DNA from: Hyphomicrobium facile
GTDB taxonomy: Bacteria; Pseudomonadota; Alphaproteobacteria; Rhizobiales; Hyphomicrobiaceae
DNA: 64,000 nucleotides
Direction of reading: 5' to 3'
Assembly: GCF_900116175.1 (NCBI RefSeq)
Contig: NZ_FPCH01000003.1
Location: 930,001-994,000 of the forward strand
The translations under genes were made by a program, and so were the position numbers. The notes under the pieces were generated by a model. It made no database searches and was not told the DNA's origin. It was given only the letters and a program-made list of their open reading frames with translations. This document shows positions 1-64,000 of the stretch, piece by piece; the first letter of the stretch is position 1; each line of letters opens with the position of its first letter.

Positions 1-1
1 T

Positions 2-175
2 GAGAAATTGGTCAAAGACCATGGCTACGAGGTCGCCAAGTCCAAGATGAAGGGAACATGTGCTGAGGTTTACGCTCGCGACACGAAGCAAGGTGCGCGA
101 ATCGAATTCTTCATCGATCCTGCAACGGGCAATCCTGTCGGGACGGACTGGAAGAATCAGAAGAGCAATGGGTGA
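2..175 (+). CDS. C-terminal end of a PepSY-domain-like protein (partial)
   Basis: The window opens inside this reading frame; 57 codons remain before TGA. The residues (EVAKSKMKGTCAEVYARD... then RIEFFIDPATGNPV) resemble the end of a PepSY domain, a small periplasmic fold often found beside cytochrome b561-type proteins. It ends six bases before the cytochrome b gene, so the two are probably cotranscribed. The N-terminus and any signal peptide lie outside the window, so the family call is moderate. Confidence 0.6.
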   Translation, partial: EKLVKDHGYEVAKSKMKGTCAEVYARDTKQGARIEFFIDPATGNPVGTDWKNQKSNG

Positions 176-180
176 GATCC

Positions 181-744
181 ATGAGTCACTCTGACAGTCT
201 GCAGGAGGCCGGCGGCTATTCTCCGCCGGCCAACGTGAAGGTCTGGGATCCTTTCATCCGCGTTTTCCATTGGAGCCTTGTCCTCCTATTTGCCGTCGCC
301 TTCCTGACGGGGGATGAGATCGAGTGGATGCACTTGTGGGCCGGATATGCCATCGCGGCGCTTGTCGCGTTGAGGATCCTTTGGGGGTTCATCGGGTCTC
401 GTCACGCCCGTTTTTCAGATTTCGTGAAAGGGCCGAGCACGGTTTTCCAGTATCTCAAACAGAGCACGCGGCTGGAAGCGCCGAGATATGTCGGCCACAA
501 TCCCGCAGGCGGGGCGATGATCGTTCTGCTGATCGTCATGCTCGTCGGGCTGTCGATCACCGGATACCTGATGACCACCGATGCCTTCTGGGGTTCTAAA
601 CCGATGGAGGAGGTTCACGAAGCCTTAGCAAACGTCACGCTTGGTCTTGTGGTGTTGCATGTTCTTGGAGTTGTCATTTCGAGCCTTGAGCACGGCGAGA
701 ACCTCGTGAAGGCTATGATCACGGGACGAAAGCGCCTGCCTTGA
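181..744 (+). CDS. Cytochrome b561/b6-type membrane protein
   Basis: A 187-residue integral membrane protein of the di-haem cytochrome b561 / hydrogenase b-subunit type. It begins with the family signature VKVWDPFIRVFHW, has about four hydrophobic segments, and carries histidines suited to haem ligation in FHW, MHLW, VHEAL and VLHVLG. Such proteins pass electrons between the quinone pool and a periplasmic partner. ATG 181 was chosen because GGTGAG precedes it; a GTG at 172 in the same frame is possible and would overlap the upstream stop. It lies between a PepSY tail and metal transport genes, which suggests a redox role in metal handling; that is inference. Confidence 0.8.
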   Translation: MSHSDSLQEAGGYSPPANVKVWDPFIRVFHWSLVLLFAVAFLTGDEIEWMHLWAGYAIAALVALRILWGFIGSRHARFSDFVKGPSTVFQYLKQSTRLEAPRYVGHNPAGGAMIVLLIVMLVGLSITGYLMTTDAFWGSKPMEEVHEALANVTLGLVVLHVLGVVISSLEHGENLVKAMITGRKRLP

Positions 745-788
745 TGCGTTCTGACTGTCCCCAGGAGCACAAACGAAAGAAAACAAAA

Positions 789-1490
789 ATGAGCAGACTC
801 CACATCCACCCCGAAAGCCACCTGGTCGATCGGATCGGGTGGCTGCGCGCCGCAGTGCTCGGAGCCAACGACGGCATTGTCTCGACGGCGAGCCTCATCG
901 TCGGCGTGGCGGCTGCTTCGGCCAAGCCCAGCGATATTCTCGTCGCCGGCGTCGCGGGGCTAGTTGCGGGCGCAATGTCGATGGCGGCCGGGGAATATGT
1001 CTCGGTCAGCTCGCAGTCGGACACCGAGCAAGCGGATCTCGCGCGCGAACGTCAGGAACTACGTGATAACATCGACTTCGAGAGGGAGGAGCTGGCCCAA
1101 ATCTACGTCAAACGCGGCGTCGAACACGAACTGGCCGTGAAAGTTGCCGACCAGCTGATGGCCAAAGACGCGTTGGGCGCGCACGCTCGTGACGAGCTTG
1201 GAATTTCTGAGATCAGCACGGCGCGTCCCGTGCAAGCTGCGCTGACCTCGGCGGCAACCTTTGCCGTCGGTGCCTCGATGCCGTTGTTGATGGTTCTGAT
1301 CTCCCCGTCGGACAAGCTCGTGCCCATTGTTTCTGTCGCCTCTCTAGGTTTCCTCGCCCTCCTTGGGGCCGTCGGCGCTAAGGCCGGCGGTGCGGATATC
1401 GTGAAGGCGACGGCCCGCGTGACATTCTGGGGAGCGCTGGCGATGGCTTTAACGGCTGGGATCGGGAGACTTTTCGGGACGGTCGTTTAA
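789..1490 (+). CDS. VIT1/CCC1-family iron/manganese transporter
   Basis: A 233-residue protein that starts with the typical bacterial VIT sequence (HPESHLVDRIGWLRAAVLGANDG, split here as HPESHLVDRIGW then LRAAVLGANDG). It has two N-terminal membrane segments, a charged cytosolic metal-binding stretch around residues 75-130 (EREELAQIYVKRGV), and three C-terminal membrane segments. VIT/CCC1 proteins move Fe(II) or Mn(II) across membranes. The frame is open from 741, but ATG 789 matches the family N-terminus. It lies between a cytochrome b and a P1B-5 ATPase with a hemerythrin-like domain, so a role in iron homeostasis is plausible. Confidence 0.88.
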   Translation: MSRLHIHPESHLVDRIGWLRAAVLGANDGIVSTASLIVGVAAASAKPSDILVAGVAGLVAGAMSMAAGEYVSVSSQSDTEQADLARERQELRDNIDFEREELAQIYVKRGVEHELAVKVADQLMAKDALGAHARDELGISEISTARPVQAALTSAATFAVGASMPLLMVLISPSDKLVPIVSVASLGFLALLGAVGAKAGGADIVKATARVTFWGALAMALTAGIGRLFGTVV

Positions 1491-1529
1491 GATCACCGGC
1501 CATCATTCCGGATTTTGCGAGGCTCAACT

Positions 1530-3827
1530 GTGCCTATTGCTTTTACGGAACGACTGCAACGCAGAGCCCTGATCGCCGTTGCACTGTCCGGATTGACCGT
1601 CGGCGGCCTGCTTTACACGGCGGGCTATCCTCATGCGGCGAGATGGTCTTGGGCGGCCGGGACGGTGCCGGTCGTCATCGGGCTGTTCGTGTCCATGGTT
1701 CGCGACCTCATGGCCGGCCGTATGGGTGTCGATGCAGTTGCATTCATCTCAATGTCGGCGGCGCTAGTGCTGGGTCAGCCTCTTGCCGGTGTCGTTGTGG
1801 CGGTCATGTATGCGGGCGGGAATCTTCTCGAAGATTTCGCTGTCGCGCGCGCCGAACGCGATCTCAAGTCCCTGACCGACCGCGCGCCGCGCATCGCTCA
1901 TCGGCGCCGCGGAGACTCGTTGGAAGACGTCGCGATCGAAGACGTCGCCGTCGGCGATACCGTATTGGTGCGCGCAGGCGAAGTCATTCCCATTGATGGC
2001 GTCATCCTCGCCGCGTCAGCAACGCTCGACGAGGCGGCGTTGACGGGCGAGCCCATTCCCGTGACGCGCCCGAAAGGCGATCCCGTTCATAGCGGGACGA
2101 TTAACGCGGGTGAAACGTTTGAAATGCGCGCGACAGCGAGTGCCAGTGAAAGCACTTACGCTGGCATCATCAAACTCGTAACCGCTGCGCAAACGGCGAA
2201 GACACCGTTCATCCGGCTGGCGGATCGCTATGCGTTGTTGCTGCTGCCGGTGACGCTTGCGTTGGCGACGGCAGCTTGGCTGTGGTCGGGCGATCCTATT
2301 CGCGGTCTTGCCGTTCTCGTGGCATCGACTCCCTGTCCGCTCATTCTGGCGGCTCCAGTTGCCTTTATCGCCGGTATCTCCCGAGCCGCTCGCCGCGGCG
2401 TCCTCGTCAAAGGCGGTGCTGCGATTGAAGCGTTGGCGCGAACGCATACTGTGATGTTCGATAAGACCGGCACGCTGACCGTTGGCGGCGCGCGACTTGT
2501 TGCCATCGAAACCGCGCCGCACCAGTCGGCTAACGAGATCATGCGCCTTGCGGGCTCTCTTGAGCAGGCCTCCCATCATGTCGTCGCGGCGGCAATCGTT
2601 GCGGCAGCGCGTGCACGGGGACTTGTGCTTTCTCAGCCGACGGAGGTCAAAGAGACGATGGGGTCGGGCCTTCAGGGTTTGGTCGAAGGTCGCCAAGTAC
2701 GCGTGGGTTCCTTCGACTTAGTGTACGGCCAGGGGCGGCCGCCGCCTTGGGCGGTGCGCGCGCTTCGCCGGGCATCGTGGCGATCCGCGCTGAGTGTGTT
2801 TGTGTCAGTGGATGGCAAAACAATCGGGGCCATTCTCTTGGCTGACGAATTGCGGCGCGAGACGCCTAGGGCTGTGCAAGCTCTGCGCGCCGCCGGCGTG
2901 AAGCGCATCATGATGGTCACCGGCGATCGAGCCGAGTCGGCGGATACGATTGCCGCAGCTCTAGACCTTGATGCCGTGCTTGCTGAACGAGTTCCGTCCG
3001 ACAAAGTGGAGGCTGTTGTCGTCGAACAGCGGCTTCATCCGACGATCATGGTGGGCGATGGCATCAATGATGCGCCTGCTCTTGCGGCCGCCGATGTCGG
3101 CATTGCGTTGGGCGCGCGTGGCGCCAGCGCGTCTTCAGAGGCTGCCGACGTCGTTATTCTGGTTGATCAGCTTGATCGGGTTTCCGATGCAGTTGCGATT
3201 GCTCGACGAACGCGCCGCATCGCTATTCAGAGCATCGCCGCGGGCATGGGCATGTCGGGCATGGCGATGATCGCTGCGGCGTTCGGATATTTAACGCCGG
3301 TGGAGGGCGCACTTACACAGGAGGCAATTGATGTCGCGGTCATACTCAATGCACTGCGTGCTCTGACTCCGGGATGGAGATTTGGTCAGCAGCATCTCCA
3401 GACGGCTGCCAGTCGTGCTCTTCGGCAGGGTCACACCGATGTTCAGGCGTGCCTCGATCGTCTGAGGGAGATTGCGGATGCGCTCGACGAAGCATCTGCT
3501 GATAGCGCGGTTCCGCTGATCCTTGAGGCCAACGAACTGATTGCCCGGAACATCGTCGAACACGAACGCGACGATGAGAGCAACGTCTATCCGCGCATTG
3601 CCAAGATCCTCCATGACGCTCCTGGGCTTGTTGCCATGAGCCGTGCGCACCGCGAAATTCTTCATTTGTCGCGATTGCTTTCGAGATTGTCGAACGGCCT
3701 GAAGATCGAGGCCGTCGACAAGTATCTGATCCGGGATGCTCAGCGGGTCATTGAATCAATCGAATCCCTGGTCCGCATGCACAATGCCCAGGAAGACGAC
3801 ATCTACGAGCAGGCAGCGGCGGGCTAG
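1530..3827 (+). CDS. P1B-5-type metal ATPase with C-terminal hemerythrin-like domain
   Basis: A 765-residue heavy-metal P-type ATPase. Visible in order are the actuator TGEP motif, the membrane metal motif T267-P268-C269, the phosphorylation motif DKTGT at D311, and GDGINDAP near 510. TPC rather than CPC, SPC or CPH places it with the P1B-5 group (Sinorhizobium meliloti Nia, linked to Ni/Fe). Members of that group carry a C-terminal hemerythrin-like domain. Here the last 130 residues show H678 in VEHERDDESNVYP, H707 in AHREI and H751 in MHNAQEDDIYE, fitting a di-iron four-helix bundle. There is no N-terminal HMA domain. GTG 1530 follows GCGAGG at a good distance; a TTG at 1515 lacks one. The exported metal is inferred. 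Confidence 0.88.
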   Translation: MPIAFTERLQRRALIAVALSGLTVGGLLYTAGYPHAARWSWAAGTVPVVIGLFVSMVRDLMAGRMGVDAVAFISMSAALVLGQPLAGVVVAVMYAGGNLLEDFAVARAERDLKSLTDRAPRIAHRRRGDSLEDVAIEDVAVGDTVLVRAGEVIPIDGVILAASATLDEAALTGEPIPVTRPKGDPVHSGTINAGETFEMRATASASESTYAGIIKLVTAAQTAKTPFIRLADRYALLLLPVTLALATAAWLWSGDPIRGLAVLVASTPCPLILAAPVAFIAGISRAARRGVLVKGGAAIEALARTHTVMFDKTGTLTVGGARLVAIETAPHQSANEIMRLAGSLEQASHHVVAAAIVAAARARGLVLSQPTEVKETMGSGLQGLVEGRQVRVGSFDLVYGQGRPPPWAVRALRRASWRSALSVFVSVDGKTIGAILLADELRRETPRAVQALRAAGVKRIMMVTGDRAESADTIAAALDLDAVLAERVPSDKVEAVVVEQRLHPTIMVGDGINDAPALAAADVGIALGARGASASSEAADVVILVDQLDRVSDAVAIARRTRRIAIQSIAAGMGMSGMAMIAAAFGYLTPVEGALTQEAIDVAVILNALRALTPGWRFGQQHLQTAASRALRQGHTDVQACLDRLREIADALDEASADSAVPLILEANELIARNIVEHERDDESNVYPRIAKILHDAPGLVAMSRAHREILHLSRLLSRLSNGLKIEAVDKYLIRDAQRVIESIESLVRMHNAQEDDIYEQAAAG

Positions 3828-3960
3828 CGCCTGACGAGGGCGCACACATGATGCAGCTATGTCTCGATGGCGAGTCGGCGGACATTGCCTTCGAAGCTGC
3901 TCGAGATCCGTGAACGAACTCGCATTCTTCGGTTCAATTTCCTTGGCAAGATGGCATGCA

Positions 3961-4647
3961 TTAAGACTTTGGCTTAAGGTTGAGACTGGCAGAATTCGCC
4001 ACGGCACCGAATATTCCGCCTTCTGTTGCGATGGTGCGTAATGCAGCGGCGTGGTTCTCGGGGACGCTTGCGGCACAGGCGTCTTCGATGACTAGGCACT
4101 CGTAATTTCGGTCGACGGCGTCTCGCAGCGTCGAGTGAACGCACACATCGGTCGTGACGCCGGTCAGAATGAGATTTCTGATCCCTCGCGTGCTCAGGAT
4201 GCGTTCGAGATCTGTCGCGTAAAATGCGCTGTATCCTGGCTTGTCGACGACGACGTCGCCCGATTGCGGCTTGAGTTCGTCAATGATGTCCCAGCCATGT
4301 TCGCCCCGGACGAGCAATCGTCCCATCGGCCCTGGCGTGCCGATCTCGCCTCCGCCTCGCCGCGAACGCCAAGCCTTGAGCGGCGGCAAGTCACTGAGAT
4401 CGGGCCGATGTCCTTCGCGGGTGTAGATCACGAGACCGCCCCAAGACCGGACCTGCTGATAGACGGAGGTGACCACCGGTACGATCGCACGTGTGCCGGC
4501 GATGTCATAACCTGACGAGGCAAGATATCCGTGCGGATCACAGAAATCGCGCTGCATATCGATAATGAGCAAAGCAGTCGTCTCTGGGCGCAGGTCGCCA
4601 TTGTGCGGCCAGGGGTAGGGGTTCGCCTCTATGAAGTGCTTCGTCAC
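3961..4647 (-). CDS. Isochorismatase-family amidohydrolase, biuret-hydrolase-like
   Basis: A 228-residue cysteine hydrolase. The Asp-Lys-Cys triad is visible as D30 (LLIIDMQRDF), K136 (VVDKPGYSAF) and C169 (GVTTDVCV). The N-terminus HFIEANPYPWP and the stretch REGHRPDLSDLPPLKAWRS closely resemble bacterial biuret hydrolase (BiuH) and the related ureidoacrylate hydrolases, which cleave ureido or amide bonds to carbamate or ammonia products. GTG 4647 is chosen because GGGAG lies six bases upstream; a TTG at 4680 would overlap the preceding gene. It is the last gene of the operon begun by the ABC importer. The substrate cannot be fixed from sequence: biuret or another ureido compound is the best guess. 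Confidence 0.82.
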   Translation of the reverse strand: MTKHFIEANPYPWPHNGDLRPETTALLIIDMQRDFCDPHGYLASSGYDIAGTRAIVPVVTSVYQQVRSWGGLVIYTREGHRPDLSDLPPLKAWRSRRGGGEIGTPGPMGRLLVRGEHGWDIIDELKPQSGDVVVDKPGYSAFYATDLERILSTRGIRNLILTGVTTDVCVHSTLRDAVDRNYECLVIEDACAASVPENHAAALRTIATEGGIFGAVANSASLNLKPKS

Positions 4648-4676
4648 GCATGGCTCCCGTTTAGGAATGTCGGACT

Positions 4677-6266
4677 TCAAAACGCGACGGCGGCGCCGTC
4701 CGATCGTGGATCACTGGCGCCTTCGATCAGCCCCGAAGGGTGGACGACGATCGCACCTGCATGACCCATGGATTCAGAATAGTCCGCGACCCGTTCTGTG
4801 GTGTGTCCCAGATCATTCAGCTGATCTTCTGTTTCGAAGGGGAAGCGGCCTTCGAGCTTCAGCGATAAGCTGTCGTTACCCCACGTCTTGCCGAGGAGCC
4901 AACGAGGTTCTGCAATCGCGCGCTCGAGTGTGAAATCAAACATGGCATAGCGCGTGAACACCGCGGCTTGCGTTTGCGGTTGGCCATCGCCGCCCATGGT
5001 GCCGTACGCCATAGTGCGCCCGTCGGTCAGTTCGGCAAGAGCCGGGTTGAGCGTGTGGAACGGCCGCTTTCGTGGCGCGAGCTGATTGGGGCCGGGCGCG
5101 AGAGAAAAACCTGCCCCTCTATTCTCGAACACGATGCCGGTTTCGGGGCAGGTCAAACCTGAGCCGAATTCCCAAAACAGACTCTGGATGAAGCTGACCA
5201 CGGTGCCTTCGCGATCGGCCGCGCCCATCCAAACGGTGCCGCCGAGTGCAGAAGGTCCAGGCCACGGAGACGCCCTGCCGGCATCGATCGATGCTGCGGC
5301 CGCCGAGATGACATCGGGCGCAAGTAGCTCGGACGTGTCAGCGACCATGAAATCCGGATCGCCGAGGTTGGTATTCCTGACCGTCAGGGCGTGCTTGGTC
5401 GCTTCGACCAGGTGATGGATATACGAGCTGCCGTCGGCGGATTCGACGCTCAAACGGTCGAAGATCGCGAGAATGAGCAAGGATGCCAATCCTTGCGTGG
5501 GCGGCCGGGAATTATAGAGCGTTCCCGCGCGAATGACGGTCGAGATCGGCTTGGTGTATTCCGCCTTGTAGGATTGAAAGTCCGCTAGACGAAGCGGGCT
5601 TCCGGCTATTTCGAGAAAGCGCCCATGTGTTTCCGCAAGCGCGCCGCGATAGAAGCTTTCGAGCCCTTCTTCTGCGAGTTTCGAGAGCGTGGTGCCGAGC
5701 GCGGCTTGGCGATAGCATTCGCCAACGCCGGGAACTCGGCCGCCGGGCAGGAAGACCTCTTCAAATCCAGGGATCGTGCGGAGGCCAGGTGAAAAGGTCT
5801 CAAGAGTCGCGGCGAGGCTGCGCGACACGGGGCAGCCATTCATTGCGTAATCGGTTGCATCTCGCAGCAGGTGCCCCAACGGTAGCCGTTGTGTTTCTGG
5901 AACGAGGTCAAGCGCCAACTGCCAACTGGCTATGGCGCCTGGGACCAACAGCGCAGCGTCCGGCCCGCGAACGGGGAGAGCAGAGTATCCGCGATCACGA
6001 TAATAGCTGACCGACGCGCGTTCGGCTGCGCGACCGCAACCGGAGACGACGATCGGGTCGTGTCCCTTCCGCTTGATGAGCCAGAACGCATCGCCGCCCA
6101 GGCCGTTCATATGTGGGTAAACGACGGCGATGGTGGCTGCCGCGGCGACCATCGCCTCGATGGCGGTCCCACCTTCGGCGAGGATCGCTTTTCCGGCCTC
6201 GGCGGCGGCGCGATGCGGAGCGGTGACGCAGCCTTGAATGCCCGATGCGTAGAATTTATCAGACAA
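4677..6266 (-). CDS. Gamma-glutamyltransferase-family hydrolase (Ntn fold)
   Basis: About 529 residues with the gamma-glutamyltranspeptidase layout: N-terminal GCVTAPHRAAAEAG and HMNGLGGDAFWL, then the autoprocessing site at T344 (SALGGTVWMG) and the small-subunit segment IQSLFWEFGSG. These enzymes self-cleave to expose the Thr nucleophile and cleave gamma-glutamyl or similar amide bonds. No signal peptide is evident, so a cytoplasmic enzyme acting on an imported compound is likely. The frame is open to 6368, but the family begins close to SDKFYASG, so TTG 6266, overlapping the upstream gene by 8 bases, is preferred; no strong ribosome site supports it. The start is uncertain. Confidence 0.8.
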   Translation of the reverse strand: MSDKFYASGIQGCVTAPHRAAAEAGKAILAEGGTAIEAMVAAAATIAVVYPHMNGLGGDAFWLIKRKGHDPIVVSGCGRAAERASVSYYRDRGYSALPVRGPDAALLVPGAIASWQLALDLVPETQRLPLGHLLRDATDYAMNGCPVSRSLAATLETFSPGLRTIPGFEEVFLPGGRVPGVGECYRQAALGTTLSKLAEEGLESFYRGALAETHGRFLEIAGSPLRLADFQSYKAEYTKPISTVIRAGTLYNSRPPTQGLASLLILAIFDRLSVESADGSSYIHHLVEATKHALTVRNTNLGDPDFMVADTSELLAPDVISAAAASIDAGRASPWPGPSALGGTVWMGAADREGTVVSFIQSLFWEFGSGLTCPETGIVFENRGAGFSLAPGPNQLAPRKRPFHTLNPALAELTDGRTMAYGTMGGDGQPQTQAAVFTRYAMFDFTLERAIAEPRWLLGKTWGNDSLSLKLEGRFPFETEDQLNDLGHTTERVADYSESMGHAGAIVVHPSGLIEGASDPRSDGAAVAF

Positions 6267-6915
6267 CGGTATACGGGTGTTGCACTGCCGTCCCTGTTTC
6301 AAAAGTCCCCGCGGCGAGCGGCCACGATGTAATGTCGCCCGTCGACGAGAGATAGGCGAAGACGTCACTCATGCACAGCAGCGCCGCCGCCTGATGTTCC
6401 GGTGAAACGGCGGCGACCGCATCTGTCGGCACGATGACACGATAATCGAGATTCCGCGCCGAGTAGACCGTGCTCATGACGCAGCAGTGCGTCGTCACTC
6501 CGCAGCAGACCAAATTCTTGATGCCGCGTGAGCGCAACAAGAGATCGAGATCGGTTCCGACGAAGCAATCGTACCGGCGCTTGTTGCGGATGCGCCAGTC
6601 TTCTGGGCGAACGTCCAATCCGTCCGTGAGCTCGCAGCCCGGAGTTCCTTCGAGACAATGCACCGGATCGAACTCCAGTTCGATGCCGTAGTCGCTATGG
6701 TCCGCCCGGTGCATTTCGTGCGTGAAAATCACCGGCAGTCCGTGTTGGCGGGCCCAGCCGATGAGGCGGTTGATGGCGGGCACGATAGCCCGCCCGCCCG
6801 GCGTTTCTTGAATGGCTCCCGCATCGACGAAGTCGCGCTCCATGTCGATGACAAGAAGAGCCGTGTCGTGCGTTTGCACCTTGCCCGCCGGTATGGCTCG
6901 GTAAAGCGGCTGCAT
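6259..6915 (-). CDS. Isochorismatase-family cysteine hydrolase
   Basis: A 218-residue protein with the family triad D24 (LLVIDMERDF), K112 (RNKRRYDCF) and C145 (GVTTHCCV). It differs clearly from the other cysteine hydrolase two genes downstream: it lacks the PYPWP N-terminus, has an EFDPVHCLEGTPGCEL loop, and has Cys-Cys at the nucleophile site where the other has Val-Cys. The two therefore probably act on different intermediates of one pathway. It begins four bases after the substrate-binding protein ends and overlaps the transferase gene. The natural substrate is unknown. Confidence 0.8.
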   Translation of the reverse strand: MQPLYRAIPAGKVQTHDTALLVIDMERDFVDAGAIQETPGGRAIVPAINRLIGWARQHGLPVIFTHEMHRADHSDYGIELEFDPVHCLEGTPGCELTDGLDVRPEDWRIRNKRRYDCFVGTDLDLLLRSRGIKNLVCCGVTTHCCVMSTVYSARNLDYRVIVPTDAVAAVSPEHQAAALLCMSDVFAYLSSTGDITSWPLAAGTFETGTAVQHPYTVV

Positions 6916-6918
6916 CGC

Positions 6919-7887
6919 TTATTGGCCTATGAATGCGGGATTGAAGACGTTCGACGTGTCGACGATGCCGTCGTTCACTTTGACCTCTTTGAAGAACGCC
7001 GCCAATTCCTTTCCGACCTCGATTGCGGGGCCCTTCATCTGGGTGACGTTATCGGCCGCACCGTAGAGCTTCACCTTCGGCAGCATGTCGACAACTTCCT
7101 CGGGCTTAAGCTCCAGCGATTTTGCCGCGAGATCGGCAGCGGCCTTTGGGTCGGAAATAGCAAGCTCGTTGGCTTTGTTCAAAGCGCGCAGAAATGCTTT
7201 CGTTTCATCCGACTTGCCTTTCGCGGTCTTATCGCTGATGGCGACGATATCGAGGATGAGGTTCGGCGTTTCTTTCGAAGAGAAGATCACGTGGCCTTTC
7301 TTCTCGCCTTGAACCTTGGTGATCCAGGGCTCCCACGTGACGGCGGCATCGAGCTGTCCCGCAGCGAAGGCGGCGCCGGCGTCATCGGGGTTCATGTTGG
7401 TGATCTTGATGTCGCCGGGGGTCAGACCGTATTTCGTCAGCGCCTTGCGGAGCAGCAACTCGTTGCACTGACCAGCCGTCACTGCAACCGTCTTGCCCTT
7501 GAGATCCGCAGGCGTCGCAATTTCCGATTTGGCGAGAATAGCGTCGGCACCGGCGGACGTATCCGTCATGTAGACGATCTCCAAGCGGCCGGGAGCCTTG
7601 TCGAGCGCGGTGATGACGCTATCCGCGGTCGAGAAATGCGCGTCAAGCTGACCGCCAAGCAGCGGCGCAAGGCCGTCTCCAGGCGAACTGAAGGACTGCA
7701 TCTGAATGTCCAGTCCTTCGTCCGTGAAGAACCCTTTCTCTTTCGCGATGAAGAGAGAAATGTATCCGATCCAGCTGTTGTAGCCGACCTTGTACGGCTT
7801 CAGCGTGTCGGCCTCCGCCGACGACCATGAAGCCACCGATAGAGCAAGTGCAAGACCGGCCGCCAAGGCCCGGAAACCAGCTTTCAT
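6919..7887 (-). CDS. ABC transporter substrate-binding protein (NMT1/SsuA/TauA type)
   Basis: A 322-residue periplasmic binding protein. A signal peptide covers about residues 1-26 (MKAGFRALAAGLALALSVAS, cleaved near SSAEA). The mature part shows family features: VGYNSWIGYISLFIAKEKGFF at the N-terminal lobe, GQLDAHFSTAD, and a central hinge near AVTWEPW. Relatives bind sulfonates, taurine, nitrate or thiamine precursors; the residues do not decide the ligand. ATG 7887 follows AAAGGA at seven bases; the longer frame from 7902 is less likely. Together with the ATPase and permease upstream it forms a complete importer feeding the enzymes that follow. Confidence 0.88.
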   Translation of the reverse strand: MKAGFRALAAGLALALSVASWSSAEADTLKPYKVGYNSWIGYISLFIAKEKGFFTDEGLDIQMQSFSSPGDGLAPLLGGQLDAHFSTADSVITALDKAPGRLEIVYMTDTSAGADAILAKSEIATPADLKGKTVAVTAGQCNELLLRKALTKYGLTPGDIKITNMNPDDAGAAFAAGQLDAAVTWEPWITKVQGEKKGHVIFSSKETPNLILDIVAISDKTAKGKSDETKAFLRALNKANELAISDPKAAADLAAKSLELKPEEVVDMLPKVKLYGAADNVTQMKGPAIEVGKELAAFFKEVKVNDGIVDTSNVFNPAFIGQ

Positions 7888-7898
7888 AGGTAATCCTT

Positions 7899-8759
7899 TC
7901 ACGGTTTGCGCAGTTTATGTATGCGGGGTGGTTCGGGCTGCTGCGCTTGCAACAGCCGTTGCAGATAATCGTTGCGGCTTCTGTCCGTCTCGTGCCGGAG
8001 CAGATCGAGCATCCGGCGTTTGAGCGAAATGAATTCGGGCGCGAGCTTCAAATCGAGCGTGCGGACATCGCCGAATGGAACCGTAATATCCTCGACGATC
8101 GCGCCGGGCCGCGGCGAGAAAACGAGCGTGCGGGTCGACAGAAAAAGCGCCTCGTCCACGTCGTGCGTCACCATCAGAACGGTCGTGCCTTCGTGACGGC
8201 TGAGAAGCGCCGTCAGCTGCTGGATTTCTTCGCGCGTCTGCGCGTCCAAGGCACCGAACGGCTCGTCCATAAGGAGGATTGCGGGGCGTGGAAGCAGCGC
8301 GCGTGCGATGGCAACGCGCTGCTTCATCCCCCCGGACAATTCGCGCGGATAAGCATTCGCAAATGCTTCGAGCCCCATCAGATACAAAAGCGCGTTGCAC
8401 CGCTCTTTTGCTGATTTCAGCTCGTCTCCGCCCTGGCGAGATGTCTTCAGCGTCGCGCTGAAGAGAATGTTCTCCGTGACCGTGAGCCACGGATAGAGTG
8501 TGTAGTTCTGGAAGACCATGCCGCGGTCGGCTCCGGGTCCAACGGCCTGGCGGCCCTTGACGAACATGTAGCCGCCGGTCGGCGCTTCGAGCCCTGCGAG
8601 TATGAAGAGCATCGTCGTCTTTCCGCACCCTGACGGGCCGATGAGCGTCACGAATTCGCCGGGCTCTATCTTGAATGACGTCGGTTGCAAGGCTTCCACG
8701 CTGCCCGTGTCGGTCGGATAAATTTTTGAGACCGCCTGTACCTCGAGGATGGGGTTCAT
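7899..8759 (-). CDS. ABC transporter ATP-binding protein (nitrate/sulfonate/taurine class)
   Basis: A 286-residue ATPase with Walker A GPSGCGKTT, signature LSGGMKQRVAIARAL and Walker B ILLMDEPFGALD, followed by the H-loop VTHDVDEAL. This arrangement is that of SsuB/TauB/NrtD-class importers. The ATG lies in ATGA, overlapping the permease stop, with GGAG upstream inside the permease gene, so translation is coupled. It powers the importer encoded by its neighbours. Confidence 0.9.
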   Translation of the reverse strand: MNPILEVQAVSKIYPTDTGSVEALQPTSFKIEPGEFVTLIGPSGCGKTTMLFILAGLEAPTGGYMFVKGRQAVGPGADRGMVFQNYTLYPWLTVTENILFSATLKTSRQGGDELKSAKERCNALLYLMGLEAFANAYPRELSGGMKQRVAIARALLPRPAILLMDEPFGALDAQTREEIQQLTALLSRHEGTTVLMVTHDVDEALFLSTRTLVFSPRPGAIVEDITVPFGDVRTLDLKLAPEFISLKRRMLDLLRHETDRSRNDYLQRLLQAQQPEPPRIHKLRKP

Positions 8760-9562
8760 TTGCCGGTCTCCGCCCACTTGAAAAGCCAGCGGTTGAGCGA
8801 ACGGAACATCAGATCGAGAAGCAGTCCGATGGCGCCGAGCAGAATGAGGTAGACCCAGATTTTCGGGGTTTGCAGGAAGCGCGAGAATTTTAGGATGCGG
8901 AATCCAAGTCCTTCGTTCGCCGCAACGAGCTCGGCAACGATGAGGTACGTCCAGGCCCAGCCGTTGCAGAGACGCAGCGCATCGAAAATGCCCGGCATCG
9001 CCGAGCGCCAGAGAACGCGACGGATGATTTCGCCCTGAGTGGCGCCAAGTGTCTGAGCAACTTGGAGCAGCTCATAGGGCACGCGCCGGACTTCATCTGC
9101 AACCATCAGCACGAGCTGAAAATAGGTGCCGATGAAGATGAGCGCCCATTTGGATTCTTCGCCGATTCCGAGAGTCACCATCAAAATCGGGATCAATGCC
9201 GGGACTGGAACGTAGCGGACGAACTCGGTCACAGGCTGGACGATGGCTTCGATCGGCTTGAACGATCCGATGAGAATGCCGACGGGAAGGGCGATCGCGG
9301 CGGAGAGAAGAAATCCAACCGTTACGCGCACAAAGCTGACCCAAAGATCCGACCAGATCGTTTGATAGCTGAAGATCTCCACCATTGTGCGCGCGACGGC
9401 GATCGGTGTGGGAAGAAAAACCGGATCGACGATGTTTGACGCGCTGATGAGCCCCCAAACGAGCAAGCAGAGAACGAAACCCACCACGGCCAGCAGGCGA
9501 TAGCGTCCCGCAGGGATGCTACGCCGTAGCTGAAATCCTGGGCCCGCATCGGTCGCGCTCAT
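8756..9562 (-). CDS. ABC transporter permease (nitrate/sulfonate/taurine class)
   Basis: A 268-residue membrane protein with about six hydrophobic segments and the cytoplasmic EAA loop around TLGATQGEIIRRVLWRSAMPGI, which docks on the ATPase. It is a binding-protein-dependent transport inner membrane component of the SsuC/TauC type. ATG 9562 has GAGGGG upstream; the longer frame to 9655 would run deep into the RidA gene and is rejected. It lies 14 bases after the RidA gene, so RidA, permease, ATPase, binding protein and hydrolases form one transcription unit. Confidence 0.88.
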   Translation of the reverse strand: MSATDAGPGFQLRRSIPAGRYRLLAVVGFVLCLLVWGLISASNIVDPVFLPTPIAVARTMVEIFSYQTIWSDLWVSFVRVTVGFLLSAAIALPVGILIGSFKPIEAIVQPVTEFVRYVPVPALIPILMVTLGIGEESKWALIFIGTYFQLVLMVADEVRRVPYELLQVAQTLGATQGEIIRRVLWRSAMPGIFDALRLCNGWAWTYLIVAELVAANEGLGFRILKFSRFLQTPKIWVYLILLGAIGLLLDLMFRSLNRWLFKWAETGK

Positions 9563-9576
9563 CGTGCAGGACCCCT

Positions 9577-9999
9577 CTAACGCGGAAGCCGACGAAAGGC
9601 GACGAGATCGACTTCGACGCGCGCGCCACGCGCCAGGGCCGTTACGCCAATGCATGTCCGTGCCGGCAGTCGATCGGCGGGGAAGTAGCTCGAATAGATT
9701 TGGTTGAAACGCGCGTAGTCCTCTTCGAAGTCGGTTAGATAGGCGCCGGCGCGCACGACGTTCGACCAGTCGAGTCCGAGGCCTGCCAACACAACTTGAA
9801 GATTGGCCATCACGCGGTGGGTCTGCGCTTCGATGCCCGAAGGGATCGGACGTTCGGGTTCGCCGGGATAGGTCGGCATCTGTCCCGTGACGTGGATGAA
9901 GTTCCCCGCTTCAACGGCATGCGAGAATGTGGCGACCGGTTCGGGCGCGTTCGGGACCATGTGAAATTGCGGTACCGATTGCGCGATATTTGCAGACAT
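9577..9999 (-). CDS. RidA-family enamine/imine deaminase-like protein
   Basis: A 140-residue YjgF/YER057c/UK114 protein. It has GNFIHVTGQMPTYPGE, the linker region QTHRVMANLQVVL and the C-terminal RTCIGVTALARGARVEVDLVAF, where the arginine is the residue that holds the substrate carboxylate in active RidA enzymes. Such proteins hydrolyse reactive imines or act on pathway-specific intermediates. ATG 9999 is preferred; ATG 10011 in the same frame is possible. As first gene of the operon and divergent from a MocR regulator, it may protect against imines made in the pathway or carry out one step of it. Confidence 0.85.
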   Translation of the reverse strand: MSANIAQSVPQFHMVPNAPEPVATFSHAVEAGNFIHVTGQMPTYPGEPERPIPSGIEAQTHRVMANLQVVLAGLGLDWSNVVRAGAYLTDFEEDYARFNQIYSSYFPADRLPARTCIGVTALARGARVEVDLVAFRRLPR

Positions 10000-10232
10000 A
10001 AGAAGATCCATACAGCCGAAATCCCTGACGCATATTTTGCAAGGCGTGTGCCAGGGATTTGCTGAAGGATGATTTCGACGCCAGTTGAAATGGCCCGTGG
10101 AAATCATGGACTTTTTCAGCTTAGGACGTATGCAACGATCTGCTGACGTCGCGTCTACTGCTCAACGGTTCGGCTTTCTGCACCGAATATATGCAGACAA
10201 AGCGGCTTCAACGATTTCAATAAATCCATACA
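9991..10232. promoter_or_regulatory. Divergent control region with two pairs of direct repeats
   Basis: TGCAGACA occurs at 9991-9998 and 10192-10199, each followed on the same strand by ATCCATACA, at 10006-10014 and 10224-10232. The pairs sit at the RidA start and just before the MocR-type gene. MocR proteins commonly bind direct repeats between their own gene and the target, so these are candidate operators. The left pair overlaps the RidA start codons, which weakens the case. Confidence 0.35.
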
Positions 10233-10259
10233 ATGATCGCGGGAGAATTTGCGACCGCG

Positions 10260-11651
10260 ATGAAATGGATTTCTGAAGTTCGACGTCTGAAGGGGCCGCG
10301 GTATATCGCGATTGCCGATGCCGTTACGCGCGCAATCGACGATGGGGAGCTCCTGAACGGCGCGAGGCTGCCGACTCATCGCGCTCTCGCCGATGAATTG
10401 GAGATCGATGTCACGACAGTGACGCGGGCTTATTCGGAAATTCAGCGGCGCGGTCTGGCAGAGGCGCGCGTCGGGCAGGGTACGTTCGTCCTTGCGAGGC
10501 TTCCCGACTCTCCGGCGTCGCAGCCCTCGATGCCGCACAACACGCCGTTCATCGATCTTTCACATAATTTCCCAGCCGGCGCGCCGCCGCTTGCGAACTT
10601 GCGCGAACTCGCAAGCGAGGTCACGCGCGACATGGACTACGGTGCGCTCCTCGGCAGACAGAGCGATATCGGCATCGTTTCGCACCGTGCTGCAGGAGGC
10701 GCGTACCTTGAAACATTAGGTATCAAGGCCGGAAGCGACGATATCGTCGTTTGTGCAGGCGCCCAGCACGGCATCGCGATGGCGATTTCCGCTCTGACGG
10801 AGCCCGGTGAGAGCATTCTCATGGAGGCGACGACATTCTATGGCGCACGCGCCGCGGCTCGAATGCTCGGCCGGAACGTCGTCAGTGTTGCGATGGACGA
10901 TGATGGATTGCGGCCGGATGCTCTTGAGGAGGCCGTTCGCATGAGCGCGGCGCGCGTCCTCTATTGCACGCCGAACCTGCATAACCCCACGACCACGATC
11001 ATGTCCTCCGCGCGCCGAAAAGCGATCGCGCGGATTTGCGAGCGTCACAAGATTGCGGTGATCGAAGATGACGTTTACGGGTTTCTTCTTTCGCCGCGAC
11101 GCGAGCCGTTATCGGCGCGGCTAAGGTCGCAGGCGATTTATATCACAAGCTTTTCCAAAAGCTGCGGTCCGGGTATGCGGATCGGCTACATGCGTGTTCC
11201 CGAGCAGTGGCGACGGGCGGTCGGTGCAGCCCTGCGCGCTACGATCCTCATGGCAGCGCCGATCGAAGCCGAAATCGCAGCCCGTCTCGTGCGCAGCGGG
11301 CTCATTGTTCAGCTCGAGAAAGCACAGCGGGCACGCAATGCGGAGCGGCAACGTATTGTCGAACAGGCCTTCCGCGGCTTGGATTATTCATCAAAGCCGA
11401 ACGCGTTTCACGTCTGGCTGCATATGCCGGCCGAATGGCAGAGCGAGGTCTTTGCGGCCGAAGCGAAGCTTCGCGGTGTCGGCGTCAGCCCGGCAGCATT
11501 TTTCAATCTGGATCCGAAGGCTGCTCCCGACGCCGTGCGCGTGTGCCTCTCTGCAGCCGAAACCAACGGGGTGCTCCAGAAAGCTGCGAAAATTCTTGCC
11601 GATCTAATCGTAAGCGGCAATCCATGGTCTGCGAATTCCGGAATTGTTTAG
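10260..11651 (+). CDS. MocR-type transcriptional regulator (GntR wHTH plus aminotransferase fold)
   Basis: About 463 residues. Residues 1-75 form a GntR winged helix (GARLPTHRALADELEIDVTTVTRAY, shown in two parts as LPTHRALADELEID and TTVTRAY). The rest is a fold-type I aminotransferase domain with the PLP lysine in YITSFSKSCGPGMRIGY. MocR proteins use the PLP domain to sense an amino compound and control an adjacent operon. It diverges from the RidA-importer-hydrolase operon and is the likely local regulator. ATG 10260 fits the family N-terminus (MKWISEVRR); the frame is also open from ATG 10233, where no ribosome site is visible. Confidence 0.87.
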   Translation: MKWISEVRRLKGPRYIAIADAVTRAIDDGELLNGARLPTHRALADELEIDVTTVTRAYSEIQRRGLAEARVGQGTFVLARLPDSPASQPSMPHNTPFIDLSHNFPAGAPPLANLRELASEVTRDMDYGALLGRQSDIGIVSHRAAGGAYLETLGIKAGSDDIVVCAGAQHGIAMAISALTEPGESILMEATTFYGARAAARMLGRNVVSVAMDDDGLRPDALEEAVRMSAARVLYCTPNLHNPTTTIMSSARRKAIARICERHKIAVIEDDVYGFLLSPRREPLSARLRSQAIYITSFSKSCGPGMRIGYMRVPEQWRRAVGAALRATILMAAPIEAEIAARLVRSGLIVQLEKAQRARNAERQRIVEQAFRGLDYSSKPNAFHVWLHMPAEWQSEVFAAEAKLRGVGVSPAAFFNLDPKAAPDAVRVCLSAAETNGVLQKAAKILADLIVSGNPWSANSGIV

Positions 11652-11852
11652 AGCGTAAAGATCAGCGCCGGCCGAAAGTCTTACGTGGCCGAAGTTTGTC
11701 GCAGGCTAACCAACATTCGAAGCGCGCCAACCTGCCCGCTAGCGGTAATGCCGAAAAACGGCTAGGCACGCCAAATAACACACTCTTGGCGACGTGCGCC
11801 TGCCACTCGAGTAGAGTCCGGCAGGCTTCCTCCATTCGAAAAGTTCCCAATC

Positions 11853-13793
11853 ATGACCTTCCCGTCGGTTCATCCCGCGCTTGGGCGCGCAATTGTCGCG
11901 CGTGGCTACTCGGTGCCAACCGCCGTGCAACTCGCGGTTCTCGATCCCAACACGGTGGGGCGCGATTTGCTCGTTTCTGCGCAGACCGGCTCCGGGAAAA
12001 CGGTCGCCTTCGGACTTGCCATCGCCCCGACGCTGCTTGGAGGAGCGGAACGTCTGTCGCAAGCCGCCGAGCCGCTGGCCCTGATCATCGCCCCCACGCG
12101 TGAGCTTGCCATGCAGGTGCAGCGCGAACTCGACTGGCTCTATGCAGACACCGGGGCGCGTATCGTGGCCTGCGTCGGCGGTATGGACGCGCGCGCGGAA
12201 GCCCGCCAACTCGGCTTTGGAGCCCATATCGTGGTCGGCACGCCCGGACGCCTGCGGGACCATTTAGAACGACGGCGGCTTGACCTGACAAAACTCGCAG
12301 CCGTTGTGCTTGACGAGGCCGATGAGATGCTCGATCTCGGATTCCGCGAGGATCTGGAATTCATTCTCGACGCAACCCCTGAAGCCCACCAGACGCTCCT
12401 GTTCTCGGCCACCATGCCGCGCGAGATCGAAGCGCTGGCGCGCCGCTACCAGAGCGACGCCGTTCGCATCGAAACGGTAAAGAGCCACGAGCAGCATTCC
12501 GACATCGACTATCGCGCCATTCGCGTTGTGCCGGGCGACACCGAAAACGCCATCGTCAACGTACTTCGGTTTCACGAGGCCGGTGCCGCGATTGTGTTCT
12601 GTTCGACGCGTGAAGCCGTGAAGCGGACGCACGCGCGCTTGTTGGAACGAGGCTTCTCTGCGGTGGCCCTATCCGGAGAATTAACGCAGAGCGAGCGCAC
12701 ACACGCGCTGCAAGCGCTGCGTGACGGCCGTGCGCGCGTTCTCGTCGCGACCGATGTGGCGGCACGCGGGATCGACTTGCCGGCTCTCACGCTCGTCATT
12801 CACGCCGATCTGCCCAACGATGCCGAGACACTCCTTCACCGCTCGGGTCGCACTGGGCGGGCCGGTAACAAGGGGCTGTGCATGTTGATTGTCCCCTTCA
12901 ACCGCCGGCGTAAGGCCGATGCGCTGCTGGCCGGTGCCAAGCTCAAGGTCACGTGGGGGGCGGCACCGACCGCTGAGGAGATCCGCACACGCGATCAGGA
13001 GCGCTTTCTGGCCAGTTCTATCTTCACCGATCCCGCGACCGACGAGGATCTGAAGCTTACGAAATCCCTTCAGGCCAACCGCACGGCAGAAGAGATTGCT
13101 CTCGCCCTGGTCCGCATCCACCGTGCCCAGCTTCCTGCGCCGGAAGATCTTACTGAAGATACCGGTCCGCCGCGGCGCGACGATCGTGCACGAGCACCAC
13201 GGGAGCGGGGCGAGCATGGGCAAGTACGTAGTCATGCGCGGCAAGATCGAGACGAGCGCGCAAGCACGCGCCCGAGAGACAGCCACTCCACGCGACCCGT
13301 TCGTGATCAGGGCCGTGAGATGGTGTGGTTCCGGGTCGATATCGGTCGCGAGCGTAACGCCGAGCCCCGCTGGCTGCTGCCGCTTCTCTGCCGCGCCGGC
13401 AATGTGACGAAGGCCGAGATCGGTTCCATCAAGATCTTCGACCGCGACACACGCTTCCAGATCGCCGCCGAATTCGCAGACAAGTTCGCGGATGCCGCGA
13501 GTTCAATGAAGCCCAACGAGGGGCGGATCTCGCGCATCGGCGCCTCCATGGAGGACGACGGGGCCAAAGCCGCAACCTCGTCAGTTCCTGAAACGGGTCC
13601 GCGCGCGAAGACGCCATGGCGGGATCGAAACAAAGAGAAAACCGGCGCCCATCCCCATCGAAAGCGCGACGCGCCGAGAGCTCATTCCAAGGGCACCGGG
13701 CCTCACCCCGGTTCGTCGAAGTCAAACGGCGCAAATAAGCCTGTGTCAAAGTACTCCCATAAGAAGAAGCACCGCCCGGCAACGAAGTCTTAG
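11853..13793 (+). CDS. DEAD-box RNA helicase (DeaD/CsdA-like)
   Basis: A 646-residue helicase with all core motifs: Q-motif region PTAVQ, motif I AQTGSGKT, PTREL, DEAD inside VVLDEADEMLDLGF, SAT (LLFSATMPRE) and HRSGRTGRAG. A DbpA-type RNA-binding domain follows at about residues 485-560 (MVWFRVDIGRERNAEPRWLL), then a basic tail rich in Lys, Arg and His. This architecture matches DeaD, which unwinds structured RNA in ribosome assembly and at low temperature. It stands alone, converging with the hupE-like gene; a 200-base gap separates it from the MocR gene. The upstream ribosome site is weak. Confidence 0.9.
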   Translation: MTFPSVHPALGRAIVARGYSVPTAVQLAVLDPNTVGRDLLVSAQTGSGKTVAFGLAIAPTLLGGAERLSQAAEPLALIIAPTRELAMQVQRELDWLYADTGARIVACVGGMDARAEARQLGFGAHIVVGTPGRLRDHLERRRLDLTKLAAVVLDEADEMLDLGFREDLEFILDATPEAHQTLLFSATMPREIEALARRYQSDAVRIETVKSHEQHSDIDYRAIRVVPGDTENAIVNVLRFHEAGAAIVFCSTREAVKRTHARLLERGFSAVALSGELTQSERTHALQALRDGRARVLVATDVAARGIDLPALTLVIHADLPNDAETLLHRSGRTGRAGNKGLCMLIVPFNRRRKADALLAGAKLKVTWGAAPTAEEIRTRDQERFLASSIFTDPATDEDLKLTKSLQANRTAEEIALALVRIHRAQLPAPEDLTEDTGPPRRDDRARAPRERGEHGQVRSHARQDRDERASTRPRDSHSTRPVRDQGREMVWFRVDIGRERNAEPRWLLPLLCRAGNVTKAEIGSIKIFDRDTRFQIAAEFADKFADAASSMKPNEGRISRIGASMEDDGAKAATSSVPETGPRAKTPWRDRNKEKTGAHPHRKRDAPRAHSKGTGPHPGSSKSNGANKPVSKYSHKKKHRPATKS

Positions 13794-13947
13794 GAAGCAC
13801 TTCCCAACGTGAACAACTCTGCTCACGGCTTGAACACGCGATCGACCATCCGAGGGGCGACTGAATCGCGAAGGATTGTTCGATGCTCACTTAAACGTCG
13901 GTTATTGCCCTATCTCCGACAATTGCCGTTTCAGGAAGCAGAAAGAT

Positions 13948-13978
13948 CCGCAGGCGCAATTTGATTGTGCGCCTGCGG
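13948..13978 (-). terminator. Strong hairpin between helicase and HupE genes
   Basis: CCGCAGGCGCA at 13948-13958 pairs perfectly with TGCGCCTGCGG at 13968-13978 across a 9-base loop. Read on the minus strand it is followed by ATCTTTCTG, a weak T-rich tail, and lies 12 bases past the HupE stop. It probably ends the ureohydrolase-HupE transcript and may act on the convergent helicase transcript too. Confidence 0.7.
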
Positions 13979-13990
13979 TAACAGCAATCA

Positions 13991-14617
13991 CTAGGCCGCC
14001 ATAAGGCCCGTTAGTAGGGATATGCCTGCAATTGCTCCGAGGCCGCCCGTAAGCCTATTCAAAAGGCTCGATTGCGCTGCGCCCACATGTTTGAAGCCGG
14101 CTCCGAGAGCAAGCCCAGAGGCGTGGAGCAGTGCCGTCGCGACAACGAATCCTGCAGCATAGGGAAGGAAGGCGAAGCCGAGGCCTACGCCCTCGTTGCC
14201 GTGCGCGTGACCATGGAAAAGCGCGAAGGTTCCGACAAGCGCCATCGCCGCAACGGTCGGCAGGCGCACGCCAAGAGCGATTGCCATGCTCATGACGACA
14301 ACTGAAAGACCGATGCCAGCCTCGACCATCGGCAGCGGCCACCCATAGTACCCCAACAGGCCGCCGAAGATCATTGTGCCGACAAATGCCAACGGTACGA
14401 GCCAAAACGCTCGTCCCCCAAGATTGGCGGCATACAGACCGACAGCCAGCATCGCGATCATGTGGTCGAGGCCGTTCATGGGATGCAGAAAGCCCTGACT
14501 GAACGTGTGGACCGCGCCGAGTCCGACATGAGCCGACGCCGGCGCAACTGCAGCCACCATCAAAATCGAGCCAGCGCCGACGGCTTTTAGAACGTGCTGC
14601 ACGCGTGAATGTCTCAT
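13991..14617 (-). CDS. hupE: HupE/UreJ-family metal permease
   Basis: A 208-residue membrane protein with a signal-like first segment (through PASAHVGLG) and about six further hydrophobic segments. It carries the family signature HPMNGLDHMIAMLAVGLYAA and a histidine cluster FHGHAHGNEG. HupE/UreJ proteins take up nickel for hydrogenase or urease. AGGAGG lies seven bases before ATG 14617 and overlaps the stop codon of the upstream ureohydrolase gene (AAATAGGAGG), so the two are translationally linked. No hydrogenase or urease gene is present, so the metal is most simply meant for the neighbouring hydrolase. Confidence 0.87.
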   Translation of the reverse strand: MRHSRVQHVLKAVGAGSILMVAAVAPASAHVGLGAVHTFSQGFLHPMNGLDHMIAMLAVGLYAANLGGRAFWLVPLAFVGTMIFGGLLGYYGWPLPMVEAGIGLSVVVMSMAIALGVRLPTVAAMALVGTFALFHGHAHGNEGVGLGFAFLPYAAGFVVATALLHASGLALGAGFKHVGAAQSSLLNRLTGGLGAIAGISLLTGLMAA

Positions 14618-14628
14618 CGTACGCCCTC

Positions 14629-15855
14629 CTATTTCATGACTTTGCTGCGATGGCCGAGCTTGCCGTTCGCCACCAGAGTTCCGAGCACATCGAGCACGAC
14701 GCGGCAGGCGAGCTGCGCCGTGTTGTCGTTGACGTCGTACGGCGGCGACACCTCGACGACTTCCATGCCGCAAAGGCCTTCCGCCGCGATGGTATGGATC
14801 ATCTCGAAAGCTTCGCGCGGCAGAAGTCCGCCGGGCTCGGGCGAACCGGTGCCGGGCGCAAACCCCGGATCGATCGAGTCGATATCGAACGACAGATAGA
14901 CCGCCTTGCAGCCTTCCCACGCCATCTCGAGCGCAATTTCGGCGGCCTTCTTCGGGCCGTAGTGCTGCACGTCATGCATCGTCAGCACGCTGGTGCCGCG
15001 ACGCTTGGCGACCGCCGTTCCCGGACGATTGCCGTACCAGCCGCCGATGCCGATCTGCACGAGATTTTTCGGGTGGCAGTTGGGCAAGCCGACATCGTGC
15101 ATGTGGCTATGATCGCGATGCGAGGCGTGCGTCCCCTCGTTCGTCGTCCAGAACCACGGCGTCGTGTGCATGCGCTCATCCATATCCTTCTCTTGGATAT
15201 CGATGTGCCGGTCGATGTGGATGATGCCGACATTGCCGTCGATGTGCGGAGCAATGCCGCGCACGTTGGGGAAGCCCAAGCTGTGATCACCGCCACAGAT
15301 GATCGGGAAAACGCCCGACGTGTAGATGTGCGACACGGCCTTGGTCACCTGGTCGAACGTCTTCTCGATGTTGCCCGGAATGACGAAGATGTCTCCCGCA
15401 TCACAAAGATCGAGCTCCTCATAGATATCCACGCCGCCATCGAACCAATAGCCGTCGTAGAGCGCCGAGATCCGGCGGACCGCTTGCGGCCCAAAGCGTG
15501 TGCCGGGCCGGTAGGTCGTCGCCGAGTCGAAGGGCGCGCCGACAAAGGCCGCCTCGAAGTTGCCGATCTTGCGGATGTCTTCGCAGTACGGCGCCTTCAT
15601 GAAGGTATTGATGCCGGCAAACGCCGGCTGATGACCCCGGCTGAACAACGAGATGTTGCGATCGATGACGGACGAGGCGGCTTCGAGCCCGTACTGCAGC
15701 GACCGGGCCGTTTCCTCGTCCTGCTTAGTCTGGGAAATACGAGACAACGTCTCCATGCTCTTAGCGCCGTGAGTATCTTCCCGTTTCACCCCATGTAGGT
15801 GATGTCTATGCTTGTGGTGGCCGGAACCATCCCCACTCTTCCTATCGTCAGACAT
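14629..15855 (-). CDS. Agmatinase-family ureohydrolase, candidate Ni-dependent guanidine hydrolase
   Basis: A 408-residue ureohydrolase. The dinuclear metal ligands are H191 (CGGDHS), D215, H217 and D219 (HIDRHID), and D324 and D326 (SFDIDSID). DRH in place of the usual DAH, the lid HTTPWFWTTN, LVQIGIGGW and PEPGGLLPRE recall the enzymes shown in cyanobacteria to be nickel-dependent guanidine hydrolases (Synechocystis Sll1077) rather than true agmatinases. Two histidine-rich stretches are unusual: residues 13-21 (HHKHRHHLH) and an apparent insertion at 243-261 with six histidines, just after the lid. AAGGGG precedes ATG 15855. HupE follows in the operon. Substrate (guanidine, agmatine or another guanidino compound) is inference. 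Confidence 0.85.
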   Translation of the reverse strand: MSDDRKSGDGSGHHKHRHHLHGVKREDTHGAKSMETLSRISQTKQDEETARSLQYGLEAASSVIDRNISLFSRGHQPAFAGINTFMKAPYCEDIRKIGNFEAAFVGAPFDSATTYRPGTRFGPQAVRRISALYDGYWFDGGVDIYEELDLCDAGDIFVIPGNIEKTFDQVTKAVSHIYTSGVFPIICGGDHSLGFPNVRGIAPHIDGNVGIIHIDRHIDIQEKDMDERMHTTPWFWTTNEGTHASHRDHSHMHDVGLPNCHPKNLVQIGIGGWYGNRPGTAVAKRRGTSVLTMHDVQHYGPKKAAEIALEMAWEGCKAVYLSFDIDSIDPGFAPGTGSPEPGGLLPREAFEMIHTIAAEGLCGMEVVEVSPPYDVNDNTAQLACRVVLDVLGTLVANGKLGHRSKVMK

Positions 15856-15908
15856 TTCGTATCCCCTTCGAAACAAGTCGGTGACGATGAGGATTCCGCA
15901 AATCGCGA

Positions 15909-15914
15909 ATTATA
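15909..15914 (-). promoter_or_regulatory. Candidate -10 box of the ureohydrolase promoter
   Basis: A perfect TATAAT on the minus strand, 53 bases before the ATG. No good -35 lies 17 bases upstream (TCGATT only), as is common for promoters that need an activator; the dyad at 15940-15958 sits 25-45 bases upstream of it. Confidence 0.5.
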
Positions 15915-15939
15915 AACACTCTCGAAATTTCAATCGATA

Positions 15940-15958
15940 GCATTGCATTTATCAATGC
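15940..15958. promoter_or_regulatory. Putative LysR-regulator operator upstream of the ureohydrolase
   Basis: The dyad GCATTGATAAATGCAATGC (minus strand) holds a T-N11-A LysR-type core. It lies 85 bases before the ureohydrolase start and just upstream of the TATAAT box, where a LysR activator would bind. Thirteen of 19 positions match the dyad at 17799-17817 in front of the permease gene. Confidence 0.55.
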
Positions 15959-15999
15959 TAGGAGGGCCGCAGCGCTCATATGCATCAACCGAAGTAGCA

Positions 16000-16028
16000 A
16001 GGTGCCACGGCTCCAGGCCGCGGCACCT
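16000..16028 (-). terminator. Hairpin after the APC permease gene
   Basis: AGGTGCCACGG at 16000-16010 pairs with CCGCGGCACCT at 16018-16028 with one mismatch and a 7-base loop. On the minus strand TTGCTACTT follows. It lies 25 bases past the permease stop and separates that transcript from the ureohydrolase promoter, so the two genes have separate promoters. Confidence 0.65.
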
Positions 16029-16052
16029 CCTCGTGTTCTGACTTACAGATCG

Positions 16053-17681
16053 TCAAGGCTGACTATACGTGGCCAGTAGGTGTCCGGCGTAGATCGTCAA
16101 ACCACCCGCAAGCAGCGTTATGTAGGGCAACAGGCCGGCACGGCGGGTTAAGGGCTTGCCTCCTTCCTCCAGGTCGTCTTGCATCCAACGTGGGAAGCTG
16201 CCCCCGTCCGTCACATAATGGCGGTAGGCGAAAATGGGGATGATACCAGCAACGATAATAAGACTGGTCAGCAGAACGCGCTGCCCCCAGAAGTCTGCGC
16301 CCCAACCCATGATGAGAAGATTGAGGAAGCCACATCCTGCACCTACGGCCAACAGCCACGCGGGCGCACGATACGGCCGCTCTCGATTCGGGCGATCGAT
16401 GCGATGAAGCCATCCAGCCTGCAGATTGAGGAACACGAAGACCATATAGGTCGTATTGGCGAGGACGATGAGAAAAACGTAGTCCGAGATCGACAGAAGC
16501 GCCGCATTGAACACGAGGTCTGTCCACATCGCAGCTACGGGCGCACCGTGACTATTCACCCGCGAGAGATACTTTGGCAGCCAACCATCGTGGGCACCTT
16601 GATAGAGCGTCCGTGACGAGCCGGCCATCGCCGTCATCACCACCAGACAGATCGATAATGTCAACGTTGCGATGACGATATTGCCCAGGATGGGTCCTGC
16701 ACCGATCATTTGGGTCATCACTTTGCCCACGCCGGTGCCATCGTAAATTCCTGGGTCGAGAAGACCGTTAAGGCCCAAATATCCTTGAAATGCGAAAGGG
16801 ACGAGCGTGTAGAACGCGATGCATAGCAAGCCAGAATACACCAGTGCCCGAACCGTGTCGTAACCCGGATTCTTGAACTCGCTCACATAACAGACTGCCG
16901 TCTCGAATGGGTAGGTTGACCACGCTGCCAACAAAAGGCAGGCCATCAGAGTCGTGATTCCAACCATGTCCCAGGCGCCATTCATTGGCTGTCCGGCCGC
17001 GTCCTGGATAAGCGGCACGAATGGCGTGAAGTTTTCCGAACGAATGTCTCCCGTCAGCAGCGGCACGACACCGATCAGAAGAAGCGGCAGCAGCACAGCG
17101 ATGGCGATAATCATCTGCACTCGCGCCGCTTTTAGAATTCCACGATGCTGGATCGCGAAAACCGTGAGCATCAACGCCAAGCCGAGGAAAAAAGTCGCGT
17201 TGAGTCGGACAACGACACCGTCTTTAATGAAGCCCAGATCGAACAATGTGATCTGCCAGGTTCTGATCAGAGAATCAGCGGGAAACAGCAGATTTAGGAC
17301 GTAGCCTGCAGCAAGTCCCGAACCGATCGCGAGAACGGGCGACCAAGAGAACCAGTTTGCCCAAACAGAAACTGGCCCCAGCATTTTGCCGTAGGGAACC
17401 CAGGCAATGGCACCGTAGACGGAGGCGCCGCCGGACTTTTTTGGGAAAAGGCCCGATATCTCGGCATACGTGAAACACTGAATAAAGCCGATGAGCATCG
17501 ACATCATCCATACGGCGGATGAGATATTGCCGGCGGCAGATGCAACAGCGCCGATAGAGAACAGCACTAGCACGGGCGTGCCGGACGCTATCCAAAACGC
17601 ATGCTTCCAATTCAAAGTGCGGCGCATCGTGCCCGTATATTCGGACACATCCGGTGCGGCCGTTAAAGCCATCTCCGACAT
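16053..17681 (-). CDS. APC-superfamily amino acid/amine permease
   Basis: A 542-residue membrane protein with about twelve hydrophobic segments. The N-terminal half has the APC pattern: FSIGAVASAAGNISSAVW in segment 1, FTYAEISGLFPKKSGGASVYG in segments 2-3, and GSSRTLYQGAHDGWLPKYLS in the middle loop. Such carriers take up amino acids, polyamines or related cations. ATG 17681 follows GGGGAGG. It sits between the LysR gene and the ureohydrolase and shares a candidate operator with the latter, so it may import that enzyme's guanidino substrate; this is inference. Confidence 0.85.
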   Translation of the reverse strand: MSEMALTAAPDVSEYTGTMRRTLNWKHAFWIASGTPVLVLFSIGAVASAAGNISSAVWMMSMLIGFIQCFTYAEISGLFPKKSGGASVYGAIAWVPYGKMLGPVSVWANWFSWSPVLAIGSGLAAGYVLNLLFPADSLIRTWQITLFDLGFIKDGVVVRLNATFFLGLALMLTVFAIQHRGILKAARVQMIIAIAVLLPLLLIGVVPLLTGDIRSENFTPFVPLIQDAAGQPMNGAWDMVGITTLMACLLLAAWSTYPFETAVCYVSEFKNPGYDTVRALVYSGLLCIAFYTLVPFAFQGYLGLNGLLDPGIYDGTGVGKVMTQMIGAGPILGNIVIATLTLSICLVVMTAMAGSSRTLYQGAHDGWLPKYLSRVNSHGAPVAAMWTDLVFNAALLSISDYVFLIVLANTTYMVFVFLNLQAGWLHRIDRPNRERPYRAPAWLLAVGAGCGFLNLLIMGWGADFWGQRVLLTSLIIVAGIIPIFAYRHYVTDGGSFPRWMQDDLEEGGKPLTRRAGLLPYITLLAGGLTIYAGHLLATYSQP

Positions 17682-17798
17682 CCCACCTCCCCATATGTTC
17701 TTTTTTTGCGGATCCGCACCTCGACACACAAGATGCAAAGACCCGCTATAGGAGATCATAGGGACGCGGATTAGAGACCTCCCCTAAAGCTATTTTAT

Positions 17799-17817
17799 GC
17801 ATTGACTAGGTCGATGC
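17799..17817. promoter_or_regulatory. Putative LysR-regulator operator upstream of the APC permease
   Basis: GCATTGACTAGGTCGATGC, a dyad with GCAT/ATGC ends and a T-N11-A core, 118 bases before the permease ATG and downstream of the LysR stop. It matches the ureohydrolase operator at 13 of 19 positions, including both flanks. Confidence 0.55.
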
Positions 17818-17883
17818 ATGTCCGGGAAGGCACGGGGAAGAGCGTGCGAACTTGAGTTCTATCGCAGGCTAGTAAGGCTGGGC

Positions 17884-18834
17884 TTACGAAGTCTCTGCCT
17901 TTTCGTCGGGCAAGATTTGTTCGGTGCGCTTGAGCCTCCGGCCCACTTCTTCCATGAAGATCTCGGTCACTAGCCGCTTCGGCGCATGCTTGTTTGAAAT
18001 CGCGTAGATATCACATCCAGTGCCCAACGATTTCGGAGTAAGGGGATGGAGCGTTCCCTTTTTGACGTCCACTGCAGCCATACGTTCAGGAAGCAGACAA
18101 ATTCCCAATCCGAGAACGGCGAGCCGCTTTGCCTCTTCCAGATTGGGCGTCGACGCTGCAATGCGTTTCCCAAGCCCATGACGTAATCGATAGTGAGCCA
18201 GTGTATCCGGCTCATCGGCTCCCGTTAAAATCAACGGCTCGTCCGACAAAGCCTCGACGGATCCAACAGAAGTTCCGAAGAGGTGATGGCGCTTCCCGCA
18301 GTACACCAAATGCACTTCACGCGTCAGAAACTCGTATCGCAGCTCTTTGTACTTCGTATGAACGGCAGTGATACCGACATCGATCTCGTTTCGAAGCACC
18401 GCCCGAGATATCGTTTCCCATGGAGCCACTTTAATCTGGAGTTCAACAAGTGGACATAGCGTGCTGTATGCAACCAGAAGCTTATCAAATTTCGCGTCGA
18501 TGAAGTTGCTAATGGTGCATAGCCGAAGTCGACCCCGAAGGTCCCTTGAAGCATTGTCGAGGTTGTCCGGAATGCGGTCAAACTTGGCGTAAACTTCGCT
18601 CACGCACTCGTACAGTATCCGTCCCTCGTCGGTTAGCTCGAAACCGGCCGGCCCGCGATGGCACAGTGTCTTGCCTAGTTGCTTTTCGAGTCTTTGGAGC
18701 GCCAGACTAAGTGTGGACTGCTTTCGCCATAAGACGTTTGCAGCGGACGACACGCCGTTCGCTCCGACGATGCCATAAAATATTTTGAGAAGGTTCCAAT
18801 CCAGTTCGAGGCAAAAATTTTGACGCGATTTCAT
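17884..18834 (-). CDS. LysR-family transcriptional regulator
   Basis: A 316-residue LysR protein. The N-terminal winged helix reads LLKIFYGIVGANGVSSAA then TLSLALQRLEKQLGKTLCHR, and the effector domain follows from about residue 95 (GRLRLCTISNFID). ATG 18834 has AGGAAG upstream; the open frame to 18864 has none. LysR regulators usually act on adjacent genes. The permease follows on the same strand and the ureohydrolase after it, and both carry a similar dyad, so this protein is the best candidate regulator of the cluster. The inducer is unknown. Confidence 0.85.
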   Translation of the reverse strand: MKSRQNFCLELDWNLLKIFYGIVGANGVSSAANVLWRKQSTLSLALQRLEKQLGKTLCHRGPAGFELTDEGRILYECVSEVYAKFDRIPDNLDNASRDLRGRLRLCTISNFIDAKFDKLLVAYSTLCPLVELQIKVAPWETISRAVLRNEIDVGITAVHTKYKELRYEFLTREVHLVYCGKRHHLFGTSVGSVEALSDEPLILTGADEPDTLAHYRLRHGLGKRIAASTPNLEEAKRLAVLGLGICLLPERMAAVDVKKGTLHPLTPKSLGTGCDIYAISNKHAPKRLVTEIFMEEVGRRLKRTEQILPDEKAETS

Positions 18835-19323
18835 GCTTGCTTCCTGCGATACCGCCGTCCGCATTCGTCCTGGAGAGATTTGTAGAGAGGCGCGCCGGCT
18901 AAATGTCCGATGACGGGAGCAACAAGGTTGGCCCCACGAAGGATGCGGAATTCCTGATCTGCTAAGCCGTAGTTTCGCAAACTAGCGGGCATCGTTTGCT
19001 CCCGCGATGAAACGGAAGCTTAGCCAAGCCGCTAATGCTGGAACGGGCGACACCACCATCTCCTATTTGAGATGGGGTCGTCCCCAGGGATCGTATGGGA
19101 ATGACGCTAGCCGTCTAGCGACGCAACTTTTCTAACAAGATCAGAGTAGTTGCGCAACCGGGGAGTCGTCACTGCCAAACCGCGCGCAGCATGCGTGGAA
19201 CCATGAAGTTACCGGCAGGTGATGGGCTTCATGACGACGACGCGGAACGTGTTGACGGACTCGATCAACCACGGGCGCATGCCGGTACTCCTGACGGAGG
19301 AAGCTACTCCGGTCCAAGTGTCG
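18835..19323. other. Intergenic region, no gene recognised
   Basis: No reading frame in this 489-base stretch looks like a gene. A perfect 7-bp hairpin lies at 19056-19075 (CCATCTC / GAGATGG), and a short inverted repeat CGCTAG / CTAGCG lies near 19104-19119. Neither has a T-tract. It contains the LysR promoter side and the downstream flank of the YbaK-type gene. Confidence 0.5.
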
Positions 19324-19797
19324 TCAATGGTTGCGCGCGCCAATGTGGGCATGCGGCACGTCAGCCATCAACCGGTGAAACTCGCGGCCTTTCAAACGCA
19401 CCAGAGTGCGATGGTCGCCGCTCTCGAAGTAAATATCATCGAACCCTTCGAGGCTGTCATCCATCACGGCCTGCAGTCCGTAGGCGCCCGCGACCGGTGG
19501 GATAGCGCCAAGTGCGCAATCCGCGAATACAGTTGCGACCTCATCTTCGCTCGCCAAGCCTACCGGCTGCTGCAACCACATGCCGAGCGCGTCGAGACTC
19601 ACGTGGCAGGAGGTCGGAATGATCGCTAAGACGTAGCCGTCCTTACGACGTATAAGTACGCCTTTGGCGAGATTGTCTTCTGCGATGCCGCCGGCTTCGG
19701 CCGTCGCTGAAGAACGCATCGTAGGCTCGTGTGTCACCACGTCATAACGGACGTCACGGCCCTCAAGATACTTTTGGAGTGACGGTGCGATACTCAA
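19324..19797 (-). CDS. YbaK/ProX-type aminoacyl-tRNA deacylase-like protein
   Basis: A 157-residue single-domain YbaK/EbsC-fold protein. LAKGVLIRRKDGYVLAIIP holds the conserved lysine region, and GAIPPVAGAYGLQAVMDDSL matches the GxxPP segment of the family, which hydrolyses mischarged tRNAs such as Ala-tRNA(Pro) or Cys-tRNA(Pro). No ATG is available; TTG 19797 is chosen because GAGG lies six bases upstream. It stands alone between non-coding stretches, with no proline-tRNA ligase nearby, so the exact tRNA substrate is unknown. Confidence 0.78.
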   Translation of the reverse strand: MSIAPSLQKYLEGRDVRYDVVTHEPTMRSSATAEAGGIAEDNLAKGVLIRRKDGYVLAIIPTSCHVSLDALGMWLQQPVGLASEDEVATVFADCALGAIPPVAGAYGLQAVMDDSLEGFDDIYFESGDHRTLVRLKGREFHRLMADVPHAHIGARNH

Positions 19798-19830
19798 GGC
19801 ATACCTCGCTTTCCGACCTCAGTTAGTCAG

Positions 19831-20064
19831 TCACTTTCGACCGGCAAAAAGCGCAGCCTCAGCGAACACAGCGTATCGGCTGCCCGCAAGCGCCTTTTTG
19901 CCGGAAACTATTTCGGCGAGTGCGCGCTCACATACCCAGCGGGTGCAAAGTGCGGCCCCTTGGGCGGTGCGTGGGACGTTGCGGGCGTGGGCTTCAAGGT
20001 CGGAGGCGTCATCGACATTGCCCTCCGCGACTTCTGAACCATTTCTTTGGTGGGCTGTTAGCAC
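19831..20064 (-). CDS. Possible small hypothetical protein
   Basis: A 77-codon frame starting at GTG. The residues are Ala-rich and helix-like (CERALAEIVSGKKALAGSRYAVF) and match no family I know. The opposite strand also has an open frame over about 19822-20037 with more GC at third positions but no usable start. Either could be a remnant, and the whole 394-base stretch between 19798 and 20191 may be non-coding. Confidence 0.25.
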   Translation of the reverse strand: MLTAHQRNGSEVAEGNVDDASDLEAHARNVPRTAQGAALCTRWVCERALAEIVSGKKALAGSRYAVFAEAALFAGRK

Positions 20065-20191
20065 AGCACCGCCTCGCTTGGGTGCCCACGGCCACGCCGG
20101 AAGCCCACTCTATTCCGATCCCAGGCGGATGTATATCATCTAACCTCCGAACTTGGACTGACGCCCGACCCCAAGTCGGTCCCGGCCGGTT

Positions 20192-20404
20192 CTATTCGGC
20201 AATATAGTTCTCGGCTTCTTCCAGCGAGAACGAATAGGGGTGTGTGCGGCTGTGCGAACGGATGGGCCCGCCAAATTCCGGATCGACAACCAAGTATCGA
20301 CCGCGATCCTGGCCGTGGCTCGCCTTACGGATCGCGAGCCCCTTGCGCGCTGCGCCGCGACGCAAGCGGCGCTCACGAGCCGAGAGCATATCCTTCTGAG
20401 TCAT
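20192..20404 (-). CDS. Small basic hypothetical protein
   Basis: A 70-residue protein with a strongly basic N-terminus (SARERRLRRGAARKGLAIRK) and a C-terminal part DRGRYLVVDPEFGG then FSLEEAENYIAE. Short proteins with an Arg/Lys-rich helix followed by a YxLVD strand and an acidic helix are frequent in Hyphomicrobiales, but I know no function. Its N-terminus would suit nucleic-acid binding. It diverges from the small gene at 20538. Confidence 0.55.
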   Translation of the reverse strand: MTQKDMLSARERRLRRGAARKGLAIRKASHGQDRGRYLVVDPEFGGPIRSHSRTHPYSFSLEEAENYIAE

Positions 20405-20537
20405 GCATCGTCACTTTCTCTCTTTCCCAGCGAAGTGAATAGGGGTCGTTGGCAATTGTTCTCCTCGACGACAAGAAGTACTGTGCGCGACGGGTTAAGT
20501 TCAGCAAAGAAGGGGGAGATTGAAGGCGAGGATCGCC

Positions 20538-20882
20538 ATGTCGAAGCCGATTAAAGTTCAGATTCTGGAGAGGGCCCGAGCCCTGATCGAGGACCAACGG
20601 TGTTGGTGTCGGGGCGACCTCGGGCGGGATGCGATGGATGTTTCGGTCGGCCCAATAGACAGCAACGCTGAGCGACGTTGTGCTTTGGGCGCTCTTGTGG
20701 CGGCGGCTTATGAATTCACCAACGATCTTCATTTGGCGCACGATCTTGCGATGACTGCAATGAGGCCCTTCGTCGGAGCCACCGCGCTCACGCACATCAA
20801 CGACACTGAAGGTCACGCTGCCGTACTCACTCTCTTCGACATCGCCATCGAGCGATATCAAGAAGGCCGGGCCAATGCCTGA
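20538..20882 (+). CDS. Hypothetical protein resembling DUF6197
   Basis: A 114-residue protein. The pattern ERARALIEDQRCWCRGDLG, AERRCALGALVAAA and a C-terminal HINDTEGHAAVLTLFDIAIERY resembles a small family (DUF6197) of unknown function found in actinobacteria, proteobacteria and phages. GCGAGG lies six bases before ATG 20538, supporting this start over the longer frame. It lies in an accessory stretch with a frameshifted gene downstream. Confidence 0.6.
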   Translation: MSKPIKVQILERARALIEDQRCWCRGDLGRDAMDVSVGPIDSNAERRCALGALVAAAYEFTNDLHLAHDLAMTAMRPFVGATALTHINDTEGHAAVLTLFDIAIERYQEGRANA

Positions 20883-21168
20883 GCTCTTCGAGGACCAGTT
20901 CCAGCGCCTCGGGATTGGCAAGCGCCTTTTTGTTCTTCACCTCGCGGCCCATGACATCCCAATCCGCCCGGGGTCTTTCTGGCGCTCTTTGTTGTGATGG
21001 CGCTCGCGCTTCTGTCCTTGCAGCCCCGCAATAGCAAACCATAGCTCTCCAGAAAGAGGACACCGCGATCCCAAAAGATTTCTGGGACGCGGTGCTGTAG
21101 GATCGCGCGAGTGTGCAGGCGGCGCCGTGCTTGGCGGCCGTCTGGTTCGGCTTTAACCCACGACGCGA

Positions 21169-22106
21169 TCAGTAGTCCCAGAAGACCGGCACCCAACGAA
21201 ATGCGTCGCCGTCGACTGCCACATGGCCGACGGACGGGAACGGCAAGTGAGTGGCTACCAGCATTTCGCCGGTCTCAGCCAGCTCCCGCAAAAGACGGAC
21301 CCGTACGCGAGCCGCTTCCTCGGGGTCGTGTTCGAAACCGTTGTGCCAGTCCGGATGGTCGAATCCGACCGCGAAGACGGCGTCGCCGGGAACGTCAGCC
21401 GGTCGCCGCCGGATGCCAGGCGGACCACGCTGTGCCCGGGAGTGTGGCCACCCGTGCGACGGACGACGACACCCGGTGCCACCTCGTACGCCTCATCGAA
21501 CAGCTGCAGCTGGCTGCGGTACTCTTTCGCGAACCGCTTGGCGGCAGACCGAAGCGCGTCCGGGAACCCCGCCGGCATGTCGGCATGGGTGAAGTCGGGC
21601 GACTCCCAAAACTTGACCTCGGCGGCCGCCACATGGATCCGCAGGTCCGGACGCAGCCGGTCTTTCACCCCGTCGACGAGGAGCCCACCAATGTGATCCA
21701 TGTGCATGTGGGTAAGCACCACGTCGGTCACGGATGCGAGATCGATGCCGGCGGCCTCCAGTCGCTTGATCAACTGCCCAGCTCGCGGCAACTGCAAGTC
21801 GGGGTCGGATCCCAGTCCAGCGTCGATGAGGATGGTTTTGCCGCCGCTACGCACCACGACCACGTTCAGCGCCCAGTCGAAAGCGTCCGGCGGCAGGAAC
21901 ATGTCGTTCAGCCAGGCCGCCCGGATGGCCGGGTCGGCGTTGTGTCCCAACATCTTGGTTGGAAGTGGTAACACTCCATCGCTGACCACCAGCACGTCAA
22001 TCTCGCCGATCCGTACCGCGTAGCGCGACGGGACCAATTCGTCGGGTCTCGATTTCCGGGGAGGCGTGGTGTTGTCCAAGTTCATGTTTGTCTTTGCGTC
22101 CAACAT
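21169..22106 (-). pseudogene. Metallo-beta-lactamase-fold hydrolase with a frameshift
   Basis: The start (ATG 22106 after AAGGAG) and the metal motif THMHMDHIGG are intact. The frame runs correctly to ...GGDRLTF near 21390, where one base appears to be missing (TTC CC GGC where three bases are expected between). The other frame continues smoothly as GDAVFAVGFDHPDWHNGF through PFPSVGHVAVDGDAFRWV to the TGA at 21169-21171. Restoring one base gives a complete enzyme of about 312 residues. As written, translation ends with a scrambled tail after losing the second half of the metal site. Either a true recent mutation or a sequencing error; the rest of the gene has no other damage. Confidence 0.75.
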
Positions 22107-22144
22107 TTCAGGATCTCCTTGGGTTGAGTGAGTACGCATTCGTT

Positions 22145-22240
22145 TCATCCAAACTCTCGTAGACAGTTCAGGGCCGCGGCTCGGCCGATGCGGGAGCTTC
22201 CGCCGGTGGTGATGACGACCTGTCCCGTGAGCGCACTCAT
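22145..22240 (-). pseudogene. N-terminal stump of a short-chain dehydrogenase
   Basis: A 31-codon frame, MSALTGQVVITTGGSSRIG then RAAALNCLREFG, which is the first strand and the nucleotide-binding glycine loop of an SDR enzyme, followed at once by TGA. GGAGGG precedes its ATG, which overlaps the stop of the upstream membrane gene (TGATG). The remaining some 220 residues of the enzyme are absent, so a deletion or early fusion has removed them. Confidence 0.65.
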
Positions 22241-22668
22241 CACGAGACCCTCCCGACGGATGTGATCCTCGCGTTGCGCGCGTCGGCCATCGCCCAAGCA
22301 GTGATTGCGAGTGCGACAATCGCCGGCACCGTCACCGCCGGAAAGTCACGCGCCAAGGCGGAAGGCCCACAGATGCCAACGGCCACTTCCCAAAAATGAA
22401 AGAGTGCATGACCCGAGAGCCAGATCGCTGCCGCGCCCCAGAACGGAATTCTAAGATCCGGCCGTGCAGCACCGAGGAGGAAAGCACCTCCGAGAAGCAG
22501 AAAGATCAAGCCGATGTCGCGCACGAAGTGCTGGTTGAACGGCCCGGTTGTCGTCACGCCGGGTACGGCCAAATACCAGCGCTCCGGATCGATCAACATG
22601 AACGTGCCGTTGGCGATGGCGGCGACGCCGAGCACGAACGCTGCGGCGATGCAGATTGGTTTGAGCAC
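22240..22668 (-). CDS. Small hypothetical membrane protein
   Basis: A 142-residue protein with four hydrophobic segments: near residues 5-28, 48-66, 72-92 and 110-130. Conserved-looking features are IDPERWYLAVPG after segment 1 and FNQHFVRDIG before segment 2. Similar four-helix proteins exist but I cannot assign a function. GTG 22668 follows GGAGAT. It is translationally coupled to the SDR stump downstream, suggesting it once belonged with a dehydrogenase and the metallo-hydrolase. Confidence 0.7.
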   Translation of the reverse strand: MLKPICIAAAFVLGVAAIANGTFMLIDPERWYLAVPGVTTTGPFNQHFVRDIGLIFLLLGGAFLLGAARPDLRIPFWGAAAIWLSGHALFHFWEVAVGICGPSALARDFPAVTVPAIVALAITAWAMADARNARITSVGRVS

Positions 22669-22727
22669 GGTAAATCTCCTGGTGTTGAAGCACCTGTGGA
22701 TGTCGTTCTGGAAGAGGGATGACGAGA

Positions 22728-23483
22728 TCAGGCTCGTGCCGATGAACGACGCAGCCAGTCCTCAAAACGGATGGATCCCAGCAGAGGCGTCTCGCCTGGT
22801 GTGAGCGACCGGTCGTCGAGTTCGGTGCCGAAATAGCGGGCGTGCACATCCGCGATCACCCGGCGGCTATCTCCTTTGGCCGCCAGATGCAGGCGTGCGA
22901 GCTCATCGAGCGGGATCTTCTCAGGCCCTGCCAACTCCACAATGCCGTTTGCCGGATTGCCCGCGGCAAGCTTGGCCAGCGCCGAAGCCACATCATCCGA
23001 AGCTATCGGCTGAAGAAGCGCTGGCGATAAACGAATGGTGGGACCATCTCCGGCCGATTGCGTGATCGCACCGACGAACTCGAAAAATTGTGTCGAGCGC
23101 ACAATCGTGTAGGGAATTCTCGAGTTTTGGATCAGCCTTTCTTGGGCGAACTTGGCGCGCATGTAGCCGCTCTCAGGTAGGCGATCAGCGCCTATAACCG
23201 AGAGGGCCACGTGATGACCGACGCCGGCAGCCACCTCTGCGGCGAGCAGGTTGCGTCCCGCTGTCTCGAAGAACTCAAGCACTGCCTTGTCCTCGAACGA
23301 CGGAGAATTCGCAACGTCGACCACGACAGCGGCGCCCGTCAGCGCTTCGGCCAGACCCTCGCGCGTGATTGTGTTGACGCCCGTGTTCGGAGACGCCGCC
23401 AGAACCTCATGACCTTTGCCACGAAGTAAGCCCACGACTTTCGATCCGATGAGGCCGCTGCCCCCAATGACGACGATTTTCAT
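22728..23483 (-). CDS. NmrA-like NAD(P)-binding protein (atypical SDR)
   Basis: A 251-residue protein with the nucleotide-binding motif VVIGGSGLIGSKVV at the N-terminus and the atypical-SDR sequence HHVALSVIGADRLPESGYMRAK, followed by YTIVRSTQFFEF. NmrA-like and YwnB-type proteins bind NAD(P) and act as oxidoreductases or redox sensors. The start has GGAGATGT upstream. It is the first gene of the leftward group with the membrane protein, SDR stump and frameshifted hydrolase, and diverges from the wHTH-TolB regulator, a common pairing for a regulator and target. Confidence 0.78.
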   Translation of the reverse strand: MKIVVIGGSGLIGSKVVGLLRGKGHEVLAASPNTGVNTITREGLAEALTGAAVVVDVANSPSFEDKAVLEFFETAGRNLLAAEVAAGVGHHVALSVIGADRLPESGYMRAKFAQERLIQNSRIPYTIVRSTQFFEFVGAITQSAGDGPTIRLSPALLQPIASDDVASALAKLAAGNPANGIVELAGPEKIPLDELARLHLAAKGDSRRVIADVHARYFGTELDDRSLTPGETPLLGSIRFEDWLRRSSARA

Positions 23484-23587
23484 ATGACATCTCCAATTTG
23501 AAGCCGCGCTGGCGTCTTCTGTGCTTGGAGATTGCCTAGCGGAGCGCCGAAAGGCTTTGCGGCGACCTTCAAATACTCTTTGGTTTA

Positions 23588-23607
23588 CCTTGGAATTACG
23601 TCCAAGG
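23588..23607. promoter_or_regulatory. Inverted repeat in the divergent promoter region
   Basis: CCTTGG at 23588-23593 and CCAAGG at 23602-23607 are separated by 8 bases, between the NmrA-like gene and the regulator gene. It could be an operator for the adjacent winged-helix protein. The repeat is short. Confidence 0.3.
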
Positions 23608-23682
23608 GCGCCTTAGGGGCCGGAGCTATGCTATGTACCCCAGACGAACACTCTCCAGATTGCTGCCGCGCGGGGCTCTTAC

Positions 23683-25260
23683 GTGCATTTTCTGTTCTCA
23701 GACTGTGTCCTCGACCCAGAGCGCCGAGAGCTTACGCGAGCCTCGAAGGCGGTAGGCGTCGGACCGCAAGTCTTCGATCTGCTCCTCTATCTGGTGCAAA
23801 ACCGCGACCATGTGGTGAGCAAGGATCATATGATCGATGCCGTGTGGGGCGGCCGCATCGTTTCGGAATCGACGCTCACCAGCCATATCAATGCGGTTCG
23901 CAAGGCCATCGGAGACAGCGGCGAGGATCAGTTCCTCATTCGCACTGTCCCTCGAAAAGGTTTCCGCTTCGTAGGTGAAGTCACCGAAGCTCAAGCGTCA
24001 GAGCGTTTCTCGACTGAGGCTTCCGGCGCAGCGACAGACGTCCCCCGTCCCGCGCTCCCCCTCCCAAGCAAGCCGTCCATTGCCGTATTGCCTTTCCAGA
24101 ATTTGAGCGGAGATCCTGAGCAGGCCTATTTCGCAGACGGTGTTGTGGAGGAAATCATCACGGCGCTGTCGCGCGTGCGCTGGCTGTTCGTGATCGCGCG
24201 CAATTCGAGCTTTACGTACCAGGGCCGGGTTGTCGACGTGAAGCAAGTGGGCCAGGAACTCGGAGTCGGATACGTGTTGGAAGGCAGCTTGCGCAAGGCC
24301 GGCGACCGCATCCGCATCACAGGGCAGCTCATCGAGGTTTCGACCGGCGCTCATCTCTGGGCGGAGCGTTTCGAAGGACAGCTCGAACATATCTTCGAGC
24401 TGCAAGATGAGATCGCAGCAGGCGTCGTTGGCGCGATCGCGCCTCAGGTCGAATTGGCCGAGATCGAGCGTGCCAAGAGCAAGCCGACGGCCAGTTTGAA
24501 CGCGTACGACTGCTACCTGCGCGGGATCGCTCACACGCATCGGGGCACAAGGGAGGCCATCGCGGAGGCTTTGTCCCTGTTCCGGAGAAGTATCGAGTTG
24601 GATCCCGAGTTCGCGGCCGCTCATGCGATGGCGGCTTGGTCCTATTTTTGGCGCAAGGTCAACGGTTGGACAGAGGACAGCGCACGGGAAATCGCCGAGG
24701 GGGAGCGCCTGGCGCGGCGCGCCATCGAATTGGGCAGGGACGATGCTGTGGCCCTGACGCGAGGTGGCCATGCACTGGCGCATCTAACAGGCGATCTCGA
24801 CAGCGGTATCGCGCTGCTCGACAGGGCCGTATTCCTGAACCCGAACTTGGCCTCGGCATGGTTTCTCGGCGGCTTTCTACGGACCTGGCACGGCGAATGC
24901 GAAAGCGCGATCGAACACTTTGAACGAGCCATGCGGCTGAGCCCTGTCGACCCCGAACTTTATCGGATGCAGGCGGGGATCGCGATGGCGCATCTATTTG
25001 CCGGCCGTATCGAGACGGCCTCTACGTGGGCGGAGCGGTCGTACGGTAATCTCCCGAGTTTCCTCATGGTCGTGGCGCTTATCGCGGCGACCCGAGCGCT
25101 CAGCGGCCGCCATGAGGACGCAAAGCGTGCCATCGAGAAGGTGCGGAAGCTCGATCCGGCGCTGCGCGTTTCAAATCTCTCGGCTTGGCTGCCGATCAGC
25201 CGCCCCGAGCACTTTTCGATATTTGCCGATGGCCTACGGCAAGCTGGACTTGCTGAGTGA
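23683..25260 (+). CDS. Winged-helix / TolB-like / TPR regulator
   Basis: A 525-residue protein in three parts. Residues 1-100 are an OmpR/CadC-type winged helix (FDLLLYLVQNRDHVVSK, LIRTVPRKGFRFVGEV). Residues 130-235 are a TolB-like region of the kind attached to adenylate-cyclase-type proteins (SIAVLPFQNLSGDPEQAYF, YVLEGSLRKAGDRIRITGQL). Residues 260-500 are TPR-like helices (FRRSIELDPEFAAAHAMAAW). No membrane segment is visible, unlike CadC. GTG 23683 is the only sensible start. Such proteins are common in Rhizobiales but their signals are mostly unknown. The adjacent divergent gene is the likely target. Confidence 0.8.
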   Translation: MHFLFSDCVLDPERRELTRASKAVGVGPQVFDLLLYLVQNRDHVVSKDHMIDAVWGGRIVSESTLTSHINAVRKAIGDSGEDQFLIRTVPRKGFRFVGEVTEAQASERFSTEASGAATDVPRPALPLPSKPSIAVLPFQNLSGDPEQAYFADGVVEEIITALSRVRWLFVIARNSSFTYQGRVVDVKQVGQELGVGYVLEGSLRKAGDRIRITGQLIEVSTGAHLWAERFEGQLEHIFELQDEIAAGVVGAIAPQVELAEIERAKSKPTASLNAYDCYLRGIAHTHRGTREAIAEALSLFRRSIELDPEFAAAHAMAAWSYFWRKVNGWTEDSAREIAEGERLARRAIELGRDDAVALTRGGHALAHLTGDLDSGIALLDRAVFLNPNLASAWFLGGFLRTWHGECESAIEHFERAMRLSPVDPELYRMQAGIAMAHLFAGRIETASTWAERSYGNLPSFLMVVALIAATRALSGRHEDAKRAIEKVRKLDPALRVSNLSAWLPISRPEHFSIFADGLRQAGLAE

Positions 25261-25299
25261 GCAGCTGATCACGCGCGGAGCGTCCGCTCGACGTGGTGA

Positions 25300-26412
25300 C
25301 TACTTGAGAAACTCCCTGAAACGTCGCAGCGCGATGACAAACAGAATAGATCCGATCACGAGCAGACAAAGCAGCTGCGGCCATACCACGTCGAAGCCCG
25401 CGCCGCGAAACAGCACCGCCTGCGCAAACATGACGAAGTGCGTGTTGGGTGCTGCGAGCATGATGGTTTGGATGATCTCCGGCATGCTTTCGCGTGGTGT
25501 CATCGTTCCGGAAAGCATTTGCAGGGGAAGCAGGACCATAATCAACAGCAAGCCGAACTGCGACATGGACCCGGCAATGGTCGCAAGAAAAATGCCGAGC
25601 GACGTGGTCGCGAACAGCATCAGCACCGTGCCAAACATGAAGAGGGTGACGGAGCCTGCGATCGGAATATGAAGCAGGCCCTGCACGACCACAACGAGCG
25701 CAACCAAGGATGCGATGAGGACGACGAGCGCCATCGACCACACCTTGCTCAGCATGATTTCGAGGGCCGTGACTGGCATGACGAGGAGATGCTCGATGGT
25801 GCCGTGCTCGCGTTCACGGATCAGTGCGGCTCCTGTGAGCACGATCGACAGCATGGTGATCGACGTAATGATATTGGTGATGGCGCTAAACCAGCCGTTG
25901 TTGAGTTCCGGGTTGAAACGCGACCTGAGCGCCAGGTCGACGGGCAGGCTCGACTGGCCGCGGTAGCGGTTGAGGAACTCGGTGATCTCGCCCGATACGA
26001 TCGACTGGAGATAGCCGCCTCCAGTGAGGGCCTGAGATATTCGCGTCGCATCGATGTTGATCTGGATGGTCGGCGACCTTCCGGCGAGCAAATCCCTCTG
26101 GAAGTTTGGCGGGATATCGAGCGCAAACGTATCGCGGCCCGCATCCATTCGGTGGTCCATCTCTGATTGGGAGATAATCTCGGGGGTCACAAAATAGGGT
26201 GGATAGAGCGCCGTAATGATGCGCGTGGAGACGGGAGACTGGTCCTCGTCGACGACGGCGATGGTGGCGCGGTTAAGCGTCTCGGGAGCGGCGGTTGAGG
26301 CCGTGTAGATAGACACGGTGAACGCATAGACGATCAAGATCATCATCAGGGGATCGCGCAGGAGGCCGCGCAATTCCTTGATGCCGAGATTGAAGATGTT
26401 GTCCAAGCGCAT
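25300..26412 (-). CDS. ABC-2 type permease (YhhJ-like)
   Basis: A 370-residue exporter permease. One N-terminal membrane segment is followed by a large extracytoplasmic domain (about residues 45-170, including DIPPNFQRDLLAGRSP) and five C-terminal segments with the ABC-2 signature REREHGTIEHLLVMPVTALEI. AGGAGAG, lying within the end of the upstream gene, serves as ribosome site for ATG 26412. It is the third gene of a HlyD / double-ATPase-permease / permease set matching E. coli yhiI-rbbA-yhhJ. Confidence 0.85.
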   Translation of the reverse strand: MRLDNIFNLGIKELRGLLRDPLMMILIVYAFTVSIYTASTAAPETLNRATIAVVDEDQSPVSTRIITALYPPYFVTPEIISQSEMDHRMDAGRDTFALDIPPNFQRDLLAGRSPTIQINIDATRISQALTGGGYLQSIVSGEITEFLNRYRGQSSLPVDLALRSRFNPELNNGWFSAITNIITSITMLSIVLTGAALIREREHGTIEHLLVMPVTALEIMLSKVWSMALVVLIASLVALVVVVQGLLHIPIAGSVTLFMFGTVLMLFATTSLGIFLATIAGSMSQFGLLLIMVLLPLQMLSGTMTPRESMPEIIQTIMLAAPNTHFVMFAQAVLFRGAGFDVVWPQLLCLLVIGSILFVIALRRFREFLK

Positions 26413-26415
26413 GGG

Positions 26416-29193
26416 TCAGCTCTCCTGCTTCTTGAGCAACGCAGCGCCGATGCAGTAGATCACGGGCACCGCAAGGAGCAGTGGCAGAAACGCCGAAGTC
26501 AGGTCGGCGAAGTGTAAGCCTTTGGAGAAGGTGCCGCGTGTAATGATCATAAAGTAGGTGGTTGGATAGATCTCGCCGATAAATCTGCCGAATCCCTGCA
26601 ACGAGGCTACCGGATCAATCAATCCCGAATACTGTGTTGCTGGGATAAGGGTGATCAGCACGGTGCCGAAAATTGCGGCGATCTGGCTCTTCATGAAAGC
26701 GGATGTGACGAGGCCCATCCCTGTCGAAAAGATAACGTAGAGGAGCGCGGCCGCCGCGTAGGTGGGAAAGCTACCAGTGAAGGGTACGCCGAAGACGAAG
26801 ACCGCGAATGCGGCGAGCATCACCGAGTTCAGAAAGGCAAGCGCGACATACGGCAGCTGCTTGCCGAGCAGGAACTCCATGCGCGTCACCGGCGTGGCGT
26901 AGAAGTTGATGATTGATCCCAGCTCCTTCTCACGCACAACGCTCAGCACCGAGAGCATGGCCGGAATCATCAGGAGCAGGATTGGGATGACCCCCGGTGC
27001 GATGGCAACAAGACTTAAGATGCCCGGATTGTAGCGGTAGCGGACCTCAAGATTGAAATCCGTGCTTTCGGCGGCCTTGCCATACTGTTCGCGTGCCTTC
27101 TGCTTCAGCCACTTCGTGTGCATACCCTCGACGTAGTTGCGGATCGTCTCCGCTCGCGTGGGCATGGCGCCGTCGATCCAGGCGCCGATCTGTACGTTCT
27201 TGCCACGAGCGATATCGCGGGCGAAGTTCGGCGGGATCTCAATGGCGAGGTTGATCTCGCCGTTCTCCATGCGCCGATCGAGGTCGGTGTAGTCGGTGAT
27301 CGGCGCTTTTTCCGTGAAGTATCGCGAGCCCGCGATCTGCAAAGCGTAGTCGCGACTGAGAGTCGTGTCGTCGCGATCGAGCACGGCAAAGGTGAGATTT
27401 TCCACATCCAAGTTGATGCCGTAGCCGATGACGAACATCAGGATGAGCGATCCTAGTATCGCCAGCGTCGCACGGATCGGATCGCGGCGCAGTTCCAAGG
27501 TCTCGCGCTGCGTATAGGCGAACATGCGCCGGAGATCGAAGAAGCGATTGGCTGGCGGAGCCGCAGGGGGTGTTGCGGGCCTATCCTTCGCGTCGCCATC
27601 CGGAGGAGGGGGTTGCGATGACGACTTTTTATCTCCGATGGCATCTTCGAGATAGGCAATGAATGCTTCGTCGAGCGAATGCGCGTGGCGCTTGGCAATA
27701 ATCGCCGCCGGTCGGTCGCAGACGAGTACCTTACCCGCATGCATCAAGGAGATGCGATCGCATAGCTCCGCCTCATTCATGAAGTGCGTCGAGACGAAGA
27801 TCGTGACGTTGTCTTTGCGAGACAGGTCGGACAGCATCTGCCAGAAGCCGTCGCGGGCGAGCGGATCGACACCGGAGGTCGGTTCATCGAGGATCAGGAT
27901 ATCCGGCGAATGGATCATCGCGACAGCGAGCGACAGGCGCTGACGGATGCCGAGCGGCAACGCATCGGGCAGGGTGTCCATCACGTCTGCAAGATCGAAC
28001 CGCTGCGCCATCTCAGTGATACGCGCCGGGATGATGTCCGGATTCATTTGAAAGAGGCGCGCGTGCAGGTTGAGGTTCTGGCGAACGGTGAGCTCGGTAT
28101 AGAGAGAGAAGGCTTGGCTCATGTAGCCGACGCGGCGGCGAATGCCGATGTCATTCGGATCGACCTCGCGGCCGAAGAGCTTGGCAGTCCCCTCCGTTGC
28201 CGGCAACAGGCCGGTCAACATCTTCATGGTCGTGGTCTTGCCGCAACCGTTCGAGCCGAGGAATCCGAAAATCTCGCCGCGTGGAATGCGAAAGCTCACA
28301 TTATCAACCGCGGTGAAATTACCAAAGCGCATGGTGAGATGCTCAGCCTCGATCGCGATCTCGCCGTCGGAAGAGTCGTCGCGAGGTGGAATTACAACTG
28401 CTTGGTGGCCCCGGCGCTTTTCCTCAGGCAGGAGCGCGATGAAAGCGGCATCAAGGTTCTCAGCACCGGTCTCCGCCAGGAGGTCAGATGGCGTACCGGT
28501 AGCCAGCACACGCCCCGCATCCATGGCGATCAGCATGTCAAAGCCCTGGGCCTCTTCCATGTAAGCGGTCGCGACGATGACGCTCATGCCCTCCCGGTCA
28601 TGGCGGATATCGTCGATCAACTCCCAGAACTGCCGCCGTGACAAAGGATCGACACCGGTGGTCGGCTCATCGAGGATGAGCAGGTCTGGATCGTGAATCA
28701 GCGCACAACACAGTCCGAGCTTCTGCTTCATGCCGCCGGAAAGCTTGCCAGCGGGGCGATCTACGAACGGAGACAATCCCGTGCGCTGCAGGAGATTGGC
28801 AATTCGGCGTTTGCGCTCTCGCGCGTCATGGCCGAATAGGCGGCCGAAAAAGTCGACGTTCTCGAAAACGGAGAGGGTCGGGTAGAGATTCTTGCCCAGC
28901 CCTTGCGGCATGTAGGCAATGCGCGGACATACCGATTGGCGATGATGAGCGTCGGCGATATCGCCGCCGAGCACTTCAAGACGACCGGTCTGAAGCACGC
29001 GAACGCCAGCGACAAGCGACAAAAAACTCGACTTTCCGACGCCATCGGGCCCGATGAGGCCTACCATGCGGGCGTGCGGTAGCTCGAGCGAGACGCCGTC
29101 GAGGGCGTGGACCTTACCGTAGGAGAGGCTTACCCCTTCTGCTCGAACGACCGGCCGGCAATCCGGCAGCCTGGAAGGAGATTGCTCGTTCAT
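26416..29193 (-). CDS. RbbA-like ABC protein: two ATPase domains fused to an ABC-2 permease
   Basis: About 925 residues. The first ATPase has Walker [10 protein letters not shown] and signature [10 protein letters not shown]; the second has GSNGCGKTT and a degenerate signature region [15 protein letters not shown] with Walker [18 protein letters not shown] Pro/Asp-rich linker leads to an ABC-2 permease with an extracytoplasmic loop ([16 protein letters not shown]) and [22 protein letters not shown]. This layout is that of E. coli RbbA/YhiH and related exporters. ATG 29193 overlaps the HlyD stop (ATGA); a GTG at 29226 is an alternative. With its neighbours it should form an efflux system for an unknown compound. 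Confidence 0.87.
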
Positions 29194-30263
29194 TGCGGTG
29201 GATTCAGCTGCAGATTCGCCGGCCACGTCGCGTCGGGTGACAACTTCACATAGGCTCTGCCCGGCAGACCTGTCTTGACGTATTTGATGTATTTCTTCAG
29301 CAATTCCGGCGAGATCTGCGCCTTGATCCGAAACATCAGCTTCTGGCGCTCTTCTTCAGTCTCCACCGTCTTGGGCGTGAACTGCGCGACGTCGGAGACG
29401 TAGGTGATCTTGGCGGGAAGCACGTATTGGGGCACTGCATCGAGAACGATGCGTGAGTCGGAACCAAGGGCTACACGGCCGGCCTGCTCTGTCGGGAGGA
29501 AAAATGTCATGTGCACGTCGCCGAGATCGACGAGATTGAGCACGCGGCCGCCCGCGGAAAGAACCTCGCCCGGTTGAGCAACCCGGTATTGGACGCGACC
29601 TGGACGTGGCGACCTCAGTATACTGTCGTTGATGTCGGTTGTTATGCTCTCGATCGTCGCCTGTGCGGCGTCCACGGCGGCTTTGGCATCGATGACCGCC
29701 GCTTTGGCCGATCCAATGGCTGCGTCCGACGCGGCCACTTGCGCTTCGGCAGCGGCCATGGCTGCGCGTGCGGCTTGCTCCGAGGCGCGGTCATCATCGA
29801 GCACCTGCTGGGAAACCGTATTCTTCTTAACGAGATACTCGGACCGAGCGAGCTTACGCTCTGCATTATCAAGCTGCGCGCGGCGTTGCTCGACTTGGGC
29901 GACGTTCGCTTTCCGCTCCGCCTCACGCTGGGTCACGAGGCTCTCCGCGGTATCGATACTGATCTTCGCCCGCCTCAGTTGGGCTTCGGCTTGCCTGCGC
30001 TGGGCTTCGAGCTGGTCGGTATCCATGCGGGCGAGTACCTGCCCGGCTTCGACGAAATCTCCTTCATCGACCAGGATCTCCTTGATCCGTCCCGCTGTCT
30101 TGGTCGCCACGTCGATCTCAACGGCTTCGATGCGACCGTTGCCGGAGGCTATTCCGGCCGGCAGACCTCCGCTTGGAAGTGCGCTCCAAAGAACGTAGGC
30201 GGCGACAATGGCCGCCAGTACCCCCACAATCCATTTCCAGCGGGACTTCGAATCAATCTTCAT
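29190..30263 (-). CDS. HlyD-family periplasmic adaptor
   Basis: A 357-residue membrane fusion protein. An N-terminal membrane anchor ([18 protein letters not shown]) is followed by a biotinyl-lipoyl-like half motif ([20 protein letters not shown]), a long alpha-helical hairpin at about residues 85-215, and the returning half ([21 protein letters not shown]). Such adaptors join an inner-membrane ABC exporter to an outer-membrane channel. It is first in the exporter operon and diverges from a broken TetR gene, as in the cecR-ybhG arrangement of E. coli. Confidence 0.87.
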
Positions 30264-30363
30264 GTGCGTCTCGATCGTCGAATGTCATGGTGCGCGGTAG
30301 CTCCTTCGGCGCGGCGCCGGCTCCAGTGTTCGAGTTGCCATTTCGCCTTTCGCATCGATCTTC

Positions 30364-30706
30364 ATGGCAGCACCGCGAAGCCAGGCACGAAGGAAAGGAG
30401 CGCTGGCCTGGTGTCGGCGATTACAACGTGAACGGATTTTTAACGTTCCGATGCGGCATTTCGCGAAACACTCGGCAAGATGAGACGGTCTTGCCGGACA
30501 TCGCAGCAGATGTTGGTGTAGATGTCGCTTACGTGCACCGATGCTTTGGATCGAAGCGTCAGCTTTTTGCCATGGTCATAAGCAGTGCCGTTCAAACGGA
30601 TCGCCGCCGGCCTTTTCATGCGCTTGGCATGGATAGGCAGCGCGTTGCGATGTTGAAGAAGCTCGTCGCCGCATTGCGGCCGCTCAAAGGCTCGCAAGCG
30701 CGATGA
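30364..30706 (+). pseudogene. Frameshifted and shortened TetR-family regulator
   Basis: From ATG 30364 one frame reads ...CRRLQRERIFNVPMRHFAKHSAR, the first helix region of a TetR domain, then meets TGA at about 30481. One base over, the sequence continues as ETVLPDIAADVGVDVAYV then HRCFGSKRQLFAMVI, the TetR helix-turn-helix, and ends after only about 35 more residues. Both a frameshift and loss of the ligand-binding domain are therefore apparent. Its stop overlaps the acetate kinase start (ATGA). It lies divergent from the HlyD exporter, the usual place for such a repressor, so the exporter may now be unregulated by it. Confidence 0.65.
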
Positions 30707-31884
30707 GCAACAATATGCTTCTGACATTCAATCCGGGCTCCTCATCGGTCAAGATCGGACTTTTTGAGATCGAGGATTGCTGTACGCGCCGATTGGCAAA
30801 AGGTGTCATCGATTTCCAAAAGCGGCCACTTGCGTTTCGTGTGACGGAGGGCCCGTCGACCTTCGAGACTGAACTGGGGGCTGATGAAGGCGCTGATTTG
30901 AGCAGCGTACTGCGGGAGGCATTTGGTTATCTCGCCGAGCACTTTGACATGTCCTTGGTCAAGGTGATCGGTCATCGTGTCGTGCATGGCGGCGACCTCT
31001 TTGGCGGACCGGTGCAACTCGATGATGATGCGATCAAGGCGATTGAAAGCCTGATCCCGCTAGCGCCGCTGCATCAGCCGCAAAGTGTGCGGCTGATCCG
31101 GGCGCTTCGGCAAGTGCGGCCAGATTTGCCGCAGGCGGCATCATTCGATACTGCGTTTCATCGCACGAACAGCGATGTTGTTCGCCGGTTCGCTCTGCCG
31201 CGTGCACTCCATGACCAGGGCATCAAGCGCTATGGCTTTCATGGCCTCTCCTACAAACACATCGCGAACATGCTGGGGCGAAAGGTGCCTGAGTTGTGCA
31301 AAGGTAAGGTCGTCGCGGCCCATCTCGGCAGCGGCGCGAGCCTCTGCGCCCTGGAGGATGGCGTCAGCCGCGATACCAGCATGGGCTTCTCGACGCTGGA
31401 CGGAATTCCCATGGCGACACGCTGCGGCGTGCTCGATCCGGGCGTCGTGCTGCACCTACTCGGTGCCTTTAAACTGTCGCTCGCGGAGGTCGAAGATCTC
31501 CTCTATCACCGCTCGGGTCTCCTTGGCGTCTCGGGCATCAGTGCCGATAGCCGAGTGCTTCTTGAGGACGGCCGGCCGGAGGCAATGGATGCCATCAACC
31601 TTTTCACCTTCCGAACTGCAGGTGAGATTGGGAGGCATGCGGCCACGCTCGAGGGTCTTGATGCTCTCGTCTTCACTGCCGGCGTCGGCGAAAATCAGCC
31701 AAGCATCCGTGCAGCGATCTGCGCGCGGTTGGCATGGCTTGGAGTCGAACTCGATCCAGTCGCGAACGCCGCGAATGAGTTCCGGATCAGCAGCAGGACA
31801 AGCCGAGTTGCCGCCTTCGTCATTCCTGCCGATGAAGAGCAGGTGATTGCCGACGAGGCGCTTGCCATCCTAAAGGAAAGCTAG
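30703..31884 (+). CDS. ackA: Acetate kinase
   Basis: A 393-residue kinase of the acetate/sugar kinase superfamily. It starts with the phosphate-binding LTFNPGSSSVKIGLFE and contains VIGHRVVHGG, SFDTAFH, RYGFHGLSYKHI, HLGSGASLCAL and FTAGVGENQPSIR. It interconverts acetyl-phosphate plus ADP with acetate plus ATP in the cytoplasm. Length is typical. It converges on the phosphoketolase operon, whose product is acetyl-phosphate, so it is the likely ATP-yielding step of that route. No phosphotransacetylase gene is nearby. Confidence 0.93.
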   Translation: MSNNMLLTFNPGSSSVKIGLFEIEDCCTRRLAKGVIDFQKRPLAFRVTEGPSTFETELGADEGADLSSVLREAFGYLAEHFDMSLVKVIGHRVVHGGDLFGGPVQLDDDAIKAIESLIPLAPLHQPQSVRLIRALRQVRPDLPQAASFDTAFHRTNSDVVRRFALPRALHDQGIKRYGFHGLSYKHIANMLGRKVPELCKGKVVAAHLGSGASLCALEDGVSRDTSMGFSTLDGIPMATRCGVLDPGVVLHLLGAFKLSLAEVEDLLYHRSGLLGVSGISADSRVLLEDGRPEAMDAINLFTFRTAGEIGRHAATLEGLDALVFTAGVGENQPSIRAAICARLAWLGVELDPVANAANEFRISSRTSRVAAFVIPADEEQVIADEALAILKES

Positions 31885-31910
31885 TGAACCGGTGACCGCA
31901 ATCGTCGATC

Positions 31911-34292
31911 TTACCACTTGCTCACTGGCCGAACGGCTAGCGGATGCTCCCGAGTTAGCTGAATTTCTTCCGTTTCGTGGCGTATCACAAGGCTTTTGCC
32001 CTCACGTAGCGTGTACTCCACTTTCTCCTGCCTGATTTCAACTTCCAACATCTGTCCGCGGTACATCACGGGAAACCGAAGTATCGCGTTTACCTGCGGC
32101 GCGCGGCGTGGCCGGAATGAGAGTTTCCCGCCGTCGTCCCGCATGCCTCCGAAGCCATAGGTGAGCAACATCCAGATGCCGCCCATGGATGCGATATGGC
32201 AACCATCCTTCACGTTGCCGCCGACGTCAGCCAGGTCCATCAGCAGTGCCGCCATCCCGTACCGGACGGCTTTCTCCATATCGCCGGCTTGCGCGGCAAT
32301 GATCGCCTCGACGCAAGTCGACAACGATGAATCGCCGGTGGTTAAAGGATCGTAGAAGTCAAAGTTGCGTTTTTTGGTCTCTGTTGAAAAAGCATCACCC
32401 AACAGGAACATGGCCAAAATCACATCGGTCTGTTTGATGACCTGTTTTCTATAAATGTTCAGCGGATGGTAAAATCGCAGCAGCGGATAGTGATCGCGCG
32501 GAGTGGAGCGGAAGTCCCATGGCTCCTTGTCGAGAAAGCTGTCATCCTGCGGAATGATCTTCAACCTCTCATCATATGGCACGTACATGTGCTCTGCCGC
32601 CCGTGCCCACGCAGCCACCTCAGAGTGCTCGAGCGCGGTCTTATGCACGAGGACGCTGTAGGCCTCTGGTTCCCCCGCGCGTAGGTCGTCAACAGTTCGA
32701 GCCGCAAAGCGTAGGTTCTCCCGGGCCATGAGGTTCGTATATGCGTTGTTGTTGACGACGGTGTTGTACTCGTCGGGCCCTGTCACAGCGTTGATGCAGA
32801 ATTTCCCGCCTTTTGCGTCCGAGTAGAAGCCTAGGTCGAGCCAAAGGCGTGCCGTTTCCACGAGCATCTCGGCACCGTAGTCCCACAGGAATTGCTCGTC
32901 GCCGGTTGCTTCCACGTACTTGCGCAATGCGTACATGATGTCTGCATTGATGTGGTACTGCGCGGTGCCAGCGGCATAGTATGCCGAGGCTTCTTCGCCG
33001 TTGATGGTGCGCCACGGGAACATTGCTCCTCGCTGGTCCAATTCCTTGGCGCGCGCTCGCGCCTGCGGCAGCATTTTGTAGCGGAAAGTCAGTAAATTCC
33101 TGGCGATGCGGGGAGAGGTATAGATGAGGAACGGCAGGAGGTAGATTTCGGCGTCCCAGAAATAATGTCCCTCGTATGATTGTCCGGTGAGGCCTTTCGC
33201 CGGTACCCCTTCGTCATCCGCGCATGCAGAGGCCTGCAGGATGTGAAACAGATTGAAGCGGATCGCTTGCTGGATCTCGATCGTCGTGCGCTTCGCGCGG
33301 TCTTCTCGGATATCCTTTACCTGGACATCGCTATGGTGCCAGAAGTCATCGAGATAGTTCTCTTGGGCGGCGAGTAAGCGCTCAAATCCCTGGGCCGTTG
33401 TGCGGTCCAACGCCCATTCGGCACGACCGCAAAGTTCTTCGGGCGAAGCCGTATGCGACGTGTGATAGACGATGTATTTGGTGAGATGGATGGGACAGTC
33501 GGGCTTCGCCTCGACCGTGAAGGCAACCTGCCCGAAATCTTCGTTGTGAACGGCTTTGTAAGCGTGCGGACACGCGGTCTCTAACTTGTGGTCGGTGGCG
33601 CAGGTCAGGGTTAGACGACTCCGCTCGGTCGCGTGGCACAGCACGATGCGACGATCTCTGGAATAGTTCGCTCGGCCATGAAGCACCCGGCCTGAAAATA
33701 CTCTCGCCTGTCGCGGATCAAATTGGTTGGTGCGGACGTTCAATTCATTCGTCGCCATCTCCGAAGAGATCACGATGGAAGCTTCCGCGTTGAGCAGCGT
33801 CACACGATAGGAAATGGCGGCGACGTGCCGATGGACAAAAGAGATCAGACGCCGGGATGTGATCGAGACGTGTTTGCCTGCCGGCGTTTCCCAGATGAGC
33901 TCGCGGTCGAGTGTCCCCGACTTCATGTTGAGACGGCGCTCGTAGTGCTTGAGGGTCGCGTGGGGTAGCCAGAACGGCTCGTCGTCGACGAATAATTTGA
34001 TGATCTTGCTGTTGGTCACGTTGCAAATCGTCTGCCCGGTTTTCGCGAAGCCATAGGCATCTTCTCCGTAGACGATCGGCCACGTTTCATAGAACCCGTT
34101 GATCAGGGTGGCGTTCTCGGCATTGGGGCCGCCTTCCTCCGGACACCCGCGCATGCCGAGGTACCCGTTGCCAACCGCCATCACCGTTTCGAGTTGGGCC
34201 AGGAACTCGGGGTGATACCCTTTCTCGATGATATTCCACTCGTCGGCCGGGTAATCATGGGATGGCGGCCTGAGGGGTTCGTGATGGATCAT
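31911..34292 (-). CDS. GH65 glycoside phosphorylase/hydrolase (first copy)
   Basis: A 793-residue GH65 protein with the usual N-terminal beta-sandwich (GNGYLGMRGCPEE near residue 41), a helical (alpha/alpha)6 barrel and a C-terminal sheet. The general acid is E508 in TGPDEYN; GQSYEGHYFWDAEIYLLPF and the loop TTGDSSLSTC are at the expected places, the latter near the phosphate site of phosphorylases. GH65 enzymes split trehalose, maltose, kojibiose or nigerose, most with phosphate to give beta-glucose-1-phosphate. A beta-phosphoglucomutase-like gene in the same operon favours phosphorolysis. The sugar cannot be read from sequence. Confidence 0.88.
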   Translation of the reverse strand: MIHHEPLRPPSHDYPADEWNIIEKGYHPEFLAQLETVMAVGNGYLGMRGCPEEGGPNAENATLINGFYETWPIVYGEDAYGFAKTGQTICNVTNSKIIKLFVDDEPFWLPHATLKHYERRLNMKSGTLDRELIWETPAGKHVSITSRRLISFVHRHVAAISYRVTLLNAEASIVISSEMATNELNVRTNQFDPRQARVFSGRVLHGRANYSRDRRIVLCHATERSRLTLTCATDHKLETACPHAYKAVHNEDFGQVAFTVEAKPDCPIHLTKYIVYHTSHTASPEELCGRAEWALDRTTAQGFERLLAAQENYLDDFWHHSDVQVKDIREDRAKRTTIEIQQAIRFNLFHILQASACADDEGVPAKGLTGQSYEGHYFWDAEIYLLPFLIYTSPRIARNLLTFRYKMLPQARARAKELDQRGAMFPWRTINGEEASAYYAAGTAQYHINADIMYALRKYVEATGDEQFLWDYGAEMLVETARLWLDLGFYSDAKGGKFCINAVTGPDEYNTVVNNNAYTNLMARENLRFAARTVDDLRAGEPEAYSVLVHKTALEHSEVAAWARAAEHMYVPYDERLKIIPQDDSFLDKEPWDFRSTPRDHYPLLRFYHPLNIYRKQVIKQTDVILAMFLLGDAFSTETKKRNFDFYDPLTTGDSSLSTCVEAIIAAQAGDMEKAVRYGMAALLMDLADVGGNVKDGCHIASMGGIWMLLTYGFGGMRDDGGKLSFRPRRAPQVNAILRFPVMYRGQMLEVEIRQEKVEYTLREGKSLVIRHETEEIQLTREHPLAVRPVSKW

Positions 34293-34316
34293 CGCGCTGC
34301 TCCCGAACGACCGGAT

Positions 34317-36710
34317 CTATCGCGGGCCAGCTTCTATCGAGACCTGCAGCGTCGCGCCCGCGATCAATTTCCGCGTGGCAGCTGCGATCCGCATATCCAT
34401 CTCGTCGCCCTCCAAGAGCGTCGCGTCCACGGTCCCATCGGCGATGCGGATCGCCACCGAGCGGCATCTCCAGCGCACGTGGAATGACAAGCTCTTCCAT
34501 TGAGGTGGTATCTTTGGGTCGATTGAAAGCGTATCGCCCATCAGGTCGAGACCAGCGAAGCCGAGCACCACTGCTTGCCACAGCGAACCGAGCCCGGCGA
34601 TGCGTACGCCACCGGCACTGTTAGGGTCGCGGTCCAGGTTGGTGGCCGCAGTCTCGCGGCGATAGCTCAGCGCTATCTCCGGATGGCCCAGACGCGCAGC
34701 TACTCGCGCATGCATTCCCGCGCTGAGCGAACTGCCGTGGGCACAACGCGCCTCGTAATGGCGAAAGTTCGTCTCGGCCATGGCACCGGGGAATTCTTCG
34801 GGCAGGAGCGCGATCAGAGCGATTACGTCGGCTTGCTTGACCACCTGCGAACGCCGCGTCGCCTGGCGGCCGATCACCACGTCAATAGGCACGGTGCGGT
34901 CGGTATAGCCGGCGAGATCGATGAATTCCAACGCATGAAAGCCGGTGAACTGCTCATAGAGCCCCGTCGCCGGATCGAGACCGACTACGATGCGTGCCAC
35001 CGCGTCGCGCCAGTCCGCAAACTCATCCTCGGTAAGTCCCAGCTTGTCCTGCAGTGTGGCGGCATGCTCGGGCCAGCGTGCGCGTAGCAGATCCATTGCC
35101 TCAAGCGCGCGCCTGATGTTCCAGCGCGCCATCACATTGGTGAAGGCGTTGTCGTCAACGTCGTCGTGGTATTCATCCGGCCCGATCACGTGGCGAATGT
35201 GCCGCCTGCCATCCGCCTCGGCCACCGCGCGCGACGCCCAGAAGCGGGCCGTGTCGAGTAGGATCTCGGCGCCAGCGCGAAGGAAGAAGTCGTCGTCTCG
35301 CGTCGCGTTCCAGTACTGCCACACTGCGTAGGCGACGTCGGCGCTGATGTGATGCTCCATACGGCCGGTCAGTATGTCCACCACGCTGCCGTCCTGCGCG
35401 ACCACACGTTCCGGCGTGGTCTCGGTGCCGGTGTCAGTCGATTCCCAGGCGAAGAGTGCGCCCTTGAAGCCGAAATGCTTAGCCTTCGCCCGCGCGCCAG
35501 GCAGCGTATGAAAGCGATACATCAGCAAAGCCCTAGCGGCTTCCGGCCAGACTGCGGTGTAGAAGGGCAAAAGGTAGATCTCGGTGTCCCAGAAAACGTG
35601 GCCGAGATAGGCGTCACCGGTTAGGGCCCGCGCTCCGATCGATACGCGATCGTCCTCGGGGTTGGCGGCGCTCGTCAGATGATAGACCGCAAAGCGCGCA
35701 GCTTGCTGTGCATCGTCATCGCCCTCGATGATTATGTCGCCTGCGAGCCAACGCTTATTCCAGGCTTCCTCGTGTGCGGCCAGTACGGCGCGCCAGCCAA
35801 GTGCGCGGTTGCGATCAAGCGCACGAGCGGCGGCGCGCGAGGTCGGATCGCACTCCGGCGTGTCGGCGCGCGCCACTGCGACCAGGCGGTCAAATTCGGC
35901 CACCTGTCCGGCAACGGACTGCCAACACCAAGTCCACTGCAGTGGAAAAGGTTGGTTCGGAGCAAGCGGATTATCCCCGACCCGCAGCGATGCGGCCCCG
36001 GTCATTGCCACACACTTAGCTGTGCTCTCCGTCCGCCACGCGCCTATATCCCGCTCGAGCCTCATCGGCTCCATGCCGAGCCCTGCCATCGCGAAACTGG
36101 CTTCCAGCTTTACGTCCACGCCATCGCGGTCAACCAAGATTCGTACAAGCTGCAGTCCCGTCGAGCGGTCCGCGAGGGAGAGCAGACGAAGCTCGCTCGC
36201 GGTCACGGTGATGCCCGCCGGTGTGCGATGGGTCCAGGTCGACAGCAGCAAGCCACGATGCATGTCGAGCTTGCGAGTGCCCCGGAGTAATTCACCCTTC
36301 CACCCCAGCACCGGTTGACCGTCCAACAGAATGCGTACGCGGGACCAATCGGCGACGGGGACCAATGCGGAAACCGGTGGCTCGGTGTTAGGCACGTCGA
36401 AAAGGCCGGCGACGTAGCAGCGCGGCCACGATGCCCATCGGCTATATCCGAGCCACGCGACCCAGGTTGGGCCCCGGCTAAGGGAGCGAGCGGCGCGCAT
36501 TCCCAAGAAGCCATTGCTGAAGGCGAAGCGGGACTCCAGGGTGCTCTCGGATAGTATGTTGTAACCTTCGTGACTGAGCACCCATCCAGGCTCTGCGGTC
36601 GGTTTAAGCGCCTCGCGCATTGGCGTATCTGCGTCACCAAGAGAGCCGGAGCGTAGAGCACTCTTCGCCAGGGCAGAGTTCGGAAAATGCTCGCGTCCCG
36701 TTGGCAGCAT
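34317..36710 (-). CDS. GH65-family protein (second, divergent copy)
   Basis: A 797-residue GH65 protein only distantly like the downstream copy. The general acid is E513 in VIGPDEYHDDVDD; GDAYLGHVFWDTEIYLLPF and AHGSSLSAGMHARVA are present, and SNGFLGMRAARSL marks the N-terminal domain. Phosphorylase residues around GSSLS are kept, so a phosphorylase of different linkage specificity is plausible. It begins 14 bases after the HAD gene. ATG 36710 has GAGAGG at ten bases; MREALK at 36620 is a possible later start. Two GH65 proteins in one operon may act on different disaccharides. Confidence 0.85.
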   Translation of the reverse strand: MLPTGREHFPNSALAKSALRSGSLGDADTPMREALKPTAEPGWVLSHEGYNILSESTLESRFAFSNGFLGMRAARSLSRGPTWVAWLGYSRWASWPRCYVAGLFDVPNTEPPVSALVPVADWSRVRILLDGQPVLGWKGELLRGTRKLDMHRGLLLSTWTHRTPAGITVTASELRLLSLADRSTGLQLVRILVDRDGVDVKLEASFAMAGLGMEPMRLERDIGAWRTESTAKCVAMTGAASLRVGDNPLAPNQPFPLQWTWCWQSVAGQVAEFDRLVAVARADTPECDPTSRAAARALDRNRALGWRAVLAAHEEAWNKRWLAGDIIIEGDDDAQQAARFAVYHLTSAANPEDDRVSIGARALTGDAYLGHVFWDTEIYLLPFYTAVWPEAARALLMYRFHTLPGARAKAKHFGFKGALFAWESTDTGTETTPERVVAQDGSVVDILTGRMEHHISADVAYAVWQYWNATRDDDFFLRAGAEILLDTARFWASRAVAEADGRRHIRHVIGPDEYHDDVDDNAFTNVMARWNIRRALEAMDLLRARWPEHAATLQDKLGLTEDEFADWRDAVARIVVGLDPATGLYEQFTGFHALEFIDLAGYTDRTVPIDVVIGRQATRRSQVVKQADVIALIALLPEEFPGAMAETNFRHYEARCAHGSSLSAGMHARVAARLGHPEIALSYRRETAATNLDRDPNSAGGVRIAGLGSLWQAVVLGFAGLDLMGDTLSIDPKIPPQWKSLSFHVRWRCRSVAIRIADGTVDATLLEGDEMDMRIAAATRKLIAGATLQVSIEAGPR

Positions 36711-36724
36711 GGGACTGAAACCTC

Positions 36725-37492
36725 TCAGGAGGCAGCGTGAGACGACGGCGTTTCAACCAGTTCGCCCAGATCGTTCGTCACGAGACGCGCGCCGGCGCGC
36801 TCAAGCTCTTTGGCATTGCCCCCGCGGGCGACGCCGATGACAAGTCCGAAGTGTCCTCTCGAGCCAGCCTGGACGCCTGAGATGGCGTCCTCGATGACAA
36901 CCGTTCGTGCCGGTTCAACCCCAAGCAGCCGTGCCGCTGTCAAGAAGGTATCCGGCGCCGGCTTACCAGCCAAATGCTCCGCACGGGCCACATTGCCATC
37001 CACGAGCATGTCAAAACAGTCTTCCAACTTGGCGGCCTTTAGAACAGCGCTGCAGTTCTGACTGGACGTGACGACGCCGAGTTTGAAGCCGCTGTCGCGA
37101 AGCTGATGAACGAGCCGCACGGTTCCCTCGTAAGGCTCGACTCCTTCCCGTTCGATGATCTTGTTGACCAATTCATTCTTGCGGTTGCCCAGTCCGCCGA
37201 CTGTCTCGGCATCCGGTGGATCGTCGGGGCTTCCCTCGGGAAGCGCGATACCGCGAGACGCGAGGAAGTCGCGAACGCCGTCGAAGCGGGGCTTGCCGTC
37301 AACGTAGAGCCGGTAGTCCGTCGCGGGGTCGAAGGGGCGAAAGTCTTCCCCTCGCTCAGTCGCCCGCTTCTTAAGGTACTCGTCGAACATTTCTTTCCAA
37401 CATGCGGCATGCATGCTGGCAGTGTCCGTGATCACGCCATCGAGATCCAGGAGGACAGCATCGTAAAGGTCTCGGGTGATGACGTGCTCCAT
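36725..37492 (-). CDS. pgmB: Beta-phosphoglucomutase-like HAD hydrolase
   Basis: A 255-residue HAD subfamily I protein with nucleophile motif LLDLDGVITDTASMHAACWK, a helical cap, motif II GVVTSSQNC and the acidic motif VVIEDAISGVQAG. The N-terminal pattern DGVITDTAxxH is that of beta-phosphoglucomutases, which convert beta-glucose-1-phosphate to glucose-6-phosphate. AGAGGAG precedes ATG 37492; the longer frame to 37846 would overlap the phosphatase gene and is rejected. Placement directly before two GH65 genes strongly supports this role. Confidence 0.85.
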   Translation of the reverse strand: MEHVITRDLYDAVLLDLDGVITDTASMHAACWKEMFDEYLKKRATERGEDFRPFDPATDYRLYVDGKPRFDGVRDFLASRGIALPEGSPDDPPDAETVGGLGNRKNELVNKIIEREGVEPYEGTVRLVHQLRDSGFKLGVVTSSQNCSAVLKAAKLEDCFDMLVDGNVARAEHLAGKPAPDTFLTAARLLGVEPARTVVIEDAISGVQAGSRGHFGLVIGVARGGNAKELERAGARLVTNDLGELVETPSSHAAS

Positions 37493-37512
37493 CGATCGCG
37501 CTCCTCTTAGGT

Positions 37513-38082
37513 TCAGTCGATGATGGGTCCATTCCAAACGCGCACGGCGGGGATATCCCGGTAGTAGCCGAGGACACTCAGCGTGCCCGTATCCAGCAGA
37601 AAATGCTGACCGGCGCTGGGAGACAACCTGATCCAACGCGCCGCGAGCACGCGCAGCACGTGCCCGTGCGCAAACAGAGCGGTGTCGCCGCCGACCGCGC
37701 GCGCCCGGGCTATCACTCGGTCTACGCGCGCACCTACTTGTTCCGGCGTCTCGCCACCCGGGCATCCATCCCGGAAAATCAGCCAGCCCGGCGCGACTTC
37801 GCGGATCTGCTTCGGCGTCAACCCTTCGTAGTCCCCGTAGTTCCATTCAGCGAGGTCGGAATCGATGACGACGTTATCGCCGCAGCCTGCAAGCTCGCAG
37901 GTCTCTCGGGCTCGCTGCATCGGGCTGCACAGAACCAGTTTGAAGGCGTTCCGCGACAGTACGGACCGCATTCGCTCAGCCAGGCGCCGGCCATTGTCGG
38001 TCAGGGGGATGTCGGTCGACCCAGTGTGCTGGCCGCTAAGGCTCCACTCTGTCTCTCCGTGCCTGATCGCGAACACGTTCAC
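37513..38082 (-). CDS. Histidine phosphatase (phosphoglycerate mutase-like)
   Basis: A 189-residue histidine phosphatase with the phosphohistidine motif FAIRHGETEWSLSGQHTGSTD split at the RHG core, CSPMQRARETCE, and the second catalytic histidine in LFAHGHVLRV. Relatives include alpha-ribazole phosphatase, sugar phosphatases and cofactor-dependent mutases. GTG 38082 follows GGAGG at five bases. It lies between phosphoketolase and the beta-phosphoglucomutase-like gene, so it probably acts on a phosphosugar of that route; the exact substrate is unknown. Confidence 0.82.
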   Translation of the reverse strand: MNVFAIRHGETEWSLSGQHTGSTDIPLTDNGRRLAERMRSVLSRNAFKLVLCSPMQRARETCELAGCGDNVVIDSDLAEWNYGDYEGLTPKQIREVAPGWLIFRDGCPGGETPEQVGARVDRVIARARAVGGDTALFAHGHVLRVLAARWIRLSPSAGQHFLLDTGTLSVLGYYRDIPAVRVWNGPIID

Positions 38083-38098
38083 GCTCGCCTCCGCACGT

Positions 38099-40504
38099 TC
38101 AAGCGTTGTCAGCTTCTGTCGACCGAACTCCAGCGGAGCCCGCTTCCTGTCCCCACCGCCAGCCGGTGATCTCGGGCATGTCGTCACCGTAGCGGCAGAT
38201 GTATTCCCGGTGATCGATGAGCTTGTCGCGAATGGCTTGCTTGGCGTAAGCGGCCCGCTCCCTGAGCTTCGGCACTCGGTCGATCACGTCGCTTACCAAG
38301 TGAAAACGGTCGAGGTCGTTCAGGACGCACATGTCGAACGGGGTCGTGGTGCTACCCTCTTCCTTGTATCCGCGCACGTGGATGTTCTTGTGGTTCGTTC
38401 GCCGGTAGGTCAGCCGGTGAATGAGTGCCGGGTAGCCGTGGAAGGCGAAGATGACCGGCTTTTCGGCTGTGAACAGAGCGTCGAAATCGTGATCGGAGAG
38501 ACCATGCGGGTGTTCGCTGGCCGGCTGCAGCTTCATCAGATTGACGACGTTGATGACACGCACTTTCAGATCGGGGGCGTGCCTTCGCAGGAGGTCGACG
38601 GCGGCCAGAGTTTCCAATGTCGGAACGTCGCCGCAGCACGCCATTACGACATCAGGCTCGCCACCCCGGTCGTTGCTGGCCCACTCCCAGATGCCCAGTC
38701 CAGCTTCGCAGTGCTTGATCGCCTCGTCCATGGTGAGCCACTGAGGTGCAGGCTGCTTTCCGGCGACGACGACGTTGACGTAGTTACGGCTGCGCAGGCA
38801 GTGATCGGTGACGGACAGCAAGCAGTTGGCATCGGGTGGGAGATAGATGCGGACCACCTCGGCCTTCTTATTGGCCACATGATCAAGGAACCCAGGGTCT
38901 TGGTGGCTGAAGCCATTGTGATCCTGGCGCCAGACGTGGCTCGACAGAAGATAGTTCAGTGAACTGATAGGTCGCCGCCACGGAATGCCATTGCACACCT
39001 TCAGCCACTTGGCGTGCTGGTTGAACATCGAATCGATGATGTGGATGAACGCCTCGTAACATGAGAAGAATCCGTGTCGGCCCGTCAGGAGATAGCCTTC
39101 CAGCCAGCCCTGACACTGGTGCTCGCTTAGCATCTCCATCACTCGCCCGTCAGGCGCCAGATGATCATCCCAAGGAACTGTCTCTGCGACCCAGGCACGA
39201 TTGGTGACTTCGAGCACATCCTGCCAGCGGTTCGAGTTGTTCTCGTCGGGGCTGAAGAGCCGGAAATTTCGTTCCTCTAGGTTCAGCTTCATCACATCGC
39301 GCAGGAACCGGCCCATGACCCGCGTGGATTCCGCGAAAACGGCGCCGCGGCTTGGCACGTCGACCGCATAATCGCGGAAATTCGGAAGCCGCAGTTCGCG
39401 AAGGAGTAATCCGCCATTGGTGTGCGGGTTGGCGCTCATGCGGCGTGTGCCGCGAGGCGCTAGATCGGCCAACTCCGGCCGCAGACGGCCGCTGTCGTCG
39501 AAGAGTTCGGCCGGTTTGTAGCTCTTCATCCACTCTTCGAGAATGCGCACGTGTGCTGGATTCTCGTGCATCTCGCCCATTGGCACTTGGTGCGAGCGCC
39601 AGTAGTCCTCGGTGCGCTTACCATCGATCTCTTTCGGGCACGTCCAGCCCTTGGGCGTGCGAAGTACGATCATCGGCCAGCGGGGCCGTTCGCCAAAACC
39701 ATTCTGCCGCGCGTCGGCCTTGATGCGCTGAATTTCACCCAAGACCTTATCGAGGGTGGAGGCCATCAGCTCGTGCATCGTTGCCGGTTCATGCCCCTCG
39801 ACAAAGTACGGCGTGTAGCCATAGCCGCGGAACAGGTGATCTAGCTCCTCATGACTAATCCGGGCGAGAACGCAGGGATTGGCGATCTTGTAGCCGTTGA
39901 GGTGAAGGATCGGCAAAACCGCCCCATCGGACGCCGGGTTGAGAAATTTGTTGGAATGCCAACTCGTTGCCAGCGGCCCGGTTTCCGCCTCACCATCGCC
40001 GACGACACAGGCAACGATCAGATCCGGGTTATCAAAGGCCGCCCCGTAGGCATGCGACAGCGCGTATCCGAGTTCGCCGCCTTCATGAATCGAACCGGGC
40101 GTCTCGGGTGCCACGTGACTCGGGATGCCGCCAGGAAATGAGAACTGCGTAAACAGGCGCTTCATGCCCTCTTCGTCGCGAGTGATATTCGGATAAACCT
40201 CGCTGTAGGTCCCCTCGAGGTAGGCATTGGCGACAATCCCCGGCCCGCCGTGTCCGGGGCCGGTGATGTAGATCATGTCAAGGCCGAGCTTCTTGATGAT
40301 CCGGTTCAGGTGCACGTAGATGAAGTTCAAACCGGGTGTCGTTCCCCAGTGACCAAGGAGCCGCGGCTTGATGTGTTCCTTTGTGAGGGACTGTTTGAGC
40401 AGCGGGTTGTCATAGAGATAGATCTGGCCGACCGACAGGTAATTGGCGGCGCGCCAATACGCATCCATTAGGTTCTGCTCTTTGGCGGACAGGACGTTTG
40501 CCAT
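38099..40504 (-). CDS. xfp: Xylulose-5-phosphate/fructose-6-phosphate phosphoketolase
   Basis: An 801-residue thiamine-diphosphate enzyme. It shows [35 protein letters not shown], the TPP-binding [20 protein letters not shown] and [15 protein letters not shown], all typical of phosphoketolases. It splits xylulose-5-P (and perhaps fructose-6-P) with phosphate into acetyl-phosphate and glyceraldehyde-3-P (or erythrose-4-P). GGAGG lies seven bases before ATG 40504. It is the first of five tightly spaced genes; acetate kinase, which would use the acetyl-phosphate, converges from the other side. Confidence 0.93.
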
Positions 40505-40729
40505 ATTTGCCTCCTGATCCGTGATGCTCGAGCCGCTCATGTGGCCGACCACCTGGAAGGTTATACGTCGGGTGTCGCGGAGCTACTTTCCCAATATCCC
40601 AAAGTTCCTCGTCGGCGATCGAGAGGACGTCTGCCGGAGGGCAATTTGCGGGGTTGCCGCACTCAATGGAACAGTATTGATGCAGCCTCTGACTAAAGCT
40701 GAGGTCAAGAGAGGTCGCGCAGCAGATCC

Positions 40730-41917
40730 GTGAGCACTAGAGCATCCAGTCGTTACGACGCAATCATACTAGGCGCAGGTGGTGCGGGGATGATGTGTGC
40801 CCTCACTGCGGGCCAGCGCGGACGCAAGGTTCTCTTGATTGATCATGCCGACGAGCCGGGAAAGAAGATCCTCATCTCGGGCGGCGGCCGCTGCAATTTT
40901 ACCAATCTCCATACTCCGGCCGAGCGGTATCTGTCAGCCAACCCCCACTTCGCCAAGTCGGCGCTGCGCCGCTTTCGCCCCGAAGACTTTATCGCCCTGG
41001 TCGAGCGCCATCACATATCTTGGCATGAGAAAACGCTGGGGCAGCTTTTCTGTGACGGCTCGGCCAGGCAGATCGTCGCCATGCTTCTCGATGAGTGCGC
41101 CAAAGGACACGTCGAGCTGAGGCTTGGATGCAGTGTGCGCGCGGTGGATCACGCAGATGGGACGTACCGCGTCAGCTGTGGTGATGAGACGGCCACCGCG
41201 CCCGCACTTGTGATCGCAACTGGTGGCCTGTCCATACCGAAAATGGGGGCGACCGGATTTGCCTACGATCTTGCCCGCAAGTTCGGTCTCGCGGTCCTCG
41301 CGCCCCGACCTGCGCTTGTGCCGCTGACGCTTGGGAAAGACGAGTCGCTGTTCCAGTCGCTGTCGGGTGTCTCGGCCGATGTCATGACGCGATGTGGCAA
41401 CGTCGCATTTCGCGAGGCGGCGCTATTTACCCACAAGGGGCTGTCGGGTCCGGCCATACTGCAGATTTCCTCGTACTGGACGCCCGGCGAGGAGATCGGC
41501 ATCGACTTTCTGCCACAGCTCGGATCGGCCTGGCTCCTCGACGCAAAGCGCAGCTACCCCCGTTCCGCGCTGCGCTCCGTGCTGGCGCATGCGTTGCCTG
41601 CGCGTCTCGCCGAAGCTCTGGCTGAGCGCTCAGGGCTCAAGGGGGAGCTCGCAAACACTCCCGACCGAATGCTTGAACAGGTTCAGCGGCGGCTTTCCGA
41701 CTGGCGCTTTCGCCCCACCGGCACCGAAGGGTTCGCCAAAGCCGAAGTCACGGCCGGCGGGATCAGCACCGACGAGCTGTCTTCGCAGACCATGCAAGCA
41801 AGGAACGTGAGCGGACTTTACGCGATTGGCGAAGCGGTAGATGTGACCGGCTGGCTGGGCGGCTATAATTTTCAATGGGCTTGGGCCAGCGGCTGGGTGG
41901 CGGGTCAAGCTCTGTAG
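40730..41917 (+). CDS. HI0933/BaiN-family FAD-dependent oxidoreductase
   Basis: A 395-residue flavoprotein with the FAD-binding motif AIILGAGGAGMMCALTAG, KKILISGGGRCNFTN, and the C-terminal FAD signature GLYAIGEAVDVTGWLGGYNF. This family (YhiN, BaiN, HI0933) is widespread; members reduce steroid or other unsaturated substrates, but most have no known substrate. GTG 40730 is used; only AGAGAGG far upstream supports it. It diverges from the phosphoketolase operon across 225 bases in which I see no further feature. Confidence 0.85.
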   Translation: MSTRASSRYDAIILGAGGAGMMCALTAGQRGRKVLLIDHADEPGKKILISGGGRCNFTNLHTPAERYLSANPHFAKSALRRFRPEDFIALVERHHISWHEKTLGQLFCDGSARQIVAMLLDECAKGHVELRLGCSVRAVDHADGTYRVSCGDETATAPALVIATGGLSIPKMGATGFAYDLARKFGLAVLAPRPALVPLTLGKDESLFQSLSGVSADVMTRCGNVAFREAALFTHKGLSGPAILQISSYWTPGEEIGIDFLPQLGSAWLLDAKRSYPRSALRSVLAHALPARLAEALAERSGLKGELANTPDRMLEQVQRRLSDWRFRPTGTEGFAKAEVTAGGISTDELSSQTMQARNVSGLYAIGEAVDVTGWLGGYNFQWAWASGWVAGQAL

Positions 41918-42081
41918 GCCGCCTCCTCATGGGATGCTGTCGCGTGCAGCGTCTCTTTGGCATTTGCCAGCGCGTCAGGGTACAGCAGCTCTTTCTTCAC
42001 CAAGCGAGCGCATCGCCTGACAAAGCTGCTATGTCGATCCCGTTCACGACATATAAGGGCGGCCATGAACGGGCCGCTCCC

Positions 42082-42447
42082 TCAACCTCCGGCACTCATA
42101 TGCCCTGAAGTGTGCTCGTTCGCCGACCACAGCGAAAGGACGATTGCTGCGATGCCGATCGCTATGCTTGTGCGCGTCGCTACCGCATGGCCGCTGAAGC
42201 TCAACACCCATGGCGCTACGATCAGCCAAGCTCCCAAGACTGCACTGATCCACTCCTCCCAGACGCGGAAGGCAAACAGAGCCGCCAGAGCCAGCAACGT
42301 GATGACGGCCCCGACGATGTGTGCATTCAGTGCAGCGTTGGCTTCCGTTGCATAGTTTAGTGCCCAAGGCGAGATGAACAGTGCAATTCCCAGCAGGACG
42401 TTGACCGAGTCCTGCCAATCGCTTGTGATGTTTTGCCTTGCATCCAT
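42082..42447 (-). CDS. SPW-repeat membrane protein
   Basis: A 121-residue protein with four hydrophobic segments and two SPW-type repeats: LGIALFISPWAL near residue 20 and LGAWLIVAPWVL near residue 72. Such proteins occur in stress and vitamin-K-epoxide-reductase contexts but have no known activity. GGAGG lies six bases before ATG 42447. It diverges from the kinase-like gene across a 354-base gap. Confidence 0.8.
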   Translation of the reverse strand: MDARQNITSDWQDSVNVLLGIALFISPWALNYATEANAALNAHIVGAVITLLALAALFAFRVWEEWISAVLGAWLIVAPWVLSFSGHAVATRTSIAIGIAAIVLSLWSANEHTSGHMSAGG

Positions 42448-42801
42448 TGCCAACCTCCTTCGGCTGACATCGCGAGTCCCATCATGGGAATTCGCATCGG
42501 TGTATGTGAGGTAATTGTTCGTCGAACGCGTTCAAGGACGCTGGAGCCTGAATCGAAAAATTTGATCGATCGCTCGCGTTACCGCAATGCAATACGCCCA
42601 TCGCGTGTGTGGGGCGGTCCGCCTGGGCCAGCGTCGGTAACCTTGCCAAGACACTCCGTACAAGTTGCGATGGCGGAAACAATGGCCTAAAATTCTTCAG
42701 ATTGGATTCATTGGGCGGCGAGCGCGAGCTCTAAGTACCTTTGCGGGCCATCGGGCCTGCAAGCGCATCCTCCGGCACGCGATGCCGCAAAGGAGGATAC
42801 A
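42448..42801. other. Intergenic region between divergent genes
   Basis: No convincing gene in 354 bases. It must hold promoters for the SPW gene and the kinase-like gene. I looked for FNR/FixK-type TTGAT-N4-ATCAA boxes and found only TTTGATCGATCG near 42560, whose half-sites are too close. AAAGGAGG just before 42802 is the ribosome site of the kinase-like gene. Confidence 0.45.
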
Positions 42802-43632
42802 ATGGCTGTCATTGCCATGACGCGCGAGATGGCGACGCGCGGGAGCGAAGTTGCGGCGGGCCTAGCAAAGCGATTGGGGCTTGCCATTGTTCACCATGAG
42901 ATCGTCGAGCACGACATCGCCGAACGAGCCGGCATGCCGGAAAGCGACGTGCATCGATTTCTCGAAGGCGAGACGTCGTTGTTGGAGCGGTGGACGCTCG
43001 ATCGCAAGCAAATGTCCCGGTGTACCGCTCAAGAGATTCTGGAGCTGGCGCTAAAGGGAAACGTGCTGATCAGGGGCTGGGGCGCCACCTATCTCCTGAA
43101 ATCTGTTCCGCATGTCGTCTGCGTACGTATCTGCGCGCCGATGCTATTTCGTGAAAGAGTCCTGATGGAGCGGCTCGGCGTTGGCATCGCCGAGAACGCG
43201 CGGCGGGAAATCGAGCGCAGCGACGCCGCTCACAACGGAACGATGCAAAGGCTTTTTGGCATCGACTGGGAGGATCCGTCGCTCTATGCGATCGTGCTCA
43301 ATACCGCACGGGTCCCGGTCGAAGACTGCGTCGAACATATCGTTCGCCTGGTGGAGAGCTCGACATTTCAGGAGACCGCGCGATCCCGCAACGTGCTGAT
43401 GGATCAGGTCATCCTGTTTCGGGCGCGAGCCGCCATGGATCGACGGTTCGGCGCCAAGTCCATTCAAAATTGCCTTGATGTGCACGTTTTCAGCGGCAAG
43501 GTGCTGCTCACGGGAGCGACGACAGATCAACAGATGATCGTCGATGCGGTGCGTTTGCTGCAAGGCGTTGAAGGTGTCACAACTGTCGAGAGCAAGGTCG
43601 CCCATGTTGCTTTCGTTCCGCACGCGGACTGA
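42802..43632 (+). CDS. Cytidylate-kinase-like protein with C-terminal BON-like domain
   Basis: A 276-residue protein. Residues 1-190 resemble the cytidylate kinase-like family (IAMTREMATRGSEVAAGLAK then LGLAIVHHEIV, and NVLIRGWGATYLL), although a classical GxxxxGK loop is not visible. Residues 200-270 look like a BON domain (NCLDVHVFSGKVLLTGATTD, VEGVTTVESKVAHV), a small module that binds phospholipid or ligands. AAAGGAGG precedes ATG 42802. The fusion suggests a sensor or regulatory role rather than nucleotide synthesis. It leads a rightward run with an SDR and a CBS protein. Confidence 0.7.
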   Translation: MAVIAMTREMATRGSEVAAGLAKRLGLAIVHHEIVEHDIAERAGMPESDVHRFLEGETSLLERWTLDRKQMSRCTAQEILELALKGNVLIRGWGATYLLKSVPHVVCVRICAPMLFRERVLMERLGVGIAENARREIERSDAAHNGTMQRLFGIDWEDPSLYAIVLNTARVPVEDCVEHIVRLVESSTFQETARSRNVLMDQVILFRARAAMDRRFGAKSIQNCLDVHVFSGKVLLTGATTDQQMIVDAVRLLQGVEGVTTVESKVAHVAFVPHAD

Positions 43633-43681
43633 CAGCTAGTTTGCTGGCCGAGCAAGAAACGTAACGCCAAAGGAGATGGCC

Positions 43682-44404
43682 ATGGCAACCGGGTTGGACG
43701 GCAAATGTGCTCTTGTTACGGGTGTTAGTGGAAGCGGACAGGTCGGGGTAGCAGTAGCCCAAGCGCTCGCTGACCTTGGCGCGAGTCTCGCGATCTCGGC
43801 TCGCAATCGAGCCAATGTCGAGGCGCGGGCTGCTGAGCTACGCTCACGTGATGCTCGGGTTCTGGCGCTACCTGCCGATCTGACTAACGAGCAACAAGTG
43901 AATGAAGCGATCGATCGGATGGTTCGAGAGTACGGTCGCATCGATATTCTGGTGAACTTGGCGGGCGGGCTCACGCGTTACAAACCGGCTGTGGAGCACT
44001 CCTTGGATGACTGGCAGCATGAGATGAACAACAATCTTTTGTCGTCATTCTTGTGCTCGCGCGCCGGCTTTGTCCGCATGCGGGATAGTGGGGGTGGAAC
44101 CATCATCAACTTCGCCCGGGCCGGGCTGCCTCAGGCCAATATGGTCGCCTACAATTGCGCCAAAGCGGGCATCGAGGCGCTCACGAGAACGTTCGCACTC
44201 GAAGGACGTGACGTGGGCATCCGTGTCAACGCTGTGGCGCCGGGCTTAGTAGATACGGAATCCAACATCGCTGCGATGAAGCCTAAAGATCTCAAGCATT
44301 GGGCGAAACGCGATGATGTTGCTCAAGCCGTTGCATTTCTGGCGAGCGACGCATCTGCCGGAGTGACAGGGCAAGTCCTAGCAGTCACTGGATGGGGCGT
44401 ATGA
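43682..44404 (+). CDS. Short-chain dehydrogenase-fold protein with atypical active site
   Basis: A 240-residue SDR. The nucleotide loop reads GVSGSGQVGVAVAQAL, NLAGG replaces the usual NNAG, and YNCAK supplies the Tyr and Lys. The catalytic serine, normally 13 residues before the tyrosine in an ISS motif, is replaced: the sequence is IINFARAGLPQANMVAY. The C-terminal part VNAVAPGLVDTE and GVTGQVLAVTGWGV is normal. ATG 43682 is preferred because AAAGGAG lies six bases upstream, directly touching the alternative ATG 43676. It may bind a nucleotide without being a standard dehydrogenase. Confidence 0.82.
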   Translation: MATGLDGKCALVTGVSGSGQVGVAVAQALADLGASLAISARNRANVEARAAELRSRDARVLALPADLTNEQQVNEAIDRMVREYGRIDILVNLAGGLTRYKPAVEHSLDDWQHEMNNNLLSSFLCSRAGFVRMRDSGGGTIINFARAGLPQANMVAYNCAKAGIEALTRTFALEGRDVGIRVNAVAPGLVDTESNIAAMKPKDLKHWAKRDDVAQAVAFLASDASAGVTGQVLAVTGWGV

Positions 44405-44474
44405 GCCTCCGAATTGGCTGCAGTTTTTGAGATGCTCGTTGATGGTTGCCGGAGATTTCGAGAGGTGACCCAAG

Positions 44475-44909
44475 ATGGCAACCGTGAGAGATGTGCTCGC
44501 CCAGAAAGGGCGTGAAGTCCATCACATTCATCCAGACGCTTCAGTGCTGGTCGCACTTGAGATGATGGCGAAGCATCGGATTGGGGCATTAGTCGTTATC
44601 GACGGCGGCATTCTCACCGGGATCATCACTGAACGAGATTACGCCCGGAAGGTCGTGTTGAAGGGGCGGACCTCTCCCAGGACGCTGGTGCGGGAGATCA
44701 TGTCGACTACAGTCATCTGCACTCGGCTCGATCAAACCGTAGAAGAGTGCATGGCAATCATGACCGCGAAGGCCGTTCGCCATCTTCCGGTCATTGAGCA
44801 CACGGAGGTTATCGGCTTGGTTTCGATCGGCGATCTCGTCAAAAACGTCATCGCGGATCAAAAATTCATTATCGAGCAGCTCGAACATTACATCAAAGGC
44901 GACCGCTGA
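44475..44909 (+). CDS. Two-CBS-domain protein
   Basis: A 144-residue protein consisting of a CBS pair: the first from about residue 7 (VHHIHPDASVLVALEMMAKH, GALVVIDGGILTGIITERDYA) and the second from about residue 72 (TVICTRLDQTVEECMAIMTA, RHLPVIEHTEVIGLVSIGDL). CBS pairs bind adenosine nucleotides and report energy state. Stand-alone proteins of this size are common near stress and anaerobic genes in alphaproteobacteria. It follows the SDR gene by 70 bases. Confidence 0.87.
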   Translation: MATVRDVLAQKGREVHHIHPDASVLVALEMMAKHRIGALVVIDGGILTGIITERDYARKVVLKGRTSPRTLVREIMSTTVICTRLDQTVEECMAIMTAKAVRHLPVIEHTEVIGLVSIGDLVKNVIADQKFIIEQLEHYIKGDR

Positions 44910-45072
44910 TTCACAAGCGGGCGAGCGGGGGGCGGCGCTATTGGTCCTCATGGAGGCGGGCTACCCTCAGCGGTCGCGTAAATGCGGACCGATGTCGAGC
45001 TGAAGCATGAGTTGAAGCATGCTGGCCGGTTCGTCCGAAGCGCTAGCGCGCCTAGATTGTGGGAGACGCGAG

Positions 45073-45321
45073 ATGCAAATCGAAGAAACAAAGGGTCGGT
45101 TTGGGTTTCATTTTTCAGCAGGCGATGACGACGCCCGTCCGTCAGCGGCGTTCGTCCAGATCTATGTGAAATCCAGCGCCATGAGCCGGGCGGCTGATCT
45201 ACCGATTTCTCCGCATTTGATGACGGCAGCCGAGATTGATCGTTTTGTCGACGATGCGATCTTAGCTCTAGAGGCCCTCCGAAACGATGCGAAAAGTGCG
45301 CTGGCGATGGGCCTACCGTGA
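45073..45321 (+). CDS. Small hypothetical protein
   Basis: An 82-residue acidic protein (FGFHFSAGDDDARPSAAFVQ, then AAEIDRFVDDAILALEALRN). GGGAG lies seven bases before ATG 45073. No family recognised. The final helix-rich segment suggests a small folded protein. It lies between the CBS gene and another small frame. Confidence 0.5.
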   Translation: MQIEETKGRFGFHFSAGDDDARPSAAFVQIYVKSSAMSRAADLPISPHLMTAAEIDRFVDDAILALEALRNDAKSALAMGLP

Positions 45322-45490
45322 CGGGAGGTTCGGATCGGATCGAGCGCCCGACGGCGGCAGCTGCGTGATCCGTTACGGTGTGATTATCTTCGGCCGGTAA
45401 AGGCCGGGGCATTGAATCCCTCGCAGGATCTTCCCATGTTTTTTATGGAATGCCGGCGTTTGGAGCCGGTGTTGCCTGGAGGGTGTTCCA

Positions 45491-45760
45491 ATGGGGACCA
45501 CTCTTCCGCAAAGCATCATCTACGAGACGGCCGACGCGCGGAGTGTTGAGCGCGAAATGTCGTCGCTGGAGATGCTTGAGCACATGTCATTTTTCGCGGT
45601 CCTCGTCCTCTCTCCGTCCCTGTTCGACCATGAGTTCGCCTGGCAAAAGGAAGCCGACGACTTTCGCCGGGCTGCCGACGAAGCGGAACGGCAGGCTTAT
45701 AAGGCGAGCCAGCACGTTTCGACTCGTTGCCCTGACGGGGCCGGAGATGCGTGTGCGTAG
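45491..45760 (+). CDS. Small hypothetical protein
   Basis: An 89-residue frame with GGAGGG eight bases before ATG. Residues 27-72 look helical and amphipathic (FFAVLVLSPSLFDHEFAW, DDFRRAADEAERQAY). The last 15 residues look unlike coding sequence, so the gene may be shortened at its end. No family recognised. It ends about 100 bases before the NfeD-type gene. Confidence 0.4.
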   Translation: MGTTLPQSIIYETADARSVEREMSSLEMLEHMSFFAVLVLSPSLFDHEFAWQKEADDFRRAADEAERQAYKASQHVSTRCPDGAGDACA

Positions 45761-45864
45761 GTTTGCGGACTTCAGCCGCTGCTCGCTCGATAAGTAGATC
45801 CGCAGCGGCGTTGACTGCTTTCGTGTGGGCTTCTCGCATGGCGCGATCGGCTTCGCAGGGAGCT

Positions 45865-47292
45865 ATGGGCGTGAAACTGGAGCGCGCACCCCTTCTCGTT
45901 GCGGCGGCTTTCGCCGCTGCAGTGGCGACCTTCTCGCCGCCCTTCGCGGCCGACAAGGCGAGTTCCGTCAAGCTTGCCCTTGAGATCGATATCGACGGTG
46001 CGATCGGCCCCGCTACCGCCCGGCACGTGAAGGAGGCGCTGGTGACGGCAGATGAGCGCCGCGCTGAAGTTGTCATCCTGCGCCTCAACACGCCCGGCGG
46101 CCTCGTCACCAGCATGCGCGAGATCATCGCCGACGTGCTCGCCTCGCCGATCCCTGTCATCGGCTATGTGGCCCCGTCCGGCGCCCATGCGGCAAGTGCC
46201 GGCACTTACATCCTTTATGCGACGCATGTTGCGGCCATGGCGCCTGGGACCAATCTCGGCGCCGCGACGCCGGTCGAGATCGGCGCCCCCATGCCGGGCC
46301 TTCCCGCCCAGCCTGACACCCAGCCTGATAGGGGAGACCAGGGCGGCAGCGACAAGGGCGCGACGCCGGCGCCCTCGCAGGACGCCATGACGGCGAAGAT
46401 GACCAATGACGCCGTCGCCTTCATCCGCAGCCTGGCCGAATTGCGCGGCCGCAATGCCGACTGGGCGGAGAAGGCGGTGCGCGAGGCTGCGAGCCTTTCG
46501 GCCAATGCCGCGCTGCAGGCCGGCGTGATCGATGTCGTCGCCGCAGACCCGACCGAGCTGCTGGCGAAGATCGACGGCCGTACGGTCGCCGTGACGGGTG
46601 GAGCCTCGGAGCATTTGGCGACCCGCGGCCTCACCGTCGAGACGCTGCAACCGGGCTGGCTCATCCGTCTGCTCTCGGTCATTACCGATCCGAATGTTGC
46701 CGTCATTTTGCTGCTCGTCGGCATCTACGGCTTGATCTTCGAGTTCACCAGCCCCGGCGCGGTGGCGCCCGGCGTCGTCGGCACCATCGCGCTTCTTCTC
46801 GGCCTCTATGCGCTCAACCTGCTGCCGATCGACTATGCCGGTCTCGCGTTGATGTTGCTCGGGCTAACCTTCCTGATCGTCGAGGCCTTCAATCCGACCG
46901 TCATCCTCGGTCTCGGCGGTCTCGCCGCCTTCCTGCTCGGCACGGCGATGCTGTTCAAGGTCGAGGCGCCCGGCTTCCACCTGTCGCCGGCTGTCGTCGC
47001 GCTCGCCAGTGTGCTGGTCTTCGCTCTTGTCGTCTTCGTCGGCCGCGCTCTCTGGCGGGCTCGCCGCCGGCCGCCGCGCGTTGGCGGCGAGGCAATGCAC
47101 GGTCTGCCGGCGAAGGTCCTCGACTGGCGGGCGGGCGAAGGCCACGTGCGCGCCAACGGCGAGCGCTGGCAGGCCCGCGGCGACGAAACCTTCGCTCCCG
47201 GGGAGACGGTCGAGGTGGCGACCGTTAGCGGCCTGACCTTGATTGTGCGGCGCCGGGCGGACGCGGCAGCCGCCGGAGGAGAGCCCCCATGA
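45865..47292 (+). CDS. NfeD-type membrane serine protease (ClpP-like plus NfeD)
   Basis: About 475 residues. After a signal segment comes a ClpP-like protease domain ([20 protein letters not shown]; nucleophile serine in [13 protein letters not shown]), a low-complexity Pro/Gly insert near residues 150-175, four to five membrane segments, and a C-terminal OB-fold NfeD domain (GRALW... to LIVRRR). Long NfeD proteins cleave stomatin partners and help membrane quality control. The stomatin gene overlaps its end. The start is uncertain: GGGAG is very close to ATG 45865, and the frame is open from 45751. Confidence 0.87.
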
Positions 47293-48080
47293 TGCTCGAT
47301 TATCTGCCCTACCTGCTCGTCGCCGTAATTCTCTTCATCTTCCTGTCCGCGGCGATCCGCATTCTGCGCGAATATCAGCGTGGCGTGATTTTCACGCTCG
47401 GCCGTTTCACCGGGATCAAGGGCCCCGGCCTCATCATCCTCGTACCCTTCGTGCAGCAGATGGTGAAGGTCGATCTTCGGGTCGTCGTGCACAACGTGCC
47501 GCCGCAGGACGTGATCTCGCGCGACAATGTCTCGGTCAAGGTCAACGCCGTGCTTTACTTCCGAATCATCGATCCCGAACGGGCGATCATCAAGGTCGTG
47601 GATTTCATGGCTGCGACCAGCCAGCTCGCGCAAACGACGCTGCGCTCCGTACTCGGTAAGCACGAGCTCGACGAGATGCTGGCCGAACGCGACAAGCTCA
47701 ACGCTGCCATCCAGGAGATTCTCGATCAGCAGACCGACGCCTGGGGCATCAAGGTCGCGAACATCGAGATCAAGGATATCGATCTCGCCGAGAACATGGT
47801 GCGCGCTATCGCAAAGCAAGCCGAGGCCGAGCGCCTCCGCCGCGCCAAGGTGATCAACGCCGAAGGTGAGCAGCAGGCGGCGGAGAAGCTCGTCGAGGCC
47901 GGTCACATACTGGCGCAGGAGCCGCAGGCAATGCAGCTGCGCTTTTTCGCGGCGCTCCACGACGTCGCCGGCGAGCGCTCGTCGACTATCGTCTTTCCGC
48001 TGCCGATGGACCTCCTAGGCCATCTCGGCGAACGCTCGGGCGAAGGAGGAAAATTGCCGGAGCCGCCGGCATCAGGTTAA
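47289..48080 (+). CDS. Stomatin/slipin-like SPFH protein
   Basis: A 263-residue protein with an N-terminal membrane hairpin ([18 protein letters not shown]) and an SPFH domain ([40 protein letters not shown]), followed by a coiled segment [29 protein letters not shown] lies before ATG 47289, inside the nfeD end. Stomatin-NfeD pairs form membrane scaffolds with a linked protease. Its 3' end overlaps by four bases the convergent HAD gene. Confidence 0.9.
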
Positions 48081-48868
48081 CGGTGAGCCAAAATCCATTG
48101 AGCTGCCTCCTCGAGATTTTCGGCGACGAGGTCGGGAGCAGAGGGCAATTTGGATTCATCTCCAGGACGATACTTGCCGGTTCGAACGAGAATGCCCATC
48201 AAGCCTGCAGAGATCGCGCCTTCAACATCGGCTTCTGCGTCGTCCCCTATCATGATGATCTTGCTCGCGGGATATCCGAGATCTTCGACGGCAGCGCCGA
48301 AGAAATCCGATGACGGTTTGCCAAACAGCAGGGCTCGACTGTTGGTCGCAAATTCGAGAGCGGCGACGAATGGGCCGGCGTCGAGGCTCAATTCGCCATC
48401 CGCGTCCTTGAAGTTTCGGTTCTTTGCGAGCGCCAAAAGTTCTGCGCCCTCCGTGATCTTCCGGTAAGCGCGATTGAGACGGTCGTAGGTGAAGTATTCT
48501 CCCGCGTCTCCGACAACGACCGCCTCTGCGCGGTCAGAAGGGAGATCGGCAAAGTCCTCTTCCAATTCGCGATGAACGACCAGGAATGGCGATAGCATAT
48601 GCTTTTCCAAGTATGCCCGCACTAGAATGGCCGGCGTCAACAGCTCGTCGTTTGAGACACGCAGACCCATTCGGCACAAATCGTCCATTACCTGACGCTT
48701 TGAGCGTCTGGTCGTATTTGTGATGAAGCGGAGCGGTAGACCGGCATGGCGCAGCCGCTCGACAGCCGCAAGTGCTCCTTCGATGGGAGTACTGCCCACA
48801 TAAATGACGCCCCCTAGATCCAGAAGGACACCGGAGATGCGAGGTGAGCTGCCGCTGCTTTCCTGCAT
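48077..48868 (-). CDS. HAD subclass IIA hydrolase with altered nucleophile motif
   Basis: A 263-residue HAD-IIA (NagD/HDHD2-type) protein: motif [30 protein letters not shown] and [18 protein letters not shown] are clear. The nucleophile motif is [11 protein letters not shown], so the first aspartate is present but the second one, the usual acid/base, is glycine. HDHD2- and LHPP-type members show similar changes (DLSG). Activity on small phosphates is possible but weaker acid catalysis is expected. It converges on the stomatin gene and diverges from the decarboxylase gene. Confidence 0.8.
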
Positions 48869-49055
48869 TGTTGAAATCCCATCGCTCCGACTAGCAACAA
48901 TCGGGACTGCCGCGCTGGAGTTCTCATTATAGTGTAGCGTGCGCTAGCGATTTTCGAAACATATGCGGGCTGACAGCGCTGATCGTCCAGGAATTGAATT
49001 CACTGGCTCTAAGGTTGTGTGATGCTTTCTGATTTGCCACCTAACTAGGAATACG

Positions 49056-50753
49056 ATGCAAGCGACGGTTGCTACATATCTCATCGACCGCCTGAAGCAG
49101 GCCGGTCTCAAGCACGCGTTCGGCGTGCCAGGCGATTATGTGTTGACGTTCATGGACCGTCTCATCGAGTCCGGTATCGAATTCGTCGGCACCTGTAATG
49201 AACTCAACGCCGGCTACGCCGCAGACGCCTATGCTCGCATCAACGGCATCGGCTGCATTTGCGTCACGTGGGGAGTGGGTGGCTTCAGCGCCATGAACGC
49301 TGTGGCAGGCGCTTACGCGGAGCAAGTGCCGCTGGTCGTCCTGGTCGGCGGGCCGCGCACGATGCAACGCCGTTCCCCCATGCTGTTGCACCACGGCGTA
49401 GGGGATGTCGCAACAATGCAGCATGCCTATTCGCACATCACGGTGGCCTCTGTGTTGTTAGACGATGCCGTCGATGCGCCACAGCGGATCGATCGTGCGC
49501 TGGCCCTCTGCATTGCCGAAAAGCGGCCGATCATGATCGAGATCCCTGTCGATATGGTTGATCGGCCGTGCCAAGCGCCGGGCACCTTCGCTGCGCCTGC
49601 CCGGCCGCCGTCCGATCCTGATGCACTGAGGGAGGCGCTCGATGAGGTGATGTCGCTTCTCTCAACGGCGCGCCGACCGGTTATTCTGGGTGGCGTCGAA
49701 CTGCATCGTTACGGCTTGATGCAAGAATTCCGCCGGCTTGTTGAGGCGAGCGCCCTGCCGGTCGCGACTACGCTGCTCGGAAAGACGGTAATTTCCGAAC
49801 TTCATCCGCAGGCGATCGGTGTCTATGAGGGCGGAACCTCGCGTCCGACGATCCGAGACATTGTTGAGAATTGTGACGTCTTGCTGTGCCTTGGTGCCTG
49901 GATCAGCGATATCAACTTCGGTGTGTACACCGGCCGGCTCGAGGGTCGTCACATGATCCTCGCGAACTCCGGGCGCTTGAAGATCAGCCAACATGTATAC
50001 GAACAAGTGTGGATCGGCGATGTGGTCGTGGGGTTGGCTGACCGCATGCCAAAGGGTGGTCTATCTCATCCTCCCTTCACGAGCGTTTCGCGGTTATTGG
50101 ACACCAGCTTTACCGTCGAGCCCGGCCGCGCCCTGACAGTGAGCCGCGTCGCAAAGCGGATCAATGCCTTCATCGGTGAGACCACGACGGTCATTGCGGA
50201 AACCGGTGACTCGATTTTCCTCGCTGCCGATCTCGTGATGCACCACGATGTCGGCTTTATCGGCCAGGCATTTTACCTCTCGATCGGCTATGCACTTCCC
50301 GCGACGCTCGGCGCAGCGATCGCCGATCCGTCGCGACGGCCGGTCGCGTTCATCGGTGACGGCGCATTTCAGATGACGGCCCAGGAACTCTCTTCGCTTT
50401 GCCGACGAAACAGCAACGCCATCGTGCTTCTCCTGAATAACGACGGCTACACAACCGAACGGGTCATCCACGAGGGGCCTTATAACGACATTCAACCATG
50501 GGCCTATCACAAGCTACCGGAGGTCTTCGGCGGAGGCTGGGGCCGGCGAGTGACAACCGAAGACGAACTCGAGGATGCACTCGCGCACGCCCAGGCAAAA
50601 AACGACGGACCGGTCTTGATTGAAATCATGCTCGAGAGGTTCGACACGTCCGACGCGTTGAAGCAGTTGGGCGCTGAGCTGTCTCCTGAAAGAGGGCAGG
50701 CGCGCGTTTTGAGGAAAAGTGGTGCCAGCGATACGGTGAAAAAGTTAGACTGA
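49056..50753 (+). CDS. Pyruvate/indolepyruvate decarboxylase-family enzyme
   Basis: A 565-residue thiamine-diphosphate decarboxylase. E49 (TCNELNAGYAADAYAR) activates the cofactor; H112-H113 in LLHHGVGD are the paired histidines of pyruvate decarboxylases; GDGAFQMTAQEL with NNDGYTTERVIHEGPYNDIQ binds Mg-TPP and holds the second catalytic glutamate. It converts a 2-oxo acid to aldehyde plus CO2. Pyruvate (ethanol route) or indole-/phenylpyruvate are all possible; no alcohol dehydrogenase is adjacent. It is flanked by stress and fermentation genes, which suits a fermentative role. Confidence 0.87.
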   Translation: MQATVATYLIDRLKQAGLKHAFGVPGDYVLTFMDRLIESGIEFVGTCNELNAGYAADAYARINGIGCICVTWGVGGFSAMNAVAGAYAEQVPLVVLVGGPRTMQRRSPMLLHHGVGDVATMQHAYSHITVASVLLDDAVDAPQRIDRALALCIAEKRPIMIEIPVDMVDRPCQAPGTFAAPARPPSDPDALREALDEVMSLLSTARRPVILGGVELHRYGLMQEFRRLVEASALPVATTLLGKTVISELHPQAIGVYEGGTSRPTIRDIVENCDVLLCLGAWISDINFGVYTGRLEGRHMILANSGRLKISQHVYEQVWIGDVVVGLADRMPKGGLSHPPFTSVSRLLDTSFTVEPGRALTVSRVAKRINAFIGETTTVIAETGDSIFLAADLVMHHDVGFIGQAFYLSIGYALPATLGAAIADPSRRPVAFIGDGAFQMTAQELSSLCRRNSNAIVLLLNNDGYTTERVIHEGPYNDIQPWAYHKLPEVFGGGWGRRVTTEDELEDALAHAQAKNDGPVLIEIMLERFDTSDALKQLGAELSPERGQARVLRKSGASDTVKKLD

Positions 50754-50756
50754 AAT

Positions 50757-50774
50757 CAGGAACGTTCGTTCCTG
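50757..50774. other. Short hairpin after the decarboxylase gene
   Basis: CAGGAAC at 50757-50763 and GTTCCTG at 50768-50774 flank a 4-base loop, immediately past the stop codon. It precedes a stronger hairpin and may help transcription to stop. Confidence 0.4.
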
Positions 50775-50781
50775 GCGCGCG

Positions 50782-50808
50782 GAGCACGGCGTTTCTTGCG
50801 CCGTGCTC
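50782..50808. terminator. Hairpin between convergent genes
   Basis: GAGCACGGCG at 50782-50791 pairs perfectly with CGCCGTGCTC at 50799-50808 over a 7-base loop. It lies between the decarboxylase and antiporter genes, which converge, so it could serve both directions. No long T-run follows on either strand. Confidence 0.55.
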
Positions 50809-50918
50809 GAAAGCCACGAAGTGGGTTGGGGAGCATCGGGGCGTAACGGCGGGCAAGTGATCGCTGGCCTTAAATGCGCTGGAAGCTATCGAGCGTGACG
50901 GATCGCGCCCGGTCGAGG

Positions 50919-52703
50919 TCATGGGCGCTGGTCCTTTCGTTCATGACGGCTGGATGGAACCGTCAACGGTTCCGGCGTCGGCTGGGTAATCAGCCGGTCT
51001 CGCCCTGAAAAGATATCGCCTTGCACTTGTTCTATAAGACGTTCCGCATCCCGGCGCCGCACATCCTCTAGCGCTTGCTCTACGTCTCCGGACGAACAAC
51101 CAAGTGCGTTCAATCCCTCGGCGCCCATGAGGAAGGCGGATTCGACCGTCTCGCGAATTTCATAGTCCACGCCGGCGCGGATCAGCTCGATCGAGTGGCC
51201 TCGATCCCGGCTGCGCACCAGGAGCTTGGCCATTGGGAACTCGGCCTTGATCAGTTCGACGATCTGGTTCGACGCCTTGCGATCGTCCACGCAGACCATG
51301 ATGACTTCAGCGCTCTGAGCGCCAGAATGATGCAGAATATCCAGCCGCGTTCCGTCACCGTAGAAGATCTTGAAACCGAATTTCCCGGCTTCCCGAATGC
51401 GGTCGGGATTGTTTTCGATCATGGAGACGTCGACGCCTTTGGAAAGCAGGACCTGAGAGGCGACCTGGCCGAAGCGTCCGAAACCGATCATCAGCACCTG
51501 ACCTTTCAGGTCCCGCGCCGCTTCGACTCCGTCCAGTGAAACATTCTCCTTCAACAGCCGGTCAGCCAGGATGATAAGCAGCGGCGTCAACGCCATCGAC
51601 AAGATGACGACGGTCGAGAAGACCGCACTCTCCATCTCCGTGATCACGCCGCCCTGCGATGCGGCGAGGTAAAGCACGAAGGCAAACTCACCACCCTGAG
51701 CGAACATCGAAGTGCGATGCAGGGCGGCATGATTGGTGGCGCCGAACGCGCGTGCCACCGTATAGATACCGATCGCCTTGACCACCACGTAGGCCGCAAG
51801 AAGAGCGATCAGCAGCGGCCATTGCGCAATGACGATTTGAAGGTCGAGCGACATGCCGACGGCGAGAAAGAACAGACCCATGAGCAGGCCTCGAAAGGGC
51901 TCGATGTCGCTCTCGATCTGATGGCGATAGCTGGAACCAGACAGCATCACACCGGCCAGGAACGCTCCCATGGCCATTGACAGGCCCGACGCCTCCATCA
52001 GCAGCGCGGCTCCCAGAACTATCAGTAGGGCACCCGCCGAGAGCAATTCGCGGGCCCGCGCGCGCGCCAGAAGCGCGAAGAAGGGATTGAGCAGATATCT
52101 GCCTGCAAGGATCAGCAGCGCGACGGCCCCGACCGCAATAACGAAACCTTCGAACCCGCCTTCGACGCGGGAAACAGGGGACAGAAAGGCGACGAGAGCC
52201 AGCAGAGGAACGATCATCAAATCCTCGAACAGGAGGATAGAAACCGATTTCTGCCCCTCGGGCTCGGCCAGTTCCCCACGTTCCTGCAGGATCGACATGA
52301 TGACGGCAGTGGAAGACAGGACGAAGCCCGCGCCGGCCACAAACGCTGGCACCCAGGCGAGGTTGAACAGGAATTTCCCGGTCAGGGTGAGGAGCGCCAT
52401 GCAGATCAGGACCTGCGCTAGGCCGAGGCCGAAAATCTGGCCGCGCATTTTCCAGAGCTTTTGGGGGCGCAATTCCAATCCGATGACGAATAGGAACATC
52501 ACCACACCGAGTTCGGAAAAATGCAGGATCATCGAGGGATCCTCGAACAGTCCGAGTATCGAGGGTCCCACCAGCGCGCCTGCGGTGAAATATCCGAGAA
52601 CCGAACCGAGGCCCAGTCGGCGAAATATCGGAACTGCGACCACGGCTGCCGCCATCAGCACAACTGCTGGACCTATCGTATGCGCTAAACCCTCGGCCGC
52701 CAT
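50919..52703 (-). CDS. CPA2 cation:proton antiporter with TrkA-N domain (KefC-like)
   Basis: About 594 residues. Thirteen or so hydrophobic segments form a CPA2 exchanger (GLGSVLGYFTAGALVGPSIL near residue 30, FVIGLELRPQKLW). A cytoplasmic TrkA-N/RCK domain follows near residue 405 (VLMIGFGRFGQVASQVLLSK, IENNPDRIREA), then a tail. KefB/KefC proteins release K+ in exchange for H+ under electrophile stress. ATG 52703 has GGGAAG upstream and fits the family N-terminus. No KefF/KefG-type ancillary gene is present, so gating may differ. Confidence 0.87.
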   Translation of the reverse strand: MAAEGLAHTIGPAVVLMAAAVVAVPIFRRLGLGSVLGYFTAGALVGPSILGLFEDPSMILHFSELGVVMFLFVIGLELRPQKLWKMRGQIFGLGLAQVLICMALLTLTGKFLFNLAWVPAFVAGAGFVLSSTAVIMSILQERGELAEPEGQKSVSILLFEDLMIVPLLALVAFLSPVSRVEGGFEGFVIAVGAVALLILAGRYLLNPFFALLARARARELLSAGALLIVLGAALLMEASGLSMAMGAFLAGVMLSGSSYRHQIESDIEPFRGLLMGLFFLAVGMSLDLQIVIAQWPLLIALLAAYVVVKAIGIYTVARAFGATNHAALHRTSMFAQGGEFAFVLYLAASQGGVITEMESAVFSTVVILSMALTPLLIILADRLLKENVSLDGVEAARDLKGQVLMIGFGRFGQVASQVLLSKGVDVSMIENNPDRIREAGKFGFKIFYGDGTRLDILHHSGAQSAEVIMVCVDDRKASNQIVELIKAEFPMAKLLVRSRDRGHSIELIRAGVDYEIRETVESAFLMGAEGLNALGCSSGDVEQALEDVRRRDAERLIEQVQGDIFSGRDRLITQPTPEPLTVPSSRHERKDQRP

Positions 52704-52773
52704 ATGCTTCCCTGATTCCCTGAATGAGCAGAACGGGATCATGCAGTGCAATCCCAAGCGATTCAACGGAACT

Positions 52774-52794
52774 CCCCGCGGCTTCGGCGCGGGG
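52774..52794 (+). terminator. Terminator-like hairpin with T-rich tail, no gene upstream
   Basis: CCCCGCG at 52774-52780 pairs with CGCGGGG at 52788-52794 and is followed on the plus strand by CTTCTTTT. No plus-strand gene ends here; the antiporter starts 70 bases to the left on the other strand. It may be a leftover of a lost gene or end a small transcript. Confidence 0.45.
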
Positions 52795-53335
52795 CTTCTT
52801 TTCCGCAACCCAGGCTTTGCTCATCTGCCGGGGCGGCTGTCGCGGGCGTAGCCTTACTTCGCGTAAGTCGCGCTGAGAGAGTCGAGCATCATCGTCGCCT
52901 CCGTCAGCACGTCGCCGTCATCGAAGCGATATGATATCTCCTTCAGTGTTGCCGGAGGCGAGCACTATCAGTCGACAGCCGCGCCGACGATCGACCGTCT
53001 CGATTCGCAAATCATGAACGGGGAAGACTCATCCACTTCCGAAGTCGATCCACGTAGACCCAAAAAATCAGGACAGACGTAAAGGCGGGGTCGCCGCGGA
53101 TTACCAGCCGCAACGGCGCACGGCTCGATTGAGAAGGATGAAGCCCCTGTCATTCCTGGAAACATGACCCGGCCAGGGCCGCGAGCACCACCAGACAGAG
53201 TGCGGTTTCGCAGGCCGGGAGCCTTTAGCTCTTTGGGTTCTGTCAGAATTTTTGGAGACGCCCTGGGCCTCTTTTGAGGCCGTTAGGACGATGTTCACGC
53301 AGTGTCGCGAGGTCGATCGCGGACGCCAGTGTCCC

Positions 53336-53385
53336 GCTTATGTCGCGCTCGTGTCCTGGAGCTTATGTCGCGCTCGTGTCCTGGA
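53336..53385. repeat. Perfect 25-bp tandem duplication
   Basis: A 25-base unit beginning GCTTATGTCGCGCTCGTGTC occurs twice head to tail at 53336-53360 and 53361-53385, with no mismatch. The copies lie 10 bases from the 3' end of tRNA-Arg, in its downstream flank. It could be replication slippage or the trace of an integration event. Confidence 0.9.
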
Positions 53386-53395
53386 TATGTCCAAT

Positions 53396-53472
53396 TGGCG
53401 CGCCGGGAAGGATTCGAACCCACGACCCCCAGATTCGTAGTCTGGTGCTCTATCCAACTGAGCTACCGGCGC
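53396..53472 (-). tRNA. tRNA-Arg (anticodon ACG)
   Basis: A 77-base cloverleaf on the minus strand. The acceptor GCGCCGG pairs with CCGGCGC; D-arm GCTC/GAGC; anticodon stem CCAGA/TCTGG with loop CTACGAA giving anticodon ACG; TTCGAAT T-loop; discriminator G and encoded CCA. The T-stem GTGGG/CCTTC contains a U-U mismatch and a G-U pair, which is unusual. ACG is normally edited to ICG and reads CGU, CGC and CGA arginine codons. Confidence 0.93.
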
Positions 53473-53676
53473 ATTTTTCGTCGCATTGGGGTGGATGGCC
53501 CCGTCCGGCGGTGTGGCCGGGCGGCGAAGCACCCCTCTCTAGTGGGTCGCGTCGCGGAGCGCAAGTGCTTCGGACAGAGCTTTAGCGGACGAGTCGCCGC
53601 GCTCCCCCCGACCTTCGCGTTGATCGCTAATCCCGATGCGCTGCGAGGGGCGAGAATGGGCGCTATCGAGGCCGTT

Positions 53677-55209
53677 TCAGTCGACGTGCCGATCCGGCAG
53701 CTCTATGCGGAAATGCGCGCCTTTTTTGCTGTCCATAAGCTTCAGCGAGCCGCCGTGGGCCTGTACAAGCTCGGCCGCGATGACGAGGCCGAGGCCCGTT
53801 CCACCCTTTTTGGTCGAGCCTTGGAATGCCTTGAAAAGATTTTCCCGCGCCTTTGGTGGAATGCCGGTGCCGTTATCCGTCACATCGACGATGACCTTGC
53901 GCCCTTCGCGATGGGCGGCAACGCGAATCTCGCCGTCGGTTTTACCTTCAACACTTTCGATCGCCTGGGCGGCGTTGCGTATGAGATTGCTCAAGGCGCG
54001 GAACAGGTGCTCCTGATCGGCGTCGACCCTGAGCTTCGCGTCCATGTCGGTGACGAATGCAACGGTGCCTTCGCGCGGCAGGCCCTGACTGTCGGCGACT
54101 TCTTCGATGAGAGGCTTCAGCAACATCAATTCGCGGCGTGGGGCCGCTTCGGAAACGCCGCCGAATTGCAGCGATGAATTGCAGAACTGAATAGCCCGAT
54201 CGAGGGACGCAATGAGTTTTGGAACAAACCGCTGCACCGTCGGGTCGGGAAGATCGACGAGCCTGTCGGATATCAGCTGCGCATTCGCGAGCATGTTGCG
54301 CAAATCGTGATTGATCTTCGAAACCGCCATGCCGAGTTGCGCAAGACGGTTCTTCTGAGTGAGCAAATTGCCGAGCTGACGCTGCATGCTTGCAAGCTCG
54401 CGTTCGGCGATGCCGATCTCGTCGCTGCGGCCGGTCTCCGGCATGATGCGGCTTTGATCTTCGGGGTTTTCCGCAAAGTGCAGCATGTTGCTCGTGATGC
54501 GCGTCAGCGGCTTCACGAACAGGCGGCTCAGCGCAAAATACACGACGACCGCCGTCAGCACCGAAAGGATGATCGACAGCCAGAGAATGTTCATGCCGTA
54601 GCGGATCATCGCCGCTTTGAGCGGCGCTTCCGGAATGACGATTTCGATCAGGTCGTTGTTGTCGGGCCCGCTGTGACCAATGACACGGATGGTGCGATCA
54701 CTCGAGAGCAGCGTCGTCACTGCATCCTTGGCCTGCTGGAGACGTGTCGTCAGGCTTTCCCAGAAGGTGTCGGGCTCGGGCGGCAGGTAATACACGTAGT
54801 CGATGGTCAGGTCGCCTTCGGGCGGAAATACCATCCGGCGCTCGCCTTCACTCCTCGATGCGATTGCGCGCACTTGCGCAGTTCGAAGGAGATCGGCGCG
54901 GAGAGCCGATGGGATTTGTCCGCCGGGAAAGGCATCGGAAGTTAGAGCAGCAAGTTGCGCCGCCGTCAGCCGTTCTTGAAGCCAGGTCACGCGGTAGCTT
55001 GCGATCGACGGCAGAAAGATCAGCGCTTCGGCGAGCAGAACGAATGCGGCCGTGAGGATGATGAGCTTCGCCGGAAGGCTGCGGCTTTCCCAGAGGTGCT
55101 TCAGGGCATGCCAGGGCGCGCCGGCAAAAGACGTCTTCGCCTTCAGGTCGTCAGTCCCTGGGTTGCTGCCGTTGGTAATTGCGCGCTGCACCGGATCGTA
55201 CTTCTCCAT
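53677..55209 (-). CDS. Orphan sensor histidine kinase
   Basis: A 510-residue membrane kinase. Membrane segments lie near residues 48-70 and 207-228, with a sensor domain of about 135 residues between them. A HAMP region follows (228-280), then the phospho-accepting histidine H301 in SKINHDLRNMLANAQ, and an ATPase domain with N-box HLFRALSNLIRNAAQAI, DNGTGIPPKA and GGTGLGLVIAAELV. The DLRN H-box places it with the HDLRN kinases of alphaproteobacteria. No response regulator is adjacent. It follows the flavoprotein gene by 12 bases and is probably cotranscribed with it. Confidence 0.9.
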   Translation of the reverse strand: MEKYDPVQRAITNGSNPGTDDLKAKTSFAGAPWHALKHLWESRSLPAKLIILTAAFVLLAEALIFLPSIASYRVTWLQERLTAAQLAALTSDAFPGGQIPSALRADLLRTAQVRAIASRSEGERRMVFPPEGDLTIDYVYYLPPEPDTFWESLTTRLQQAKDAVTTLLSSDRTIRVIGHSGPDNNDLIEIVIPEAPLKAAMIRYGMNILWLSIILSVLTAVVVYFALSRLFVKPLTRITSNMLHFAENPEDQSRIMPETGRSDEIGIAERELASMQRQLGNLLTQKNRLAQLGMAVSKINHDLRNMLANAQLISDRLVDLPDPTVQRFVPKLIASLDRAIQFCNSSLQFGGVSEAAPRRELMLLKPLIEEVADSQGLPREGTVAFVTDMDAKLRVDADQEHLFRALSNLIRNAAQAIESVEGKTDGEIRVAAHREGRKVIVDVTDNGTGIPPKARENLFKAFQGSTKKGGTGLGLVIAAELVQAHGGSLKLMDSKKGAHFRIELPDRHVD

Positions 55210-55221
55210 TGGCGGAGATCA

Positions 55222-56772
55222 TTAACCGAGCTTTGCCAGTAACGCGATGACTTTGCGCAAAAAGGGGTTACTCGGGACTGTTGCAAAGTAACGGAATGCA
55301 GCTTTCTTGTTGATCTCCGAAAGCGTCGGGTAGGGCGAAATCCATTCCGTCATCGCCTTGATGTTGAGGCCTTGGGATATGGCGAGCGACCACATCTGAA
55401 TCAACTCGCTGGCCTCGGCTCCGACGATGCCTGCGCCCAATATTTTCCCGTGCTTCGACGTTATGACCTTTATGTGCCCGTCGGTCGCGTGTTCGAGCTG
55501 GGCCCGGTCGTTCTCGTGATAGGGCCAACGCAGGACGTTTATTCTGCCGTACTTGGCGCGCGCCTCGGTTTCGTTGAGGCCGACAGTTGCAAGTTCGGGG
55601 TCTGTAAAGACGACGCGTGGCGCGATGCGGGCCTTTGCTCGCGCAGGCAGGCGGAAAAGCGATCTCCGCAAGACTGTCTCGGCATGCTCGCCCGCGACGT
55701 GCGCGTATCGCGGTGCGCCCGTTGCGTCGCCGATCGCGAACACATGACTATTTGCCGTTCTCAATCCGGCGTTAACTTTGATGGCGGTTTGCGTGACCTT
55801 TACGCCGGCGGCGTCGAGACCGAGATCGGCAATGTTGGCTTTCCGTCCGGCTGCGAGGAGGATCGCCGTCCCTTCGATGGTTTCGGAAGCCGCATTGGTT
55901 TGAAGTTCGACGACGATTTTCCCCGCCGTGCCCGAGACGCGCTTTATCTGCACGCCTTCGCGAATGACGATGCCTTCGTCAGAAAGCCGCGTGATGAGCG
56001 CGCCTGCGAGTTCGGGGTCTTCGGCACCGAGCGCATGGGCGTTGTCGAGCACCGTCACGCGTGAACCAAGGCGGCGATAAGCCTGCGCAAGTTCCAATCC
56101 GGTCGTTCCGGCGCCGATTATGAGGAGGTGCGGGATCAGGCCCGTATTGTCGAAAATTGTTTCGTTCGTGAAATAGGGGACATCCGCCAGGCCTGGAATA
56201 GGCGGAATGATTGGCGAGGAGCCCGTTGCGATGACGATCCGGCGCGCTGTGATCCGGTAGTCGCCAGCTACAACCGTCGACCGGTCGACGAATTTCGCAG
56301 CTGCCGAGATGACGCGGATGCCGAGGCCTGTGAAACGCTCGATGGAAAAGTTCGGTGAAATTTTCGCCGTCACGTCGTCGATGTAATGATTGACCGCGGC
56401 ATGGTCGATGAGCGGCTCGACACCACGGATGCCGAAGGGCGATGCGGTGCGCATGGCGTAGGCTCGTTTGGCTGCAGCCAGCAGTGCTTTCGACTGCACG
56501 CCTCCGTAGTTGAGGCTGTCCCCGCCCATTTTGTGCTTTTCGATCAGAACCACGCGCTGGCCGAATGCGGCCGCGGCCGAGGCGAGGGCCAAGCCACCGG
56601 CGCCCGCACCGATTATGCAAAAATCGGTTTCGATGTTTTGGCTCTGAGGGGCTTCGTCGGCCGTGTCCTTGGGCATAAAGGGCGATCCCAGAAATGAAAT
56701 TGGTTCGGCTAATTCGAATGCGCTTTTGATGCTCGCCGGGAAGATGCGGGCGTCAGTCTCCAACGGCGTCAT
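55222..56772 (-). CDS. Disulfide-reductase-fold flavoprotein lacking the redox cysteines
   Basis: About 516 residues with the lipoamide-dehydrogenase / mercuric-reductase layout: FAD loop FCIIGAGAGGLALASAAA, NAD loop LLIIGAGTTGLELAQAYRRL, FAIGDATGAPRYAHVA and the C-terminal dimer domain. The usual redox pair in GGTCLNxGCxPSK is gone: here GGDSLNYGGVQSK, Ser86 and Gly91. The proton-donor HPTxSE at the dimer interface is YPTLSE. It cannot work as a normal disulfide reductase but keeps both nucleotide sites, so it may be an NAD(P)H oxidase, diaphorase-like enzyme or sensor. A later start at 56676 (MPKDTADE) is possible. The histidine kinase follows directly. Confidence 0.85.
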   Translation of the reverse strand: MTPLETDARIFPASIKSAFELAEPISFLGSPFMPKDTADEAPQSQNIETDFCIIGAGAGGLALASAAAAFGQRVVLIEKHKMGGDSLNYGGVQSKALLAAAKRAYAMRTASPFGIRGVEPLIDHAAVNHYIDDVTAKISPNFSIERFTGLGIRVISAAAKFVDRSTVVAGDYRITARRIVIATGSSPIIPPIPGLADVPYFTNETIFDNTGLIPHLLIIGAGTTGLELAQAYRRLGSRVTVLDNAHALGAEDPELAGALITRLSDEGIVIREGVQIKRVSGTAGKIVVELQTNAASETIEGTAILLAAGRKANIADLGLDAAGVKVTQTAIKVNAGLRTANSHVFAIGDATGAPRYAHVAGEHAETVLRRSLFRLPARAKARIAPRVVFTDPELATVGLNETEARAKYGRINVLRWPYHENDRAQLEHATDGHIKVITSKHGKILGAGIVGAEASELIQMWSLAISQGLNIKAMTEWISPYPTLSEINKKAAFRYFATVPSNPFLRKVIALLAKLG

Positions 56773-57131
56773 CGGGATAGTTTAATATGCCGGTGCCGCT
56801 TTGGGTGCGGGAGATCCTCGCTATCCCCTGCTAGCAAGCGCGCAGGGGCGAGGGCTTTATTGCGGCATATACGACTAGCGGCGCGGCGAGGTTGCTTTGC
56901 AGGCAATTACAGACGACAGACATCATCCTTCGGATTAGAACGGTTGCTGTGGCTTGCGCTCGTTGACTTGCCCCATCGGCCCGACTATAAGGGCGCGAAT
57001 TCCCGAGATATCTGCACTCTGCTGGGGTCTTGAGCCCCGGGCGATGTGTATTGGTAAGTCTCGGAAAAAAATAAGCAATATGCCGGCGTCCAGCACTGGG
57101 TGCGGCTCAAGAGACTTGGACGGAGAGTTCC
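56773..57131. other. Divergent intergenic region before rpmH
   Basis: The 359 bases between the flavoprotein and rpmH hold the strong promoter at 56963-56991 and a leader of about 135 bases. A hairpin with CCCCTGC / GCAGGGG arms lies near 56825-56850. No reading frame here looks real, and I saw no convincing cluster of DnaA boxes. Confidence 0.5.
56963..56991 (+). promoter_or_regulatory. Strong sigma-70-type promoter for rpmH
   Basis: TTGACT at 56963-56968 and TATAAG at 56986-56991 are separated by 17 bases, close to the housekeeping consensus. It lies about 140 bases before rpmH, and would drive rpmH-rnpA and probably yidC. Confidence 0.8.
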
Positions 57132-57266
57132 GTGAAGCGCACATATCAACCGAGCCGCCTTGTTCGCAAGCGCCGCCACGGATTTCGCAAGCGTATGCTG
57201 ACGGCCGGTGGTCAGAAAGTTCTGGCGCGCCGTCGTTCGAAGGGCCGCAAGCGTCTTTCGGCCTAG
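57132..57266 (+). CDS. rpmH: Ribosomal protein bL34
   Basis: A 44-residue, highly basic protein reading [19 protein letters not shown] then [15 protein letters not shown], the standard bL34 sequence. It is part of the large ribosomal subunit near the 23S rRNA surface. Translation begins at GTG 57132, four bases after GGAGAG; no ATG is in range. It is the first gene of the rpmH-rnpA-yidC block. Confidence 0.97.
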
Positions 57267-57320
57267 TCGGGTCTAGCGCCAAGGCCCCGCTGTCGCTTTG
57301 TCGCGGCTCTGGAGGCTGTC

Positions 57321-57719
57321 ATTCCGATCCTGCCAACGCTCAAAGTGCGGTCCGAATTTCTGGCTGTGCGTGGCGGCCGGCGATCATCCACGCCGGCATT
57401 TCTGATTGAAATGCGTGAACGATCCGACGCGCCGAAGCGCGTCGGCACGGGGCCCCGTTTCGGGTTCACGATCACAAAGAAAATTGGCAACGCGGTTACA
57501 CGTAACCGTATTCGCCGCCGCCTGAAGGCGGCTTTCGCGGCAGACCTCAAACGAAGGGAACTCGGGTCCTGCGACTATGTCGTGGTTGCCCGCCGCGCCG
57601 CCCTGGACCGTCCGTTTGCCCTGCTACTTGGCGACGTCAGCCAAGCCATGTCCGCGCTAGCCCGCAGCAGGCCAGTCCGAACCGATAAAATCCGAGTTGA
57701 TAAAAAAGGTTCAGCGTGA
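57321..57719 (+). CDS. rnpA: Ribonuclease P protein component
   Basis: A basic protein of about 132 residues. RFGFTITKKIGNAVTRNRI and RRRLKAAF form the RNase P protein signature; it joins the catalytic RNA to mature tRNA 5' ends. The conserved start of the family (xLKxRxEFLxVRGG) is present as TLKVRSEFLAVRGG, but no ATG, GTG or TTG lies at or before TLK in this frame. The only good ribosome site, TGGAGG, is five bases before ATT 57321. GTG 57345 would drop TLK and has no ribosome site. An ATT (or CTG 57330) start is therefore suggested; the exact codon is unproven. Confidence 0.88.
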   Translation: MPILPTLKVRSEFLAVRGGRRSSTPAFLIEMRERSDAPKRVGTGPRFGFTITKKIGNAVTRNRIRRRLKAAFAADLKRRELGSCDYVVVARRAALDRPFALLLGDVSQAMSALARSRPVRTDKIRVDKKGSA

Positions 57720-57811
57720 CTGGGTGTCCCCTTCCTTTTATGACCAGTTTCCGCCATCGCTTCCGGGCCTGAACCAGGCCCCTGCCGCCGGCGCCGTGCC
57801 CTGAGGATTTG

Positions 57812-59680
57812 ATGAGCTCTCCCAACGATCCCAAAGACCAGAACAACCTGATCCTCGCCGTGGTGCTGTCGATCGTGGTGCTGATGGGCTGGCAGTACTT
57901 TTTCGCGCGCCCGCAAATTCAACACGAGCAGGCACGCCAGGAATTCAACAACGCCCAGAACAACGGCACGGCGAACGTCGAGCGCCCGCCCAACGGCGCC
58001 ACCTCGCCGGTTGCTCCTCCGTCCACAGCTGTTCCCGGCACAACGCCGCCGCCGCCTGAAAAGCCGCTGACGCGCGAAGAAATTCTCAAGCAATCGCCGC
58101 GGGTCGAGATCGCCACGCCGTCACTCGAGGGCTCGATCGATCTGAAGAGCGGCCGTATCGACGATCTCGTGCTGTCGAAATATCGCGAGACGGTCGATCC
58201 CAACAGCCCGAAGGTGACGCTGCTGTCGCCTGCCGGTTCGATCGATCCTTATTTTGCTGAATTCGGCTGGGTGCCCCAAGCGGGTTCGGCGATCAAGGTG
58301 CCGGACCGCGACGCGGCTTGGACGGTCGAAAGCGGGACGACGCTGACGCCGGAAACTCCGGTGAGCTTGGTGTGGGACAACGGCCAAGGGGTCGTGTTCC
58401 ATCGCATCATTTCGGTCGACAAGGACTATATGTTCAAGGTCGTCGACGAGGTCGAGAACAAGACCGGTGCAGAGATCACTCTGATGCCCTACGCGCGCGT
58501 GCATCGCAGCGGCCATCCGCCCTCGCAGGTCTTTTCGGTTCTGCATGAAGGTCTCGTCGGCGTTTCCGGCGAGCACGGTCTTCAAGAGTTCAGGTTTGCC
58601 GACGCCGTCAAAAGCGGCGTTCCGACGACATTCGAGAATGTCATCGGCGGCTGGCTCGGCATAACGGACAAATACTGGGCGACGTCGCTCGTTCCTGATC
58701 AGACAGCTCCGTATCGCGCGACGTATACCGCGCTGCCCGCTCGCGATCCGGGCGGCAAGGACGCGTTCCAGACGGACTATCTGCGCGGCGCTCTCTCCGT
58801 GCCGCCGGGGATGCGCAAGGGAACCGAAGGGCATCTGTTCGCTGGCGCCAAGAAAGCTTCTTTGATCGACGGGTATGAGAACGCGCTGCATATCCTGCGC
58901 TTCGACCGCATGATCGATTGGGGTTGGTTCTATTTCATCACGCGTCCGCTCTTCCATTTGATGGAGCTCATCAATGGGGTCGTGCACAACTTCGGCATCA
59001 CCATTCTCATTCTGACGGTGATCGTGAAGGCGGCGTTCTATCCGCTCGCCACCAAGCAGTACGAGAGCATGGCGCGCATGAAGATGATGCAGCCGGAAAT
59101 GGCGCGCATCAAAGAGCTGCATAAGGATGACCCGCAGCGGCAGCAGAAAGAGATCTTCGAACTTTATCGCAAGGAGAAGATCAACCCGCTTGCCGGCTGT
59201 TGGCCGATCCTCTTGCAGATCCCGGTCTTCTTCGCGCTCTATAAGGTGCTGTTCGTCACGATCGACATGCGTCACGCGCCGTTCTTCGGCTGGATCCACG
59301 ATCTTTCCGCGCCCGATCCGACGTCGCTCTTCAATCTGTTCGGACTGCTTCCGTTCGCGACGCCGGAGTTCCTGCACATCGGCGTGTGGCCGCTGATCAT
59401 GGGCATCACGATGTGGGTTCAGATGCAACTCAACCCGCCGCAGCCCGATCCGATCCAGCAGCAGATCTTCCAGTGGATGCCGGTGATGTTCACGTTCCTG
59501 CTGGCGAGCTTCCCGGCGGGTCTCGTGATCTACTGGGCGTGGAGCAACACGCTCTCGATCGCGCAGCAGATGCTGATCAACAAGCGGGCGGGCGCAGAGA
59601 TTCATCTATTCGGGAATCTCAAACGAACGTTTGCTCCGCTTTTACGATTGTTCGGAGCCAGTGGCGGCTCCGGCAAATAA
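57812..59680 (+). CDS. yidC: Membrane protein insertase YidC/OxaA
   Basis: A 622-residue insertase. Residue 1-30 contains the first membrane segment (LILAVVLSIVVLMGWQYFF); a Pro-rich linker and large periplasmic domain follow to about residue 370, then the conserved core (GWFYFITRPLFHLMELINGV, FGITILILTVIVKAAFYPL, NPLAGCWPILLQIPVFFALY) and a last segment ending near VIYWAWSN. It inserts and folds inner-membrane proteins with or without SecYEG. ATG 57812 is used, with GAGG upstream. No yidD lies between rnpA and yidC. Two hairpins overlap or follow its stop. Confidence 0.96.
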   Translation: MSSPNDPKDQNNLILAVVLSIVVLMGWQYFFARPQIQHEQARQEFNNAQNNGTANVERPPNGATSPVAPPSTAVPGTTPPPPEKPLTREEILKQSPRVEIATPSLEGSIDLKSGRIDDLVLSKYRETVDPNSPKVTLLSPAGSIDPYFAEFGWVPQAGSAIKVPDRDAAWTVESGTTLTPETPVSLVWDNGQGVVFHRIISVDKDYMFKVVDEVENKTGAEITLMPYARVHRSGHPPSQVFSVLHEGLVGVSGEHGLQEFRFADAVKSGVPTTFENVIGGWLGITDKYWATSLVPDQTAPYRATYTALPARDPGGKDAFQTDYLRGALSVPPGMRKGTEGHLFAGAKKASLIDGYENALHILRFDRMIDWGWFYFITRPLFHLMELINGVVHNFGITILILTVIVKAAFYPLATKQYESMARMKMMQPEMARIKELHKDDPQRQQKEIFELYRKEKINPLAGCWPILLQIPVFFALYKVLFVTIDMRHAPFFGWIHDLSAPDPTSLFNLFGLLPFATPEFLHIGVWPLIMGITMWVQMQLNPPQPDPIQQQIFQWMPVMFTFLLASFPAGLVIYWAWSNTLSIAQQMLINKRAGAEIHLFGNLKRTFAPLLRLFGASGGSGK

Positions 59681-59715
59681 CTTTGCCGGAGGCGGCCCCT
59701 TTTTGCGGGGGCCGC
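59668..59715 (+). other. Two tandem hairpins at the yidC stop codon
   Basis: CTCCGGCAAA (59668-59677) and TTTGCCGGAG (59682-59691) form a perfect 10-bp stem whose TAAC loop holds the end of the yidC stop codon. Right after it, GCGGCCCC (59692-59699) and GGGGCCGC (59708-59715) form a second perfect stem with TTTTTGCG as loop. Neither has a T-tract after it, so partial termination, RNA processing or mRNA protection before engB are all possible. Confidence 0.6.
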
Positions 59716-59731
59716 TCCATCGGATCAGATA

Positions 59732-60388
59732 ATGACAGACGTCGCGACGATATCGGCTGACGAGATAGAAAAGGGCCGGCGTCTTTTCACGCGTGCCTGG
59801 ACTTTTGCGCGCGGCACGCCCGATCTTGATCACCTGCCGCCCGACGACCGGCCGGAGATTGCCTTCGCCGGACGTTCAAATGTCGGCAAGTCGAGCCTCA
59901 TCAATGCGCTCGTCGGCCAGCTTCGGCTGGCGCGCGCGTCGAACACGCCGGGGCGGACGCAGGAGCTGAATTTCTTCACCGATCCGGAGCGCGATCTCTT
60001 TCTCGTGGACATGCCCGGTTACGGGTTTGCGGAAGCTCCGAAAGAAAAGGTGGCGGCCTGGAACAAGGTCATTCGCGCCTATCTCGCCGGACGGCGAACG
60101 CTTCTCAGAGTGTTTCTTCTCATCGATGCGCGCCATGGGCTGAAGCCGCCGGACGATGAGATCCTGGATCTGCTCGACGGGGCGGCCGTGTCCTATCAGG
60201 TCGTGCTGACCAAAGCGGACAAGATCAAACCGACGGACCTCGAAAAAGTCATGGAGCGCACGCTGAAAGCGCTCGCGAAGCATCCGGCGGCATTTCCGGC
60301 CATCATCGCGACGTCATCGGAGAAGGGGCTCGGATTCGAGGAGTTGCGAGGAACGATCGCGCAACTTCTGGAATCGCACGGCAAGTGA
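59732..60388 (+). CDS. engB: Ribosome biogenesis GTPase EngB/YsxC
   Basis: A 218-residue small GTPase. G1 [13 protein letters not shown] at about 47-58, G2 region [13 protein letters not shown]3 DMPGYGFA, G4 TKADKIK and G5 ATSSEKG are all present. It helps assemble the 50S subunit. It lies 51 bases after yidC behind the hairpin pair, an order common in Rhizobiales, and converges on the Clp-N gene with only two bases between stops. Confidence 0.95.
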
Positions 60389-60390
60389 CG

Positions 60391-62349
60391 TCAGTGCAGG
60401 ACCTTCTGCATTAGGGCCATTCCGGATTCGCCGAACGTTGCGAGCGCGCCACCGAGGACCGCCGCGACCGTCCAACCGAGAAAGCGCGTGAGGGTTCGTG
60501 CGATGTTGGCGCGGACCTTTACTTCAATGGTCTGATCGGGAAGCGCGGTTTCCGCCGCGACGCCGTCAGCGCCGATCGTGCGGGCGGAGACGATAATCTG
60601 CAGGCTCGACCAGCCGCGCGATTGCGGCGTGATCAGAAAACGCCAGCTCGCGAAATCGTCGCTCGCGTAGCCCAGATTGCTTTCGATCCATTGCGTCTCG
60701 GGTGATGCGGATTCGATGAAGAATCCGCCTTCGGGCGCGCGAACGCGAACCGACATTGCCTTCGTGACGGCAACCGCGTGCTGCCAGACTTGGCCACCCC
60801 CTTCGAGTCCTTCCGTCAGCGCCTTGACCGAGGATTTGGCGATGCGGATCTCAGCGCGCGAGGTTTTGCCGACGCGCATCGAGCGCGGAATATTTTCCGC
60901 GAGCTGTCCGGTGTCGACGTTCTGGCCCTTGGCGCGTTTTTCCTTGCGACGCACTTTGCCGTCCGGCGCTGGGCGCTGCGAAACAGGCGGGCCCATTGGA
61001 GAGTCGGCCCGGAATGCAGGATCGTGACCGAGAGCGGATCTCGAACCCGGAGGTGCCGAACCCGGCGCCATTGGGGCACCCTGTGCGGGTCCCATCGGCG
61101 CCGACGGCATTGGAGCCGAAGGCACGGGACCGGAAGGCATAGGGCCACGCATCCGCGGGTTGACGGGTCCGCCGTGGATCGGCGCTCCGGGCGGAATTGG
61201 AGGCGGCTGTATCCTCGAAGGTTGGGGGCGCGGTGGCAGGTCCGCGAAAATATCGGGCGGGGGTGCGGGGCTCGCCTGTGGCGATGCCGGGCCGGGCTGA
61301 TAGGGCTGCTGAAATGACTGGTCGTTCGGCCTCGCGGGTGCGGCCGGAGCTTGCTGTCCCTGCCAAGCGGGATGAGACCACGACGGTTCGGGCTGGGCAC
61401 GCCCTGGCTGCGGACGCTCCGGTTGCGCTGCTGGCGCGCCGCCGCCAAAGCTCGGTTCGTGCCGATGCTGGTGCGCTCCGGGCGCTTCGCGCTCGCCGCC
61501 AGTCGGCAATTGCGGGTCGAGCGGCCCTGGAAACGACGGCGCGGGTGCGGGAGCGTCGAGCGCCGGTGAAGGCGCGGCTTCGGTCTGTGGCTGTGACCCG
61601 GTCGCGGCACTCGTGCTGCTGAACGTGGGCTCTTGCCGGGCTGGCTCTTGAGTGTGCTGAGTCTGCTCGCGTTGGGGCTCAGGCGCTGAGACGACCTCCG
61701 GCAGCGGCACCGAAAGCTCCTCAGGCGAGGGAGCGGGGGCCGGGGCAGAGGGAACCGCGGCAGCAGGGTATGGGCTAGGCGGGGGTGGCGCCGGGGGCGC
61801 GGGCCGCGGCATATCCTTCATGATTTCGCGCAAGGACGGCGTCGCACGGGATTGGACGCGTTCGCGGGCCCGGGCAAGCACGTCGTCGGCGACGGGCGGG
61901 GGCGGCGCTGCCGGTGCCTCGCGCGGCGGCGCCAGCGCGGCTTGCAGGGCCCGGATGGCGTTATCGAACGTCAGCCCGTGGGCTTCGAGAATTTGTGCGG
62001 CCATGCTTCGCGCGTCGCCGACAATTGCGGCGAGCACGATCGCGCCGTTGATATCGCGCCTGCGGCTTCCGCGCGCGGCCGCTGCGGCAGCCTCGAGGAT
62101 GCGCCGAACGTCCTTCGATACGCCGAGGGAATCATGACGTTCAGGAGACGGTTCAGTGCCTTGCAGGACGCGCGCGACGACATCAGCCTTCAGGCGTTCG
62201 GCGTTGATTTGGCTGGCGTCCAGCACCGCGCCCGCATCGGGATCGTCGCAGAGGGCTGCGAGCAAATGCTCGAGCGAAACCTCTGCCGCGCCGCTCGACC
62301 CGGCAAAGTCGGCACCCCGTGCCAGCGTGGCACCGAGATCGGACGACAT
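60391..62349 (-). CDS. Clp N-domain protein with proline-rich middle, no ATPase
   Basis: About 652 residues. The first 140 form two Clp-N (ClpA/ClpB adaptor-binding) repeats: AAEVSLEHLLAALCDDPDAG and later DINGAIVLAAIVGDARSMAA. A very Pro/Ala-rich, presumably disordered stretch runs from about 145 to 460. A conserved C-terminal region follows (VGKTSRAEIRIAKSSVKALT, WRFLITPQSRGWSSLQIIVS) with one hydrophobic segment near the end (TVAAVLGGALATF). There is no Walker motif, so it is not a Clp ATPase. ATG 62349 fits the Clp-N start; the frame is open to 62418. It may tether Clp substrates or adaptors at the membrane; function unknown. Confidence 0.75.
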   Translation of the reverse strand: MSSDLGATLARGADFAGSSGAAEVSLEHLLAALCDDPDAGAVLDASQINAERLKADVVARVLQGTEPSPERHDSLGVSKDVRRILEAAAAAARGSRRRDINGAIVLAAIVGDARSMAAQILEAHGLTFDNAIRALQAALAPPREAPAAPPPPVADDVLARARERVQSRATPSLREIMKDMPRPAPPAPPPPSPYPAAAVPSAPAPAPSPEELSVPLPEVVSAPEPQREQTQHTQEPARQEPTFSSTSAATGSQPQTEAAPSPALDAPAPAPSFPGPLDPQLPTGGEREAPGAHQHRHEPSFGGGAPAAQPERPQPGRAQPEPSWSHPAWQGQQAPAAPARPNDQSFQQPYQPGPASPQASPAPPPDIFADLPPRPQPSRIQPPPIPPGAPIHGGPVNPRMRGPMPSGPVPSAPMPSAPMGPAQGAPMAPGSAPPGSRSALGHDPAFRADSPMGPPVSQRPAPDGKVRRKEKRAKGQNVDTGQLAENIPRSMRVGKTSRAEIRIAKSSVKALTEGLEGGGQVWQHAVAVTKAMSVRVRAPEGGFFIESASPETQWIESNLGYASDDFASWRFLITPQSRGWSSLQIIVSARTIGADGVAAETALPDQTIEVKVRANIARTLTRFLGWTVAAVLGGALATFGESGMALMQKVLH

Positions 62350-62664
62350 CGGAATCTGCGTAATATCTGTGGCCGTCACGCCCACGACGTCTCCCAAACT
62401 GAAGGCCAAGACGGCCAAGACTGGCCAGGACTCAACGCATTAACGTGCCGAAAGGACATGCTGATGGCAAGGTACAGCAATGGCATTATCCTGGCACGGT
62501 AGAATGACTTTTCGTCCCCAGATGGCCTAAACGCCTGCGTCAGTAACGCCCGCAGGCGGCAAAGCCCGGGAATTCCGTTGAGGCATTCGGCCGAGAAGCT
62601 ATAAGACCGCGACGAAGCGACCGGCTCCCCGCCGGCGCGAACAGAATGGCAAAAGGGGGAGCGC
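62350..62664. other. Divergent region between Clp-N gene and argB
   Basis: 315 bases without a gene. It holds the argB promoter, an 8-bp inverted repeat CGCCTGCG / CGCAGGCG at 62532-62558, and three imperfect copies of GGCCAAGAC near 62403-62430. No operator of a known arginine regulator was recognised. Confidence 0.45.
62578..62605 (+). promoter_or_regulatory. Sigma-70-type promoter for argB
   Basis: TTGAGG at 62578-62583 and TATAAG at 62600-62605 with a 16-base spacer, 60 bases before the argB start. The -10 box is identical to that of the rpmH promoter. Confidence 0.65.
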
Positions 62665-63621
62665 GTGACGTCAACGAAAAGTCTCTCGGGAAATGCTGGC
62701 GCGGCGCCGGTTGAAACGCCTCTCAGCGCACATCAGCAAGCGCGTATCCTCGCGGAAGCCATACCGCATCTGATTCTCTACGATGAAAAGACCGTCGTCA
62801 TAAAATTTGGCGGTAATGCGATGGGCGACGAGGAGCTTTTCAAAGCCTTCGCGCAGGATATCGTTTACCTGAAGCAATCCGGCATCAATCCGATCGTCGT
62901 GCATGGCGGCGGCCCCCAGATCGGCAGCATGCTGCAGAAGCTCGCGATCAAGTCGGATTTCGTTAACGGTCTGCGGGTGACGGACAAGCCGACGGTCGAG
63001 ATCGTCGAGATGGTTCTCTGCGGGAAGATCAACAAGGAGATCGTTTCCGCGATCAACCGGCAAGGCGGCAAGGCGGTCGGCATATCGGGCAAAGACGCCA
63101 ACCTGATGATCGCCAAGAAGATCACCGAAATGCCGGACCCTCAGTCGAACGAGATGCAGAAGGTCGACATCGGCTTCGTCGGCGATCCGCTGGAGGTCAA
63201 TCCGCACATCGTCGAAGTGATTTCGAAGTCCGATCTCATTCCTGTGATCGCGCCCGTCGCCATCAGCCGCGAAGGCGAAACGCTGAACGTCAATGCCGAT
63301 ACGTTCGCGTCGGCTCTTGCGGCACGCATGCAGGCCAAGCGCCTGCTTCTGCTGACCGACGTTTCAGGCGTGCTCGACCAGAACAAGAAGCTCATTCCGA
63401 GCCTTTCGATCGAAGAAGCGCGCGACATGATCAAGTCCGGCGCGATTTCTGGCGGTATGATCCCGAAAATCGAGGGCTGCATCGAGGTCGTCGAGGCGGG
63501 CGTCGAAGGCGTCGTCGTGATCGACGGGCGCGTGCCGCACTGCGTGCTGTTGGAGCTCTTCACCGAACACGGCGTCGGCACGCTCGTGAAGCGCGCCGAG
63601 CGCAAGCGGGGCAAGACCTGA
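62665..63621 (+). CDS. argB: Acetylglutamate kinase
   Basis: A 318-residue amino acid kinase. [10 protein letters not shown] at the N-terminus, [41 protein letters not shown] and [15 protein letters not shown] are all typical. It phosphorylates N-acetylglutamate in the second step of arginine synthesis. The N-terminal helix and the C-terminal part suggest the arginine-inhibitable hexameric form. GTG 62665 follows GGGGGAG. The next gene starts at ATG inside its stop (TGATG), so both are translated together. Confidence 0.96.
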
Positions 63622-64000
63622 TGGCCATTCCGGCCTCAGTGTCGGGTTTGCCGAAGCTCGTGCCGGCAGCGGCTAGGCGCGGGTTCGAGCACGTCGACGC
63701 CTGGATCTTCGATCTCGACAACACGCTCTATCCGGCGTCCTGCAACCTCTTTGCGCAGGTCGATGTGCGGATGAGCGAATTCATCGCCAAGACAATCGGT
63801 GTTCCGCGCGAGCATGCGCGCCATTTGCAGAAAGCCTACTATCGCCAATTCGGTACGACACTCGCCGGGCTGATGAAGGTTCACAAGCTGCCGCCCGGTC
63901 CATTCCTCGAATATGTGCACGATATCGATCTCTCTGTCGTTCCGGTCATGCCGGACCTCGCAGCTGCAATCTCAGCCCTTCCGGGGCGCCGGCTTATTTT
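63621..64000 (+). CDS. Pyrimidine 5'-nucleotidase-like HAD hydrolase (partial)
   Basis: The first 126 codons are present; the gene runs off the window. HVDAWIFDLDNTLYPASCNL is the HAD nucleophile motif of the SDT1/pyrimidine 5'-nucleotidase type, followed by VDVRMSEFIAKTIGV and YYRQFGTTLAGLM of the cap helices. Such enzymes dephosphorylate pyrimidine nucleotides. Its start overlaps the argB stop, an order usual in Hyphomicrobiales. Confidence 0.85.
   Translation, partial: MAIPASVSGLPKLVPAAARRGFEHVDAWIFDLDNTLYPASCNLFAQVDVRMSEFIAKTIGVPREHARHLQKAYYRQFGTTLAGLMKVHKLPPGPFLEYVHDIDLSVVPVMPDLAAAISALPGRRLI

Follow-up and report, generated by a model that had tools for sequence, protein, structure and literature searches.

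The locus at positions 13,991 to 18,834 of the window (the whole 64,000-nucleotide stretch of Hyphomicrobium facile DNA analysed here) raises the question of which compound is hydrolysed by an enzyme that resembles the nickel-dependent guanidine hydrolases, and how that enzyme obtains its metal. The preliminary description had proposed an inducible unit of four genes, for a ureohydrolase, a HupE permease, an APC carrier and a LysR regulator, that takes up and hydrolyses guanidine or a guanidino compound. All four reading frames were open on the minus strand, as described, and their start codons were picked by ribosome sites. The LysR-type regulator (17,884..18,834, minus strand, ORF open to 18,864; start MKSRQ) contains the Pfam domains HTH_1 and LysR_substrate (97 bits). 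The APC-superfamily permease (16,053..17,681, minus strand, ORF open to 17,759) matched Pfam AA_permease_2 with 218 bits, and the 408-residue ureohydrolase (14,629..15,855, minus strand) matched Pfam Arginase with 252 bits. The HupE/UreJ permease (13,991..14,617, minus strand) matched PF04955 (HupE_UreJ) with 168 bits against a cut-off of 23 and carries the motifs HX5DH and FHGHAHGNE, which we take to be marks of that family. The TAG stop codon of the ureohydrolase gene runs into the TAGGAGG of hupE, so that the reported overlap of stop codon and ribosome site was also seen here. The genome carries a second gdmH-hupE copy on a different contig, 91.8% identical in DNA over 1663 positions and with 42 synonymous and 1 non-synonymous codon differences in 389 codons, and genes for LysR, APC, a GdmH-like enzyme and HupE also stand together in Aminobacter ciceronei and, arranged divergently, in Hyphomicrobium zavarzinii; the grouping is therefore more than chance.

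The enzyme was compared with GdmH of Synechocystis (Sll1077; 7esr/7oi1) and the guanidinase of N. inopinata (9fek). A PDB search gave 438 bits to each characterised guanidinase (9fek, 7esr), with 58% identity over about 318 aligned residues; the next PDB sequence was a guanidinobutyrase (161 bits), and the best entry named agmatinase outside the guanidinases scored 113. The claimed kinship with guanidine hydrolases thus held up. The enzyme shares with them the Arginase family, the equivalents of Thr97/105, His222 and Glu, and all six metal ligands, and differs in having Ser338 (codon 14,842..14,844, minus strand) in place of Trp305/Trp313, a His-rich N-terminal tail (residues 13-21; 15,793..15,819, minus strand) and a His-rich insertion, HRDHSHMHDV (residues 246-255; 15,091..15,120, minus strand), after the ERMHT motif. 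Published guanidinase criteria (PMC11410670) demand the Trp besides the Thr97/105 and His222 equivalents. An AlphaFold model built from 7 sequences was set aside (mean pLDDT 34.5).

Within the order of the window, Ser or Thr was found at the Trp position at 7/7 clade loci and Trp at 35/35 others. In a quick tree (SH-aLRT support, no bootstrap, long outgroup branches, agmatinase rows absent) the Ser/Thr type formed a single clade of 40 rows, all with Ser or Thr, with a support of 99 and nested within Trp-type enzymes; of the other 74 rows of the guanidinase lineage, 72 have Trp, and L166 and L169 are of the Ser/Thr type yet outside the main clade. The insertion is specific to the clade: H[ST]HMHD was present in 36/37 inner-clade rows (missing in L137) and absent from the three outer clade rows, L158-L160, and from all Trp-type rows; the exact DHSHMHD occurred in 24/40 clade rows and 0/72 Trp-type rows. 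From the alignment and tree, the Ser/Thr clade enzyme probably arose from Ni-dependent guanidinases and lost a residue tied to guanidine specificity.

Neighbourhoods were taken from 40 of the 44 matched genomes besides that of the window (G232, G214, G031 and G072 were left out). The named loci were the best 80 of 86, of which 75 entered the tree and 78 were typed, L189 and L198 standing outside the counts of 45 Ser/Thr-type against 70 Trp-type loci. The partial loci L174, L200 and L201 were assigned by hand to the Ser/Thr group; L174 and L151 are one assembly, judging by their names. L046-L050 were removed from these counts because they are the same places as L128, L131, L138, L147 and L182. 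All p-values are descriptive, since two samplings with unequal flanks were combined and the loci are related to each other. Unbiased clustering of neighbours was noisy from antisense ORFs, and directed counts were used instead. Riboswitch searches across relatives covered over 40 genomes each, with stricter filters.

By coordinate comparison, a guanidine-I riboswitch lies no more than 5 kb upstream, on the same strand, in 34/35 Trp-type genomes of the order of the window; the riboswitch search found one near 0/7 clade loci of that order. Upstream of the LysR gene lies a guanidine-II (mini-ykkC) aptamer of two hairpins with ACGG and ACGA loops (19,073..19,122, minus strand; Rfam RF01068), matched with 32.5 bits, 0.5 bits above the gathering score of 32 (genome-wide E 1.9e-4). 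Directly behind it the sequence holds a leader ORF of 25 residues (18,982..19,059, minus strand), and the riboswitch of L113 also has a small leader behind it (23 residues). A 53-residue truncated copy of a small protein (18,831..18,992, minus strand; profile match of 27.6 bits, E 3e-6) overlaps the LysR start by ATGA; the full small protein stands behind guanidine-II riboswitches in L129 and L113. In the predicted fold, the 3' strand of the second hairpin pairs with the ribosome site behind the riboswitch. A simple folding switch was not borne out, as forcing the second hairpin in the folding model left that site partly paired in 3/3 folded sequences. The aptamer was also rejected as proof of a guanidine substrate, because guanidine-II riboswitches bind methylguanidine too and the small gene behind this one is truncated. 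As published in PMC12508155 (also PMC5486947), Gd-II of V. boliviensis binds both methylguanidine and guanidine (KD 83 and 93 µM), Gd-I shows no methylguanidine binding in the tested range and, according to PMC12508155, dimethylguanidine is no ligand of Gd-II.

Two putative LysR operators, with no strand assigned, were recognised: TGCAT-N11-ATGCA (17,798..17,818), some 117 nt upstream of the APC start, and AGCAT-N11-ATGCT (15,939..15,959), some 84 nt upstream of the gdmH-like start. The motif matched twice in the window against 0.24 expected; sites like the first and the second precede the APC gene of H. zavarzinii and the gdmH-like gene of L131, respectively, and a putative operator is common to APC, ABC and gdmH promoters. 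A related LysR was found near 19/45 Ser/Thr-type loci and 0/70 Trp-type loci. The sequence thus agrees with the proposed inducible LysR control, the direction of which, as at the riboswitch, we infer. The proposed four-gene unit stood in that its genes recur together elsewhere; an operator-like site proper to gdmH-hupE makes a single operon, such as one headed by the riboswitch, doubtful. The Trp-to-Ser change, the guanidine-II riboswitch upstream of LysR and both operators had gone unmentioned in the preliminary description.

Genes of C1 and methylamine metabolism were found near part of the clade. folD neighboured 5/45 Ser/Thr-type and 0/70 Trp-type loci, ftfL 3/45 and 0/70, and any of nine C1 or glutamine-synthetase queries 13/45 and 3/70, with none in reach at 32 of the 45; single-query counts were small (Ser/Thr against Trp loci: sox, 1 and 0; glxBC, 2 and 0; gmaS-like, 5 and 3). 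At L050/L111, sarcosine-oxidase-like, glutamate-synthase-like and type III glutamine synthetase genes lie within about 11 kb (soxA model match near L050, 1334 bits), and we read genes near L048 and L049 as sarcosine-oxidase-like also. The second gdmH-hupE copy stands beside ftfL and folD, and its SBP resembles sulfonate binders with a score below the cut-off. The window locus has no C1 gene except the TMAO-type permease: its APC carrier matched NCBIfam NF053774 ("TMAO permease") with 844 bits (cut-off 690), a label that also takes in paralogs about 50-60% identical, and G177 has such a permease without the hydrolase. The other APC type stands also beside the Trp-type loci L165, L171, L172 and L205. 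A gmaS-like gene was found in 34/38 clade genomes (one match just 43% identical, three partial) against 23/35 Trp-type genomes, and in 104/297 of the order (L137 left out). It parts the two groups weakly (p 0.02) and, being common in the order, was used as support only and rejected as proof of substrate. The search gave no gmaS-like match in the clade genomes L159 (Arthrobacter) and L160 (Pseudarthrobacter), from which the HSHMHD insertion is absent too. Type III glutamine synthetase is a weak C1 mark, since the Trp-type loci L178 and L180 have one as well. Among the members of the clade are Hyphomicrobium, Methyloceanibacter, Mycoplana, Aminobacter and Arthrobacter sp. MA-N2, which are known as methylotrophs or methylamine users.

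As to nickel, the earlier suggestion was that HupE rather than HypAB supplies the enzyme. hupE lies directly downstream, a whole-genome search found no HypA gene, on which ground supply by HypAB was rejected, and the urease alpha gene of this genome is on contig C4, the window itself having no urease, as had been noted. Because the genome has a urease and lacks HypA, supply through HupE is plausible. HupE as a neighbour is shared with other loci: one count gave it at 12/70 Trp-type loci, and a count of hupE together with other candidate Ni permeases gave 18/45 Ser/Thr-type and 11/70 Trp-type loci. Known HupE/UreJ nickel permeases, which the window protein resembles in Pfam match and motifs, serve hydrogenase or urease, whereas this one, by its predicted transport, appears to serve a ureohydrolase. 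Synechocystis GdmH requires two Ni accessory proteins (PMC12930504).

Several known systems are close. The window locus differs from GdmH and the guanidinase in having LysR rather than a guanidine-I riboswitch and a genome without HypA. A methylguanidinase activity (EC 3.5.3.16) was reportedly found in Alcaligenes sp. N-42 about 1980. We know of no sequence for it; the reaction, methylguanidine to methylamine and urea, is the same as that predicted for the window enzyme, and comparison of sequences is impossible. The name methylguanidinase EC 3.5.3.16 appears in a legend of PMC11764249. According to PMC11399263, DmgH and MefH of Aminobacter, Hyphomicrobium and Pseudomonas, genera that overlap with those here, are Ni-dependent ureohydrolases of methylated guanidines; DmgH of Aminobacter and Hyphomicrobium yields urea and dimethylamine from dimethylguanidine, and the metformin operon also has HupE and sends the amine to C1 use. 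They are two-gene heteromers with HypAB, whereas a single ureohydrolase gene, with no tandem alpha/beta pair, stands beside hupE at the window locus, in a genome without HypA. MgdH-MgdL of Vreelandella boliviensis are alike in methylguanidine use and a Gd-II riboswitch, but are other enzymes, acting by oxidative demethylation to guanidine and formaldehyde (PMC12508155).

Three other readings were weighed. That the enzyme is an ordinary Mn-dependent agmatinase or guanidinobutyrase, next to hupE by coincidence, is very improbable: NCBIfam agmatinase models do match the enzyme, but all its NCBIfam matches fall under the curated cut-offs (174.3 bits for a match of 153, 302 for one of 196), those of TIGR01230 and PRK02190 were not reached, and nickel permease genes recur beside its relatives. 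On these cut-offs and the far lower PDB scores, with a tree that held no agmatinase row, agmatinase identity was rejected. Another guanidino compound (N,N-dimethylguanidine, a creatine-like compound or guanidinoacetate, taurocyamine or hydroxyguanidine) is unlikely. Guanidinobutyrase 3nio and the C2 paralog have Thr where the guanidinases have Trp, which would agree with it, as would the sulfonate-binder-like SBP, and the sarcosine-oxidase-like genes near L050, L048 and L049 would fit conversion of a creatine-like substrate to sarcosine; methylamine would better account for the genes near L050 of type III glutamine synthetase and glutamate-synthase-like type, and dimethylguanidine, no ligand of Gd-II, has its own enzyme in DmgH (PMC12508155, PMC11399263).

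Guanidine itself, with the loss of Trp305 leaving the substrate unchanged and the APC carrier taking up guanidine as proposed for comammox Nitrospira, is likewise unlikely. The GdmH lineage, the retained Thr97 and His222 equivalents and the binding of guanidine by Gd-II riboswitches speak for it, and the comammox guanidinase likewise has an APC permease as its partner, with no Ni chaperones found nearby (PMC11410670). Against it, the missing Trp belongs to the published definition, the guanidine-I riboswitch is lacking at the seven clade loci, C1 neighbours pointing to N-methyl groups occur in part of the clade, and guanidine-I and guanidine-II riboswitches on contig C1 of the same genome already precede DUF1989 and carboxylase-like genes. 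Plain guanidine, as first proposed, is therefore unsupported and probably wrong; the wider wording, a guanidino compound, survives, and the system was otherwise largely right.

We put at about even the chance that the window holds a LysR-controlled unit, with a predicted nickel hydrolase, for use of an N-methylated guanidine, methylguanidine being the likeliest. The APC carrier would import the methylated guanidine cation, the Ser-type ureohydrolase would cleave methylguanidine to urea and methylamine, and HupE would import nickel, which the His-rich N-terminus may store, as the genome has no HypA. The products would go to the urease, encoded outside the window, and into methylamine and tetrahydrofolate C1 routes. 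LysR would work at the operators before the APC gene and before gdmH-hupE, and the guanidine-II riboswitch may raise LysR synthesis by translational coupling through the small ORFs. The comammox guanidinase is inactive on methylguanidine (PMC11410670) and the metformin hydrolases tested did not cleave it (PMC11399263), so that the window enzyme is assumed, from one residue and an insertion, to have gained this activity. We propose, more tentatively, that the Ser/Thr clade is the missing EC 3.5.3.16 family, a nickel methylguanidinase for methylotrophs with a new LysR/operator system, a regulator gene captured by a methylguanidine-sensing Gd-II riboswitch and a His-rich nickel store in place of HypAB.

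If true, a gene would be assigned to the EC 3.5.3.16 activity, for which we know of no sequence, a role would be explained for the Trp-less relatives of the guanidinases, and a way would be shown for methylotrophs to live on methylated guanidines. Methylguanidine is reported to form abiotically from creatinine (PMC12508155), and a route for its breakdown is therefore relevant to waste water. The locus also offers a readily testable relay from riboswitch to LysR and a test of nickel delivery to a ureohydrolase without HypA.

The gene group lies on the minus strand and is real, conserved and within the guanidinase lineage. In order of transcription it consists of a guanidine-II riboswitch (19122-19073, Rfam match), a leader ORF of 25 aa and a truncated ORF of 53 aa (18831-18992), both found by ORF reading, and genes for a LysR regulator (18834-17884), an APC carrier (17681-16053), an arginase-family, gdmH-like enzyme (15855-14629) and a HupE permease (14617-13991). 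The last four were described correctly in the preliminary description, as judged by ORFs and Pfam matches. An aminoacyl-tRNA editing domain gene (19324-19797, same strand) is immediately upstream of the riboswitch. The genome comprises 4.43 Mb in 5 contigs, and the closest named relatives of the locus (among the best 80 of 86 named loci) are for the most part Hyphomicrobium.

The top solved relatives of the enzyme were the guanidinases of Nitrospira inopinata (9fek) and Synechocystis (7esr), with 438 bits each and 58% identity over about 318 aligned residues; a guanidinobutyrase followed at 161 bits. Agmatinase models scored below their cut-offs, and that identity was rejected. The metal ligands and the guanidinase Thr, His and Glu positions were kept in the alignment, but Ser338 occupies the position of Trp305 (Synechocystis) or Trp313 (N. 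inopinata), a residue associated with guanidine specificity, the equivalent of which the comammox paper demands before an enzyme is named a guanidinase (PMC11410670). Close homologs were present in 45 of 397 genomes of the order, and 40 homolog neighbourhoods outside the window's own genome were of the Trp type (35) or the Ser/Thr type (5). A quick tree of 117 rows (SH-aLRT support, no bootstrap; long outgroup branches), in which 75 of the named loci (best 80 of 86 from a collection scan) were placed, gave the Ser/Thr type as one clade of 40 rows (support 99) nested among Trp-type enzymes. The enzyme is nested in the guanidinase lineage, within this derived clade. A separate pair outside it, from Bacillus sp. 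MUM 116 and Paenibacillus sp. Soil787 (L166, L169), has Thr for Trp, a second separate loss. A His-rich insertion, H[ST]HMHD, after ERMHT was found in 36 of 37 inner clade rows and was absent from the outer rows (L158-L160) and from Trp-type rows; the inner 37 rows also have fixed differences, e.g. Tyr274-Gly275. A paralog from the arginase family in which the metal motif is altered (FDANMD; L004/L007, G000:C1:136375-137199) adjoins NitT/TauT-like transporter and nitrilase-like genes (named by eye).

Of the 35 Trp-type genomes of the order, 34 have a guanidine-I riboswitch no more than 5 kb upstream of gdmH and in the same orientation (in the exception, G215, it is on a different contig); none of the 7 Ser/Thr loci of that sample has one nearby. 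Four Ser/Thr-type genomes (G140, G079, G038, G081) had no guanidine-I match at all; the window's genome and G368 had one on a contig other than that of the Ser/Thr locus. An Rfam search of nine named Ser/Thr loci gave one guanidine-II and no guanidine-I match. In the window's genome the guanidine-I riboswitch is accompanied by a guanidine-II riboswitch (L112, G000:C1:233379 and 236400) near DUF1989 and carboxylase-like genes, probably a guanidine carboxylase route.

Neighbours were counted at 45 Ser/Thr-type and 70 Trp-type loci, from two samplings with unequal flanks (named loci, best 80 of 86); the loci are related to each other and p-values are descriptive. LysR (19/45 vs 0/70), an EamA transporter (7/45 vs 0/70), FolD (5/45 vs 0/70) and formate-THF ligase (3/45 vs 0/70) were near Ser/Thr loci only. 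At least one of nine C1/glutamine-synthetase queries was near 13/45 and 3/70 loci, respectively, and none was within reach of 32/45 Ser/Thr loci. Within about 11 kb of the gdmH-like gene, L050/L111 have a set resembling sarcosine oxidase, parts resembling glutamate synthase, and a type III glutamine synthetase (657 bits); given the gene order of the N-methylglutamate route for methylamine, we read them as that route. Of the 38 clade genomes searched, 34 have a gmaS-like gene (one match is 43% identical and three are partial). The corresponding numbers are 23 of 35 for Trp-type genomes and 104 of 297 for the order (p 0.02, clade vs Trp-type genomes, and 8e-11; relatives included). On contig C4, genes for a TMAO-type permease and a type III glutamine synthetase occur at L221 (G000:C4:104000-122000) together with one for a creatininase-family protein that scores under the creatininase cut-off. 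In distant phyla, enzymes of both types (Trp-type L165, L171, L172, L205; Ser/Thr-type L131, L134, L135, L136, L182) have as neighbours a metallophosphoesterase and a different type of APC permease, often with a small NTase-like gene (names by eye, except APC).

Putative LysR operators were matched before the APC gene (TGCAT-N11-ATGCA, 17798-17818) and before gdmH (AGCAT-N11-ATGCT, 15939-15959); these were the only matches in the window (0.24 expected; among 100 shuffles, one had as many). Similar sites precede the APC genes of H. zavarzinii and A. ciceronei (a near match), ABC genes at the second gdmH-hupE copy, L126, L127 and L129 (a near match), and gdmH in L131. With a looser pattern, Ser/Thr loci (1.42 Mb of strand) yielded 31 matches and Trp-type loci (2.34 Mb) 8, with overlapping or palindromic sites counted repeatedly and several matches not before APC, ABC or gdmH genes. 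By folding prediction (z -3.3), the leader ORF's ribosome site and start codon (ATG) are paired with the 3' strand of the riboswitch's second hairpin. With this hairpin forced, the site was still partly paired in all three sequences folded, and release on ligand binding is therefore taken from the published riboswitch class. The riboswitch serves a small protein gene in L129 (14186-14476) and L113 (2020-2400). Since the modelled release was not seen and the window version of this small gene is truncated, encoding 53 aa (ATGA overlap with the LysR start), riboswitch control of LysR is offered as a proposal. The contig C5 member of this small protein family (L005:8124-8663) has a LysR-operator-like site in place of the riboswitch.

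The second copy (contig C5) shares 91.8% DNA identity with the window across 1663 positions (14123-15783 vs L003:1273-2933), covering the core of the enzyme and a portion of hupE; the enzyme's N-terminal tail and the outer parts fall outside, a pattern as after gene conversion between the copies. Among 389 codons compared between the two enzyme genes, 42 differences were silent and one changed a residue. ABC transporter genes and one for a related LysR precede this gdmH-hupE, with formate-tetrahydrofolate ligase (934 bits, cut-off 652) and FolD (named from its sequence) genes upstream.

The proposed nickel supply is plausible from the gene content: hupE directly follows the enzyme gene, and a search of 41 genomes for HypA gave matches in 12, the window's genome not among them. 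HupE was near 12/45 Ser/Thr and 12/70 Trp-type loci. The enzymes of the window, C5, G368, G140 and several named relatives (best 80 of 86 loci) have a His-rich N-terminus. A separate His-rich protein was near 0/45 Ser/Thr vs 24/70 Trp-type loci (L051:9473-10009 and equivalents; 150-180 aa, about 9-16% His; no Pfam match in the two tested), directly after gdmH and often followed by hupE. It is a candidate nickel carrier for guanidinase, and both this protein and the His-rich N-terminus may store nickel. A membrane protein without Pfam match (L048:2494-3372), resembling HoxN/NicO-type nickel permeases by eye, has homologs near 6/45 Ser/Thr-type vs 0/70 other loci.

The preliminary description had named guanidine (or a guanidino compound) as substrate and its inducible uptake. 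Inducible uptake is plausible; the change of Trp to Ser338 and the guanidine-I counts speak against guanidine. According to PMC12508155, the V. boliviensis guanidine-II riboswitch binds methylguanidine (KD 83 µM) and guanidine (93 µM) alike, with N,N-dimethylguanidine a non-ligand, and its guanidine-I riboswitch did not bind methylguanidine within the tested range; guanidine-II crystals show bound methylguanidine (PMC5486947). Because these ligand ranges differ, a Trp-type enzyme with guanidine-I and a Trp-less enzyme whose unit has guanidine-II make sense as a guanidine and a methylguanidine system, and methylguanidine appears more likely than guanidine as substrate of the window enzyme. It would yield methylamine and urea, the latter passing to the urease encoded on contig C4. 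DmgH, present in the same genera (Aminobacter, Hyphomicrobium), cleaves dimethylguanidine, and the metformin hydrolases assayed alongside did not cleave methylguanidine (PMC11399263); with comammox guanidinase and methylguanidine, urea was undetectable (PMC11410670). That the enzyme hydrolyses guanidine despite the Trp loss, with guanidine taken up by the APC carrier, is improbable, but gains slightly because the folding control did not bring out the switch and because it was on metformin hydrolases that methylguanidine had been tested in the published work; the methylguanidine readings lose slightly for the same reasons.

Methylguanidinase (EC 3.5.3.16) was reportedly purified from Alcaligenes. 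It is mentioned by name in PMC11764249, and literature searches brought up no publication that describes a methylguanidine hydrolase with a sequence. There is about an even chance that the window encodes a LysR-controlled unit for an N-methylated guanidine, most likely methylguanidine, with a nickel hydrolase and HupE. Somewhat more tentatively, the Ser/Thr clade may be the gene family for EC 3.5.3.16, a nickel methylguanidinase with a new LysR and operator, a riboswitch-captured regulator and a His-rich nickel store.
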